From a virus, in IMG/VR virus record IMGVR_UViG_3300034980_000208, positions 1 through 40,829 of that record: a stretch of 40,829 bases of DNA. One strand, given 5' to 3'. The stretch's first letter is position 1. Each line of letters begins with the position of its first letter. Positions 1-40,829 of the stretch are shown here, one piece after another. The translations under genes were made by a program, and so were the position numbers. Below the pieces are notes generated by a model. That model was not told the origin of the DNA and ran no database searches. It worked only from the letters and a program-made list of their open reading frames with translations.

Positions 1-63
1 TTTTTGTACGTAAATTCGATTCTGAGGCTGTTCCGTTCCGTTCATAATAAGGAAACCGACTCA

Positions 64-591
64 ATGGGGGAAGTGGGGGCATCGTCCCAACAACTGGAGC
101 AGATTGCAACGGCTAGTCTGATTCCATACGCACGCAACAGCCGAACGCACAGCGATGAGCAGGTCGCCCAGATCATGGCGAGCATCCGAGAGTTCGGATT
201 CACGAATCCCGTGCTGATCGACAATGATGGCGGCATCATTGCCGGCCACGGTCGAGTGCTCGCCGCCACGCGAATGGAACTGGATCACGTCCCCTGTATC
301 CGCCTGTCGCACCTCACCGAAGCACAGACGCGGGCGTACGTTATCGCCGATAATAAGTTGGCACTCAATGCGGGATGGGACTCCGAGTTGCTGGCGAACG
401 AGCTCACGGACCTGCACACCGACGAGTTCGACCTCGGGTTGCTGGGATTCGATCCTGACGAACTCGCTGACATGCTGGATCTGCCGCAGGAAGATGTGGC
501 ACCGCCTGACGACTTCAAGGAGGTGGACGAGAACATCGAGACTGAGCACGAATGCCCGAAGTGCGGCTACAAGTGGAGCGGCGGAACGTGA
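64..591 (+). CDS. ParB/Srx-fold domain protein with C-terminal zinc motif
   Basis: The protein has a ParB N-terminal-like domain at residues ~15-110. It shows the typical IPYARNSRTHS entry, then NPVLID and GHGRVLAA, the phosphate-binding region of ParB-type CTPase/nuclease folds. In phages such domains are often fused to, or sit beside, DNA methyltransferases. Here no methylase follows, and the protein ends in a short CPKCGYKW sequence resembling half of a zinc ribbon. I chose ATG at 64 because AAGGA lies about 9 nt upstream; a TTG at 4 is also in frame but has no comparable site. It is the first gene of the packaging region. A role in DNA binding near the packaging site is inference. The family call is fairly sure and the function is not. 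Confidence 0.8.
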   Translation: MGEVGASSQQLEQIATASLIPYARNSRTHSDEQVAQIMASIREFGFTNPVLIDNDGGIIAGHGRVLAATRMELDHVPCIRLSHLTEAQTRAYVIADNKLALNAGWDSELLANELTDLHTDEFDLGLLGFDPDELADMLDLPQEDVAPPDDFKEVDENIETEHECPKCGYKWSGGT

Positions 592-609
592 GGGTGTTCC
601 GCGATAAAC

Positions 610-619
610 GGGGGGGGGG
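610..619. repeat. Run of ten G
   Basis: Ten consecutive G lie 19 nt after the ParB-like stop codon in the 129-nt gap before the terminase genes. It is the longest homopolymer noticed in the window. It is non-coding as annotated. Such tracts slip readily, and long G runs also occur near phage DNA ends, but nothing here shows a function. Confidence 0.9.
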
Positions 620-685
620 GTTCGGTCGCGAACTTGACGTAACCAACATTCCGTGCTGTGCAGTTCTCGCGGGCACGGTCGGAAA

Positions 686-703
686 GGCAATGAATTCATT
701 GCC
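686..703. promoter_or_regulatory. 18-bp perfect palindrome upstream of terminase genes
   Basis: GGCAATGAA is followed directly by its reverse complement TTCATTGCC, with no spacer. It sits 17 nt before the next start codon and is followed by an A-rich stretch, not a T run, so it is not a + strand terminator. A dimeric repressor operator or a terminase/ParB-like binding site is possible. The palindrome is directly seen; the role is inference. Confidence 0.6.
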
Positions 704-720
704 CAGCAGAAAAAACAAAA

Positions 721-1059
721 ATGGAAGAAAATGACCAGCCATCCCGGTCTGACCTGCGAATGATCGAGCAGGCGGTGCGGCATAAGTGGGACATCCCGGA
801 AGACATGATGAGCTTCCTTCCTCGCCGAATGCTGCGGATTGCGGCGAAAAGCACGAGCGAGCGGAACGTGATCGCAGCTACGCGGGTGCTGGCGATGCTG
901 GTGAAACACAACAAGCCGCCGGAGGCGTCGTTGCACTTACACCAGCACGGGCGAGCGGCAGAGATCCAGGCACAACCGGAGGGCATGACACTTGAGCAAC
1001 GACGAGCCGACAACGCTGGCCGACTTGATCGCATTAAACGACTTGGTCGAATCGGATGA
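721..1059 (+). CDS. Hypothetical protein upstream of small terminase
   Basis: This 112-residue charged protein is mostly predicted helical by eye, with many Arg and Glu. It has a RMIEQAV...RRMLRIAAKSTSERNVIAATRVL stretch that looks like a compact helical bundle. I do not recognise the family with certainty; similar short proteins precede terminase genes in other phages. The start at 721 follows an A-rich leader without a strong Shine-Dalgarno site, so the true start could be internal. Its 3' end overlaps the small terminase gene by 68 nt in another frame, and that gene's ribosome site GGAGGG lies inside this one. A packaging-related role is only suggested by position. Confidence 0.6.
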   Translation: MEENDQPSRSDLRMIEQAVRHKWDIPEDMMSFLPRRMLRIAAKSTSERNVIAATRVLAMLVKHNKPPEASLHLHQHGRAAEIQAQPEGMTLEQRRADNAGRLDRIKRLGRIG

Positions 1060-1579
1060 GGACGCGGAGTACATCACCAGACAAATCGAGGCCATTGAGC
1101 GAGCAGACACAGAGACGGCACGACAGAAACAGACGCTGGAAATTCTGACACAACAGGCTGCGGCTTATCTCGTTTCGATATCGACGAAACACCTGCGAGA
1201 TCAGGGGGCGGCACGCAACATCGACGGAACGTACAACGGCAGGGATCTGGTGGAATGGCTGGTCGGCCGAAAGATCGACGAGGCCCGCAAGGACTGGGAA
1301 CGGAAGTCAGACAAGATCGACACAGCCAGGGAACGACAGGAAGACGCGCGGGCCGACAAGTTGGAGATTGAGGCGTTAATGGCACAAGGGAAGTCAATCG
1401 CAAAAGAAGAAGTAGAGCACGACTTGAGTATTGCGATGTCGCGAATCACCAACGGTCTCGATACGGTTCCGATGCTCGTGGCTAATCTCTGCCCGGCAGA
1501 CGTGAAGGCCACTGTGAAGGAACAGGCTGAAGATTTAGTGCGACGCATTCAAAGAGAAATGGCGGCTTCGTTCTCATGA
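992..1579 (+). CDS. Terminase small subunit, Nu1-like
   Basis: This is a candidate DNA-recognition subunit of the packaging motor. Residues ~50-90 look like a winged helix-turn-helix followed by a GTYNGRDLVEWLVGR segment, much like the N-terminus of lambda Nu1. A long charged helix follows (ERKSDKIDTARERQEDARADKLE), then a C-terminal helical part that would contact the large subunit. The start is TTG at 992, supported by GGAGGG at 978-983 with 8-nt spacing. The stop overlaps the next start in ATGA, so translation is probably coupled to the large terminase. The family call rests on pattern and position directly before a GpA-type terminase. Confidence 0.75.
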   Translation: MSNDEPTTLADLIALNDLVESDEDAEYITRQIEAIERADTETARQKQTLEILTQQAAAYLVSISTKHLRDQGAARNIDGTYNGRDLVEWLVGRKIDEARKDWERKSDKIDTARERQEDARADKLEIEALMAQGKSIAKEEVEHDLSIAMSRITNGLDTVPMLVANLCPADVKATVKEQAEDLVRRIQREMAASFS

Positions 1580-3528
1580 GTTTTGTTTTTGACATCATCG
1601 CCCGATCACTACAGCCAGCGGACGACGAACCCGCTGCGGAATGGTTGCGGCAGTGTTTCTTCACCGATAAGGGCACGGCGTTCTCCGAAGCTGTATGCCC
1701 GTGGGTCACTGCACCGCAAGGCCCGTGTTGGGCGTACGATAATCTAAAGTTTCGTACGTTGTGGCTGCAATGGGCAGCACGCATGTTTAAGACTAACTTC
1801 GGGCTGGCGATGCTTCTGCGGTCGATGGACCAACGACCGGAGGAAACAATGTTTGCCACGCCAGACGAGGGCAACTGTAAAACAGTATTCGCCCGCACAT
1901 GGAAAATGATCGAGCACAACCCGCGACTGCGCGAACAGGCACCGCCAGCCGTACGGCAAAACAAGACGGTCATAAAGCTCCGACGTTCAACCTGCCACGG
2001 TGCGTGGCCTCGCGGGAAGTCGCGGCTGGCTGACAAGTCAATTCGCGTGGCTCACGGCAACGAGATTGATAAATGGGTGGCGGAATCGACAGCAACGGAA
2101 GGCGATCCAATTGCACGATTCCGGAAACGTGGCGCAGAGTATCCAGACCGCAAGTTTGTAATGGAATCCACGCCAGCGATCCGGGGCCGCAGTGCTGTTG
2201 AGAACGGCCGGCAGCAATCCACAGATCACCGCTACTACGTGCCCTGCCCGCACTGTAACAAGTTTCAGAGGATTGAATTCGGCGACGGCAGCGGACCGGG
2301 AATGATCCACTACGAGACGCCGGACGACGGCACCATTGACCGCGACTTGGCACGCCACACCGCACACTATATTTGCCTGCATTGCTCAGGTCGAGTTGAT
2401 GACATCCACCGACCGTGGATGATGGCACGCGGCGTGTGGGTTCCGGCTGGCTGCACAGTCGATCACGACAAGGCGATGACGGCTCGGGACCTGCCACCCG
2501 ATGACATGACGTGGCTACGCGGCGAACCTGCCCGATGGGGTGCAGATTACGGCAGTCAGTTGTCAGTGTTCTATGCCTTGTTTCACGGGTGGGGCGACAT
2601 AGCGTCAGACTTTCTTGAGAAGTGCCGCAAGCCTCGGCTACTGCAACAATGGATAAACGAAGACAAGGGCGAGACGTGGGAGATTCGGCGAACGAAGACG
2701 ACGCCCGAGAAGGTTGGCGAGCGGCTGAGAACCACGATTCCGCGCGGGGTCGTGCCTGAATGGGGGCGGTTCCTCACTGTCACGATCGACCAGCAGCGGA
2801 AAGATGGCGGGTTCCGCGTGTGGGCCGTCATGGCTCACGGTGCGGAGTTTCAGTCGCATGTTGTCGAAAGGGGTGTATCACGGACGCTCAGCGACGTTTG
2901 GCGGGCCATCTGGCAATCGGACGGCACTGGCGACACTAAGGGCGGGCGTGTGTTATTTCCACATGCAGACGGCGGGAACCCGATGCCGGTTGTGATCGGC
3001 ACAGCGGACTCCGGGTGGGACACGAAGGCGACCTACGAATTCTGCAACGCACATCCGGGACTGCTGGCATGTAAGGGATCGAGTACGGACCTGTCCGGGA
3101 TGCCGTACCGCATGAATGAAGTAATAAAAGGCGAACATCAGGGCCAATGGCTGTTTCACGTCAATACCGACTTCTGGGAAACTGACCTACAGTCGCGGCT
3201 TGAGGATCGCACGCCAGGCGAACCAGAATCGTTGTCGCTGTTCGCTGGGGCTGAGCGTGATATGGTATTCCTGACGCAGCTATGCAACGGCGTGATTCAT
3301 GACCGCGTAGACAACCGGGGCAACGCGAAGCTACTGTGGGTCAAGAAGGACGGCGAGGGATCAGAAAATGATGATCGCGACGTTGTGAAATATGCAATCG
3401 CCCTCGCGAAGGCTTACGTTGACGAAAACGACATGCCGCAGCGAGCGGCAATTAAGACGACGGCACAGCCCGACAGGGCACCAATAGCGACACCACATAA
3501 CCAACCGTTTTTTATAGGGAATAGATGA
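1576..3528 (+). CDS. Terminase large subunit, GpA family
   Basis: This is the ATP-driven packaging motor and nuclease of a lambda-type phage; 650 residues is normal for the family. Family features include a Walker-B-like region (NEIDKW near residue 160), an MESTP coupling motif, a zinc-binding pair (CPHC ~225 and CLHC ~269), and GTADSGWDT with an ACKGSS segment in the nuclease half. The N-terminal ATP-binding loop is not a canonical GxxxxGKS/T: the matching region reads AARMFKTNF. It overlaps the Nu1-like gene by ATGA. The family assignment is strong. Loss of the usual P-loop sequence is seen, but whether ATP binding is altered is unknown. Confidence 0.93.
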   Translation: MSFVFDIIARSLQPADDEPAAEWLRQCFFTDKGTAFSEAVCPWVTAPQGPCWAYDNLKFRTLWLQWAARMFKTNFGLAMLLRSMDQRPEETMFATPDEGNCKTVFARTWKMIEHNPRLREQAPPAVRQNKTVIKLRRSTCHGAWPRGKSRLADKSIRVAHGNEIDKWVAESTATEGDPIARFRKRGAEYPDRKFVMESTPAIRGRSAVENGRQQSTDHRYYVPCPHCNKFQRIEFGDGSGPGMIHYETPDDGTIDRDLARHTAHYICLHCSGRVDDIHRPWMMARGVWVPAGCTVDHDKAMTARDLPPDDMTWLRGEPARWGADYGSQLSVFYALFHGWGDIASDFLEKCRKPRLLQQWINEDKGETWEIRRTKTTPEKVGERLRTTIPRGVVPEWGRFLTVTIDQQRKDGGFRVWAVMAHGAEFQSHVVERGVSRTLSDVWRAIWQSDGTGDTKGGRVLFPHADGGNPMPVVIGTADSGWDTKATYEFCNAHPGLLACKGSSTDLSGMPYRMNEVIKGEHQGQWLFHVNTDFWETDLQSRLEDRTPGEPESLSLFAGAERDMVFLTQLCNGVIHDRVDNRGNAKLLWVKKDGEGSENDDRDVVKYAIALAKAYVDENDMPQRAAIKTTAQPDRAPIATPHNQPFFIGNR

Positions 3529-3529
3529 C

Positions 3530-3838
3530 ATGGCAAAAACAGCGAGTCCGATGCGACAGGCTCAATCGCAGGCACAACGACCAGTGAAACCCGTGGGCAA
3601 TCTAATGGTGGATCTTGGCGTTCCTTCGTTGGTTGAACTTGACGGCCTCGGATATCTTCCATCGCGGCCAGAGGTAATGTTGACGCCGAAAGCACAAGAG
3701 GCAGTGAAGCGGTTGTCGCTTACGCTGGAGCATAAAAACGTGAAGCTGTCGGACGGCACACAAGTAAGGAATAGCGTTCAAAAGACAATCACATGGCTCT
3801 GCGAACGGCTGGCCGATTCGCTTAACGTAAAAACGTGA
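3530..3838 (+). CDS. Hypothetical protein after terminase
   Basis: This 102-residue protein has a Gln-rich basic N-terminus and a C-terminal helical part that contains one Trp and one Cys. It starts one base after the terminase stop codon, behind a GGGA-containing leader. I recognise no domain. It lies between large terminase and the connector candidate, a place often taken by small head-assembly or DNA-binding proteins. No function is assigned. Confidence 0.65.
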   Translation: MAKTASPMRQAQSQAQRPVKPVGNLMVDLGVPSLVELDGLGYLPSRPEVMLTPKAQEAVKRLSLTLEHKNVKLSDGTQVRNSVQKTITWLCERLADSLNVKT

Positions 3839-3906
3839 TTCTGGATTTCAGGCTTATTCGCCAGAAGGTGATGACTTGCGATTGATCACGCCTCAGAATT
3901 GCCGTT

Positions 3907-4194
3907 ATGGCAATCACCAGTGCATCAACACAGGCCCAGATTGTGGGCCAGTACCTCGACAACGTTGGCTACGACCACAGCGCTTCGGTAGCGTCGTGCA
4001 AGTTGTTTATTCAAGCCTGCCGTGCGTTGTTGATCATGCATCCCGCCGACTGGATGCACAGCGGCCACCGCACGACGTTCAATCCGGACTTGTGGGCACA
4101 ACAGCAATCAGCGGCTGAAGCATGGCTGAACGCCAACGACACCACCGCCGGAACGAACAGCGTTAAACATCTCTCATTCGGGGCCTTCCGATGA
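3907..4194 (+). CDS. Small head protein, gpW-position candidate
   Basis: This 95-residue helical protein sits directly before the portal gene, where lambda has the 68-residue head-tail joining protein gpW. The stop overlaps the portal start in ATGA, which supports this frame over an overlapping ORF at 3876-4118. It contains an AQIVGQYLDN segment and Trp residues in PADWM and PDLWAQQQ. Sequence similarity to gpW is not evident to me, so joining function is inferred from gene order only. No strong ribosome site is seen before 3907; 68 nt separate it from the previous gene. Confidence 0.6.
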   Translation: MAITSASTQAQIVGQYLDNVGYDHSASVASCKLFIQACRALLIMHPADWMHSGHRTTFNPDLWAQQQSAAEAWLNANDTTAGTNSVKHLSFGAFR

Positions 4195-5741
4195 GAAAAG
4201 CACAGACACCACCGCTGCACGACATCAAAGCGGACTATGAGATATCCAAGCGCAACGGGCGATTTCGCCGCACACGAAAAGGCGTTGCAGGCGTCGGCAC
4301 GACTGGCGACTTTCACTTCCGTAACGAATCAGAATGGCTGTATTCCATCGAGTACGCCCGCGACCTTGACCGCAACGATTCCGTAGCGGGCATGATTGTT
4401 GACCGGCTGATCGATAACATTCTGCAGGACGTTGGCATTCGTCCCGATCCTTGCACGGGTGACGAGAACGCTGACGCCTTCTTGAAACAACGTTGGAAAG
4501 AATGGTCAGAAGACGAGGACCAATGCGACCTCGCTGGCGAAATGACGTTTGCGGAAATGGAGCGGGCGGTTCTGCGGGGTACGCTCGTCGACGGCGATAT
4601 TCTGCCAGTGGCGAACGACGCCGGCACGCTGGAAATCATGGAGGCTCACCGTTGCCGCACGCCGTCGAACACAAAGCGAAACGTTGTTTACGGTGTCGAA
4701 CTCGACGAGCACAGAAAACGTCTGCGGTATCTGTTCACGCGGGATGAGCTTGACCCACGGCGGGCACTTCGGAAAGTCTCTGACACAGTCCCGGTCGATG
4801 CTCGTGATTCAGGCGGAAACCGTCAAGTGTTTCACGTCTTCGATCCGAGCCGGGTTTCACAAACTCGAGGCATGAGTGCATTTCGTCGCGTGGCTGACAC
4901 GATCGGGATGCACGACGACATTGAATTTGCCGAACTTGTGCGGCATCAGATCGCCAGTTGCTTCGCTGTGTTCCGAAAGAAAGCAAAAGCATCGCCGCTC
5001 GGCGGCGGGCAGTACGGACCACGCACGACAGAAACAACCGGAAGCTATTCGAGGACGCTGGAAAATATCGGCCCCGGGATGGAGATTGACGGGGAGCCGG
5101 GCGAAGAACTCACCGGATTTTCACCGAACACGCCGGGCAGTGATTACCTGAATCACATCACGAAGGTGTTGAAAACGGTTTGTGCGAACCTTGGCATCCC
5201 GTTTCAGGCCGTGTTTCTTGATCCGAGTCAAACGAACTTCAGCGGATGGCGTGGGGCGCTGGATCAGGCACGCATGGGATATCGCAGGGTCCAGACGTGG
5301 TTGATTCGAAAGTTTCACCGCCGCGTGTATCTGTGGAAAGTCCGGACATGGTTGGCTGAGTCGTCAGAATTGCAGGCGTGGCACAACCAGGACGGAGTGG
5401 ATGTCTTCAATCACAAATGGTCGCGGCCTTCGTGGGAATACGTTCAGCCGTTACAGGATGCAGCCGCCGATGTCACGAAGGTGAAAAGCGGAATCACAAC
5501 GCTGCGAAAAGTGCATTCCAGCCGAGGCGATGACTTCGACGAAGTGATTGTCGAAGGCGTCAGCGACAACGCGAAATGGTATCGGCTGTGCAGGGATGCT
5601 GCGCGAGAGATCAACGCCGAAGCGGAAGACGAATCGGAGCAGGTTTCGTGGCGTGAACTACTCGCCATGCCATTACATGATAACGTGAAAATGACGCTTG
5701 ATATGTCGTCACAGGAGGCAGAATCCAATGCAATTGCATAG
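4191..5741 (+). CDS. Portal protein, lambda gpB family
   Basis: This is the dodecameric ring at the capsid vertex through which DNA enters and to which the tail attaches. The 516-residue protein shows the lambda-portal pattern: an early SIEYARDLDRNDSVAGMIVDRLIDNIL helix, DGDILPVA, EAHRCRTP, a HVFDPSRVSQTRGMSAF segment, and SQTNFSGWRGALDQARMGYR in the crown-proximal part. These match the family order. It starts in ATGA overlap with the preceding gene, and the protease gene starts inside its 3' end. The assignment is firm. Confidence 0.92.
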   Translation: MRKAQTPPLHDIKADYEISKRNGRFRRTRKGVAGVGTTGDFHFRNESEWLYSIEYARDLDRNDSVAGMIVDRLIDNILQDVGIRPDPCTGDENADAFLKQRWKEWSEDEDQCDLAGEMTFAEMERAVLRGTLVDGDILPVANDAGTLEIMEAHRCRTPSNTKRNVVYGVELDEHRKRLRYLFTRDELDPRRALRKVSDTVPVDARDSGGNRQVFHVFDPSRVSQTRGMSAFRRVADTIGMHDDIEFAELVRHQIASCFAVFRKKAKASPLGGGQYGPRTTETTGSYSRTLENIGPGMEIDGEPGEELTGFSPNTPGSDYLNHITKVLKTVCANLGIPFQAVFLDPSQTNFSGWRGALDQARMGYRRVQTWLIRKFHRRVYLWKVRTWLAESSELQAWHNQDGVDVFNHKWSRPSWEYVQPLQDAAADVTKVKSGITTLRKVHSSRGDDFDEVIVEGVSDNAKWYRLCRDAAREINAEAEDESEQVSWRELLAMPLHDNVKMTLDMSSQEAESNAIA

Positions 5742-6996
5742 CGTCAAGTTGGACAACTACGGCGGATTCTGGTGCGTGGAACCGGTCCACTTCAACCAGA
5801 TCGTGCAACGGGTCAACTCGATGGATCTGGCGGCGCATGTATCCGCACAAACACCGCAGGCGTTCGACGCGGCGGCACAGAGCTTCGAATCGACAGGCGG
5901 TGGCACGGTCGCAGTAATTGACATTCAGGGCACGATGACAAAAGCGGGGTCCAGCATCGGCGGCGGCAGTACGATACAGGCTCGGCACGCCATCAGGCAG
6001 GCTGAAGAAAATCAAACGGTTCAATCGATTATTCTGCGGATTGATTCGCCAGGCGGCTCAGTCGCTGGCACATCTGACCTGGCGGCAGAAGTCGCTCGCA
6101 CCACAAAGCCTACGGTCGCGTTCGTTGAAGACCTCTGCGCGTCGGCCGCGATGTGGGTGGCGGCACAATGTGACTCAGTCTTTGCGAATTCAGCCACAGC
6201 GAAGATCGGCTCTATCGGGACGTTTATGGCGTTGTACGATATTAGCGGAGCGCTCGAAAACGAAGACGTTAGAACCGTCGTCGTAAAGGCTGGCGAATTC
6301 AAGGGCGGCGGATTTCCGGGAATGGAAATCAGTGACGAACAGATTGCGGAATGGCAGAAAGTCATTGACGCAACACAGGAACAATTCACGGCAGCGATTG
6401 CCGAGGGTCGCGGCATGAGCATCGAGCAGGCTCGCGACCTGAACACCGGTCTCGTTTACATGGCCGCTGAAGCACTCAATCGAAATCTTATCGACGGCAT
6501 CAAAACCTTTGGCGAAGTCGTCGAAGAATTGCGAAGCCAAACCACAGTGAAAGGACCAGTCGCCATGAGCGATATCCAAGCGCCGCAGGCGGCAACTTTT
6601 AAGGAGTTGGTTGAAGCCTGTCCAGGGATTGACGCGAAGGCACCTGCTGACGCGGTATTTCTTACTGAGTGTCAGGGGGCGGAAATGACAGCCGCTGATA
6701 CGACAGCTTTATATTGTTCCACGCTCCGCGACCGACTGGCAGCGAGCGAGGCGGCAAATAGCACGCTCGCGGAAGAAGTCGCGGAACTGAAAGCTGCAAC
6801 TCCACGGCCGACGGGCGTCAGTGCTATCGGGACCAGTCCGGCGAATGAGTCGAGCAAGTCCGATGATGCTCAGGCAGACTTTCTGCGGGAAGTTCGCAAG
6901 GAGCAGGAATTCGGCAAGTCACGAGCAGAAGCCGTCAAGACAGTAAACCGCAAGCACCCGGAACTCCGCGAAGCTCTTGTTGCATCTGCGAACTGA
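5728..6996 (+). CDS. Head maturation protease, S49/SppA-like (lambda gpC type)
   Basis: This is a serine protease that trims the prohead during assembly. Residues ~60-260 form the ClpP/SppA fold: IDIQGTMTK, ILRIDSPGGSVAG, then CASAAMW with the probable nucleophile near Ser139, and KIGSIGTFMALYD. The C-terminal ~140 residues are a charged, partly coiled segment. I chose ATG 5728 because GGAGG lies 9 nt upstream at 5714-5718; an in-frame TTG at 5698 lacks this. It overlaps the end of the portal gene by 14 nt. As in lambda C/Nu3, the C-terminal part is probably also made separately from an internal start (see 6565-6996). Confidence 0.9.
   Translation: MQLHSVKLDNYGGFWCVEPVHFNQIVQRVNSMDLAAHVSAQTPQAFDAAAQSFESTGGGTVAVIDIQGTMTKAGSSIGGGSTIQARHAIRQAEENQTVQSIILRIDSPGGSVAGTSDLAAEVARTTKPTVAFVEDLCASAAMWVAAQCDSVFANSATAKIGSIGTFMALYDISGALENEDVRTVVVKAGEFKGGGFPGMEISDEQIAEWQKVIDATQEQFTAAIAEGRGMSIEQARDLNTGLVYMAAEALNRNLIDGIKTFGEVVEELRSQTTVKGPVAMSDIQAPQAATFKELVEACPGIDAKAPADAVFLTECQGAEMTAADTTALYCSTLRDRLAASEAANSTLAEEVAELKAATPRPTGVSAIGTSPANESSKSDDAQADFLREVRKEQEFGKSRAEAVKTVNRKHPELREALVASAN
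6565..6996 (+). CDS. Probable scaffold protein from internal start (Nu3-like)
   Basis: An in-frame ATG at 6565 inside the protease gene is preceded by AAAGGA with 9-nt spacing, a good ribosome site. Translation from here gives a 143-residue protein identical to the protease C-terminus. It includes a coiled stretch around EAANSTLAEEVAELKAA and a basic, helical end, typical of scaffolds. In lambda the scaffold Nu3 is made in the same way from the 3' part of gene C. The internal start and ribosome site are seen; use in vivo is inference. Confidence 0.65.
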   Translation: MSDIQAPQAATFKELVEACPGIDAKAPADAVFLTECQGAEMTAADTTALYCSTLRDRLAASEAANSTLAEEVAELKAATPRPTGVSAIGTSPANESSKSDDAQADFLREVRKEQEFGKSRAEAVKTVNRKHPELREALVASAN

Positions 6997-7051
6997 AGCG
7001 GCTGGCATCAATCTTCAATCACTCAGACACAAACAATAAAGGAAAGTAATC

Positions 7052-7435
7052 ATGGCGGAAATGAACGCTACCGGATGCAAAGCATTCACAACTTCGGCGG
7101 CTGTTATTCAGCACGCCCGCGTAAAGCTGGAAGCTGCGGGTACTGTTGTCACGGCAGGCCTGGCGGAAAAAGAAATAGGCACCGCGACGCGAGCGGCGTT
7201 CGCGAGCGGCGACGTCATCGACGTACAACTGACATCGGCGGCAGGGACGTGCAAGATGGTCGCCGTCGAGGCACTCGCCGTTGCGGCTCCGGTTTACACT
7301 GAGGCTGCCGGTAAAGTCCAGGACACTGCACAGGCCACTGCGTTTTTGGTGGGCACTGCACTGACAGCCGCTGCGGCTGACGGTGACATCATTGAGGTAC
7401 TTCGCAATTCTCACGGAGACACCGCAGCCTCGTAA
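7052..7435 (+). CDS. Capsid cement/decoration protein, DUF2190-like
   Basis: This 127-residue Ala/Val/Thr-rich beta protein follows the DUF2190 capsid-cement pattern: alternating short strands with VVTAGLAEKEIGTAT, FASGDVIDVQL, KMVAVEALAVAAPVY and ADGDIIEVL. It holds the place of lambda gpD, between protease/scaffold and the major capsid protein. Such proteins bind the outside of expanded capsids and stabilise them. GGAAAG lies ahead of ATG 7052. Similar beta proteins recur at 18831 and 40219. Confidence 0.8.
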   Translation: MAEMNATGCKAFTTSAAVIQHARVKLEAAGTVVTAGLAEKEIGTATRAAFASGDVIDVQLTSAAGTCKMVAVEALAVAAPVYTEAAGKVQDTAQATAFLVGTALTAAAADGDIIEVLRNSHGDTAAS

Positions 7436-7492
7436 TTCGTTTACACCGAACCGCGTCTGTAAGTCACCACAACAACAAAAGGAGTCGGCGAA

Positions 7493-8458
7493 ATGCCATC
7501 ACCAACAAGCGCACTTTCAACCCAACGTCCTGACTTGGCAGCAAGTCTGGAAGAGTTCGATTTAATGATGGACGCGGAAGGGTTCATCGGTCACCGCGTA
7601 TTGCCTGTCACGCCTGTGGCATCGCAGGCGGGAAGTTTCGGAAAAATCCCGATTGAGCAACTATTACAAAACCGGGAAACGTCCCGTGCGGCTGGCAGTG
7701 GTTACAATCGGGGGAACTGGGAATTTGAGCCAGCGACTTATGCCACGGAAGAACATGGATTGGAAGAACCGGTCGACGACCGCGAAGCCGCTATGTACGC
7801 GAATTACTTCGACGCTGAAGTGATTTCGACGATGAGGGCACGCAGGGGAATCATGGAAGCACAGGAAAAACGGGTCGCGGCCCAGATTTTCAACGCCACC
7901 ACGTACACTGCGACGACGATCACGCACGAATGGGATGACGCGACAAACGCCGTTCCAATCACCGACGTGGAAGCGAAGGTTCAGGCACTGTACGATGCGT
8001 CAGGACTGTGGCCGAATTGCATGATTGTCAACCGAAAGGTGTTCCGCAATCTCCGCAACGTGGCTCAAATTGTCGATCGCCTGAAGTATCAGGGGTTCGT
8101 TGATGTTCGTGCCGAGACAATCACAGCTTCGGCGTTGGCTCAGGTGTTTGACATTCAGCACCTGCTGGTTGCAGGCGGAACGAAAAACACAGGCAACGAA
8201 GGGGCAGCGGCTTCAATCAGTCCGATCTGGTCTGATGAGTACTGCTGGATCGGACGAATCGCCACGACGGCGGACTTCCGCGAGCCTTGTGCGGGCAGGA
8301 TATTCAACTGGACCGGTGACGGTTCAGATGAGGATGGACTGGTCGAAACGTACCGTGATGAAGCCGTGCGTGCTGATGTGGTGCGCGTTCGTCACGATGT
8401 GGATGAAGTGCAGCTACACACAACCTGCAACGGAATCTTCGACAACGTGACGACATGA
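7493..8458 (+). CDS. Major capsid protein, lambda gpE/HK97-fold type
   Basis: This 321-residue protein is preceded by AAAGGAG and sits directly after the cement protein, as lambda E follows D. It shows features of gpE-type capsid proteins: an N-terminal helix (SLEEFDLMM), IGHRVLPV, EHGLEEPVDDRE, a long helix with IMEAQEKRVAAQIFN, and PNCMIVNRKVFRNLRN. Its length is normal for the family. I see no long cleavable N-terminal scaffold domain, which fits a separate scaffold from the protease gene. Confidence 0.88.
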   Translation: MPSPTSALSTQRPDLAASLEEFDLMMDAEGFIGHRVLPVTPVASQAGSFGKIPIEQLLQNRETSRAAGSGYNRGNWEFEPATYATEEHGLEEPVDDREAAMYANYFDAEVISTMRARRGIMEAQEKRVAAQIFNATTYTATTITHEWDDATNAVPITDVEAKVQALYDASGLWPNCMIVNRKVFRNLRNVAQIVDRLKYQGFVDVRAETITASALAQVFDIQHLLVAGGTKNTGNEGAAASISPIWSDEYCWIGRIATTADFREPCAGRIFNWTGDGSDEDGLVETYRDEAVRADVVRVRHDVDEVQLHTTCNGIFDNVTT

Positions 8459-8817
8459 GCAGTGCGTTCGGTGACCGCGTGGCCGTTGTTGGCTCACCGT
8501 TGGGGATTCGCTTCAACGGTGAGACAATCCTGCGATACGCTGGCGGCCCGAAAGGGGCGGCCAGCAGCGCAACGGCTATCGTTACGTGGCTACCAGAACA
8601 GAACGCAAATGGCCGGGACAGGGCAACACGTCGGACGGGTGAACTACTACTGGAAGAGTCAGCAACTGTGAGCTACTCCGACGTGTTCAAAATTAACGGT
8701 GATCTGGTCAGCGTCACGAAGATCGGGCCAAACCACAACGGGTTCAAGGCTGTCGACGTAACAATGATCATTCCAGAAACTAAGGGCGGCGAACCGCTCC
8801 GGACGGGCGGGCTGTAA
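8455..8817 (+). CDS. Head completion/connector candidate
   Basis: This 120-residue protein overlaps the capsid gene in ATGA and the next gene in TAATG. It has LGIRFNGETILRYAGGP near the start and a beta-rich C-terminal half (VFKINGDLVSVTKIGPNHNGFKAV). In this gene order the place corresponds to head completion or stopper proteins such as lambda FII. I cannot identify the family from sequence alone, so the role is positional inference. Confidence 0.6.
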   Translation: MSSAFGDRVAVVGSPLGIRFNGETILRYAGGPKGAASSATAIVTWLPEQNANGRDRATRRTGELLLEESATVSYSDVFKINGDLVSVTKIGPNHNGFKAVDVTMIIPETKGGEPLRTGGL

Positions 8818-9293
8818 TGGCGGCACTGGACATCACAGGGGCTGTCGAGAACGTCAAAAACATGCTCGGCGGTTTGCAGGCATGGCACGACATCTGTGGC
8901 GTTGATAATCAGGTCGCGGCGAAAAAGCGAATTTACAAAGGCGGGAAGGAAGAAGAAGCGGACTGCACATTGTGCCCGTGCATAATTCTTGACGCTCGCC
9001 CTATGTCGACGAACTGGATAGCGAATCGGTCGCGTGGAGAACTGGCCGTTGAAATCAGAATAGAACTGGAGATCCCCGACGACAAAACGGGGACACATGA
9101 GGAGCAGTGGGTATGGATGCACGAACAGACGGCAGCGATGCTGGCGGGTATCAACGCCAACGTGCAAAGCGGTTCGCAATTGATGCTGAGAAGTTTAGCT
9201 ATGACACTTCCGCCGGGGGCGATTGATCCTGACGACAACCACGGGCGCATTGAGTGGGGCACGATACTGGAAGCAACTATGGACTTCATCTGA
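8817..9293 (+). CDS. Tail terminator/completion candidate
   Basis: This 158-residue alpha/beta protein has a middle segment ELAVEIRIELEIPDD, followed by a helix with WVWMHEQTAAMLAGI, and a short C-terminal strand ending EATMDFI. That pattern resembles tail terminator (gpU-type) or minor tail completion proteins, which cap the tail tube and join it to the head. Two nearby Cys (CTLCPC) are unusual. It starts in TAATG overlap with the previous gene and ends in TGATG overlap with the next. The fold call is tentative. Confidence 0.55.
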   Translation: MAALDITGAVENVKNMLGGLQAWHDICGVDNQVAAKKRIYKGGKEEEADCTLCPCIILDARPMSTNWIANRSRGELAVEIRIELEIPDDKTGTHEEQWVWMHEQTAAMLAGINANVQSGSQLMLRSLAMTLPPGAIDPDDNHGRIEWGTILEATMDFI

Positions 9294-9766
9294 TGTACGG
9301 GATCGAGATTCAAATTGAGCGGGCACAATTGACGCCGCGAAAGCACGGGCAATTGATGAAGGAGATCAATCGGCGCGTGATGGACCGCCACGTGACGCAT
9401 CGCCTGCCGAATCACTTTGAGGAATCAGCACACAGCGAATACGGAGCGCGCCCGAGGTCTGCAAAGTACAACAAAGCGAAAATGCGGAAGTATGAGCACA
9501 AAAAGCCAAACGTGTTTTCCGGGCATTTACAACAGTCAATCAGAACGTCGATAACGGCAACGCAGTACGGGGCGAAACTGACAATCAAAGCCAGCTACAA
9601 CCCGAAGAAGAAAAAGCAATCGAGAATGGCGGACTGGCAGAAGCGGGAAATCGCTGTCATGTCAAACGATGAATTGAAGCAGGAACAACAGCGGCAGGCG
9701 TCCGAGTACAAACGCGGAGCCACGTCAGACAAGTACCGGCGAAAACGAAAACGAAGGGTTAAGTAA
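9293..9766 (+). CDS. Basic head-tail joining candidate (HK97 gp10-like position)
   Basis: This 157-residue, strongly basic protein ends in KYRRKRKRRVK. It contains an N-terminal helix (PRKHGQLMKEINRRVMDRHV) and a region with VFSGHLQQSIRTSITATQYGAKLTI, which resembles the beta part of HK97 gp10-like or virion-morphogenesis proteins. I chose ATG 9293 for its TGATG overlap with the preceding stop; an upstream in-frame start at 9254 lies inside that gene. Position between terminator-like and tail-tube genes supports a joining role, but similarity is weak. Confidence 0.6.
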   Translation: MYGIEIQIERAQLTPRKHGQLMKEINRRVMDRHVTHRLPNHFEESAHSEYGARPRSAKYNKAKMRKYEHKKPNVFSGHLQQSIRTSITATQYGAKLTIKASYNPKKKKQSRMADWQKREIAVMSNDELKQEQQRQASEYKRGATSDKYRRKRKRRVK

Positions 9767-10662
9767 TGTCAAACATCTGGGTTCTCGCGGACGCCATACT
9801 CGGCAGCACAACCGTCAAGCAGATCACGCAATCTGATTTCAGTAGCAATCAGGAACACCGCAAGGGCATGGAGTCAGGCGGAAACGCAATCTCACTGGTG
9901 AGCGGCAAGTCGCAAGCGGACGTGACGTCATTTACCACGGCCGACTTGGCGACACTGCTCGCAGTCGGGACAAACACTTACTGCTCGGCAGGCGTGTCGC
10001 TACTTTCCAGCACGATCACATTCCCCAAGAAGTTCCGATCTGCCGGTGCAAGTTTTAAGGCACTGTCGACCAATCACGCCAATATCACGGGCAGCAACGC
10101 ACTGATCGTGCCGACATCGATCGAGGCGAGCCAGGACGGAGACTTTGCGACGATGTCCAGTGAGTGCCATTGGCTGTCGGCTGACGGATTTGCCGATGCC
10201 GTTTCAGATACGGCGTCCTACACGCTGGTTGCACAAACATACAACAGAGAATTTGCGCTGGGTCCGGTCACGATCAACGGCTCGGCAGTTCCGGGCGTGC
10301 AGTCAATCCGTATTACGCCGGGCCTTGAAGTTGTGAAGCCGCCGACTGGGAAGGGCGCAGTGTTTCCGGTATTTGCGAGCATCAAGAGCATCACGCCGAC
10401 AATGGAAATCACAGTAAACGATTTCGCGGCGGTTGCCGGTACTGTTGGTAATTTCACTGCAATGACTGCGGCAGTTGTGTACTTGCGACGCCGGGCGGAT
10501 AGCGGCGAATACACTGGCGGCAGTACGGACATCAGCTTGACCTTCGCGGCTGGACTCGCTGACACCAACAACATCAGCGCGAGCGGCAACGACGACGGCA
10601 GCGCCACGATTACGCTGCATGGAAAAACACTCACCGCATCTGTTGCAGCCACGAGTCCATAG
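9766..10662 (+). CDS. Major tail tube protein candidate
   Basis: This 298-residue protein is rich in Thr, Ser, Ala and Gly, with regular short beta strands, as expected for a tail tube subunit. Segments such as YTLVAQTYNREFALGPVTI and GVQSIRITPGLEV read as tube-like beta sandwich. The C-terminal part (SGNDDGSATITL) could be an Ig-like decoration. It lies at the usual place, after the head-tail joining genes and one gene before the tape measure. The start is in TAATG overlap with the previous gene. Confidence 0.65.
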   Translation: MSNIWVLADAILGSTTVKQITQSDFSSNQEHRKGMESGGNAISLVSGKSQADVTSFTTADLATLLAVGTNTYCSAGVSLLSSTITFPKKFRSAGASFKALSTNHANITGSNALIVPTSIEASQDGDFATMSSECHWLSADGFADAVSDTASYTLVAQTYNREFALGPVTINGSAVPGVQSIRITPGLEVVKPPTGKGAVFPVFASIKSITPTMEITVNDFAAVAGTVGNFTAMTAAVVYLRRRADSGEYTGGSTDISLTFAAGLADTNNISASGNDDGSATITLHGKTLTASVAATSP

Positions 10663-10677
10663 TATGAGACATCGCCC

Positions 10678-11343
10678 GTGCATTACCTGTTATTTATTCC
10701 GGACTGCAAACCGTCTGACATTGAAGCCACCGCGAAAATCGCGGGGCTGGCTTCGATAATAGGCGAAGCCGACGTCGCGCCTGGGCACACCGGGCCGGAC
10801 GGACAGACGGGCGTCATGTGCGGATGGCTGAGTGAGAACGCTCGCCTGATGCACTACGCCGACGACCAGCAGACGTGGGTGCCGTCATTCACGAAGGACG
10901 AGCACGGCAAGCCGCTGTACTGGGTCGGGTTCTGGAACGACAAGCCGCCGACCGAATCGGAGCTTCGCCGGCACTACACGCAGGCAGGACCGCGAATAAA
11001 ACTCGGTGAGCAAAGCTGGAAACTTCCGACACCAGACAGCGTAGACGCGCGGGCGGTCTATTCTGACGATGGGTCCATGCGTTGGGAGGTGATTCGTCAG
11101 TTCTCGTGGGTGTGCGATGAAGCGGACGCACTGAAGGAAGTATATCTGGAAGACTTTGGCGTGCGGGAAATTGTATTTCAGCACGAGCCGTCCGAGCAAA
11201 TCGGATGGCTCACGAAGTTGTTGCAGATAAACTATCGCCTGATTCCTGAAGTCGCCGCACACCTCGACATATGGATCGGTAAGCAGCATTTGATTGACGT
11301 GTTCATCATGACGTTGGGTCTGTCACGAAAGGATGCAGACTAA
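10678..11343 (+). CDS. Hypothetical protein before tape measure (tail assembly position)
   Basis: This 221-residue protein starts with GTG at 10678, the only start available after an in-frame stop at 10660. It lies in the slot usually held by tail assembly chaperones and ends in TAATG overlap with the tape measure gene. It has an N-terminal CKPSDIEATAKIAGLASIIG segment, several Trp residues, and an acidic C-terminal helical half. I found no slippery sequence that would give a G/GT-type frameshift product. The function is unknown. Confidence 0.6.
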   Translation: MHYLLFIPDCKPSDIEATAKIAGLASIIGEADVAPGHTGPDGQTGVMCGWLSENARLMHYADDQQTWVPSFTKDEHGKPLYWVGFWNDKPPTESELRRHYTQAGPRIKLGEQSWKLPTPDSVDARAVYSDDGSMRWEVIRQFSWVCDEADALKEVYLEDFGVREIVFQHEPSEQIGWLTKLLQINYRLIPEVAAHLDIWIGKQHLIDVFIMTLGLSRKDAD

Positions 11344-12983
11344 TGGCTAACGAAACGATCACGATGGAGTGGATTGCCACCGCCACGAAAATGAACCAGG
11401 TAATTGACCGCTTGAACTCAAAGTTTGACAAGCAGGAAAAAGCCCTTCAGAAACTGGCGAACGCATCCAAGAAAGCGGCGGCAGATTCCGCCACCGGGTT
11501 TAATAAGCTGGAGAAGGAATTTAAGCAGAATGTCGCCGCTCTGAAGAAACTGGAGATGGGAACGAAGGAATACGCTGCACAGAAACGCAAGGTGGATTCC
11601 ATGCGTCTGGCGTATAAGAAAACGAAAGATGAAATCAACGGCGTCAATCAGGGCACAAAAGTAGCGGCAGTATCAACGGGGACGATGGCAACGTCAATGA
11701 AGGCGGCGGGAGCTTCGGGGTTGGCGTTGTTTATGGCACTGACGAAGGTCGTTGCAGTGCAGCGGGAAATTGTTTCAGGTGGCGCGGATGTAGCGGTGAA
11801 TATCGACACAATGGCTCGGCGGATGCAGGTGCAGGCAGGATTAACAGATCCTGAACGCCAGGAAAGAACGCGGCGTGTGATTGACATCGCGTCGCGTGAG
11901 GATATTGGAGCAACAGCAGCAACCGCACTCGGAGCAACGACACAGCTTGCAAGTTCAGGGTTCAAGGGCGACCCGACAAAAACGGGCACGCTGTCAACCG
12001 TCCTGGGTGCGATGCAGGCGACTAACTTTCAAGGTTCGTCAGAAGAATTCGTAAAAGGTTTTGCCCAGGCATTAAGCGCGTCGGGGCTGGACAAAACGAA
12101 CGACAATCTTGAGAAACTGGCGTTGCAGACGCAGGGACTGTTCAAGACAACTGACTTTCAGATCGCAGAACTTGGCGACTTCTCGAAACAGGCATCAGTG
12201 TTCGAGGGCGCTAACCTCAGCACGCAGCAATCACTGGCCGGGTTCACCGCATTGCGGGAGATACTGCCGGCGGCCGAGTCGGCACGAGGTTTGAAAAACT
12301 TCGTCGCGAAATTACAGCAGGGTGACGCAACGAAGGCCAGTGCCAAGAAACTTGCGGGTCTTGGCGTGAAGTCTGAAGACGTCGACTTTGTTGGAGAAAA
12401 TCTCATTGACGTCATTAAGACGATCAAAGCCAGCACAGACAAGCTGCCGGAAGAAAAGCGGAATCAGGCATTGATCCAGATGTTCGGGCTGGAAAACATC
12501 GCATCGTCGAAAGTGCTGCTTAATAGCGTTGAGCGAATCAATGAATTAGAAACACTTCAGGGCAACGTGGGTCAATTCCGGCAAGATCAACTTGCAAATG
12601 CTGGCGGGATGCAAGCGGGCCGCAATCGCATAGACAATCAGCGACTGCTTGACGTTATGCCAAATGCAGCCGCACTGAATGAACTTGAAAACAACTATCG
12701 CCGACGGGAAAACAAAAACAAAGCGATCATCGAGCAAGCGGGCATTAAGTTTGGAGCGCTCGGCAGCGGTGCGGCAACGACGGGTACGTTTCTGTCTGAC
12801 GTGGGGCAAGATATAGGGTCCTCAATCAATCAGATCGATCCAGAATCCGAATTTGGACTTCACATGATCCCCGGTGGCCTGTTAATTAAGATGCTAATTG
12901 ATGAAACGAAAGCGAATCGTCCGCTGAAGCCGCAACCGATGCGCCCGAAGCAGGCAGCACTACCAGCGGCGGCAGCACCATGA
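11343..12983 (+). CDS. Tail tape measure protein
   Basis: This 546-residue protein has a long charged coiled coil at residues ~15-105 (VIDRLNSKFDKQEKALQKL and onward), a hydrophobic segment near 120-145 (ALFMALTKVVAV), and an Ala/Leu-rich helical middle with TP901-like features (SKQASVFEGANLSTQQSLAGF). These are typical of tape measures that set tail length. At about 0.15 nm per residue it would give a tail near 80 nm, fitting a siphovirus. The following gene starts in ATGA overlap. Confidence 0.85.
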   Translation: MANETITMEWIATATKMNQVIDRLNSKFDKQEKALQKLANASKKAAADSATGFNKLEKEFKQNVAALKKLEMGTKEYAAQKRKVDSMRLAYKKTKDEINGVNQGTKVAAVSTGTMATSMKAAGASGLALFMALTKVVAVQREIVSGGADVAVNIDTMARRMQVQAGLTDPERQERTRRVIDIASREDIGATAATALGATTQLASSGFKGDPTKTGTLSTVLGAMQATNFQGSSEEFVKGFAQALSASGLDKTNDNLEKLALQTQGLFKTTDFQIAELGDFSKQASVFEGANLSTQQSLAGFTALREILPAAESARGLKNFVAKLQQGDATKASAKKLAGLGVKSEDVDFVGENLIDVIKTIKASTDKLPEEKRNQALIQMFGLENIASSKVLLNSVERINELETLQGNVGQFRQDQLANAGGMQAGRNRIDNQRLLDVMPNAAALNELENNYRRRENKNKAIIEQAGIKFGALGSGAATTGTFLSDVGQDIGSSINQIDPESEFGLHMIPGGLLIKMLIDETKANRPLKPQPMRPKQAALPAAAAP

Positions 12984-13372
12984 CGATTACAATCGGAGCC
13001 GTCAACACCGGCACACACCTACACGGAACGATCCAGGCGCAGCCGCCTGCATTTGACCATGTCGTGCAATCATTCTTCGGCGTGAGTGGTGAATCGCATC
13101 TGTTTGGTAAGCTGCACGGGCGGGACCTAACGTGCTGGCTGTTGCTGTACGGGTTCAGCACTCACGCTCTGGTGCAGACAGGCGTCACGTTGCTGAATGC
13201 GTTGATACTGGAGAACGGTACGCTGTCGCATACAATCGACACCAACACGACGACTTACGATGATACCGTATTTCTTGGGTTCACTCCTGACGAGGATCCG
13301 TGGCTTGATGGCTCGGGCGTCAACGGGTGGCAGGTTCGCGGCACTATGAAATTCAGACAGGCATTACAATGA
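12980..13372 (+). CDS. Tail protein candidate after tape measure
   Basis: This 130-residue beta-rich protein has Thr/His/Gly in the first third (TGTHLHGTIQAQPPAFDHVV) and a C-terminal WQVRGTMKFRQALQ strand pattern. It starts in ATGA overlap with the tape measure and ends in ATGA overlap with the next small gene. Its place fits a distal tail or minor tail component. I recognise no family. Confidence 0.6.
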   Translation: MTITIGAVNTGTHLHGTIQAQPPAFDHVVQSFFGVSGESHLFGKLHGRDLTCWLLLYGFSTHALVQTGVTLLNALILENGTLSHTIDTNTTTYDDTVFLGFTPDEDPWLDGSGVNGWQVRGTMKFRQALQ

Positions 13373-13545
13373 CAGACATCATCGACGTCGACAAATCGTG
13401 GGACGGGAAGGGGTCGCTGGACGATCACCGTCGCCGCGAATTCGCAAAGATACAACATCCGGGATTCGGACGCTTGCCGGTGCAACAGCCAACAGCCGCG
13501 AGCGAAACACCGGAAGACATATCAGAATCAGACGGCTCTGAGTAA
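13369..13545 (+). CDS. Small acidic tail-region protein
   Basis: This 58-residue protein starts at ATG 13369 in ATGA overlap with the preceding gene and stops in TAATG overlap with the following one. It begins MTDIIDVDKSWDGKG and ends in a Ser/Glu/Asp-rich tail. Small proteins of this shape occur between tail genes of many siphoviruses, but the function is unknown. Confidence 0.6.
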   Translation: MTDIIDVDKSWDGKGSLDDHRRREFAKIQHPGFGRLPVQQPTAASETPEDISESDGSE

Positions 13546-15497
13546 TGGGATACACGGACGTCATCAACACGACCGGGGCCATTTTCCAGGTCTACCCGGA
13601 ACTGATCGCATACCTGGGCAGCGCGGCTGGTGATCCTCCCCCGGCGGAATCGCCTACAGTATTTGATGGCGTCCATGTCGTGCGTGTGGTTCAGTCCGCT
13701 AGCGGTTCGCGGCTGGACTTTGCGCAGTTGCAAAATCATCTGACGGCATCACTGGAGAACCGGGCTCAACCAGCAAACTTCACGCGAATGGTTGGGGCGC
13801 ATCTGCCAGACGCAACAGAGACGCGGGTTCACCTTGGCGACTTAGTGGAGGAATCGGTCGGCGTTGATATGGACGCCGAATCACTGACCACGCAGAGCCA
13901 ACTTCGTCCGTACCATTTCGGCGGTGTGGTCGAGGGATACAACGTCCACGAACCGAACACGGCTACGACCGTGCTGATCGAAGACGATGTGACGTTCAAC
14001 CCTGTAGTGGATGACGTGACACGCGGAAACAGGTCGGACCTGCAGGACGGAGGCGCGTATCTGTGGACGCACGCGGAATTGATTGATAACACGGCGGGCG
14101 AAGTGTTCCACACGCAGGAGCGCAGCGAATGGAATCTGCAAGATGCAGTCGAAGCGGTGTGTGTGCTGTTGAATCCTGACGAAGAATTTATCGACAATCC
14201 CACAGCCACACAACTCAGCAAGCTAAGTGCGGCACCTGAGATTCGCGACTTGACGATACCGATCGGAATGCGATTGCCGGACGCGCTCGACAAGATGCTG
14301 ATTCCGCTCGGGTTCAACTGGTTTGTGGATTACGCATATACAGGACTGCCGGAGTCTGGGGCTTTCAATTCCCCTACAATCAAACTGTTCGAGATCGGCG
14401 TCGGTGACGAAAAAGAATTAAAGATGCAGGCGGCAGGTTCATCACTCGATCTTGAATTGTCGAACCTTAACCAGTTCAATATCTCAAATGCAATCGGCGA
14501 CAGCTTTAACGAAGTCCTCGCGCTCGGTGAATTCCATGAAGCCGAAGTGACGATTCCGTTGTATGCGGGATGGCCGGAAGATGGCGACGGCGTAGAGCGG
14601 TCAGACCTTGCCAAAGACGGGGACCAGTACATTGGAAACGAAACAACATGGCGGCTGTTCATCGCCAACGAAGCCGCAGATATTGACCCAACGGATTCAC
14701 GCCTCGGCGTGTTTCCTGCGTCCCCTGACTTTTCTCAGGTGTTCAGCAAGGCGGTTCCGCATCGCCGCGTGCTTGGTGAGCCGCTAACTTACCTTGACGG
14801 CAACACAACCAGCAGGACCGGCACACCTGCCGGCATTAAGCCACAGCGCCGCCCGATTTTTCTGGAATGGTCGGACGACGCAGGCGAAACGTGGAAACCC
14901 GAGGAAGAATCATGGACCGTTAAACTATGTCCGGACCAGATTGGCATCCTGTTCGACAGCAAGGAAGTTCCGCAGGAATTGTACGAGGCAGGCGATCAAC
15001 TGCGGATGCGGATCACCGGCACGATATTCGGTGACGTTCGATTGCAAGGACTGGCGGAAAAAGAGCCGCATTCCGCAAACGGTCGCACCATTCGTCAGGT
15101 GCTCGACGTGCCCGACAAGTTCCATAAACGCTGGCGCGAGATATTCGGGCCGTTCACGAGTCAGCTTTACTTCACGACCAACGATGCAGACGAACGTGAT
15201 GACACGGACGCAATCCTCGAATACGCCGAAAACATCCGCGACAAGAACCATCACGCCGAGATCGATTGTGAGTTCCGCCTGCCCGGCTGGCATACCGAGT
15301 ACAAAATCGGTGACCTGATCACAAAGATCGCGGGGCGTGAAATCAGCCTCGATGCAGCGGCGTCCACGTCGCCCGACAATCGGTACGTGCAGATCGTGGA
15401 ACGTATATTTGAGATGTCTACAAGTAGCGGACCGGCGACGGTTCTCGTGGTGGATCGCGGCGTGTCACAAGCCAGGACACCCGCCGATGCGACGTAA
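13545..15497 (+). CDS. Large minor tail protein (hub/distal tail candidate)
   Basis: This 650-residue protein of mixed beta and loop character has many Asp/Glu and few Cys. The N-terminus (TDVINTTGAIFQVYPELI) is followed by VVRVVQSASGSRLDF. The middle contains RLPDALDKMLIPLGFNWFVDY, which resembles the domain of tail hub proteins that holds a helix-beta module. Position two genes after the tape measure supports a tail-tip structural role. I do not see lysozyme or peptidase motifs. Exact function is unassigned. Confidence 0.65.
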   Translation: MGYTDVINTTGAIFQVYPELIAYLGSAAGDPPPAESPTVFDGVHVVRVVQSASGSRLDFAQLQNHLTASLENRAQPANFTRMVGAHLPDATETRVHLGDLVEESVGVDMDAESLTTQSQLRPYHFGGVVEGYNVHEPNTATTVLIEDDVTFNPVVDDVTRGNRSDLQDGGAYLWTHAELIDNTAGEVFHTQERSEWNLQDAVEAVCVLLNPDEEFIDNPTATQLSKLSAAPEIRDLTIPIGMRLPDALDKMLIPLGFNWFVDYAYTGLPESGAFNSPTIKLFEIGVGDEKELKMQAAGSSLDLELSNLNQFNISNAIGDSFNEVLALGEFHEAEVTIPLYAGWPEDGDGVERSDLAKDGDQYIGNETTWRLFIANEAADIDPTDSRLGVFPASPDFSQVFSKAVPHRRVLGEPLTYLDGNTTSRTGTPAGIKPQRRPIFLEWSDDAGETWKPEEESWTVKLCPDQIGILFDSKEVPQELYEAGDQLRMRITGTIFGDVRLQGLAEKEPHSANGRTIRQVLDVPDKFHKRWREIFGPFTSQLYFTTNDADERDDTDAILEYAENIRDKNHHAEIDCEFRLPGWHTEYKIGDLITKIAGREISLDAAASTSPDNRYVQIVERIFEMSTSSGPATVLVVDRGVSQARTPADAT

Positions 15498-15861
15498 GCA
15501 AAAACAACAACGCCGCGAGTTCAAGATGCTGTTCGCCGGCGGTGCGGCAAACATTCCCGGTGCTGAGCTTATGGCGTTTGAGATTCTCGGCGTGGACTGC
15601 GACGAAGGGTTTGTGACAACAGACGAGGCGTCAATCGAGCGATACACGCTGTGCAGTACGCCGCCCGGTGCGGACGATTACGGCGTGTACGTGGTTGAGG
15701 ATTATTTCGGATTCATTAGCGACCTGACCGAAGCGGAACTAATCGGGGCGCGAGCGTTGGCGATCTACTGGAACGTGTACGGCGACAGATCATACGGCGA
15801 ATGTGAAAAGCAATGGGACCTGCTGATGGTTGAATGGATAGGGGGATGCGATGCCTCTTAA
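15487..15861 (+). CDS. Hypothetical tail-region protein
   Basis: This 124-residue protein starts at ATG 15487, inside the 3' end of the preceding gene; ATG 15526 (MLFAGG) is an alternative. The N-terminus is very basic (RRKQKQQRREFK) and the rest acidic, with EILGVDCDEGF, YVVEDYFGFI and LAIYWNVYGDRSYGE. No family is recognised. It ends by overlapping the Cys-rich gene, so it belongs to the same tail operon. Confidence 0.6.
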   Translation: MRRKQKQQRREFKMLFAGGAANIPGAELMAFEILGVDCDEGFVTTDEASIERYTLCSTPPGADDYGVYVVEDYFGFISDLTEAELIGARALAIYWNVYGDRSYGECEKQWDLLMVEWIGGCDAS

Positions 15862-17080
15862 CCACTTCGGGGCTATTGGACTCGGTACGCGGAAATACCA
15901 GCAGGACAATGAACCAGTCAAGGTCTGTCAGGAGATGCTGCTGCCGGGCTGCGATTGCTGCCGCATCGGGCCGTGTAAGTTGTGCCTGACATGGGCCGTC
16001 GGGACTAAGGTGTATCTGGGCAAGGCGTCAGGCGACGGTCAGGAATGGTCGGGATCTGCCGGGGCCGTTTCGTTCCGGGCATACTGGGATGAATCTTACT
16101 GCACGATAAACGTGGACCTCGACGGCGAACTCGTATGGACTCGCAGTCTGTGCGAGGATTACGACGCGGTGACCTGCCGCAATTGGGACGACGACACGGC
16201 ATTCACAACCTACGCGGGCGACTCCGGCACGTTTGCCTGGAGGGTGACGGAATTTCTGGAGCTACTGCGGCGGACGGGCGGCGAGGCGTATTCTGAATCT
16301 GAGTGTGCGGATTATTTCTGTGGCACTTGCAGTTGCACCTGCCCGAAGCTCTGCGTGACAATCACGACCGACGAGGCCGGATGCGAGGGGACGATTCCAT
16401 TTACGGGCGAGCAGTGCGAGGATGGCCGCGTGACTTCGCCGGAATGGTCCGGGGCGATTGATTGCGGTGCGGGTGATCCGGTCGACGTCGCCATTTCATT
16501 AACTCGCGACTCATACGGCGACTGCCAAATATCCGGAACCGTCGACGGCACGATTGGCGGCAATGTCGTTGCGCTCGCGCTGGCGGAAACACCGATCACC
16601 GATTGCAAGGCACTGGCAACGACGTGGGCCGTGTCCGTCGGTGAGATCATATACACTGTCGAGATATTGTGCCTTGAATGCGGCGAGTGTGGCGGCTGCT
16701 GTTCAAGCCAGCCTGACGTTCTCTATTGCACATTTACTGGCAACGGTTGCACCTGTATCGACGGCGTGTCCGTCGCGATGACAAAAGTTAGCACTGGCAA
16801 CGGTTGGGAATACAGCGGCGATCCGGGAGCGTGTTTCCCGCCGAATCCTATGCTGATGTCATTCAACATCGAATGCACGCAGGAGGACGATTGCAACGGA
16901 TGGACTTTGCACGTTCAGGATGTACAGGGCTGCCACCCGTTACCGCAGACGTATGACGTTCGCGAGGAATGTTCATGTGATCCGCTGATCCTCGAATGGG
17001 ATGTGCCGTTCTCGGGACTCGGCGGGTGTTGCCAGGGTGGCATGGTCGATACGACCGTGCGATTCACGGTGACGCGATGA
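15851..17080 (+). CDS. Cysteine-rich three-repeat virion protein
   Basis: This 409-residue protein contains about 36 Cys (nearly 9%). Three related blocks can be seen, each opening with a Cys cluster (CDCC..CKLC; CSCTCPKLC; CGGCC) followed by a beta module with GC, EWSG or EYSG, and a later Cys in a strand. It has no signal peptide. It lies in the tail gene series, so it is probably a tail fibre or tip protein stabilised by disulphides or metal. GGGGGA lies before ATG 15851. The stop overlaps the next start. The repeat structure is seen directly; structural role is inferred. Confidence 0.65.
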   Translation: MPLNHFGAIGLGTRKYQQDNEPVKVCQEMLLPGCDCCRIGPCKLCLTWAVGTKVYLGKASGDGQEWSGSAGAVSFRAYWDESYCTINVDLDGELVWTRSLCEDYDAVTCRNWDDDTAFTTYAGDSGTFAWRVTEFLELLRRTGGEAYSESECADYFCGTCSCTCPKLCVTITTDEAGCEGTIPFTGEQCEDGRVTSPEWSGAIDCGAGDPVDVAISLTRDSYGDCQISGTVDGTIGGNVVALALAETPITDCKALATTWAVSVGEIIYTVEILCLECGECGGCCSSQPDVLYCTFTGNGCTCIDGVSVAMTKVSTGNGWEYSGDPGACFPPNPMLMSFNIECTQEDDCNGWTLHVQDVQGCHPLPQTYDVREECSCDPLILEWDVPFSGLGGCCQGGMVDTTVRFTVTR

Positions 17081-18843
17081 GGGTTCTAAAGGGGCGAATG
17101 CTGGATATCGCGTTGGGCCTGACTGACCTGTCGCGTCCGCAGGTCGATCAGCACAGGGCTGCACTGGCGGGCATGGGGTTTGACGTTCCGGCACTGCGTG
17201 ACGCTGGACCGAAACCGGCAGTCCGTCAACGGCGAACGGCACGGCGAAGCAACATCGGCACGCGACTGAAAAACATAATCAGTCGAGCCGAGCCGGGGGC
17301 CATGACGTGCGGTTCGTGTCGCAATATGGTCGCAGAACTCAACAGCATGACCGTGGCCGAAGTGCGGAAAGATATTGACCGCGTCGTCGCAGATATCGCC
17401 TCACGGGCACCACATCAAGCGCCGAAGCTATGGCAGCGGATCGCTGTCAGGATCGATCAGGCAATTCACCTCGGGCAGACAGAACAGCGGATACGCGGAT
17501 GGGTGACGGAATCGCTAACAAGGCCATCGCGGCAGCGAGGCGGCAGGCACAGCACGATCACAATGCCGCTGTCACGATCACAAAAGCGATTGCATGAGGC
17601 GGCACTGGCCGCACCGCCACCGGAGCCGTTCCCGTTCGTCGGCGAACCTGTCCGCAATATGATCTGGCACGTCTGGCCGGTGGAAGGCTGGCGGCGACAC
17701 GTCGAGCGAATCAAGGATCTGGCGGCGACTTGCGACGGCCAGCGGATCGTCGGGCTGTCCATCAGTCCGGACTCTGAAACCGCAGATACGGTACGCGGCG
17801 AACTGGGCGACGGATACACGTATCTGGAATTTATGAACAAAGGGCAGGGCGACGGCACCGGGTCGGGTGAAGTTCAGACGCTGCGGGCCGCACTGCCGAT
17901 GCTCGACGCGGCTGATCCGGACAGCATCACAATCTACGGTCACTGCAAAGGCGTGAGGCCTCACACACGCGACATGGAAGCGGTGCATCTGTGGTGTGAT
18001 CTGATGTGGGAGATGGTCGCACTGAATCACGAGCAGGCGACCGACGCAATGGCAGCGGGGCATCAGGCGTTTGGTGCGTTCCGTACGTTCGGTGCGATGC
18101 CATTACAGCCTGCACATTCGTGGCATTATTCCGGCACGTTCATGCAACTCAGGACAGCGGCGATTCTCGCCGGCGGAATCCCGCCGGTCAAAGGTGCCTA
18201 CGGTGGGACAGAGGCATGGCTGGGTGATTGTATTCCGCCACAGAACGCCGCGTGCGTGTTCGCTGACGGGCTGGGATTCAAATCCCCCTACGATCTGGCG
18301 AATTGGCCAGCGTGGATCGATCAGGTTTTCGAGTGGGAAGTCAATCGGATCGGCGGGCCGCGAACGGAGCAACATAAACGTGAACTCGATTGGCTACTGG
18401 ATCGACTGGACGGCGTGCGGTCGATGCTGGTGATCGGGTCGAAGCATGGCGGACTCGAATACCACATCGGCAACCGATGCCCGCAAATGCAGATTATCAG
18501 CGTGGACATTGCGCCACAGGCGGATAATGCGGCACAGTACGTGATCGCGGGCAGTTCTGCGGATTCAGCTATTCAGGAACGCATCCGAACCGCTTATAAT
18601 TTCGACGCGGTATTTATCGACGGGGACCACACGCTGGCGGGCGTCACTGCTGACTGGGAATTTGCGAAGACTCTGGGTCCGGATCGGATATACTTTCACG
18701 ACATCCACGACGGATTAAAGCACCGACGTGAGGATTGCCACGCTCACGAACTCTGGGAAAAAATTAAAGCCGAACACACAACCGCCGAAAAGTGCGTTGG
18801 CATAGGCTGGGGCGGAATTGGAGAAGTCACATGGCGGCAATAA
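17077..18843 (+). CDS. Glycosyltransferase-like plus SAM-methyltransferase fusion
   Basis: This 588-residue protein starts at ATG 17077 in ATGA overlap with the Cys-rich gene. Residues ~1-180 are basic with a CGSC motif at 78-81. Residues ~190-420 resemble short glycosyltransferase-like proteins (YGHCKGVRPHTRDMEAVHLWCDLMWEM, later HSWHYSGTFMQL). Residues ~445-588 form a class I methyltransferase: LVIGSKHGGLEYHIG as SAM loop, VDIAPQ, then VFIDGDHTLAGVTADWE and FHDIHD, as in CmcI-like/Methyltransf_24 enzymes. It lies in the tail operon, so it may modify a virion glycan or protein. The methyltransferase call is stronger than the glycosyltransferase call. Confidence 0.7.
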   Translation: MRVLKGRMLDIALGLTDLSRPQVDQHRAALAGMGFDVPALRDAGPKPAVRQRRTARRSNIGTRLKNIISRAEPGAMTCGSCRNMVAELNSMTVAEVRKDIDRVVADIASRAPHQAPKLWQRIAVRIDQAIHLGQTEQRIRGWVTESLTRPSRQRGGRHSTITMPLSRSQKRLHEAALAAPPPEPFPFVGEPVRNMIWHVWPVEGWRRHVERIKDLAATCDGQRIVGLSISPDSETADTVRGELGDGYTYLEFMNKGQGDGTGSGEVQTLRAALPMLDAADPDSITIYGHCKGVRPHTRDMEAVHLWCDLMWEMVALNHEQATDAMAAGHQAFGAFRTFGAMPLQPAHSWHYSGTFMQLRTAAILAGGIPPVKGAYGGTEAWLGDCIPPQNAACVFADGLGFKSPYDLANWPAWIDQVFEWEVNRIGGPRTEQHKRELDWLLDRLDGVRSMLVIGSKHGGLEYHIGNRCPQMQIISVDIAPQADNAAQYVIAGSSADSAIQERIRTAYNFDAVFIDGDHTLAGVTADWEFAKTLGPDRIYFHDIHDGLKHRREDCHAHELWEKIKAEHTTAEKCVGIGWGGIGEVTWRQ

Positions 18844-19232
18844 CAATCACGGCAGCGAACGTCCGACTCGGAGCGAATACCAAAACGATCAAAGGCGTCA
18901 GTGGCGAGACCGTGACGCCGATGATGCCGCTGTATAAGCACACGGACGGCGAGTATCGCAAATCCGCAAACACATCCGCTATTGTCGCGGACTGCAAGGG
19001 TCTGGTGATCGGATACGGCGAAGACGGCGTGACAATTGAGATCGCTCAGTCTGGGCTTATCACGGTCGGCGCGACACTGGCAGTGAACACCGCGTACTGT
19101 GTCGGAGCCTCTGGCCTGATCATGCCGTACAGCGATCTATCAAGCGGTGAATTCGGAACCTTTCTCGGGTGGGCGACGACGACTGCCGTACTCGATTTAC
19201 AGATTCAGGCGAGCGGAGTTGCAACGCCTTAG
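18831..19232 (+). CDS. DUF2190-like beta protein
   Basis: This 133-residue protein has the same style as capsid-cement proteins: ITITAANVRLG, a GETVTPMMPLY strand, GLVIGYGEDGVTIEIAQ, GATLAVNTAYCVGASG and a closing beta segment. It starts inside the 3' end of the methyltransferase gene at ATG 18831. It looks related to the proteins at 7052 and 40219. It could decorate capsid or tail; the location after tail genes favours tail or fibre. The function is inferred. Confidence 0.6.
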   Translation: MAAITITAANVRLGANTKTIKGVSGETVTPMMPLYKHTDGEYRKSANTSAIVADCKGLVIGYGEDGVTIEIAQSGLITVGATLAVNTAYCVGASGLIMPYSDLSSGEFGTFLGWATTTAVLDLQIQASGVATP

Positions 19233-19263
19233 TTTTACTAACGACAGAAAAAAGGATTAGACG

Positions 19264-19887
19264 ATGCCAGTTTTTCAGGCAGGCTACCATACCGAATCAC
19301 TCGGGACCGAGATTGTAGAATCGATCCCGCCGTTGGCCGGACACATCCCGCGACTGACACATCTACGATATACGCCAGCCGGGAGCGTCCACAAAATTTA
19401 CGTGATGAAGTGCATCGGCACAACACTGGCAGATAAAGAAGCGGCATCGGGCCAGGCCAATATTGATTTCGTTGATACGTCACCGCACATCACGCCAGCC
19501 GGGGCGCAGGAAACTATCGCCGCGAATGACTGGGTCTGTTATATGACAGAGGCAGGAATCGAAGGTAATGACGTAGCGAGCATCGCGGGCAACGTCGTGA
19601 CGTTCAATCAGAATCTTGGGGCCGTGGTTCCCAAAGGTGGCGGCATCTATGTATTCGGCGAACTAACGCGAGCAGTCCATACGGCACTGTGGCCGACTGT
19701 CTCGGCCACTAACGATTACGCGGACCTGACGATTCAGGCGGGAATACCGGCTGACACAGACGTGTATCAGGCTCGCAGTGGGAGCGGAGACCCGATGTTA
19801 ATCGTGGTTGATAATCCGACCGCTGCCGGTGCGCTGGAATACCTGTCAGGCGTATACGTGGCGGATTCAGACCTGACGCAAAACTAA
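19264..19887 (+). CDS. Hypothetical virion protein
   Basis: This 207-residue protein is preceded by AAAGGA and has no signal peptide or membrane segment. Beta-rich composition (VFQAGYHTESLGTEIVESIPPLAG; AGNVVTFNQNLGAVVPKGGGIYVFGEL) suggests a structural protein. It ends the late structural series before the small membrane genes. No family is recognised. Confidence 0.6.
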   Translation: MPVFQAGYHTESLGTEIVESIPPLAGHIPRLTHLRYTPAGSVHKIYVMKCIGTTLADKEAASGQANIDFVDTSPHITPAGAQETIAANDWVCYMTEAGIEGNDVASIAGNVVTFNQNLGAVVPKGGGIYVFGELTRAVHTALWPTVSATNDYADLTIQAGIPADTDVYQARSGSGDPMLIVVDNPTAAGALEYLSGVYVADSDLTQN

Positions 19888-19903
19888 CGACTGGAGACAC
19901 ACC

Positions 19904-20104
19904 ATGCAACTCAACGATCCTAACCATCCCGCCTGGCGGCTGGGATTTCACGCGGTGTATCTGCTGGCGGCACTCGGTTCGCTGTGGTTGTTTTCGACGA
20001 CGTTCGACGAAACTGAATTGAAGGCACTCGGGGCAATCATAGCCGCTGTCGCTGCATCCGAGGGATTCCGACAGCTAGTCACGCGAGCGGGGAAATCGCA
20101 ATGA
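19904..20104 (+). CDS. Small membrane protein (holin-like candidate)
   Basis: This 66-residue protein has a hydrophobic segment at ~14-30 (HAVYLLAALGSLWLF) and a second weakly hydrophobic helix at ~40-52 (ALGAIIAAVAASEG), with a basic C-terminus. CTGGAG lies before the start. Size, membrane topology and place right after the structural genes fit a holin or a holin partner. No endolysin is recognisable nearby, so this is only a candidate. Confidence 0.6.
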   Translation: MQLNDPNHPAWRLGFHAVYLLAALGSLWLFSTTFDETELKALGAIIAAVAASEGFRQLVTRAGKSQ

Positions 20105-20304
20105 GTAACTCCGACCTGCAAAAAATCAAATGGGCTGGTTGGATTATCCTCGGGGCTGTCGCGTTCAGTTTCTGCGGCTGGATCAGCGGCGAGGTTGTCG
20201 CGAACGGAAAGCGAATCGTCATGGTCGAGGAGCGGCAGCGGTCGCAGTTTGAGCAATTGCGTGAGGATATCAGCGAGCTAAAAAAACTGCTGGCTGACCG
20301 ATGA
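20101..20304 (+). CDS. Single-pass membrane protein with coiled-coil tail
   Basis: This 67-residue protein has one transmembrane helix at ~11-29 (AGWIILGAVAFSFCGWISG) and a charged helical C-terminus (EERQRSQFEQLREDISELKKLL) that looks like a short coiled coil. It overlaps the previous small membrane gene by ATGA and the nuclease gene by ATGATG. Such proteins are common near holins and spanins, but it lacks a lipobox or clear spanin features. Confidence 0.6.
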   Translation: MSNSDLQKIKWAGWIILGAVAFSFCGWISGEVVANGKRIVMVEERQRSQFEQLREDISELKKLLADR

Positions 20305-20633
20305 TGTATCGCTATCGCGCACACGTACTGCGAGTATATGACGGCGATACGATCACGGTCCGCGTCGACCTGGGATTTCACACGCACAGGATTGAGCGTC
20401 TGCGACTCGCACGAATCGACGCATGGGAAGTCCGGGGCGAGGAACGGCCAGCGGGGCTAATCGCTCGCGACTGGTTACGAACGCAGATTCTCGGCAAGGA
20501 TATTGAAATACAAACGAATAAAGACGCGACCGGAAAGTGGGGACGGTATATCGCGGAGGTTTTTACGCTCGACGGTGGGTGCCTGAACGACTCATTAGTA
20601 GCTAACGGCCACGCCCGATATCAAAATTACTGA
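20301..20633 (+). CDS. Thermonuclease-like (SNase-type) nuclease
   Basis: This 110-residue Ca2+-dependent nuclease homologue has the family motifs: VYDGDTITVRV at the start, ERLRLARIDAWEVRGEE carrying the catalytic Arg and Glu, and GKWGRYIAEVF carrying the second catalytic Arg. It ends LNDSLVANGHARYQNY, as in SNase proteins. No signal peptide is present, so it acts in the cell or is released at lysis. It is coupled by overlap to the small membrane protein. A terminator unit follows, so it ends the late operon. Confidence 0.9.
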   Translation: MMYRYRAHVLRVYDGDTITVRVDLGFHTHRIERLRLARIDAWEVRGEERPAGLIARDWLRTQILGKDIEIQTNKDATGKWGRYIAEVFTLDGGCLNDSLVANGHARYQNY

Positions 20634-20639
20634 CCGGGG

Positions 20640-20668
20640 TTGACAGTCAGATTCAGTCCGTATAGATT
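20640..20668 (+). promoter_or_regulatory. Sigma70-like promoter between late and early regions
   Basis: TTGACA at 20640-20645 is a perfect -35 box; TAGATT at 20663-20668 with 17-nt spacing is a fair -10 box. It starts 7 nt after the SNase stop codon. A transcript from here would begin near 20675 and run into a small hairpin and then the terminator at 20716-20754. Confidence 0.6.
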
Positions 20669-20715
20669 GCCTGCCGTTGCGAGCAGGCGACACAGCGAAT
20701 CAAAAAGCAATGCTT

Positions 20716-20754
20716 CCCGTCGCATGCCTCTGCTCAGGTGTGCGGCGGGTTTTT
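20716..20754 (+). terminator. Rho-independent terminator
   Basis: Arm CCCGTCGCA at 20716-20724 pairs with TGCGGCGGG at 20741-20749, with one G-T wobble. An inner CCT/AGG pair lies in the loop, and a T run follows. A second small hairpin, CCTGC/GCAGG, lies at 20670-20687. It ends late transcription or attenuates transcription from the promoter just upstream. Confidence 0.75.
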
Positions 20755-20769
20755 CATGGAGTCAGTGCA

Positions 20770-21114
20770 GTGACGATCCAGCAAACGCTATTCGACGACG
20801 AGCGACCCGCCAAATTGGCGAGAGACGCCGACCCGGAAACCAGCCACGACGCAGCGGCTGAGATTAAGCCGAAGCTCGGCAAGCTGGAAGAGCGAATGCT
20901 GTCCGCGTTCAAGCGATGGCCGAAGACCGCACGCGAAGCAGCGGAAGATGCCGCCAGATTGTTCAACTGCCTGTCAGGCGAACACACCGAAACAGAATCA
21001 TATCGGAAGCGGTACACGGGTTTACTCAAGTCTGGCCGCATCGTTGCCGATGGGGTTAAGACCTGCCGGGTGTCCGGCAAGACGGTGACAGCATACAGAA
21101 TCAAGGACGACTGA
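20770..21114 (+). CDS. Early-region hypothetical protein
   Basis: This 114-residue protein starts at GTG 20770, with GGAG at 20758-20761 giving 8-nt spacing. An ATG at 20677 in frame lies upstream of the terminator and is unlikely. The sequence contains RDADPETSHDAAAEI, a pattern seen in short phage and prophage proteins with winged-helix C-termini, then helices and YRKRYTGLLKSGRIVADGVKTC, which reads like a winged-helix wing. A DNA-binding role is plausible but not proven. It is the first gene after the terminator. Confidence 0.65.
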   Translation: MTIQQTLFDDERPAKLARDADPETSHDAAAEIKPKLGKLEERMLSAFKRWPKTAREAAEDAARLFNCLSGEHTETESYRKRYTGLLKSGRIVADGVKTCRVSGKTVTAYRIKDD

Positions 21115-21115
21115 A

Positions 21116-21307
21116 ATGATGCCGAAGGAACTCGAAGAAACAATCAGGACGCAACGTATCATCAATCACGCTCGCGGGTATTTTGCTGCGGTGCTGGACT
21201 GCACGCGGTACGTCAGCGAGCGGAATCGGGAACAGGCGATTGCTCGGCTGATGAAAAAATACGAATCGGACCACCCAGAATACGTGAGAATCAAAAATGA
21301 ATGCTGA
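21116..21307 (+). CDS. Small hypothetical protein
   Basis: This 63-residue basic and acidic helical protein (EETIRTQRIINHARGYFAAVL) starts one base after the preceding stop codon. It overlaps the next gene by 11 nt. No domain is recognised. Confidence 0.55.
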   Translation: MMPKELEETIRTQRIINHARGYFAAVLDCTRYVSERNREQAIARLMKKYESDHPEYVRIKNEC

Positions 21308-21785
21308 CCACACAACACGCTGGCTGATTCGCCGCGACATCGAAGCCGCACTGGAACTCGGAGCGATGGTTCCGTGGGATCAGGGCGATATGCTCGCACA
21401 CAACAAACAGCGCAACGCAATCGCGATGGTGTGCGAGGATTCTGACCAGCAGATTGTCGGCTGGATCGCGTACACGCTCGGGCTGTCGCACGTCAGCATA
21501 GCGAATATCGCGTGCGACGACTGGGCCGCACCGGCTGAGTCACTGATACAGCGACTGCTGAACAAAATGGGCGACCGTCGCGACTTGATCACGGTGACGG
21601 TGCCGGATTACCAGGACGATATTCTGTGCATGTTTCGGGCGTGCGGGTTTGTTGTCTGGCAGCAGACCGGCGACGAAATCCAGATGCGTTATGACCTGCC
21701 GATATCGAGCGAACTGACCGAGATCGGCGGCGAGGTCTGTCGTCGCTCGACTGGGTTTCCTTGTATGCTGCCGGAGGGATTTTGA
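21297..21785 (+). CDS. GNAT-like acetyltransferase
   Basis: This 162-residue protein has the order of a GNAT fold: an N-terminal IRRDIEAALELGAM helix, NAIAMVCEDSDQQIVGWIAYTLG as the central strands, and AAPAESLIQRLLNKMGDRRDLITVTVPDYQDDILCMFRACGFVVW, which resembles the RimI-type C-terminal half where FxxxGF ends the fold. The usual acetyl-CoA loop (Q/RxxGxG/A) is not clear, so CoA binding is uncertain. It ends in TGATG overlap with a tiny membrane protein gene. Confidence 0.6.
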   Translation: MNADHTTRWLIRRDIEAALELGAMVPWDQGDMLAHNKQRNAIAMVCEDSDQQIVGWIAYTLGLSHVSIANIACDDWAAPAESLIQRLLNKMGDRRDLITVTVPDYQDDILCMFRACGFVVWQQTGDEIQMRYDLPISSELTEIGGEVCRRSTGFPCMLPEGF

Positions 21786-21871
21786 TGAATGATCCGCTCG
21801 CATATTTAATCGTCGCGCTGGTGACGCTGTTTGTTTTTCAGATGATCGAAATTTCAGGAAAGGTTGAGTGA
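21785..21871 (+). CDS. 28-residue membrane microprotein
   Basis: The sequence encodes 28 residues beginning MNDPLAYLIVALVTLF. The centre is one hydrophobic helix of about 14 residues; the end is charged. ATG 21785 overlaps the preceding stop, and its own stop at 21869-21871 overlaps the next start, so it fits the coupled gene chain exactly. Its hydrophobicity and overlaps argue that it is real. The function is unknown. Confidence 0.6.
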   Translation: MNDPLAYLIVALVTLFVFQMIEISGKVE

Positions 21872-22197
21872 TGGAATTAAGTTTACAGGATTTACGGGAG
21901 TTGATTGGTGGGAGCCATGAGCCACCGACGCTTGCCACGATGCACGGCGGGTATAAAATCGTCGTCTGTCAACGCGGATTTGTCTACGCCGGTGACGTCA
22001 CGATGAGCGGTCAGTATCTAATCATCACGAACGCCGTGAACCTGCGAGTCTGGGGTACGACAAAAGGACTCGGGCAGCTTGCGTTGACGGGGGCGACACC
22101 TGGGACAAAAGCGGACGACTGCGGGACCGTGCGGGTGCATGAACTGGCTGTTGTTTCGATGATTGACGCGAAGGAGCTAATCAGTGCAACTTCATGA
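21871..22197 (+). CDS. DUF6948-like phage protein
   Basis: This 108-residue protein contains a region with VVCQRGFVYAGDVTMS, YLIITNAVNLRVWGTTKGLGQLALTG and VHELAVVSMIDAKELI. That resembles the small DUF6948 family of phage proteins, with its conserved pattern of a strand, N-A-x-x-x-R-x-W and a QLAxxG segment. The function of this family is not known to me. GGAAAGG precedes the start. In several phages such a gene is followed by a Gly-rich repeat protein, as here. Confidence 0.6.
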   Translation: MELSLQDLRELIGGSHEPPTLATMHGGYKIVVCQRGFVYAGDVTMSGQYLIITNAVNLRVWGTTKGLGQLALTGATPGTKADDCGTVRVHELAVVSMIDAKELISATS

Positions 22198-22435
22198 TGA
22201 TGGTGTTTGTGTAGATGGCTCTGACTATGGCGATGGCGATGGCTATGGCGATGGCGATGGCGATGGCTATGGCTATGGCTATGGCGATGGCGATGGCTAT
22301 GGCTATGGCTATGGCTATGGCTATGGCTCTGACTATGGCGATGGCTATGGCTCTGACTATGGCGATGGCGATGGCTATGGCGATGGCTCTGACTATGGCT
22401 CTGGCTATGGCAAGAAAGGAAACGCAACATGCTAA
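22184..22435 (+). CDS. Gly-Tyr-Asp-Ser repeat protein
   Basis: This 83-residue low-complexity protein is made mostly of GD, GY and GS dipeptides, with GSDY units. The start is GTG 22184, with AAGGAG at 22171-22176 and 7-nt spacing, which fixes this frame. The Met-Ala repeat frame at 22215 has no such site and would be hydrophobic. It overlaps the end of the DUF6948-like gene and the start of csrA. Composition resembles Gly/Tyr-rich disordered proteins that form condensates, but that is speculation. It begins MQLHDDGVCVDGS and ends GKKGNATC. Confidence 0.65.
   Translation: MQLHDDGVCVDGSDYGDGDGYGDGDGDGYGYGYGDGDGYGYGYGYGYGSDYGDGYGSDYGDGDGYGDGSDYGSGYGKKGNATC
22214..22411 (+). repeat. Hexanucleotide GGCNAT/GGCTCT tandem repeat
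   Basis: About 33 hexamer units with core GGCGAT, GGCTAT or GGCTCTGACTAT run without a break. None of the frames on either strand contains a stop through the block, so open frames here are not evidence by themselves. Repeats of this length change copy number easily. Confidence 0.9.
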
Positions 22436-22629
22436 TGCTGACACGGAAGTCGGGCGAAGGGATACTGCTGGAGATCGGCGGCAGGCAGGTCGCACGGATC
22501 ATCGTGCAGAATTGCCGGGACGGAAAAACGCAGGTCGGTATTGATGCCGGACCTGACGTGAAGGTTTTGCGTGAGGAACTCTGTCGGGCTAACGCTGAGA
22601 GCGATAGCGAGCCGCTGGAATGTGAATGA
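22429..22629 (+). CDS. csrA: CsrA/RsmA-family translational regulator
   Basis: This 66-residue homologue of the RNA-binding dimer CsrA normally binds GGA-containing leaders and changes translation or mRNA stability. The family start MLxLTRKxGE is present (MLMLTRKSGEGILLEI), followed by the central strands (ARIIVQNCRDGKTQVGIDAGPDVKV) and the LREEL segment containing the conserved Arg for RNA binding. Its own ribosome site AAGGAAA lies just upstream, itself containing GGA. ATG 22429 overlaps the repeat-protein stop. A phage CsrA could act on host or phage mRNAs; targets are unknown. Confidence 0.88.
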   Translation: MLMLTRKSGEGILLEIGGRQVARIIVQNCRDGKTQVGIDAGPDVKVLREELCRANAESDSEPLECE

Positions 22630-22736
22630 ATCACAGGCTCGGGTCTGACAATACGTGAGCGGGGAAGCCGGAATGCTATTGAGGATAAAAAGACACAGGC
22701 TTGACGGCTCGGAGAGACGAGCGTTTAAGGAACAAC

Positions 22737-23171
22737 ATGACAACCAAACGTCGTCGAATACACTTCACCGTCCCAGGCGTTCCAATCGCACAGCCACGCC
22801 ACCGCGTAGGGAATCACGGCGCGTACATCCCGCAGGACCACGCGATCCACGCATACCGTCAGGCGGTGATACTGACGTGGCAATCGATCAGCGAGTACTT
22901 CGCACCGATGCCCGGTGCGGTGTCGGTCGGTCTGGCGTTTTGGTTCCCGCGACCGAAGGCGATGCAGTGGAAAACGAAGCCGCAGATCGCGGCGGTGAAA
23001 ACAACGAAGCCGGATCTGGATAATCTCGCGAAGGGCGTACTGGATGCCCTACAGAATCACGCATTCGGGGACGATTCAAATGTTGTGGAATTGCGGCTGT
23101 CAAAGTGGATCGTCAGGGGCGGGGCGTTGCCACGAACAGAAATTACGATAACGGACGAGCGAAAACATTGA
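22737..23171 (+). CDS. RusA-family Holliday junction resolvase
   Basis: This nuclease cuts four-way DNA junctions during recombination or replication. The 144-residue protein has the RusA pattern: an N-terminal VPIAQPRHRVGNHG strand region, then KPDLDNLAKGVLDAL carrying the catalytic Asp pair, and DDSNVVEL ahead of the closing strand. ATG 22737 is chosen because AAGGA lies 6 nt upstream. A GCTCG-GAGAGA-CGAGC hairpin sits in the leader. It ends with KH just inside the duplicated region. With the Bet-like annealase at 25.2 kb it forms a recombination set. Confidence 0.88.
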   Translation: MTTKRRRIHFTVPGVPIAQPRHRVGNHGAYIPQDHAIHAYRQAVILTWQSISEYFAPMPGAVSVGLAFWFPRPKAMQWKTKPQIAAVKTTKPDLDNLAKGVLDALQNHAFGDDSNVVELRLSKWIVRGGALPRTEITITDERKH

Positions 23172-23290
23172 TTCTGTAATACTTTCCAGAATCTTTCCAG
23201 ATTAGTTGATTGTGTATTGCACACCGGGACGATAACGGTATTATTCACCTGTCAGACACAATCAACCAAACGGGAGACGAGACAATGAAG
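23162..23290 (+). repeat. Duplicated promoter region, copy 1
   Basis: A 129-bp block is about 90% identical to 23977-24105, with equal length and no gaps. It includes the end of the RusA gene, tandem CTTTCCAGA elements at 23182-23190 and 23193-23201 (11-bp period), the 11-bp inverted arms GTTGATTGTGT (23205-23215) and ACACAATCAAC (23256-23266), the promoter between the arms, and the first codons of the next gene. Confidence 0.9.
23217..23244 (+). promoter_or_regulatory. Promoter within inverted repeat, copy 1
   Basis: TTGCAC at 23217-23222 and TATTAT at 23239-23244 are spaced 16 nt. It lies between the two inverted-repeat arms and drives the gene at 23285. The CTTTCCAGA pair lies about 50-70 nt upstream of the expected start, a usual activator position. 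Confidence 0.7.
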
Positions 23291-23599
23291 ATCACGAAGA
23301 CAACAATCAACATGGCAGCCAAACGAAACATCGCGATCGTTGTTAACGAAGACGATCGCAACCTTGACGGCCTTTATCGTCGCCGCGAAGGCGAAGTTGT
23401 CACGACCGTTGAACTGTCAGCGATCGGCGAAGACGGTGAAGCCGCTGACGAATACGCCGCACTGTATCGCCTGACAGGTAAAGGCATGTTTTTCATCGAT
23501 TCATTAACCGGCGATCGGGCTGAGTGGCCGCACTGGATCGAAGACGAGTCAACCATGCGGGGACTGCTCGACGCGATGGCGGCAGAAGTGGCAGCGTAA
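23285..23599 (+). CDS. Small regulatory-region protein (copy-1 promoter)
   Basis: This 104-residue protein starts at ATG 23285 after GGGAGACGAG. It is acidic, with an IAIVVNEDDRNLDGLYRR segment and an Ala-rich C-terminus. An in-frame TTG at 23210 would add a leader peptide, but that leader is the duplicated promoter. No family is recognised. It is transcribed alone: promoter upstream, terminator downstream. It shows no clear relation to the gene behind the second copy. Confidence 0.65.
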   Translation: MKITKTTINMAAKRNIAIVVNEDDRNLDGLYRRREGEVVTTVELSAIGEDGEAADEYAALYRLTGKGMFFIDSLTGDRAEWPHWIEDESTMRGLLDAMAAEVAA

Positions 23600-23611
23600 C
23601 ATACACAAAAG

Positions 23612-23636
23612 AGCGGGGTTCGCCCCGCTATTTCTT
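23612..23636 (+). terminator. Rho-independent terminator with TTCG loop
   Basis: AGCGGGG at 23612-23618 pairs perfectly with CCCCGCT at 23623-23629 around a TTCG tetraloop, followed by a T-rich stretch. It ends the 23285 transcript. Confidence 0.85.
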
Positions 23637-23671
23637 CATCCGGTAGCCGGTCATCACAGAAAGTTGAAGCG

Positions 23672-23986
23672 ATGTCAGAATATAAAATTGTAAACATGGG
23701 CAGCAGGCAGTGCGTAGTGCAGCAGCACGGCGTCAGTATCCATTTAGGGCGACTAACAAGAGATGACGCAGCAGAGCTAGTTGCTCGCAAAATGGTGCTG
23801 CAGGCGATCAACGGCAGGATGGATGACCTGCGAAATGAGCTAGATGAGCGGATGCCTGATCTGTCGATTGCGGAGGCAGGGTTAATCCGTAGCCACATCA
23901 ATTCATTCTTGTTGAGTTGCGAAAAGGCTGTCACTTCGCCTAAGCGACGGGCAGAACATTACACTGACTCGCAGCAAAAACATTGA
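23672..23986 (+). CDS. Hypothetical protein
   Basis: This 104-residue protein starts at ATG 23672 after AGAAAG. It is mostly helical (RDDAAELVARKMVLQAINGRMDDLRNEL). It ends with KH like the RusA gene, because its last codons are part of the second duplicated block. No domain is recognised. It lies between the first terminator and the second promoter copy, so how it is transcribed is unclear; read-through is likely. Confidence 0.6.
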   Translation: MSEYKIVNMGSRQCVVQQHGVSIHLGRLTRDDAAELVARKMVLQAINGRMDDLRNELDERMPDLSIAEAGLIRSHINSFLLSCEKAVTSPKRRAEHYTDSQQKH

Positions 23987-24105
23987 ATCTGAATTACTTT
24001 CCAGAATCTTTCCAGATTAGTTGATTGTGTATTGCACAACAGGGCGATAAGGTTACTATTCACCTGTCAGACACAATCAACCAAACGGGAAACGAAACGA
24101 TGAAG
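23977..24105 (+). repeat. Duplicated promoter region, copy 2
   Basis: This is the second 129-bp copy. The CTTTCCAGA pair and both 11-bp inverted arms (24020-24030 and 24071-24081) are unchanged, while most differences lie between the arms around the promoter. Conservation of the elements with drift between them points to selection on binding sites. Confidence 0.9.
24032..24059 (+). promoter_or_regulatory. Promoter within inverted repeat, copy 2
   Basis: TTGCAC at 24032-24037 and TACTAT at 24054-24059 keep the 16-nt spacing of copy 1. It drives the gene at 24100. Confidence 0.7.
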
Positions 24106-24309
24106 ACCGCACGACAGCAACTAATCGAAAAGGTCGAAGGCCGAAGCACTGAGACGCTGATTGAACTTGCCAAAGAGCTAAATCTAAAAACCACAACTGA
24201 AGAAATGATTGTTTCATGTTATGTGGAACGGGCAATCGAAAAGCGGCTGTCAGCGAAAGAGTTTGTTGAGTTGATGGAATCACTGGAAGCTGAACTGATG
24301 ACAGCGTGA
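24100..24309 (+). CDS. Small protein under copy-2 promoter
   Basis: This 69-residue, charged helical protein (RQQLIEKVEGRSTETLIELAKELN) starts at ATG 24100 after the GGGAAACG leader shared with copy 1. The C-terminal half contains VERAIEKRLSAKEFVELMESLEAEL. It reads as a compact helical bundle. It is followed by a strong terminator. The function is unknown. Confidence 0.65.
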   Translation: MKTARQQLIEKVEGRSTETLIELAKELNLKTTTEEMIVSCYVERAIEKRLSAKEFVELMESLEAELMTA

Positions 24310-24321
24310 CCAACACACCAC

Positions 24322-24343
24322 GCCCGCTTCGGCGGGCTTCTTT
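24322..24343 (+). terminator. Rho-independent terminator
   Basis: GCCCGC at 24322-24327 pairs perfectly with GCGGGC at 24332-24337 around a TTCG loop and is followed by TTCTTT. It ends the 24100 transcript in the same style as the terminator at 23612. Confidence 0.85.
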
Positions 24344-24366
24344 CCACACTTTCAGGAGCAGGAACA

Positions 24367-24588
24367 ATGAGCAAAACAATCGACCGAACAGCAATCACTG
24401 AACGACTGATGACACAGCAGGCGGGCGTAGCTGATGCAATCGCAATCCTGCAATCACAACTTGATCGGATGACGAGCGAAATTGATCCTGACACCGCGAC
24501 GTGGGCGGACCTTGGAAAGTTTGGGTGCATCGCCGACTTGGCACAGCGAATGATAACTGAGTGTGACGAAAGCGGAGTGACAGCATGA
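24367..24588 (+). CDS. Small hypothetical protein
   Basis: This 73-residue protein starts at ATG 24367 after CAGGAGCAGGAACA, a good ribosome site. It is helical, with an AGVADAIAILQSQLDRMTSEI coiled stretch and two Cys. It overlaps the next small gene in ATGA. No function is recognised. Confidence 0.6.
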   Translation: MSKTIDRTAITERLMTQQAGVADAIAILQSQLDRMTSEIDPDTATWADLGKFGCIADLAQRMITECDESGVTA

Positions 24589-24755
24589 CCGACATCCAAC
24601 AAAAGATCGCGGACTACCTGAGACGCGGAAGCGTTGTTAGCGATTTTGCGCTCCGCTGTTTCGTCGGCATGATCGAAACGGGCGAAGCGACGCCGGCGGA
24701 TTTTGAGGCCGTCGGCGGAATCGAACTACGGCAAAAAGTGGAGGCGAGATTATGA
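24585..24755 (+). CDS. 56-residue hypothetical protein
   Basis: The sequence encodes 56 residues starting MTDIQQKIADYLRR. It begins in ATGA overlap with the gene before and ends in ATGA overlap with the gene after, which is the main reason for calling it. It is helical and has no recognised motif. Confidence 0.6.
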   Translation: MTDIQQKIADYLRRGSVVSDFALRCFVGMIETGEATPADFEAVGGIELRQKVEARL

Positions 24756-24943
24756 ACGGACGAGGTGGCAAACGCGAAGGTGCCGGGCGACCGGCAGCAC
24801 GCGGGGAACGGAAAATCAACACGGGGCTACGTCTCACGCCGACACTGCGGGCATATCTCCAGCAGCACGAAAAAACACAGGCGGATGTGGTCGAGGATGC
24901 CATTCGTCGGACTGCGGATTTCAAGCGGTGGGCCAATGATTGA
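24752..24943 (+). CDS. Small basic DNA-binding candidate (GKREGAGRP motif)
   Basis: This 63-residue protein begins MNGRGGKREGAGRPAARGE, a basic Gly-rich stretch common at the start of phage DNA-binding proteins. The rest, GLRLTPTLRAYLQQHEKTQADVVEDAIRR, matches the strand-helix-helix pattern of ribbon-helix-helix proteins. It could be a small repressor. DNA binding is inferred from pattern. It overlaps both neighbours. Confidence 0.6.
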   Translation: MNGRGGKREGAGRPAARGERKINTGLRLTPTLRAYLQQHEKTQADVVEDAIRRTADFKRWAND

Positions 24944-25364
24944 CCGCAGCCGCATTCCGCCGAACATGGGCGTCCACGAATATCTGATGCACCTGGACGA
25001 GCCACGGCAGCGACCGGGACCATCCGACCGGGCGTATCCTCCCGATCATTCGCGGCGGGAGTGGATTGAGTTTGAACGCGAGCAACTGAAACGAGCGAGA
25101 ACGCACAGCAGGCACCTGGAACTGCCGACGCTTTGCATCCTTGCACAGATGAAACGTGCCGACCAATTCTGGCGGCAGGTGCTGAGGTCCAGGCTGGACG
25201 CATTGTTTTTCTTTTACGAACAGGAACTAGATTATGACCGGGACGATGACCACAACAACCGCTGCCGACAACTCGCTGACGCACGACGACGAGCAGGCTA
25301 TGATGTACATCCCGCTCGGCGAAAAAGCACCGATCCGCCTGACGCTGAAAATGATCGCACATGA
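24936..25364 (+). CDS. Hypothetical protein, overlapping the annealase gene
   Basis: This 142-residue protein starts at ATG 24936 inside the preceding gene. The first ~98 residues read as a real protein (MGVHEYLMHL; WIEFEREQLKRARTHSR; LCILAQMKRADQFWRQVLR). The last ~44 residues lie in the 131-nt overlap with the Bet-like gene and look like out-of-frame translation. Either the overlap is real or an error hides an earlier stop. No family is recognised. Confidence 0.55.
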   Translation: MIDRSRIPPNMGVHEYLMHLDEPRQRPGPSDRAYPPDHSRREWIEFEREQLKRARTHSRHLELPTLCILAQMKRADQFWRQVLRSRLDALFFFYEQELDYDRDDDHNNRCRQLADARRRAGYDVHPARRKSTDPPDAENDRT

Positions 25365-26214
25365 TATCGCAACGCCCACAAAGAGCGGCCAGCGACCGAG
25401 CGAAGGCGACTGCCTACGGTTCGCGAATCTCTGCAAGGGCCGGGAGTTGAATCCGTGGACGGGCGATTGCTTCATGATCGGCTACGACTCGCAGGGCGGG
25501 CCGAACTTTGAACTGATTACAGCGTATCAGGCATTACTGAAACGTGCCGAGCGGTCTGACAAGTTCGACGGACTCGAAGGTGGCGTCACCGTCAAAACGG
25601 CTGACGGGCTGGAGCATCGCAAGGGATGTCTGGTGATGAATGGTGAGGTGATCGTCGGCGGGTGGGCGAAAGCGTACAGGCAGGACCGGCGGATTCCTCA
25701 TGAGGCAATCATCGACTTCAAGGTCTACGACGCGGGACGCAGTCGCTGGAAGGTCGACCCGGCGGGCATGATTGCAAAGTGTGCGAAGGCGGCGGCACTT
25801 CGCGAGGCGTTTCCGAATCAGGTGGGCGGGCTTTATCTCCAGGAGGAAATGGACCGCGTGCACGAGGATGCGGATCTGGGTGCGGTTATCGCTCCGCAGC
25901 GGATCGAAGCACAACCCGTCGAGCGTGAGCAGGATCACGCCGAGCCAGTCGATGAGAAACCGACTCCGAAACCGAAAGCCAAGCCAAAGGCCAAAAAGGC
26001 GACGACGAAAACACAATCAGCCGGCGTCGACTGGGCGGCAGAATTCACGCTCTACGGCGTGACGGATCAGGCGGTACTGTTGCGAGACTCGCCAACGGCA
26101 GCGGATCGGGAATCCGTTATGTCAGCGGCAAAGTCGATGGTCGGTGACGGCGAGATGAAACAAGTTGCGTTCGATTGTCTCGGTCGATATCTGGCGGAAC
26201 TGGAATCACGATAA
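25234..26214 (+). CDS. Bet/RecT-type single-strand annealing protein
   Basis: This phage annealase pairs complementary single strands and drives recombination with a partner exonuclease. It shows the Bet pattern: LRFANLCKGRELNPWTGDCFMIGYDSQGGPNFELITAYQALLKRAERS, then EVIVGGWAKAYRQD, MIAKCAKAAALREAFP and LYLQEEMD. The C-terminal third has a Lys/Pro-rich linker (PKPKAKPKAKKATTK) and a small closing domain. ATG 25234 is chosen for AGGAA at 25222-25226. No lambda Exo homologue is recognised, so its exonuclease partner is missing or unrecognised. RusA-type resolvase is nearby. Confidence 0.85.
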   Translation: MTGTMTTTTAADNSLTHDDEQAMMYIPLGEKAPIRLTLKMIAHDIATPTKSGQRPSEGDCLRFANLCKGRELNPWTGDCFMIGYDSQGGPNFELITAYQALLKRAERSDKFDGLEGGVTVKTADGLEHRKGCLVMNGEVIVGGWAKAYRQDRRIPHEAIIDFKVYDAGRSRWKVDPAGMIAKCAKAAALREAFPNQVGGLYLQEEMDRVHEDADLGAVIAPQRIEAQPVEREQDHAEPVDEKPTPKPKAKPKAKKATTKTQSAGVDWAAEFTLYGVTDQAVLLRDSPTAADRESVMSAAKSMVGDGEMKQVAFDCLGRYLAELESR

Positions 26215-26216
26215 CC

Positions 26217-26441
26217 ATGATACGGTACTGCACGGCGTGGAATAAAGACGAGATGTATCAGCCAGCTCTAACGAAACCGGCAGATGAGCGGTTGCACATT
26301 CCGGACAGTAGCGAGATCAAAACGCTATGCAGTCGGCAGGTTTTCCGCGTGCATAAGTCACCGGGGAATCCGCTACTGTTGGAAGTGTGCAAAGCGTGTC
26401 AAAACAAAATGAGATGCCCAAACAGAAAGGCGAAACAGTGA
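26217..26441 (+). CDS. Small Cys-containing protein
   Basis: This 74-residue protein starts at ATG 26217, two bases after the annealase stop codon. It has Cys in IRYCTAW, KTLCSRQ, and VCKACQNKMRCPNRK, with a basic end, suggesting a small zinc-binding fold. The stop overlaps the GTG start of the next gene. The function is unknown. Confidence 0.6.
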   Translation: MIRYCTAWNKDEMYQPALTKPADERLHIPDSSEIKTLCSRQVFRVHKSPGNPLLLEVCKACQNKMRCPNRKAKQ

Positions 26442-26710
26442 CGACAACTTACATGAGACGAGCCAGCGCGGGTGTATGCGTACGGTGCGAATCCATCGAC
26501 ATAATACCGGGGCAGCGGCGGTGCGAATCATGCCGCCGATATTTCAACCGGTACGCTCGGCTACGTGATGCCGAGACGCGGTCGCTAGGTTGCTGCATCA
26601 CATGCGGCAAGGTGGCCGTGAAGGGGTTTTCCCGGTGCCAGCCGTGCCGACAGAAAAACATCGACCTGCGGAGACGGCAGCGACGGGAGGCGGCAAAATG
26701 CAGGAACTGA
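26438..26710 (+). CDS. Small double zinc-finger protein
   Basis: This 90-residue protein starts at GTG 26438 overlapping the previous stop, with AGAAAGG upstream. Four CxxC pairs form two zinc ribbons (CVRC/CESC and CITC/CQPC), in a background rich in Arg that ends RRRQRREAAKCRN. This is a nucleic-acid-binding style. No nuclease motif follows, although the spacing resembles zinc parts of HNH proteins. Confidence 0.6.
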   Translation: MTTTYMRRASAGVCVRCESIDIIPGQRRCESCRRYFNRYARLRDAETRSLGCCITCGKVAVKGFSRCQPCRQKNIDLRRRQRREAAKCRN

Positions 26711-27042
26711 TTTATATCGCCAGCCCGTACAGCCATGAATCGCAAAACGTCATGCGTGATCGATTCCATGCGGTGTGCGAATACGCGGGCCGGATGATGC
26801 AAGCGGGTAAGGTTGTTTATTCGCCGATTGCACACAGTCATCCGATAGCGATGCGGGTTGGCCTGCCGACGGGTTGGGAATACTGGGAGAGGTTCGACCG
26901 CGTCATGTTGCAGCAGTGCACTGAACTGCACGTTTTGCAGATTGAGGGATGGTACGAATCAGAGGGTGTCAGAGCGGAAGTTTGCATGGCAGAACAACTA
27001 GGGCTGCCGGTTACTTATTCAGGCGAGGAGGTGGAAGCGTGA
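26698..27042 (+). CDS. DUF1937/nucleoside deoxyribosyltransferase-like protein
   Basis: This 114-residue protein starts at ATG 26698 with GGGAGG 7 nt upstream. It has the DUF1937 pattern: YIASPYSH at the start, VVYSPIAHSHPIA, a GWEYWERFDRVML helix, and ESEGVRAEVCMAEQLGLPVTY at the end, where Ser-Glu-Gly and a following Glu match the nucleoside 2-deoxyribosyltransferase-like site. Members may bind or rearrange nucleotides. In phages the gene is often near replication or nucleotide genes. It overlaps the next gene by GTGA. Confidence 0.8.
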   Translation: MQELIYIASPYSHESQNVMRDRFHAVCEYAGRMMQAGKVVYSPIAHSHPIAMRVGLPTGWEYWERFDRVMLQQCTELHVLQIEGWYESEGVRAEVCMAEQLGLPVTYSGEEVEA

Positions 27043-28517
27043 AGATTAAATTCGACACAAGCAGCGTTGAGTCGTATGAGATGTTTTTGAACGTCAGGCG
27101 ATGCCCTGCGTATTCATTCAAGGGGTCGGCGGCGATAGTCCCGGATCAGTACGCGGCATCGCTCGGCATCGAACTGGAACAGCAGGATGTGAAACCGCAT
27201 CATCCGCTGGATTCCCTGTTCGATTACCAGCGGGGCATTGCGGCGACCGCCATCGCGAAGCGTAAGTATGCAGTGTTCGCTGATTGCGGACTTGGTAAAA
27301 CCCTGATCCTGCTGGAGTTTGCGAGGCACGCAGCACGGGCAACAGGGCAGAAGGTGCTGATTGTTTCTCCGCTGATGGTAGTGCGGCAGACAATCGCAGA
27401 ATCAGAGCGATGGTACGGCGACGGCATTTCAATCGGGCGAGTCGATGCGTCCAGTCTGAACTATTGGCTGTCGTCAAATGATTCACTCGACACTCAGATC
27501 GGCGTGACAAATTATGAGGCTATCCGCGAGGGTCTTGAACCGGGTAACTTGGGGGCGTTGATTCTCGACGAGTCGTCGATGCTCAAGAGCCATTATGGAG
27601 CATGGGGAACGCGGCTAATTGAACTGGGCCGGGGGCTGGAATGGAAACTATGCTGCACTGGAACGCCAGCACCGAACGACCGCATCGAGTTTGCGAATCA
27701 TGCGGTATTTCTTGACCGTGCAAAAACAGTTAACGAGTTCCTGGCATCGTACTTCGTGAATCGTGGACAGACGAACAACCGATGGGAACTGAAGCCGCAC
27801 GCTTTGAGGCCGTTTTATCGGTCACTGGCTGACTGGTCGATATTTCTGACGAATCCGGCGACGTACGGATGGAAAGACAACGTCGAAACGACACCGCCGA
27901 TTCATATTCATATCGATGAAGTCGAACTCACGCCAGAACAACGCAAGGCGGCGCAGGTGCTGACGGGAGATTTGATTACAGCGAACATCGGCGGCATCGG
28001 ACAACGCAGCAAGTTGTCACAAATCGCCAAAGGGAAGAATGGGATACCGACAAACAAGCCCGCATTCATTCGGCAGATGATTGATAGCTGGCCTGACGAA
28101 TCAACGATCATATGGTGTAACTACAACGACGAGCAGGACCGAATGGAGAATACATTTCCAGATGCGGTCAGCGTGTCGGGTGCGACAAAGGAATCAGACC
28201 GGGAATCCGCCATTGATCGATTCGTTTCTGGTGAGGTCAAAATCCTGATTACGAAACCGAAGATCCTCGGATTCGGATTGAATCTACAGGTTGCAACTCG
28301 GCAAGTATTCAGCGGGCTGAAAGACAGCTACGAGGAATTCTATCAAGCGGTCAAACGGTCTAATCGGATCGGTTCAACGAAGCCGCTGAACGTTCATATT
28401 CCGGTAACGGAATTAGAGATGCCTTTCGTTGACAACGTGTTGAGCAAGGCAAAGCGAGTGGAGTCTGACACAATCGAACAAGAACAACTATTCAAGGAGA
28501 TCGGTACGAATGACTGA
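27039..28517 (+). CDS. SNF2-like DEAD-box helicase
   Basis: This 492-residue superfamily-2 ATPase starts at GTG 27039 with a GAGGAGGTG ribosome site. Motif I is ADCGLGKT (~83-90), motif Ia LIVSPLMV, motif II LDESS near 175 (DExx variant), motif III CTGTPAPND, then IIWCNYNDEQ and motif VI QAVKRSNRIGS. It overlaps the methyltransferase gene. Helicase-plus-methyltransferase pairs of this kind occur in many phages. A DNA translocation or remodelling role is likely; the substrate is unknown. Confidence 0.88.
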   Translation: MKIKFDTSSVESYEMFLNVRRCPAYSFKGSAAIVPDQYAASLGIELEQQDVKPHHPLDSLFDYQRGIAATAIAKRKYAVFADCGLGKTLILLEFARHAARATGQKVLIVSPLMVVRQTIAESERWYGDGISIGRVDASSLNYWLSSNDSLDTQIGVTNYEAIREGLEPGNLGALILDESSMLKSHYGAWGTRLIELGRGLEWKLCCTGTPAPNDRIEFANHAVFLDRAKTVNEFLASYFVNRGQTNNRWELKPHALRPFYRSLADWSIFLTNPATYGWKDNVETTPPIHIHIDEVELTPEQRKAAQVLTGDLITANIGGIGQRSKLSQIAKGKNGIPTNKPAFIRQMIDSWPDESTIIWCNYNDEQDRMENTFPDAVSVSGATKESDRESAIDRFVSGEVKILITKPKILGFGLNLQVATRQVFSGLKDSYEEFYQAVKRSNRIGSTKPLNVHIPVTELEMPFVDNVLSKAKRVESDTIEQEQLFKEIGTND

Positions 28518-29406
28518 ACTATATGACGTGCATCACGGGGATTGCATCCCGCACATGCTGGAAACGATGGAACCGGAGAGCGTCGACTTCAGCGTATTCT
28601 CGCCGCCGTTTCCTTCGCTCTACGCATACACTGATTCCGAATCCGACATTGGCAACGTCGACAGCATGGGCAGCGAGGCACAGGTGCATCTGTCGTTCAT
28701 GTTTCGCGGACTGGCTCGCATCTTAAAACCGGGACGGGCGGCGGTTGTTCACGTCTGCCAGATCCCACGAATGAAGCGGAGCGGTGGTGTCGGACTGTGC
28801 GACTTCCGAGGAATGAACATCCGCCTCGGGGAACGTGCTGGCCTGACCTATGAGTACGATTGGAGCGTCCGGAAGAATCCGCAGGCTCAGGCAATCAGGA
28901 CACGCAGCAGGGAGTTGCAGTTCTCTGGGTTGGAATCAGACCGGGCAGCACAGCGAGGTACGTTGCAGGATTATCTGATTAAGTTTAGGAAGCCGGGAAC
29001 GAACGAGACACCAATCGACACGCCGGGCGAAGTTAGCCGCAACGACTGGATCGATTGGGCCGAAGGTTGCTGGGATGACGTAAGCGAGACGGACACGCTC
29101 AACACGAAGGCGGCGAAGTCTGGCGACGATACGCGGCACATTTGCCCGTTGCAGTTGGAAGTGATCCGGCGGTGCGTCCTGCTGTTTTCCAATCCCGGTG
29201 AATTGGTGTTCAGTCCGTTCACGGGTATCGGCAGCGAGGGGTACGTGAGCCTCGGTGGACGGTCCGTAAAGACCGGCAGAAGCATAGAGCAGCCGCGACG
29301 GTTCTATGGGTGCGAACTGAAGAATGAGTATCACGCACAGGCCTTGAGGAATCTGGCGAGTGCCGTGAATCAGGCAGAATCTGCGGTTCAGGAATCGCTG
29401 TTTTAA
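28510..29406 (+). CDS. DNA methyltransferase (N4/N6-type)
   Basis: This 298-residue protein starts at ATG 28510 inside the helicase end. HHGDC is the substrate-side motif, SPPF at ~31-34 is the catalytic (D/N/S)PP(Y/F) motif IV, and FSPFTGIGSEG at ~235-245 is the SAM-binding FxGxG motif I, which gives the beta-class order. It methylates an exocyclic amino group of adenine or cytosine in DNA; the target sequence cannot be told. No matching endonuclease lies next to it, so it could shield phage DNA. It ends the middle operon. Confidence 0.88.
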   Translation: MTELYDVHHGDCIPHMLETMEPESVDFSVFSPPFPSLYAYTDSESDIGNVDSMGSEAQVHLSFMFRGLARILKPGRAAVVHVCQIPRMKRSGGVGLCDFRGMNIRLGERAGLTYEYDWSVRKNPQAQAIRTRSRELQFSGLESDRAAQRGTLQDYLIKFRKPGTNETPIDTPGEVSRNDWIDWAEGCWDDVSETDTLNTKAAKSGDDTRHICPLQLEVIRRCVLLFSNPGELVFSPFTGIGSEGYVSLGGRSVKTGRSIEQPRRFYGCELKNEYHAQALRNLASAVNQAESAVQESLF

Positions 29407-29435
29407 TTGACGATCCCGGCCGCAGCGGGTAATCT
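29407..29435 (+). promoter_or_regulatory. Possible promoter after methyltransferase gene
   Basis: TTGACG at 29407-29412 and TAATCT at 29430-29435 are spaced 17 nt; the -10 match is poor. A hairpin TCGGG-TTAT-CCCGA lies downstream at 29478-29491. The 150-nt gap to the next gene holds this, that hairpin and the terminator below. Confidence 0.4.
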
Positions 29436-29499
29436 GTGTGTGTGACGGAGTAGGGGCCGGCACTAAAATAAAACGTCTCGGGTTATCCCGATTCTATAG

Positions 29500-29541
29500 C
29501 CACGTTTGGAACGCCCTACCGTTTCCGAGCGTGGTTTTTTT
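29500..29541 (+). terminator. Rho-independent terminator
   Basis: CCACG at 29500-29504 pairs with CGTGG at 29530-29534, with further inner pairing GGAACG/CGTTTCC (one bulge), followed by seven T. It closes the helicase-methyltransferase operon. Confidence 0.75.
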
Positions 29542-29556
29542 CATGGACTGAAAGCA

Positions 29557-30444
29557 ATGAAATATGACGCTGCTGCAGACGCGGCAAAACAATTAAAGGA
29601 CAAGATATCTCATGCTCAGCGGGCGAGATTTTACAGTCATGCACCAGGGAAAAAGTCAGAACAAACCGCTGCCTCTATGTCAAGTGCGGCGGAAGTACTA
29701 GCACGACTAAGAGATGCGTTAGCTGACGCTTCAAGTATGATTCAGGGTCACGCTGATTTCATGGGCGGCGTCTCTGATTCATTGCACCTTACCAATCTGG
29801 TCTGGACTAACCACGGACCTGAGTTGGAATTTGGCTGGGAGCCAGATGTCGTAAAGTGTGGAGTTGACGGTAACCGCTGGAATAGGTGGTCACTGATTGG
29901 CAGTGATGGGAAATATTCTGTGTGTTCGTCACAAGATGTAATTAAGCGAACAGGGTGTAGTCAAGACTACCTTGACGGCATAACCTCAGCAATTGAGTCG
30001 ACGTTGGTGCCGCAGGAATGCCGTAAATTGCTAGACGCAGCAGTCGAACGACAAGTATTTGAAAGGATCAACCACGCTGCGTGCGGTGTTGATGGTATTG
30101 GGCTTAAGTTCTTGAGAAGTATTGAAAACAGGAGGATTATTAGTTTTCTAATTAAGCACGGTTTTGATTCAGTCAAGGCGCAGGTCAACTCGCTTCCGTC
30201 GTTGCAGGACATACAGGTCAGAAAAGCCCTGTTGCATCAGTCCATAATGGCAAAGACGATTTGCGAAAAACACAATATGCCACCAGTGCCACCAGCAAAA
30301 ACGCAGCGGCGGCATGTGGTAGACATGGAGTCATTTCCAGGGGTTTATTTCGGATGGCGTGGTGGCGTTTGTACGTATGTTGGGAAAAGTGTTTCAGTGC
30401 GGAACCGGCTACGAAATCACAACAAAATATCCCCCCCGCGATGA
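29557..30444 (+). CDS. GIY-YIG protein, reading frame broken at poly-C
   Basis: This 295-residue frame starts at ATG 29557. The first ~250 residues are unrecognised and mostly helical, with a Trp-rich GNRWNRWSLIGSDGKYSV region. The end shows the start of a GIY-YIG nuclease domain: GVYFGWRGGVCTYVGKSVSVRNRLRNHNKIS. It then stops just after a seven-C run at 30431-30437. The rest of the domain, with the ELFYIWLL segment that holds the conserved Glu, continues in the next frame to 30565. Base use is richer in A/T than the neighbours, suggesting recent gain. Confidence 0.7.
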   Translation: MKYDAAADAAKQLKDKISHAQRARFYSHAPGKKSEQTAASMSSAAEVLARLRDALADASSMIQGHADFMGGVSDSLHLTNLVWTNHGPELEFGWEPDVVKCGVDGNRWNRWSLIGSDGKYSVCSSQDVIKRTGCSQDYLDGITSAIESTLVPQECRKLLDAAVERQVFERINHAACGVDGIGLKFLRSIENRRIISFLIKHGFDSVKAQVNSLPSLQDIQVRKALLHQSIMAKTICEKHNMPPVPPAKTQRRHVVDMESFPGVYFGWRGGVCTYVGKSVSVRNRLRNHNKISPPR

Positions 30445-30565
30445 TGTGTCATGGATTAAGTGCGAACAACACCAGATCCATACATGGGAACTGTTTTATA
30501 TTTGGCTTTTAAATCCCACGAGTAATAGTGAAGTAATGCAGGCTGCAGCCTGCATGCAAAGTTGA
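30434..30565 (+). pseudogene. Out-of-frame 3' part of the GIY-YIG gene
   Basis: In the +1 frame the sequence reads RDDVSWIKCEQHQ and ELFYIWLLNPTSN, which continues the GIY-YIG domain of the gene above. One C fewer in the run at 30431-30437 would join both parts into a 336-residue protein. It could be a true disruption, a phase-variable switch, +1 frameshifting, or a base-call error. Confidence 0.65.
30536..30555. promoter_or_regulatory. 20-bp perfect palindrome before the initiator gene
   Basis: ATGCAGGCTG is followed directly by CAGCCTGCAT. It lies 41 nt before the initiator start; TTGACA at 30562-30567 follows. This fits a repressor operator over the replication promoter, but no repressor is identified and the -10 region is weak. 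Confidence 0.55.
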
Positions 30566-30595
30566 CAGGTTCGGGCACACGCGGTTTGTTTTTGG

Positions 30596-31363
30596 ATGGA
30601 TTTCATGGCTGGCGACTGGATAAAGATTCAACACGCATTACCTGATAAGCCAGAGGTCGTGCAGATGTCACAGATTCTGGGGCTGGACCAGGACGCGGTG
30701 ACCGGCAAGCTGATCAGATTGTGGGTCTGGACCGATCAACAGAGTGAATCGGGTAACGCTCTGAGCGTTACAGAATCGTTCATTGACCGTATCACGTTTG
30801 TTGCAGGATTCGCACAATCGTTACGCTCGGTCGGTTGGCTGCACGGTGCGGACGGTGACCTGTCGTTGCCGAATTTTACCCGCCACAATGGGAAGACAGC
30901 AAAAACACGGGCGAACACGCAAAAACGGGTTCAGGCGTTACGCTCCCGTAACGCTGACAGCGTAAACAAAAGCGTTACCAGAGAAGAGAAGAGAAGAGAA
31001 GAGAAGAATCCTTCTATATATATCCCCGGCGAAGACGTCAGAATTCCAACCAGCATCGACAAGCCGAAAATCACGGCAGCGGTCGGGCGATGGTTTGAGC
31101 ACATCAACGCCGACGACACGCACAAGAGCATCACGCCGAACAGTCCGCAGGAGGAAGCGACGTTGCGGCTGGTGGCATCGTGGGGAACGCCAGAACCGGA
31201 AACCGTGGCGGCAATCGATGCAGCGATAGCGGGGCAGTGGTCGAACCTACGGAAACCAGAGGCACCGCGGGCGGAACGCGGCAACGGCAAACCAAAGTCA
31301 CCGAGCATCATGGACACGCTCGACGATATGATTGAGGAGGAAAAACGAAATGAACAATTCTGA
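30596..31363 (+). CDS. Replication initiator, lambda-O/replisome-organiser type
   Basis: This 255-residue protein begins MDFMAGDWIKIQHALPDKPEV; ATG 30605 is also possible. The first ~115 residues match the winged-helix N-terminal domain of phage replication proteins: PDKPEVVQMSQILGLDQDAVTGKLIRLWVWTDQQ, then FAQSLRSVGWL. A Lys/Arg/Glu linker (TREEKRREEKN) and a C-terminal part with VGRWFEHINAD follow. Such proteins bind iterons and load helicase. The gene itself contains candidate iterons (30753-31024), as lambda O does. Its partner follows at 31350. Confidence 0.75.
   Translation: MDFMAGDWIKIQHALPDKPEVVQMSQILGLDQDAVTGKLIRLWVWTDQQSESGNALSVTESFIDRITFVAGFAQSLRSVGWLHGADGDLSLPNFTRHNGKTAKTRANTQKRVQALRSRNADSVNKSVTREEKRREEKNPSIYIPGEDVRIPTSIDKPKITAAVGRWFEHINADDTHKSITPNSPQEEATLRLVASWGTPEPETVAAIDAAIAGQWSNLRKPEAPRAERGNGKPKSPSIMDTLDDMIEEEKRNEQF
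30753..31024. other. Candidate replication origin inside initiator gene
   Basis: Repeats of GTAACGCT and its complement lie at 30753-30760/30764-30771 (a perfect 8+3+8 palindrome), 30820-30827 (variant GTTACGCT), 30935-30942/30947-30954 (GCGTTACG/CGTAACGC, spacer 4) and 30971-30978. They are followed by five GAGAA units and a T/A stretch around TCTATATATATCC. Iterons followed by an AT-rich segment within the initiator gene is the lambda ori design. Origin function is inferred. Confidence 0.6.
30981..31005 (+). repeat. Five GAGAA pentanucleotide units
   Basis: GAGAA is repeated five times within the initiator linker (REEKRREEK). A change by one unit would shift the frame. It is also a pure purine tract beside the AT-rich segment of the candidate origin. 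Confidence 0.9.
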
Positions 31364-31970
31364 ACTTCGCGAATGGCTGAACTATCACGAGGCGGCGTAT
31401 CCCGGCTACCTTCGATGGATGCGACAGGCGGAAGAAGGCGGCGACACCGTCCAGCGCGACCGGATGGCGTTGTGGGCGTCTCGGGTGCGGAATCTCGACC
31501 AGCGAGCCGCGAAAGAGGCGACCGAGAAGATGTTCGGCACAAACGTCGACCTGCCGTTCGGTAAGCACCTCGGGTGGGTCTGCGACTACGCCATGAGAAT
31601 GCGACCGGAGCCGGAACGGTTTTCGTATCTGTGCAAAATGTGCAACGGGACGGGCATCGTCAGCGTTCGTTTTTTCGCCGACCGCCTGACCTATGGCGGC
31701 AATCCGCTACCGGGCAATATCGGACAGGCGGCGTGCAGATGCTCAGAGGGTCAGCGGGTCAACGACGGGCGGACGGGACATCCGGACGCGACTCAGTTTG
31801 AAAAGTTCGATTCGCAACTGATGGAAGTCCACGAATATAAAGCGGACGTCGGCCGGTACGAAATCGCGAAACGTCACGAGGAATCGGGCCGGTTGAAACT
31901 GGCGAAACTGATCGAGGAATTCGGATACACTCCAGAGAAACCGAAAGCGATAACATGCGAAAAGTTCTGA
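31350..31970 (+). CDS. Replication-region zinc protein (partner of initiator)
   Basis: This 206-residue protein starts at ATG 31350 after GAGGAGG and overlaps the end of the initiator gene. The N-terminal half is helical with many Trp/Arg (LREWLNYHEAAYPGYLRWM). The middle holds a zinc-type motif (LCKMCNGTGIV and ACRCSEG), similar in style to DnaJ-type or replication zinc modules. Position after an O-like gene is that of lambda P, the helicase loader, but I see no P-loop and no clear P similarity. Confidence 0.6.
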   Translation: MNNSELREWLNYHEAAYPGYLRWMRQAEEGGDTVQRDRMALWASRVRNLDQRAAKEATEKMFGTNVDLPFGKHLGWVCDYAMRMRPEPERFSYLCKMCNGTGIVSVRFFADRLTYGGNPLPGNIGQAACRCSEGQRVNDGRTGHPDATQFEKFDSQLMEVHEYKADVGRYEIAKRHEESGRLKLAKLIEEFGYTPEKPKAITCEKF

Positions 31971-32290
31971 CAATCCTGATCCTGCTCACGCTCACACTGC
32001 CAGCAGACGGGCGGCTGTTTTTTCGTCGCCGCGTTTACTACCGACCTGCGGTCGCATGGTCAACGGCAATCCGTGCCGACGATCAGGCAGCGTGCCAGCG
32101 TGAGGCGGACCACATGGCACGCTACCATATCCGGGGGCATGTCTTCGGTCTGATCGGCAGATTCGAAGGGTGCGGATGGGGACGCGGAACGCCTGGGACG
32201 TGCGTGCCGTACTACCGAATGACGCTGACGGGCGACGCGACGGCGACCGCGAAGAACGGCGAAAGGTTCAGGGTGAGGTCATGGAGATGA
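31955..32290 (+). CDS. Secreted protein with signal peptide
   Basis: This 111-residue protein starts at ATG 31955 and carries a clear signal peptide (RKVLTILILLTLTLPADG, cleavage near residue 19). The mature part contains ADDQAACQREADHMARYHIRGHVFGLIG and RFEGCGWGRGTPGTC, with four Cys, so it probably folds with disulphides outside the cytoplasm. The pattern recalls short planctomycete secreted proteins. Lysis or surface exclusion is possible but not shown. It overlaps both neighbours. Confidence 0.65.
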   Translation: MRKVLTILILLTLTLPADGRLFFRRRVYYRPAVAWSTAIRADDQAACQREADHMARYHIRGHVFGLIGRFEGCGWGRGTPGTCVPYYRMTLTGDATATAKNGERFRVRSWR

Positions 32291-32877
32291 AAATAGGCTT
32301 CAGGGATTTAGACGAACAACGCAACTCTGGTTCAATCGGTTTTTGTTATGCAGATCGCCTGAGAATTCGCGAATGGTATGAATGCCGGTGGCAAAAGATG
32401 TTGACGAGGCGGCATTATGCGTTTGATAAGTACAAGTTCCCGTGGCTGGATCGCATGACGCCGATAGAACGTTTTGCTTTTGACGAGTGTTCTGCAAATG
32501 GACTGGTGATGTATCCGGAACTGCCGGTCGGGAAGAGGTTTGTTGATCTGGGGAACCCGCGACTGAGATGGGCTATTGAGCTTGATGGGAAACAACACGA
32601 TGCCCGTGAGGATCAGGCAAGAGACAAAGAATTGAATAAATTAGGTTGGCGAACGTTTAGGGTTCCGGGTCGTGACTGCTTTCACACGCAACACCCACCA
32701 TACGAGAGTGAATCGAGGCATGAGTGGCGTGACTTCATTCTATATGGTGGACTCAACGGTTTAGTTTGGGGATTGAGGCGATTGGCTGACCGTGCAGAAA
32801 CGGAATGGGATGAAGAGTGGGCTGAAGACACCGTGCCGATCTCGTCGCTGGCGTCGCGGTATTCCGCATGGCGATGA
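32281..32877 (+). CDS. Vsr/DUF559-like endonuclease
   Basis: This 198-residue protein starts at ATG 32281 after GGTGAGG. The core follows the Vsr/DUF559 PD-(D/E)xK pattern: MTPIERFAFDEC (Glu in the first helix), LRWAIELDGKQHDAREDQARDKELNKLGWRTFRVPGRDCF with Asp and Glu-x-Asp metal site, and a closing helix. The N-terminal ~60 residues are extra. Such nucleases act in mismatch repair or as free-standing homing/restriction enzymes. Base use is richer in A/T than the genes before it, suggesting recent acquisition. Confidence 0.75.
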   Translation: MEMKIGFRDLDEQRNSGSIGFCYADRLRIREWYECRWQKMLTRRHYAFDKYKFPWLDRMTPIERFAFDECSANGLVMYPELPVGKRFVDLGNPRLRWAIELDGKQHDAREDQARDKELNKLGWRTFRVPGRDCFHTQHPPYESESRHEWRDFILYGGLNGLVWGLRRLADRAETEWDEEWAEDTVPISSLASRYSAWR

Positions 32878-33062
32878 AAGAACCAATCGATATCGAAGAC
32901 ATGCGAAAACGTCACGCGAATTCGATCAGAAACACAGCGACCGGCAGAGCGTTGGCCGCAGCGTTGAACGAACTGGAAGAACTGAAAAACCTAAACGAAG
33001 GAAACCAAAATGAAAACCGTACTGATCGCAATTCTGATCCTCTCCCCAGCAGCGACCGCTGA
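32868..33062 (+). CDS. Small hypothetical protein
   Basis: This 64-residue hydrophilic protein starts at ATG 32868 or 32874, near the nuclease stop. It has EDMRKRHANSIRNTATGRALAAALNELEELKNL, a helical stretch, and an Asn/Arg-rich end that overlaps the start of the secreted gene. Coding status is less sure because the last third lies in that overlap. Confidence 0.45.
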   Translation: MAMKEPIDIEDMRKRHANSIRNTATGRALAAALNELEELKNLNEGNQNENRTDRNSDPLPSSDR

Positions 33063-33465
33063 TCTGTGTGAAGACGCAACTGCACATCACCAGTCGACTC
33101 AAGATCTGGTCGACAAAAACATCTCAACCGTTGAAAAATGCCTGCAGTATCAGCAAGAAATCGAAGATCAATTTACGGACCTTGAACAGCAGTTGAATTT
33201 TTGGACGTCGATTCGCGAAACCTATTCTGATTCGGAGGAGTATTTTGCAAAATTCGCGGATCAGATGATTGCGGAAACCACACAGGAATTGATCGAGACA
33301 ACCGCTCGACTGAAGCGAGCGGCGTGGATGGTCGGCATGGCGCAACAGTTATTGCTTGATGCGGCGAAACAGTGGCTTCGCAGTCAGGCGGCGATGTGGG
33401 CCGCGTGTGGATATTGGGATGGTGCTGATCCCGGTTTGCCAGTGCCTGATCCAGAGTTCGAGTGA
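33010..33465 (+). CDS. Secreted helical protein
   Basis: This 151-residue protein starts at ATG 33010 with GAAGGAAACC upstream. A signal peptide (KTVLIAILILSPAATA) is followed by Cys and a long helical region (VEKCLQYQQEIEDQFTDLEQQL and TQELIETTARLKRAAW). It ends with an acidic Pro-rich tail. It would be exported and may form a coiled coil in the periplasm. The function is unknown. It is the last gene before the attC array. Confidence 0.65.
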   Translation: MKTVLIAILILSPAATADLCEDATAHHQSTQDLVDKNISTVEKCLQYQQEIEDQFTDLEQQLNFWTSIRETYSDSEEYFAKFADQMIAETTQELIETTARLKRAAWMVGMAQQLLLDAAKQWLRSQAAMWAACGYWDGADPGLPVPDPEFE

Positions 33466-33467
33466 TT

Positions 33468-33562
33468 CCGCATAGCGTCAGCGTTAACCGGGCCGCCGCT
33501 AATGGCCCTCGATTACAGATTCAGCACGAACGGCGGCTCCGCGTTGAACGCATTGTTATCTG
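33468..33562 (-). repeat. attC site 1 (left edge of array)
   Basis: Left core CCGCATAGC is at 33468-33476, left arm begins GCGTTAACCGGGCCG, the right arm ends CTCCGCGTTGAACGC, and right core GTTATCTG is at 33555-33562. The right arm is longer than the left by three extra bases, which matches the bottom strand of classical attC sites. The left core differs from ATAAC by one base, so this edge is degenerate. In-frame ATG 33502 lies in the loop. Confidence 0.75.
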
Positions 33563-33573
33563 CTAGGTGTAGC

Positions 33574-34017
33574 ATGGCTGTGTATGCTATCGTTAATGAG
33601 TCACGAACGGACGTGAAGATAGGCAAGTCGGACGCGCCAGAAAAACGGCTGAAGACACTGCAAACGGGCAGGGCAGAGCCGCTGTTTCTGCTTGGCACGA
33701 TTCCGGGAGGCTACCACGAGGAAAAGTCATTACAGCGACGATTTGCGGAACACCGGTTGCATGGAGAGTGGTTTGATTTTGCGGCAATTGAAACAGATCT
33801 TCGTGAGTTGATTAGTGAGGATCGGGAAATACGACGCGACAAAACATACCCAATCTGGGAGTGGTGTTTAGTTACCGGAGAGACAGAAGAATTGTTGTGG
33901 CTTGCCCATGCACGGCACGGTGAACTAATTGTGCTAAGTTGGAATGGGAGAGACTACCGCGTGAGCGGACAGGCGTGGGTGGACTTCTGTGAGTGGCGAA
34001 AAATGTTCGACAGATAA
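33574..34017 (+). CDS. GIY-YIG protein (T5orf172/MUG113-like), cassette A
   Basis: This 147-residue protein shows the T5orf172-type GIY-YIG pattern: VYAIVNESRTDVKIGKS, EKRLKTLQTGRAEPLFLLGTIPGGYHEEKSL, RRFAEHRLHGEWFDF. It has a longer C-terminal part (WLAHARHGELIVLSWNG). GIY-YIG domains cleave DNA. I chose ATG 33574 because AGGTG lies just upstream; ATG 33502 in the attC 1 loop is also in frame. Its stop TAA at 34015-34017 sits inside the ATAAC core of the next site. The cassette ends TTATCTG and CAGATAA are exact complements. Confidence 0.8.
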   Translation: MAVYAIVNESRTDVKIGKSDAPEKRLKTLQTGRAEPLFLLGTIPGGYHEEKSLQRRFAEHRLHGEWFDFAAIETDLRELISEDREIRRDKTYPIWEWCLVTGETEELLWLAHARHGELIVLSWNGRDYRVSGQAWVDFCEWRKMFDR

Positions 34018-34101
34018 CGGCTGCATTAACCGGGCGGCGGCGGGCGGCTCGGATTTGCAAATTGGACGCTGCCCGCCGCTCCGGTTGAATGCTTTGTTAT
34101 G
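34011..34101 (-). repeat. attC site 2
   Basis: Core CAGATAAC at 34011-34018 complements GTTATCTG of site 1. The arms are GCATTAACCGG and CCGGTTGAATGC, where the right arm has one extra G within the arm and one extra T just outside it. The middle is GC-rich (GCGGCGGCGGGC / GCCCGCCGC), and right core GTTATG is at 34096-34101. This is the clearest site and the closest to a classical attC stem. Confidence 0.88.
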
Positions 34102-34404
34102 TTGCATTCCGAGACTGTCACGAATGATCGATCCTACGCCACATGTGACTTTTGCCATAAGCGATTGGAACGACACAAGCAGTGTCCCGGTTGTGGAAAA
34201 GACGTGTGCCCACAGTGCGGACATTGGTGGTTTCAGGACCCGTGGACGCAAGACGACAACGGAGATTACCCGCCGCTGGCGTGTGAGCGATGCAACATGC
34301 TGGCACGCCAAATGGCACCAGCGTCCATCGAGATTCAGCAAGAGGCTGACGACAAGATCGACGCGATACAGGCCAAGTGGAAGCGTGAATGTTTGGCAAC
34401 ATAA
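34099..34404 (+). CDS. Zinc-ribbon protein, cassette B
   Basis: This 101-residue protein starts at ATG 34099, which overlaps the GTTATG core of site 2. Zinc motifs are CDFC, CPGC, CPQCGH and CERC, giving two zinc sites in residues ~15-75, followed by a charged helix (EIQQEADDKIDAIQAKWKREC). The stop TAA at 34402-34404 lies inside the next ATAAC core. There is no clear ribosome site just before the start. A nucleic-acid or protein adaptor role is possible. Confidence 0.7.
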   Translation: MLHSETVTNDRSYATCDFCHKRLERHKQCPGCGKDVCPQCGHWWFQDPWTQDDNGDYPPLACERCNMLARQMAPASIEIQQEADDKIDAIQAKWKRECLAT

Positions 34405-34508
34405 CGACCAGCGGTAAGCCGGTTTTGAAATTCAACGAAAGCAATGGAAATGGACAACGCGAAAGAAACGGACGTTGCACAAAACTCGGCTTCAACGCCT
34501 TGTTCTAC
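34396..34508 (-). repeat. attC site 3
   Basis: Core GCAACATAAC at 34396-34405 is the exact complement of GTTATGTTGC at the start of cassette B. Arms GCGGTAAGCCGGTTTTG and CAAAACTCGGCTTCAACGC pair with one mismatch and two extra right-arm bases. Right core GTTCTAC is at 34502-34508. The large loop (34427-34480) contains the start codon of the next gene at 34444. Confidence 0.82.
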
Positions 34509-34734
34509 GGATGGTGATAAGTTGATCGACGTGTGGGAAGTCTGGCCTCATTGGGACACGACGTATGATTATTTCATCTGCAACGATGGGTGTCAGGTTG
34601 AAGAAGCTGTGCGGCAAGTCGCTGAGTCGTTTATGGATGCGTGCCCGCCACCAGGTGAGTCGCGAACGATAACGATTAAAGTCAAAGAGATGCCACGGCA
34701 TGAATATGAAGAATTGACAGCACCGGAACCGTGA
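34444..34734 (+). CDS. Hypothetical protein, cassette C (start in attC loop)
   Basis: This 96-residue protein starts at ATG 34444 in the loop of site 3 and reads through the right arm and core. The attC-encoded N-terminus (~22 residues) is hydrophilic; the remainder is acidic (LIDVWEVWPHWDTTYDYFICNDG) with a helical middle and an RTITIKVKEMPRHEYEEL strand. No other ATG is in frame after the core, which supports initiation within attC. No family is recognised. Confidence 0.65.
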   Translation: MEMDNAKETDVAQNSASTPCSTDGDKLIDVWEVWPHWDTTYDYFICNDGCQVEEAVRQVAESFMDACPPPGESRTITIKVKEMPRHEYEELTAPEP

Positions 34735-34735
34735 T

Positions 34736-34832
34736 TCCGTAGAACGCCCGCAATCACCGGGCACGAAAGGAAAGACTATGAGTTCAGAGGCGACGAAAAT
34801 GAGTGCTCCGCGTGCATTGCATTGTTATGCGG
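34736..34832 (-). repeat. attC site 4
   Basis: Core TCCGTAGAAC at 34736-34745 is the exact complement of GTTCTACGGA opening cassette C. Arms GCAATCACCGGGCAC and GTGCTCCGCGTGCATTGC pair with three extra right-arm bases. Right core GTTATGCGG is at 34824-34832. The loop holds AAGGAAAG and the ATG at 34778. Confidence 0.82.
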
Positions 34833-35131
34833 CAGTTTTGGAGCGAGCAAAACGGACGGTTGAGCAATGGGACAAGCACGACCGGTATCGGGAAACGGAA
34901 GCGGATGCGTCGTTGAGCGATCCGCAGATTGGCGAACCGGATGACGTGGCAATTGCCAGATCGTTGCTGAGTGCAGCAGAAGCGGCGACCGATTTGGAAC
35001 GGGGGTGCAAGTTGTATTGCGGTTGGTACGACACTGGAACGCCGCAAATGGAAGGCGGGTCAATGGCGTATGAGTTGGTGTCATTCATGCGGCAAGCATT
35101 GCACAAGATCAAGGGCGGAGAGTCCGCATAA
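34778..35131 (+). CDS. Hypothetical protein, cassette D (RBS and start in attC loop)
   Basis: This 117-residue protein starts at ATG 34778 with ribosome site AAGGAAAG, both inside the loop of site 4. The first ~16 residues are coded by attC. It is helical, with CYAAVLERAKRTVEQWDKH, SLLSAAEAATDLERGCKLY, and a C-terminal LVSFMRQALHKIKGG. No domain is recognised. The stop TAA at 35129-35131 lies in the next ATAAC core. Confidence 0.7.
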   Translation: MSSEATKMSAPRALHCYAAVLERAKRTVEQWDKHDRYRETEADASLSDPQIGEPDDVAIARSLLSAAEAATDLERGCKLYCGWYDTGTPQMEGGSMAYELVSFMRQALHKIKGGESA

Positions 35132-35239
35132 CGACAGGCGTAACCGGTGTTGTGACATTCGACCACGCATAGGCAATTTAAGGTAATCGAAAAATGGCAG
35201 ACGATAACACAACTCCGGTTCACGCAATTGTTGTCCTGC
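35124..35239 (-). repeat. attC site 5
   Basis: Core CCGCATAAC at 35124-35132 is the exact complement of GTTATGCGG opening cassette D. Arms GCGTAACCGGTGTTGTG and CACAACTCCGGTTCACGC pair almost completely, with an extra G/C. Right core GTTGTCCTGC is at 35230-35239. The loop contains AAGGTAATCG and the ATG at 35194. Confidence 0.85.
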
Positions 35240-35487
35240 TTGAGAGGTTGGTTGCAGCGGTCGAGCGTCTGACTGATCCACCAGGTAGTTCTCGGCATGA
35301 ATTGGTTGCGATGATACCGCCGCGATATAGAGGCAGGGCGGATGAAATAATTGAGGTCATCAGGGATAATTGCGGCGATAAATCTACAATGTGCAGTGAA
35401 TTCCGAAAGCGTGGAATCATTTCAAAAAACACGTCTATCTGTGATGTCAGTTTCCACCAACAGTTAGATCGGCACTTTGCAGGATAA
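35194..35487 (+). CDS. Hypothetical protein, cassette E (RBS and start in attC loop)
   Basis: This 97-residue protein starts at ATG 35194 with AAGGTAA upstream, both in the loop of site 5. The sequence continues through the right arm and core into IVVLLERLVAAVERLTDPPG, a helix, then ELVAMIPPRYRGRADEIIEVIRDNCG and a short C-terminal part. Its stop TAA is in the ATAAC of the right array edge. No family is recognised. Confidence 0.68.
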   Translation: MADDNTTPVHAIVVLLERLVAAVERLTDPPGSSRHELVAMIPPRYRGRADEIIEVIRDNCGDKSTMCSEFRKRGIISKNTSICDVSFHQQLDRHFAG

Positions 35488-35488
35488 C
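35479..35488 (-). repeat. Right edge core of attC array
   Basis: GCAGGATAAC complements GTTGTCCTGC (start of cassette E) at 9 of 10 positions. No paired arms follow, so this is the junction between the last cassette and phage sequence. ATTCCGCATAAGC at 35506-35518 repeats the sequence beside the left edge (ATTCCGCATAGC at 33466). Confidence 0.6.
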
Positions 35489-35572
35489 ATACATTATACC
35501 GACTCATTCCGCATAAGCCGCGAAACGCGATCCGGGTTGACGAAACGGGGCAATTCTGGCAATCTACGCGGC

Positions 35573-36751
35573 ATGAGATGCCTACTCGCCATCCTCCTCC
35601 TGACGCCCACTGCCGCCGCAGATATCACCGCGATCTATTTCGGGGCTGATTTCTGCGGACCGTGCCGGTCGCTCAGGCCGTCGCTGTCGATCCTGCAACG
35701 CGAATACGCTGTGCAGAAAATTGACACCAGCCGCGACCGAGCGACGACGCGGAAATACGAGATCCGGACGATTCCGCAGATCGTGTTTTTGGACGACGGT
35801 ATCGAGATCGACCGAATACAGGGAACGTCGCCTGACTGGCTCGCACGCTGCCGGATGCGATTGTCTGGCCGCAATAATTGGCGACCGATCAGAGCCGCTG
35901 TCAGAATCCGCACACCGGGCGGCATGGGATCGGGCGTGATCCTGTCCAGCGTACCGGGTCGAACGGTGATTGCGACTGCGGAACACGTCGTCCGAGGATC
36001 GCAAAGCGTGACAGTCGATCTGTTCCGCGACTTCGGCGTGAAAACGTATCCAGCGACCACAGCGACGATCAACACTGACCACGATTTAGCGTTGCTGCTG
36101 GTCGCTTCCAATACGCTCCCGCTACCTGCTGCACTCGGTGCTGAAAATACGGCTGTCAGTTTGGGCGACACCGTTTTCGGAATCGGGTGCAGCGGTGGTC
36201 GGGGCGTATCGACGATGGTCAGTCGCGTTGTATCGGTCGATGGCGGCGACGTGTTCGCCTCGGGCGTTGTCGCACAGGGCCGGAGCGGTGGTGGTCTGTA
36301 CAATCGCAGATTCGAGTTGATAGGGATCTGTTCGGCAACGAACAGCAGGAGGCAGGATGGATGGTACATCGGAGCGGGGAAACTACAGGCACTTCTCAGC
36401 GAGTGGAAGCCGACGCAGTACAGGAGGGCGGGTGGTTTTGGCGTAGGTGTTGGTATCGGTATCGGGATGTCATGCGGACTCAGGCCATGCACGAATCTGA
36501 ACTGCCCGAGGTGCAGGCCGCGACCAGTCTCAGGGATACCCGGCCCGCGTGGAACAAGAGGCGAACGCGGATCACAGGGACCGCCAGGCGTGTCACCAGA
36601 TCTGTCGCCACTGATTCGCAGAATTGAAGCACTCGAAAAACAGAAACGCGAAGTTGTCCTGATGGACGGCAAAACGAAAACGGTGATTGACCGTGAATCC
36701 TACGCGGCAGACGAACCGATCATTTTGGACGTTCGGCAACTCACAAAATGA
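35573..36751 (+). CDS. Secreted thioredoxin-trypsin-like protease-collagen fusion
   Basis: This 392-residue protein starts at ATG 35573. Residues 1-16 form a signal peptide. Residues ~17-95 form a thioredoxin fold with CGPC at 28-31 and a cis-Pro region (RTIPQIVFLDDG). Residues ~108-275 form a trypsin-like protease with His138 (ATAEHV), Asp171 (TDHDLALL) and Ser238 (GRSGGG). Then come a Gly-Val-rich stretch, a CPRC-type Cys pair, collagen-like GxP repeats (GIPGPRGTRGERGSQGPPG) and a charged helical end. It would act outside the cytoplasm. Domain calls are strong; role in the phage cycle is unknown. Confidence 0.88.
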   Translation: MRCLLAILLLTPTAAADITAIYFGADFCGPCRSLRPSLSILQREYAVQKIDTSRDRATTRKYEIRTIPQIVFLDDGIEIDRIQGTSPDWLARCRMRLSGRNNWRPIRAAVRIRTPGGMGSGVILSSVPGRTVIATAEHVVRGSQSVTVDLFRDFGVKTYPATTATINTDHDLALLLVASNTLPLPAALGAENTAVSLGDTVFGIGCSGGRGVSTMVSRVVSVDGGDVFASGVVAQGRSGGGLYNRRFELIGICSATNSRRQDGWYIGAGKLQALLSEWKPTQYRRAGGFGVGVGIGIGMSCGLRPCTNLNCPRCRPRPVSGIPGPRGTRGERGSQGPPGVSPDLSPLIRRIEALEKQKREVVLMDGKTKTVIDRESYAADEPIILDVRQLTK

Positions 36752-37044
36752 CTGATGAAAATAATTCCGATCCTGTCATTGGCGACGGGGTCATCACACT
36801 ACCAGGAGGCGATACGATGGCAACGGACGTACCAGAAAACGTAGCACAACAAATGATGGTTGAAAGCTCAGGAAACATCCAGGCAAGCAACCGAAACTCA
36901 CGCGGCGTATTCGACGCTGTCATGGGTGCGATTGGTGCGACGGTTCAAACCAATCTGGCCGAGGTCGGCGTACTCGAGGGTCGAGCGGTCAGCGGCGTGA
37001 ACGCGACGCCGATTGCTGGACCAACTACGCAGGTCGGATCGTAA
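36748..37044 (+). CDS. Hypothetical virion-module protein
   Basis: This 98-residue acidic/neutral protein starts in ATGA overlap with the protease fusion. It contains ITLPGGDTMATDV, VMGAIGATVQTNLAEVGVLEGRAVSG and a Gly/Thr-rich end. No signal peptide or domain is seen. It begins the tightly overlapped gene chain leading to the adhesin genes. Confidence 0.6.
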   Translation: MTDENNSDPVIGDGVITLPGGDTMATDVPENVAQQMMVESSGNIQASNRNSRGVFDAVMGAIGATVQTNLAEVGVLEGRAVSGVNATPIAGPTTQVGS

Positions 37045-37286
37045 TGGTCGACGCCTGGATGCACTCTATTGCTGCTGCGGTTGCTCGTGGCGACCGTGGC
37101 GTTTATCAGGAGGTGATCCGCGATGTCAGATCCAGACTGGACGAGCAGATGGCTTCAGAAACGCAGTTTGCTGGAGCTATGGGCGGGAGTCATCGGCACG
37201 AAAGCGGTGGAGCAACAGGCGGAGATGTCGCGACGGAATCAGGAGGCGGAGAACCGAGCGGTGAGGCGGAAGCTCTGGAAAAATGA
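37044..37286 (+). CDS. Small protein overlapping the next gene
   Basis: This 80-residue protein starts in TAATG overlap with the previous gene. The first half is helical (MHSIAAAVARGDRGVYQEVIRDVRSRL), the second half Gly/Glu/Ser-rich. Its last 164 nt also encode the start of the 37123 gene in another frame. Coding is supported by the coupling overlap, but the second half may be a shadow. Confidence 0.5.
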   Translation: MVDAWMHSIAAAVARGDRGVYQEVIRDVRSRLDEQMASETQFAGAMGGSHRHESGGATGGDVATESGGGEPSGEAEALEK

Positions 37287-37554
37287 CGGCGGCGACGAGG
37301 CTGATGATATGGGCGACACAATATTAGGTGACGTGACCATACAGCAGCCAGTCGCTCCACAATCACGCAGTCTCTCACCGCTACTCGCGGCGGCTCTCGG
37401 GATGGCGATTCCGGGCGTAGGTGCGGCGGGATATTTCGCGAACGCAATCCTGAATCAGCCGACAGAGCCAACGCCGATTACGGAAAGCATTGATACGACA
37501 ATCGAGATCGGACTCGGTAAGGCTGCCGATTTACTGGACCTGCCGGGACCGTGA
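37123..37554 (+). CDS. Membrane-segment protein with perfect ribosome site
   Basis: This 143-residue protein has AGGAGGTGATC before ATG 37123, a near-perfect match to the 16S anti-Shine-Dalgarno sequence, so this start is well supported. The N-terminal half is charged and helical (RRNQEAENRAVRRKLW). Residues ~85-110 are hydrophobic (SLSPLLAAALGMAIPGVGAAGYF), a possible transmembrane helix. It overlaps the gene before by 164 nt in another frame. The function is unknown. Confidence 0.65.
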   Translation: MSDPDWTSRWLQKRSLLELWAGVIGTKAVEQQAEMSRRNQEAENRAVRRKLWKNDGGDEADDMGDTILGDVTIQQPVAPQSRSLSPLLAAALGMAIPGVGAAGYFANAILNQPTEPTPITESIDTTIEIGLGKAADLLDLPGP

Positions 37555-37895
37555 CATCGAGCATTCAGCCGAAATGCAGTCAGGCAACCGCAGACGCTAT
37601 CGCTGCGTGCGACGATGACGAAATCAGGGACGGTTGCCCGTATCCAGGCGGATCAGGTGCGAAGGTTGAATGGCTTCGGGAGCGGCAGCGGCGGTTCGGC
37701 CAGCATCTGGTGCCGAACAAAAAACTTGCGAAACGGCGACGCAAACGCGACAATATCACCGCTGAACAGATGGACGCAATTTTGTGGGGTCAGGGTCGAG
37801 ATAATCCCGCAGTGATTCCGCGACCGCCGGGAATCAAGGGCGGCGAAAGCGAACGGTTAATCGTCGCGAAACTGCATTTTCGGATTGAGGAATAG
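37551..37895 (+). CDS. Hypothetical protein
   Basis: This 114-residue protein starts at GTG 37551 in overlap with the previous stop. It has Cys in PKCSQATADAIAACDDDEIRDGCPYPGG, then a basic section (VPNKKLAKRRRKRDNITAEQMDAILWGQGR) and a closing FRIEE. It may bind nucleic acid or be a virion component; no family is recognised. Confidence 0.55.
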   Translation: MTSSIQPKCSQATADAIAACDDDEIRDGCPYPGGSGAKVEWLRERQRRFGQHLVPNKKLAKRRRKRDNITAEQMDAILWGQGRDNPAVIPRPPGIKGGESERLIVAKLHFRIEE

Positions 37896-37901
37896 AAAAA
37901 A

Positions 37902-38507
37902 ATGGCAATCACAACAGTACAGTACAGGGGGTTACCCGCAGCGATGCAGGCCATGACAGACGCTGACCTGTCAGCGGCAGTATCTGTCGTCACGGTGACA
38001 GCGATACCCAACGAGACAGCGCGGGCGTGGCTACGGGTCGAGTCTTTATGGTATCGATCCGGTCCGACTGATATGAGCGGGACGTTTCAGGTCGCATTGG
38101 ACGCGGGCAGTTTGCCGCAGTCGCTGATTGATCTGCTCGGTGAATTCTGGGCGGCGATTTTTGGCGGTGCATCTGAGACACTGTCGACAAACGAAGCCGC
38201 AATTGCTCTCCAGTTTTCCGAGGGTATGGCGGGACTGCTGGCGGCGGGATTGCTGACTGCGGAACAGGTTGCAGAATTTCAGTCGTTTGGCGGCGGACTG
38301 GCATACGGGCCGACGACCGAGGCAGATATTGTCAGCGTCCGAGAGGATGTCATCACAGAGGACGCAGCACAGGCAGAAACTGACGCGGTGCAGGCTGATG
38401 TGGCGACACAACAAAACGAGACGATCAATCCAGCTATCGCGACGAATGACCGGCTAGCGATTGCGTCAGCATGGCGAGCGTCAGCGACTGCGTTGGAGGC
38501 TGGCTGA
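37902..38507 (+). CDS. Hypothetical virion-associated protein
   Basis: This 201-residue protein starts at ATG 37902. The first half has RGLPAAMQAMTDADLSAAV and a LRVESLWYRSGP strand; the second half is helical and Ala/Glu-rich (AAQAETDAVQADVATQQNE), like a coiled coil. It precedes the discoidin-like gene with TGATG overlap and is likely part of the same fibre module. Confidence 0.55.
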   Translation: MAITTVQYRGLPAAMQAMTDADLSAAVSVVTVTAIPNETARAWLRVESLWYRSGPTDMSGTFQVALDAGSLPQSLIDLLGEFWAAIFGGASETLSTNEAAIALQFSEGMAGLLAAGLLTAEQVAEFQSFGGGLAYGPTTEADIVSVREDVITEDAAQAETDAVQADVATQQNETINPAIATNDRLAIASAWRASATALEAG

Positions 38508-39022
38508 TGGCGTTTGTAAATTCATTTTCACCGCGAATGACATCGGCGAACACGCCGTCGCCATTGGTAGTCAGTACGTCCGTGGTGTACCACGCCGGGT
38601 GGGAACTGTACTACGCTGGCTGGAAATCGCTGGCGTCGTTTACCCATAATAATTCGACGTGGCTTTGGTTAAATGCCGACTTTCCGGCGTGGGTCAAAAT
38701 AGACTTCGGGGCGGCGACCAGTATTAGCGGGTACACTATCGCACGAAACGAGTTTCACGCCGACTGTAGCCCTACGGCGTGGACTTTCGACGGCAGCGAT
38801 GATAACTCAGCGTGGACGGTGATTGATACTCAGTCTTCGATTACGCCGACTGATGAAATCCAAGTTTACCCATTCACCGTCGTGAGCTATAGATATTACA
38901 GGCTGTCTGTTACGGCGAACAACGGCCATGCGCTTTATGGTGGCTGCGGTGATATTAGATTCATCGCCCCTGATGGCGGCGGATTATTACGAGTCGGAAT
39001 GTCAGGAGGAATGAACGGATGA
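38507..39022 (+). CDS. F5/8 type C (discoidin)-like adhesin
   Basis: This 171-residue protein starts in TGATG overlap. It has the discoidin pattern: WVKIDFGAATSISGYTIARNE, SPTAWTFDGSDDNSAWTVIDTQSS, VVSYRYYRLSVTANNG and YGGCGDIRFIA. These domains bind sugars or lipids. In a phage this suggests receptor binding on host surface or matrix glycans. The C-terminal Gly-rich end (GGGLLRVGMSGGMNG) may link it to the virion. Confidence 0.78.
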   Translation: MAFVNSFSPRMTSANTPSPLVVSTSVVYHAGWELYYAGWKSLASFTHNNSTWLWLNADFPAWVKIDFGAATSISGYTIARNEFHADCSPTAWTFDGSDDNSAWTVIDTQSSITPTDEIQVYPFTVVSYRYYRLSVTANNGHALYGGCGDIRFIAPDGGGLLRVGMSGGMNG

Positions 39023-39675
39023 AGCTGAAACTCAAAGAGGGTACAACGTCAAAGCTCGCCCGGGTCTTCGTCCAGGATTCATCGTCCACGACCGGCGCGG
39101 GGCTGACCGGACTCGCGTTCAACTCCGCATCATTGACGGCGTACTGGATCGCAGAAGGTGACGCGACTGCAACAGCAATCACGCTGGCGACGATGACCGC
39201 TGGGACGTGGGCTAGCGGTGGGTTCGACGAAGTGGACGCAACGAATCTGCCGGGCGTGTACGAGATCGGATTACCGAATGTTTGCGTCGATGCGACAAGT
39301 GAGGGCAGCGTGGTGGTGATGCTCAAAGGCGCAACGAACATGGCACCTGTGCTGCTGGAGATTGAGTTGGACGCGATTGATTATCGGGCAGCGATTGATT
39401 CACAGGTAATGTCAGCGACGATGTCCAGCTACACAACAGCGGGCAGTCTCGGGTTGTTCTTAAACGATCAATACGATTTGGCAATCACGGGCATCACGAC
39501 CGGCGTGGAAACGCGGGCAGGAAAACACAGCGTCGCCGGTACGGTGATGATGTCGACAAACGCGGCGTTGAGCGGCGGGACGTTGACGGCTAAGAAACCG
39601 AGCGATGATTCGACGTTCAGCACGTATTCCGTGACGACTGAAGCGAGTGCTAAGAACATTACGGGAGTTTCGTGA
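39019..39675 (+). CDS. Virion structural protein (fibre/baseplate candidate)
   Basis: This 218-residue beta-rich protein begins MKLKLKEGTTSKLARVFVQDSS. It contains LTGLAFNSASLTAYWI, VDATNLPGVYEIGLPN, VVVMLKGATNMAPVLLEIEL and a C-terminal AGTVMMSTNAALSGGTLTAKKP region. Such TTSKxxxVFxxDS...GLTGL patterns are seen in baseplate- or fibre-associated proteins with repeated Ig-like folds. It is coupled to both neighbours by overlaps. The role is inferred from context. Confidence 0.6.
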   Translation: MKLKLKEGTTSKLARVFVQDSSSTTGAGLTGLAFNSASLTAYWIAEGDATATAITLATMTAGTWASGGFDEVDATNLPGVYEIGLPNVCVDATSEGSVVVMLKGATNMAPVLLEIELDAIDYRAAIDSQVMSATMSSYTTAGSLGLFLNDQYDLAITGITTGVETRAGKHSVAGTVMMSTNAALSGGTLTAKKPSDDSTFSTYSVTTEASAKNITGVS

Positions 39676-39821
39676 TGTGGGTATGGTATTTTTACTCAGC
39701 ATTCGGCAGCGCGACGCCCGCTTTAATTCGGCAGCGACTGACCGTGATCGGCACAGGCGTTGAGCGATTGACACTTGAAGGCACTGGCACAGAGCGGTTC
39801 ACAGTTGAAGGGGTTGGGTGA
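39675..39821 (+). CDS. 48-residue protein with short internal repeats
   Basis: This short frame lies between two coupled genes. It starts MWVWYFYSAFGSATPALI and then repeats the unit GTGVERLTLE / GTGTERFTVE. It overlaps the preceding stop and the following start in TGATG, so it fits the chain exactly. The aromatic N-terminus could insert in a membrane or pack in the virion. Confidence 0.55.
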   Translation: MWVWYFYSAFGSATPALIRQRLTVIGTGVERLTLEGTGTERFTVEGVG

Positions 39822-40207
39822 TGGCGACACAAGAGCACAGGCGACGGGTTGGCGATCTTCGCGAAGCAATCGCCGTTTGCATCAAAGCCGATAACGAAGC
39901 GGGCAAGCTGACGATTCAGGACCTTGCCGGTTCAACCGTGACTTTCACGATGATCAACATGGCGGACGGCGTGACGAAAGTCAGTGCGGCAAGCGCAACG
40001 GTTGATGATGCCACAGCGGGCAAGGCGTCTTATACTTTTGTTTCTGCGGACGTTGACACAGCGGGAAAGTATGCGGCGTCATTCGAAGTGACCACGTCAG
40101 GCGCGACAAGTAACTTCCCTGTCGGGCGTCAGGACTTGGTTGTGCTGATCGACAGCGGAACACAAACAGCAGAGGTCGCATACGAAGCGGCCGTTGCAGC
40201 ACTTTAA
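39821..40207 (+). CDS. BppU N-terminal-like baseplate/fibre protein
   Basis: This 128-residue protein starts at ATG 39821. It follows the BppU N-terminal pattern of tail baseplate proteins: an early helix, VTFTMINMADGVTKVSAASATVDDATAGKASYTF, VDTAGKYAASFEVTTSG, and FPVGRQDLVVLI. These Ig-like domains link receptor-binding proteins to the baseplate. With the discoidin-like gene it makes an adhesion module. Confidence 0.65.
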   Translation: MATQEHRRRVGDLREAIAVCIKADNEAGKLTIQDLAGSTVTFTMINMADGVTKVSAASATVDDATAGKASYTFVSADVDTAGKYAASFEVTTSGATSNFPVGRQDLVVLIDSGTQTAEVAYEAAVAAL

Positions 40208-40218
40208 GGATTGGTAAA

Positions 40219-40629
40219 ATGGCCGACACAGCATGGACAGCGAATACGATACTCGTGACGGCGGGCACCGTGGCTATAAGAAAAGCTACAGAGACAATCG
40301 TTGAGGGTGACTGGGTCTACGAGGTCGCTGCGGGGTCGACTGTTGGCGTTGCAACGAATACAGATGCGACGAAAGATCAAGTCATTGGGCAGGCAATAAG
40401 GGGCGGCGTGACGGGCACGCATATCGCTATTGCACTCAACGGCTGCACTTGCACAGCGACAGCGACGCCAGCGGTCGCTGCCGGCGATTGGTTCGTGCTG
40501 TCAGTGGGTGGCAATACGAGCGTTGTGGCCGATCAGGCGACGTCTGATTTGGTCACGATGGTGGCACGTGGCACGGCCGCCGGGACATACAAAATCGACA
40601 TCATAAATACGGCAATTGTGTCGGCGTGA
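40219..40629 (+). CDS. DUF2190-like beta protein, third copy
   Basis: This 136-residue protein has VTAGTVAIRKATETIVEGDWVYEVAAGS, VIGQAIRGGVTGTHIAIAL, AAGDWFVLSVGGN and a beta closing segment. It resembles the proteins at 18831 and 7052 in fold style, so it is probably another virion decoration or fibre component. It is the last gene of the window; about 200 nt of non-coding sequence follow. Confidence 0.65.
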   Translation: MADTAWTANTILVTAGTVAIRKATETIVEGDWVYEVAAGSTVGVATNTDATKDQVIGQAIRGGVTGTHIAIALNGCTCTATATPAVAAGDWFVLSVGGNTSVVADQATSDLVTMVARGTAAGTYKIDIINTAIVSA

Positions 40630-40651
40630 TGCCGGGAAAAACATGCATAAA

Positions 40652-40701
40652 CCCAATGTTTTCGAGCGGTTCGGCGGAGATCGGACGCCAAAAACATTGG
40701 G
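40652..40701. repeat. Inverted repeat near right end
   Basis: CCCAATGTTTT at 40652-40662 and AAAACATTGGG at 40691-40701 are perfect complements, 28 nt apart. Similar sequences follow at 40744-40755 (GAAACGCTGGGG) and 40784-40796 (AAAAAACGTTGGG), and GCGTTT/AAACGC arms lie at 40720-40750. The 3' non-coding stretch thus carries a cluster of related sites, possibly for terminase or another DNA-binding protein. Confidence 0.7.
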
Positions 40702-40804
40702 CTTAGCGAGATTCTGGCGGCGTTTTGCGACCAAAACAGGCGTGAAACGCTGGGGATAAAGTCAGGAACGCGGCAATCAGACCAAAAAACGTTGGGAAAA
40801 TCGC

Positions 40805-40829
40805 GGGTCCTTCCGCCGGGGGCGGGGGC
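40805..40829 (+). other. cosQ-like sequence at window end
   Basis: GGGTCCTTCCG at 40805-40815 matches lambda cosQ (GGGTCCTTTCCGG) apart from one T and is followed by a GC-rich end. In lambda this lies about 30 nt before the staggered cos cut. The window ends 25 nt after it starts, so the physical phage DNA end is probably at or just past this point, with the small terminase region beginning at the other end. The match is seen; cos function is inference. Confidence 0.6.

Follow-up and report, generated by a model that had tools for sequence, protein, structure and literature searches.

A phage integron cassette array with genes reversed relative to their attC sites

Arrays of attC sites and gene cassettes have been described in phage genomes as CALINs or integrons, namely in TJE1, PH101, P12002L, M16-3 and Va_90-11-286_p16 (Qi et al. 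2023, PMC9892861). Most of these phage arrays lack intI, like the array described below; phage attC sites were recombined by IntI1, with the bottom strands performing better for PH101; and the TJE1 and PH101 arrays are called typical. The parts of that paper used here hold no description of a conserved phage attI, attC-internal starts or cassette exchange between phages, all of which are found in the family reported here. Phage attC arrays are thus already known (Qi et al. 2023); for the reversed layout we found no description in the open-access literature, where our search returned no paper on reversed phage cassettes, attC-internal starts or the TTTGAATTATC attI.

With class 1 integrons and the Vibrio sedentary chromosomal integron, the present array shares R and L boxes, two extrahelical bases, AAC/GTT cores and complementary cassette ends, and the attI of its family has the same AAAG↓TT core (arrows mark joins). 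It differs from both in that its genes point toward attI, that attC lies 5′ of the gene and not 3′, that the start codon often falls within attC and that intI is absent from the window. The extra bases of known cassettes are located in the left arm on the gene strand, where the site reads TAACAA...GCGTTA. In the inverted-integrase integron of Treponema denticola, the inverted element is intI itself, and attI is found at its 3′ end. Phages that carry IntI share with inverted-integrase integrons a single direction of intI and cassette genes; in contrast to Treponema, the phage array lies 5′ of intI as in normal integrons, and it is the genes that are flipped within the cassettes.

The window, by which we mean the whole stretch of DNA analysed, is the linear IMG/VR virus record IMGVR_UViG_3300034980_000208 (40,829 bases). 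It carries lambda-type phage genes (gpA terminase, portal, S49 protease and RecT), and five cassettes occupy positions 33470-35487. An earlier note on this DNA had proposed an integron-type array without integrase in a phage genome, which is supported by a covariance model, folds, cassette ends, profile searches and the phage genes. Our main result is that the cassette genes have reversed polarity.

attC sites and cassettes in the window

A covariance model (R1) was built from 42 attC sites of other phages, with the window excluded. Run over the 40.8 kb at E≤1, it returned exactly five sites, all on the minus strand, and nothing else. These are the five attC-like sites that the earlier note had located, recovered independently with E-values, rough as they are in this model, from 2e-15 to 1.2e-7:

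33470-33560, minus: attC site 1, the attC of cassette 1 (R1 E=3.5e-14; fold)
34012-34101, minus: attC site 2, the attC of cassette 2 (R1 E=2e-15; fold z=-4.75)
34399-34507, minus: attC site 3, the attC of cassette 3, with the start codon of the gene in its loop (R1 E=1.2e-7)
34739-34829, minus: attC site 4, the attC of cassette 4, with a Shine-Dalgarno-like AGGAAAG and an ATG in its loop (R1 E=1.4e-14)
35126-35235, minus: attC site 5, the attC of cassette 5, with a Shine-Dalgarno-like AAGG and an ATG in its loop (R1 E=7.8e-8)

The outer core of the leftmost site, attC 1, has decayed to GCTATGC (GC in place of GTT on the minus strand), and this site therefore marks the far end of the array. When the sites were folded as single-stranded DNA, the hairpin arms were present, together with an extra T and G/C in the plus-strand right arm. 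The attC hairpin with R and L boxes and extrahelical bases, by which an integron gene cassette is recognised, was thus found both by folding and by R1, and the array of attC sites is confirmed as real.

The cassette ends agree with this identification. Over the seven bases beyond the AAC/GTT cores, 31 of 35 positions are complementary between the two ends of a cassette (binomial 4e-15), and of the 120 possible pairings of ends only the true one reaches this value; the two ends within one site match at 13 of 28 positions only. The reverse-complement ends reported in the earlier note therefore stand, and they correspond to one cassette per excised circle. The units so delimited are as follows:

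33476-34017, minus: cassette 1 unit, comprising its own attC and gene (ends complementary; limits by analogy with cassettes shared among relatives)
34018-34404, minus: cassette 2 unit (ends complementary at 7/7)
34405-34744, minus: cassette 3 unit (7/7)
34745-35131, minus: cassette 4 unit (6/7)
35132-35487, minus: cassette 5 unit (6/7), adjoining the attI-like end

The crossover of cassette 1 lies at ATAA↓C, 34017/34018. Profiles for IntI (TIGR02249) and for tyrosine recombinases (PF00589) matched nothing across the whole 40,829-base record, in line with the earlier statement that no tyrosine recombinase is visible. With five attC sites and no integron integrase, the array falls under the definition of a CALIN (at least two attC sites, integrase absent), and the missing intI sets it apart from a complete integron. 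The genes of the five cassettes all lie on the plus strand:

33574-34017, plus: cassette 1 gene, 147 aa, MUG113/T5orf172 (GIY-YIG type) by Pfam, running against its own attC
34099-34404, plus: cassette 2 gene, 101 aa, zinc-ribbon-like ORF with its ATG within the core
34444-34734, plus: cassette 3 gene, 96 aa, ORF starting in the attC 3 loop
34778-35131, plus: cassette 4 gene, 117 aa, ORF starting in the attC 4 loop and stopping at the crossover
35194-35487, plus: cassette 5 gene, 97 aa, ORF starting in the attC 5 loop and stopping at the crossover

The Pfam assignment of cassette 1 was obtained with the in-frame ORF 33502-34017 (E=5e-10); family matches of the cassette 2 gene were weak only. 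In four of the five cassettes the stop codon is a TAA whose last A lies beside the crossover (34017, 34404, 35131 and 35487). The ORFs of cassettes 3, 4 and 5 start within the attC loop (34444, 34778 and 35194) and continue through the attC arm, with a Shine-Dalgarno-like sequence before two of the three starts (cassettes 4 and 5), and the arm codes for the leader MADDNTTPVHAIVV of the cassette 5 protein.

The surroundings of the array were also searched. No Rfam family matched, the array DNA had no match among phage and plasmid records, and cassette 1 had no relative in IMG/VR; against GTDB genomes, the sole match to any of the five cassettes was to cassette 1, in a Pseudonocardia MAG. A TerL search gave 12 relatives, none of which (0/12) has the array region. 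Right of the attI-like end, the gene at 35573-36751 codes for a protein in which a thioredoxin domain is joined to a trypsin-like peptidase and which contains a collagen-like stretch, GPRGTRGERGSQGPPG; this protein had no relative in IMG/VR. The array is flanked by an imperfect 16-nt direct repeat (33459-33474, CGAGTGATTCCGCATA; 35500-35515, CGACTCATTCCGCATA), both copies of which contain the cassette 4 core CCGCATA; the repeats may be what is left of lost cassettes or of the target. Elsewhere in the window, at 22215-22411, there is a hexanucleotide tandem repeat, (ATGGCT)n, with 33 copies and 84% matches, which is open in several frames, for example as (MA)n on the plus strand.

Polarity of genes and attC sites

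In class 1 integrons, Tetrasphaera phage TJE1, Shewanella phage M16-3 and Vibrio phage p16, which served as controls, genes and sites share a strand. In the window, the canonical attC reading, ATAACAAAGCATTCAACCGGAG...CCCGGTTAATGC..CGTTATC, is on the minus strand, and the genes are on the plus strand. With a broader covariance model (R2), the best window site scored 67 bits on minus, against 17 on plus, and the other four sites had no match on plus. The bulged bases lead to the same assignment. The extra bases that the earlier note had placed in the right arm are indeed there in the plus-strand fold, but in that arm they mark the plus strand as the attC bottom strand, and the array therefore points left.

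Since bulged bases and sequence both put the attC top strand on minus and the genes are on plus, the polarity implied by the earlier note has to be reversed. In the normal layout, a gene lies on the attC top strand and ends before its own attC; in the window, the genes oppose attC, and the moving unit consists of the upstream attC and the gene. Under plus polarity, each exchange would separate the genes of cassettes 3, 4 and 5 from their starts. By covariance models, the genes follow the attC top strand in TJE1, M16-3 and p16 but are reversed in PH101, as they are in the window.

Related arrays, cassette exchange and integrases

Related arrays were found with one loose attC pattern in IMG/VR together with one array-end pattern; a strict attC pattern had no viral match. 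The family comprises 92 sites in 15 phage contigs, the window included. In these metagenomic contigs, where direction was called from ORFs for each cassette and calibrated on normal integrons, a reversed ORF that covers 60% or more of the cassette and terminates at the next core was present in 59 of 75 cassettes (13 phage contigs). A mirror ORF was present in 12 of the 75, and all 12 carry the reversed ORF as well. An open ATG lies in 38 attC loops, 26 of them with a Shine-Dalgarno-like motif. Unrelated protein bodies have attC-encoded leaders in common (MENQNQADTAPVDRLVM, MENQKREDTAPVDRLVI and MEKQKQADTAPVDRLVM; the window leader is of the same type), and the leader MKAENGMTATPVEPIVS precedes two different methyltransferases of one phage. 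The stems covary at 11 of 13 pairs, and their two bulges occupy integrase contact positions.

At least three kinds of phage carry these arrays: the window; G013 and G017, with TerL, portal and a capsid-protease fusion (G017 also has Sak4); and G016, whose 70.7-kb record has terminal repeats of 127 nt and a different TerL. Reversed-strand cassette genes that Pfam names in the relatives are N6_N4_Mtase, MT-A70, PAPS_reduct, ASCH and DUF4326. Neighbouring phage genes in the window all run in the direction of the cassette genes, whereas the G017 cassettes run against their neighbours, so that co-transcription with a phage operon is not general.

Cassettes are identical or nearly so between different phages of the family. 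G025 and G028, which come from different metagenomes, share a 300-nt cassette at 100% identity; the identity is bounded by ATAAC cores, the neighbours differ, and the cassette lies beside attI in G025 and internally in G028. Further cassettes are shared by G013 and G017 (94%), G017 and G028 (99%), and G017 and G026 (99%). The unit shared between phages includes the upstream attC. The gene series ends on its 3′ side in the join AAC↓TTTGAATTATC[CA]GTC, which recurs in ten records after several different last cassettes (attI is clear in nine relatives), and the genes therefore point toward attI. Up to this join, G019 and G026 have 2 kb of identical sequence, and beyond it their cassettes are unrelated; the attI flank and the cassettes have only the core in common. 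The corresponding position in the window is:

35488-35512, minus: attI-like end, AAC↓ATACATTATACCGAC where relatives have AAC↓TTTGAATTATCCGTC (position and weak similarity)

Position and similarity are here only suggestive of an attI. The proposal that the cassettes were made by an integron integrase is borne out by the relatives, with their identical cassettes, precise core joins and conserved attI. Precise joins, which had been expected in related phages, were found in relatives of the array (G019/G026 and G025/G028) but not in close relatives of the window.

We found no intI in any record with the TTTGAATTATC attI, and it is absent in 11 array phages. An IntI alignment search gave 80 IMG/VR loci with IntI relatives, none of them (0/80) with this attI. 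In 54 of these loci, 128 of 132 R2 sites lie, relative to intI, on the same strand as in a normal integron. Among metagenomic phage contigs, the ratio of reversed to normal genes was 8:0 in L147, 4:0 in L126, 3:0 in L145 and 2:0 in L110, with 2:0 in L128, 2:0 in L134 and 4:1 in L125 as further cases. Three loci with Vibrio-type sites (L136, L138 and L142) have normal genes (0 reversed vs 13 normal), and some IntI-bearing loci have mixed gene directions.

The IntI proteins beside reversed arrays, of which six were tested, score 353-468 bits to TIGR02249 (cut-off 265), and a true intI thus adjoins reversed arrays in other phages. Phage genes are present at these loci, with a terminase directly after intI in L124, a tail fibre gene in L110 and a primase gene in L147. 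The order in L124, all in one direction, is cassette gene, attI region, Shine-Dalgarno sequence, intI and terminase. Finally, in the isolated lytic phage PH101 (Pseudoalteromonas phage H101/PH101; locus L185, 25920-27987), four attC sites are on plus and the annotated genes are all on minus. IntI beside reversed arrays and PH101 together show that integrase, attC sites and reversed genes co-occur in phages.

Among other candidates, the tyrosine recombinases of G013, G018 and G021 were excluded as IntI by score, and no array of the reversed kind adjoins the IntI-like protein of virus Rctr41k. In L135, attC-like sites lie 3′ of intI on the intI strand (9589-10639), as expected for an inverted-integrase integron, and L147 has a further attC-like site on the far side of intI from the array (14290-14363).

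Origin and meaning of the array

Our preferred reading, with a probability of roughly 0.78, is that the window carries an intI-less phage integron cassette array, part of a wider class with reversed genes, that is mobilised by an integrase in trans. Each unit consists of one attC followed by a gene on the strand opposite the attC top strand, which runs away from its own attC and ends at the next crossover. The attC loop would often provide the ribosome-binding site and start codon, so that the first residues of the protein would be a short leader encoded in the attC arm. The entry point for cassettes would be attI, on the 3′ side of the gene series, and the genes thus face attI and not away from it. 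An integron integrase, which we infer to come from the host or a co-infecting phage, would recombine attC sites folded as single strands, and phage transcription would probably express the genes. The cargo would be small accessory genes, probably used against host defences; an obvious guess is that methyltransferase cassettes may protect phage DNA from restriction, as is also argued in PMC9892861. Because the record holds no integrase, present activity in the window phage is unproven; the record may also be incomplete. Against this reading stand the window cassettes, unmatched elsewhere in phage and plasmid DNA, the weak similarity of the attI, the decayed leftmost core and the mixed gene directions at some IntI-bearing loci.

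A rival origin is an ordinary CALIN, in which a fragment of a chromosomal integron was taken up from a host in a single illegitimate recombination event and has since become inert; such capture has been proposed for some phages (PMC9892861). The lack of an integrase in the record, the decayed end site and the lack of relatives of the window's own cassettes are all compatible with this origin. We consider it unlikely, however, since all window genes oppose attC, unlike those of the normal integrons examined, sister arrays exchange identical cassettes and insert them at a phage-borne attI, and the layout recurs in phages with different terminases.

A phage recombinase could also have shuffled cassettes by homologous recombination between attC-like repeats that serve mainly as translation-start modules. 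RecT in the window, Sak4 in G017, the 11 array phages that lack intI and the conserved leaders would all suit this mechanism, but we regard it as very improbable. The joins fall exactly at the AAC↓TT core and not in the longer conserved arms, the stems covary and place two bulges at integrase contact positions, the attI flank shares only the core with the cassettes, and true IntI adjoins arrays of identical layout. Least probable of all is that the polarity was misread and the cassettes are normal, with plus as the attC top strand. The symmetry of the cassette ends would suit this, as would the stop codon in the ATAAC core, which normal cassettes can also have, but the R2 scores on the two strands, the upstream attC within the phage-shared unit and the attI at the 3′ end of the genes all speak against it.

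Beyond the phage array mobilised in trans, we lean, at slightly better than even odds, toward an integron form of the phages' own, in which the cassettes would have evolved the reversed layout, attC would act as translation start and N-terminal coding sequence, genes would be read toward attI and toward intI where there is one, structurally different phages would draw on one cassette pool, and IntI would be encoded by some and act in trans for others. The reversed layout is known here from viral records and may not be phage-specific. It would be overlooked by annotation in which gene direction and attC polarity are not compared; even the published PH101 array is called typical in PMC9892861.

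Integrons have so far been viewed as bacterial devices, occasionally picked up by phages. Our results point to a recurrent phage form of the integron, with opposite gene polarity, an attI of its own and ongoing cassette exchange. The trade of accessory genes such as methyltransferases among phages via integrons is now directly testable, as is a recombination hairpin that doubles as a translation-start and coding element.
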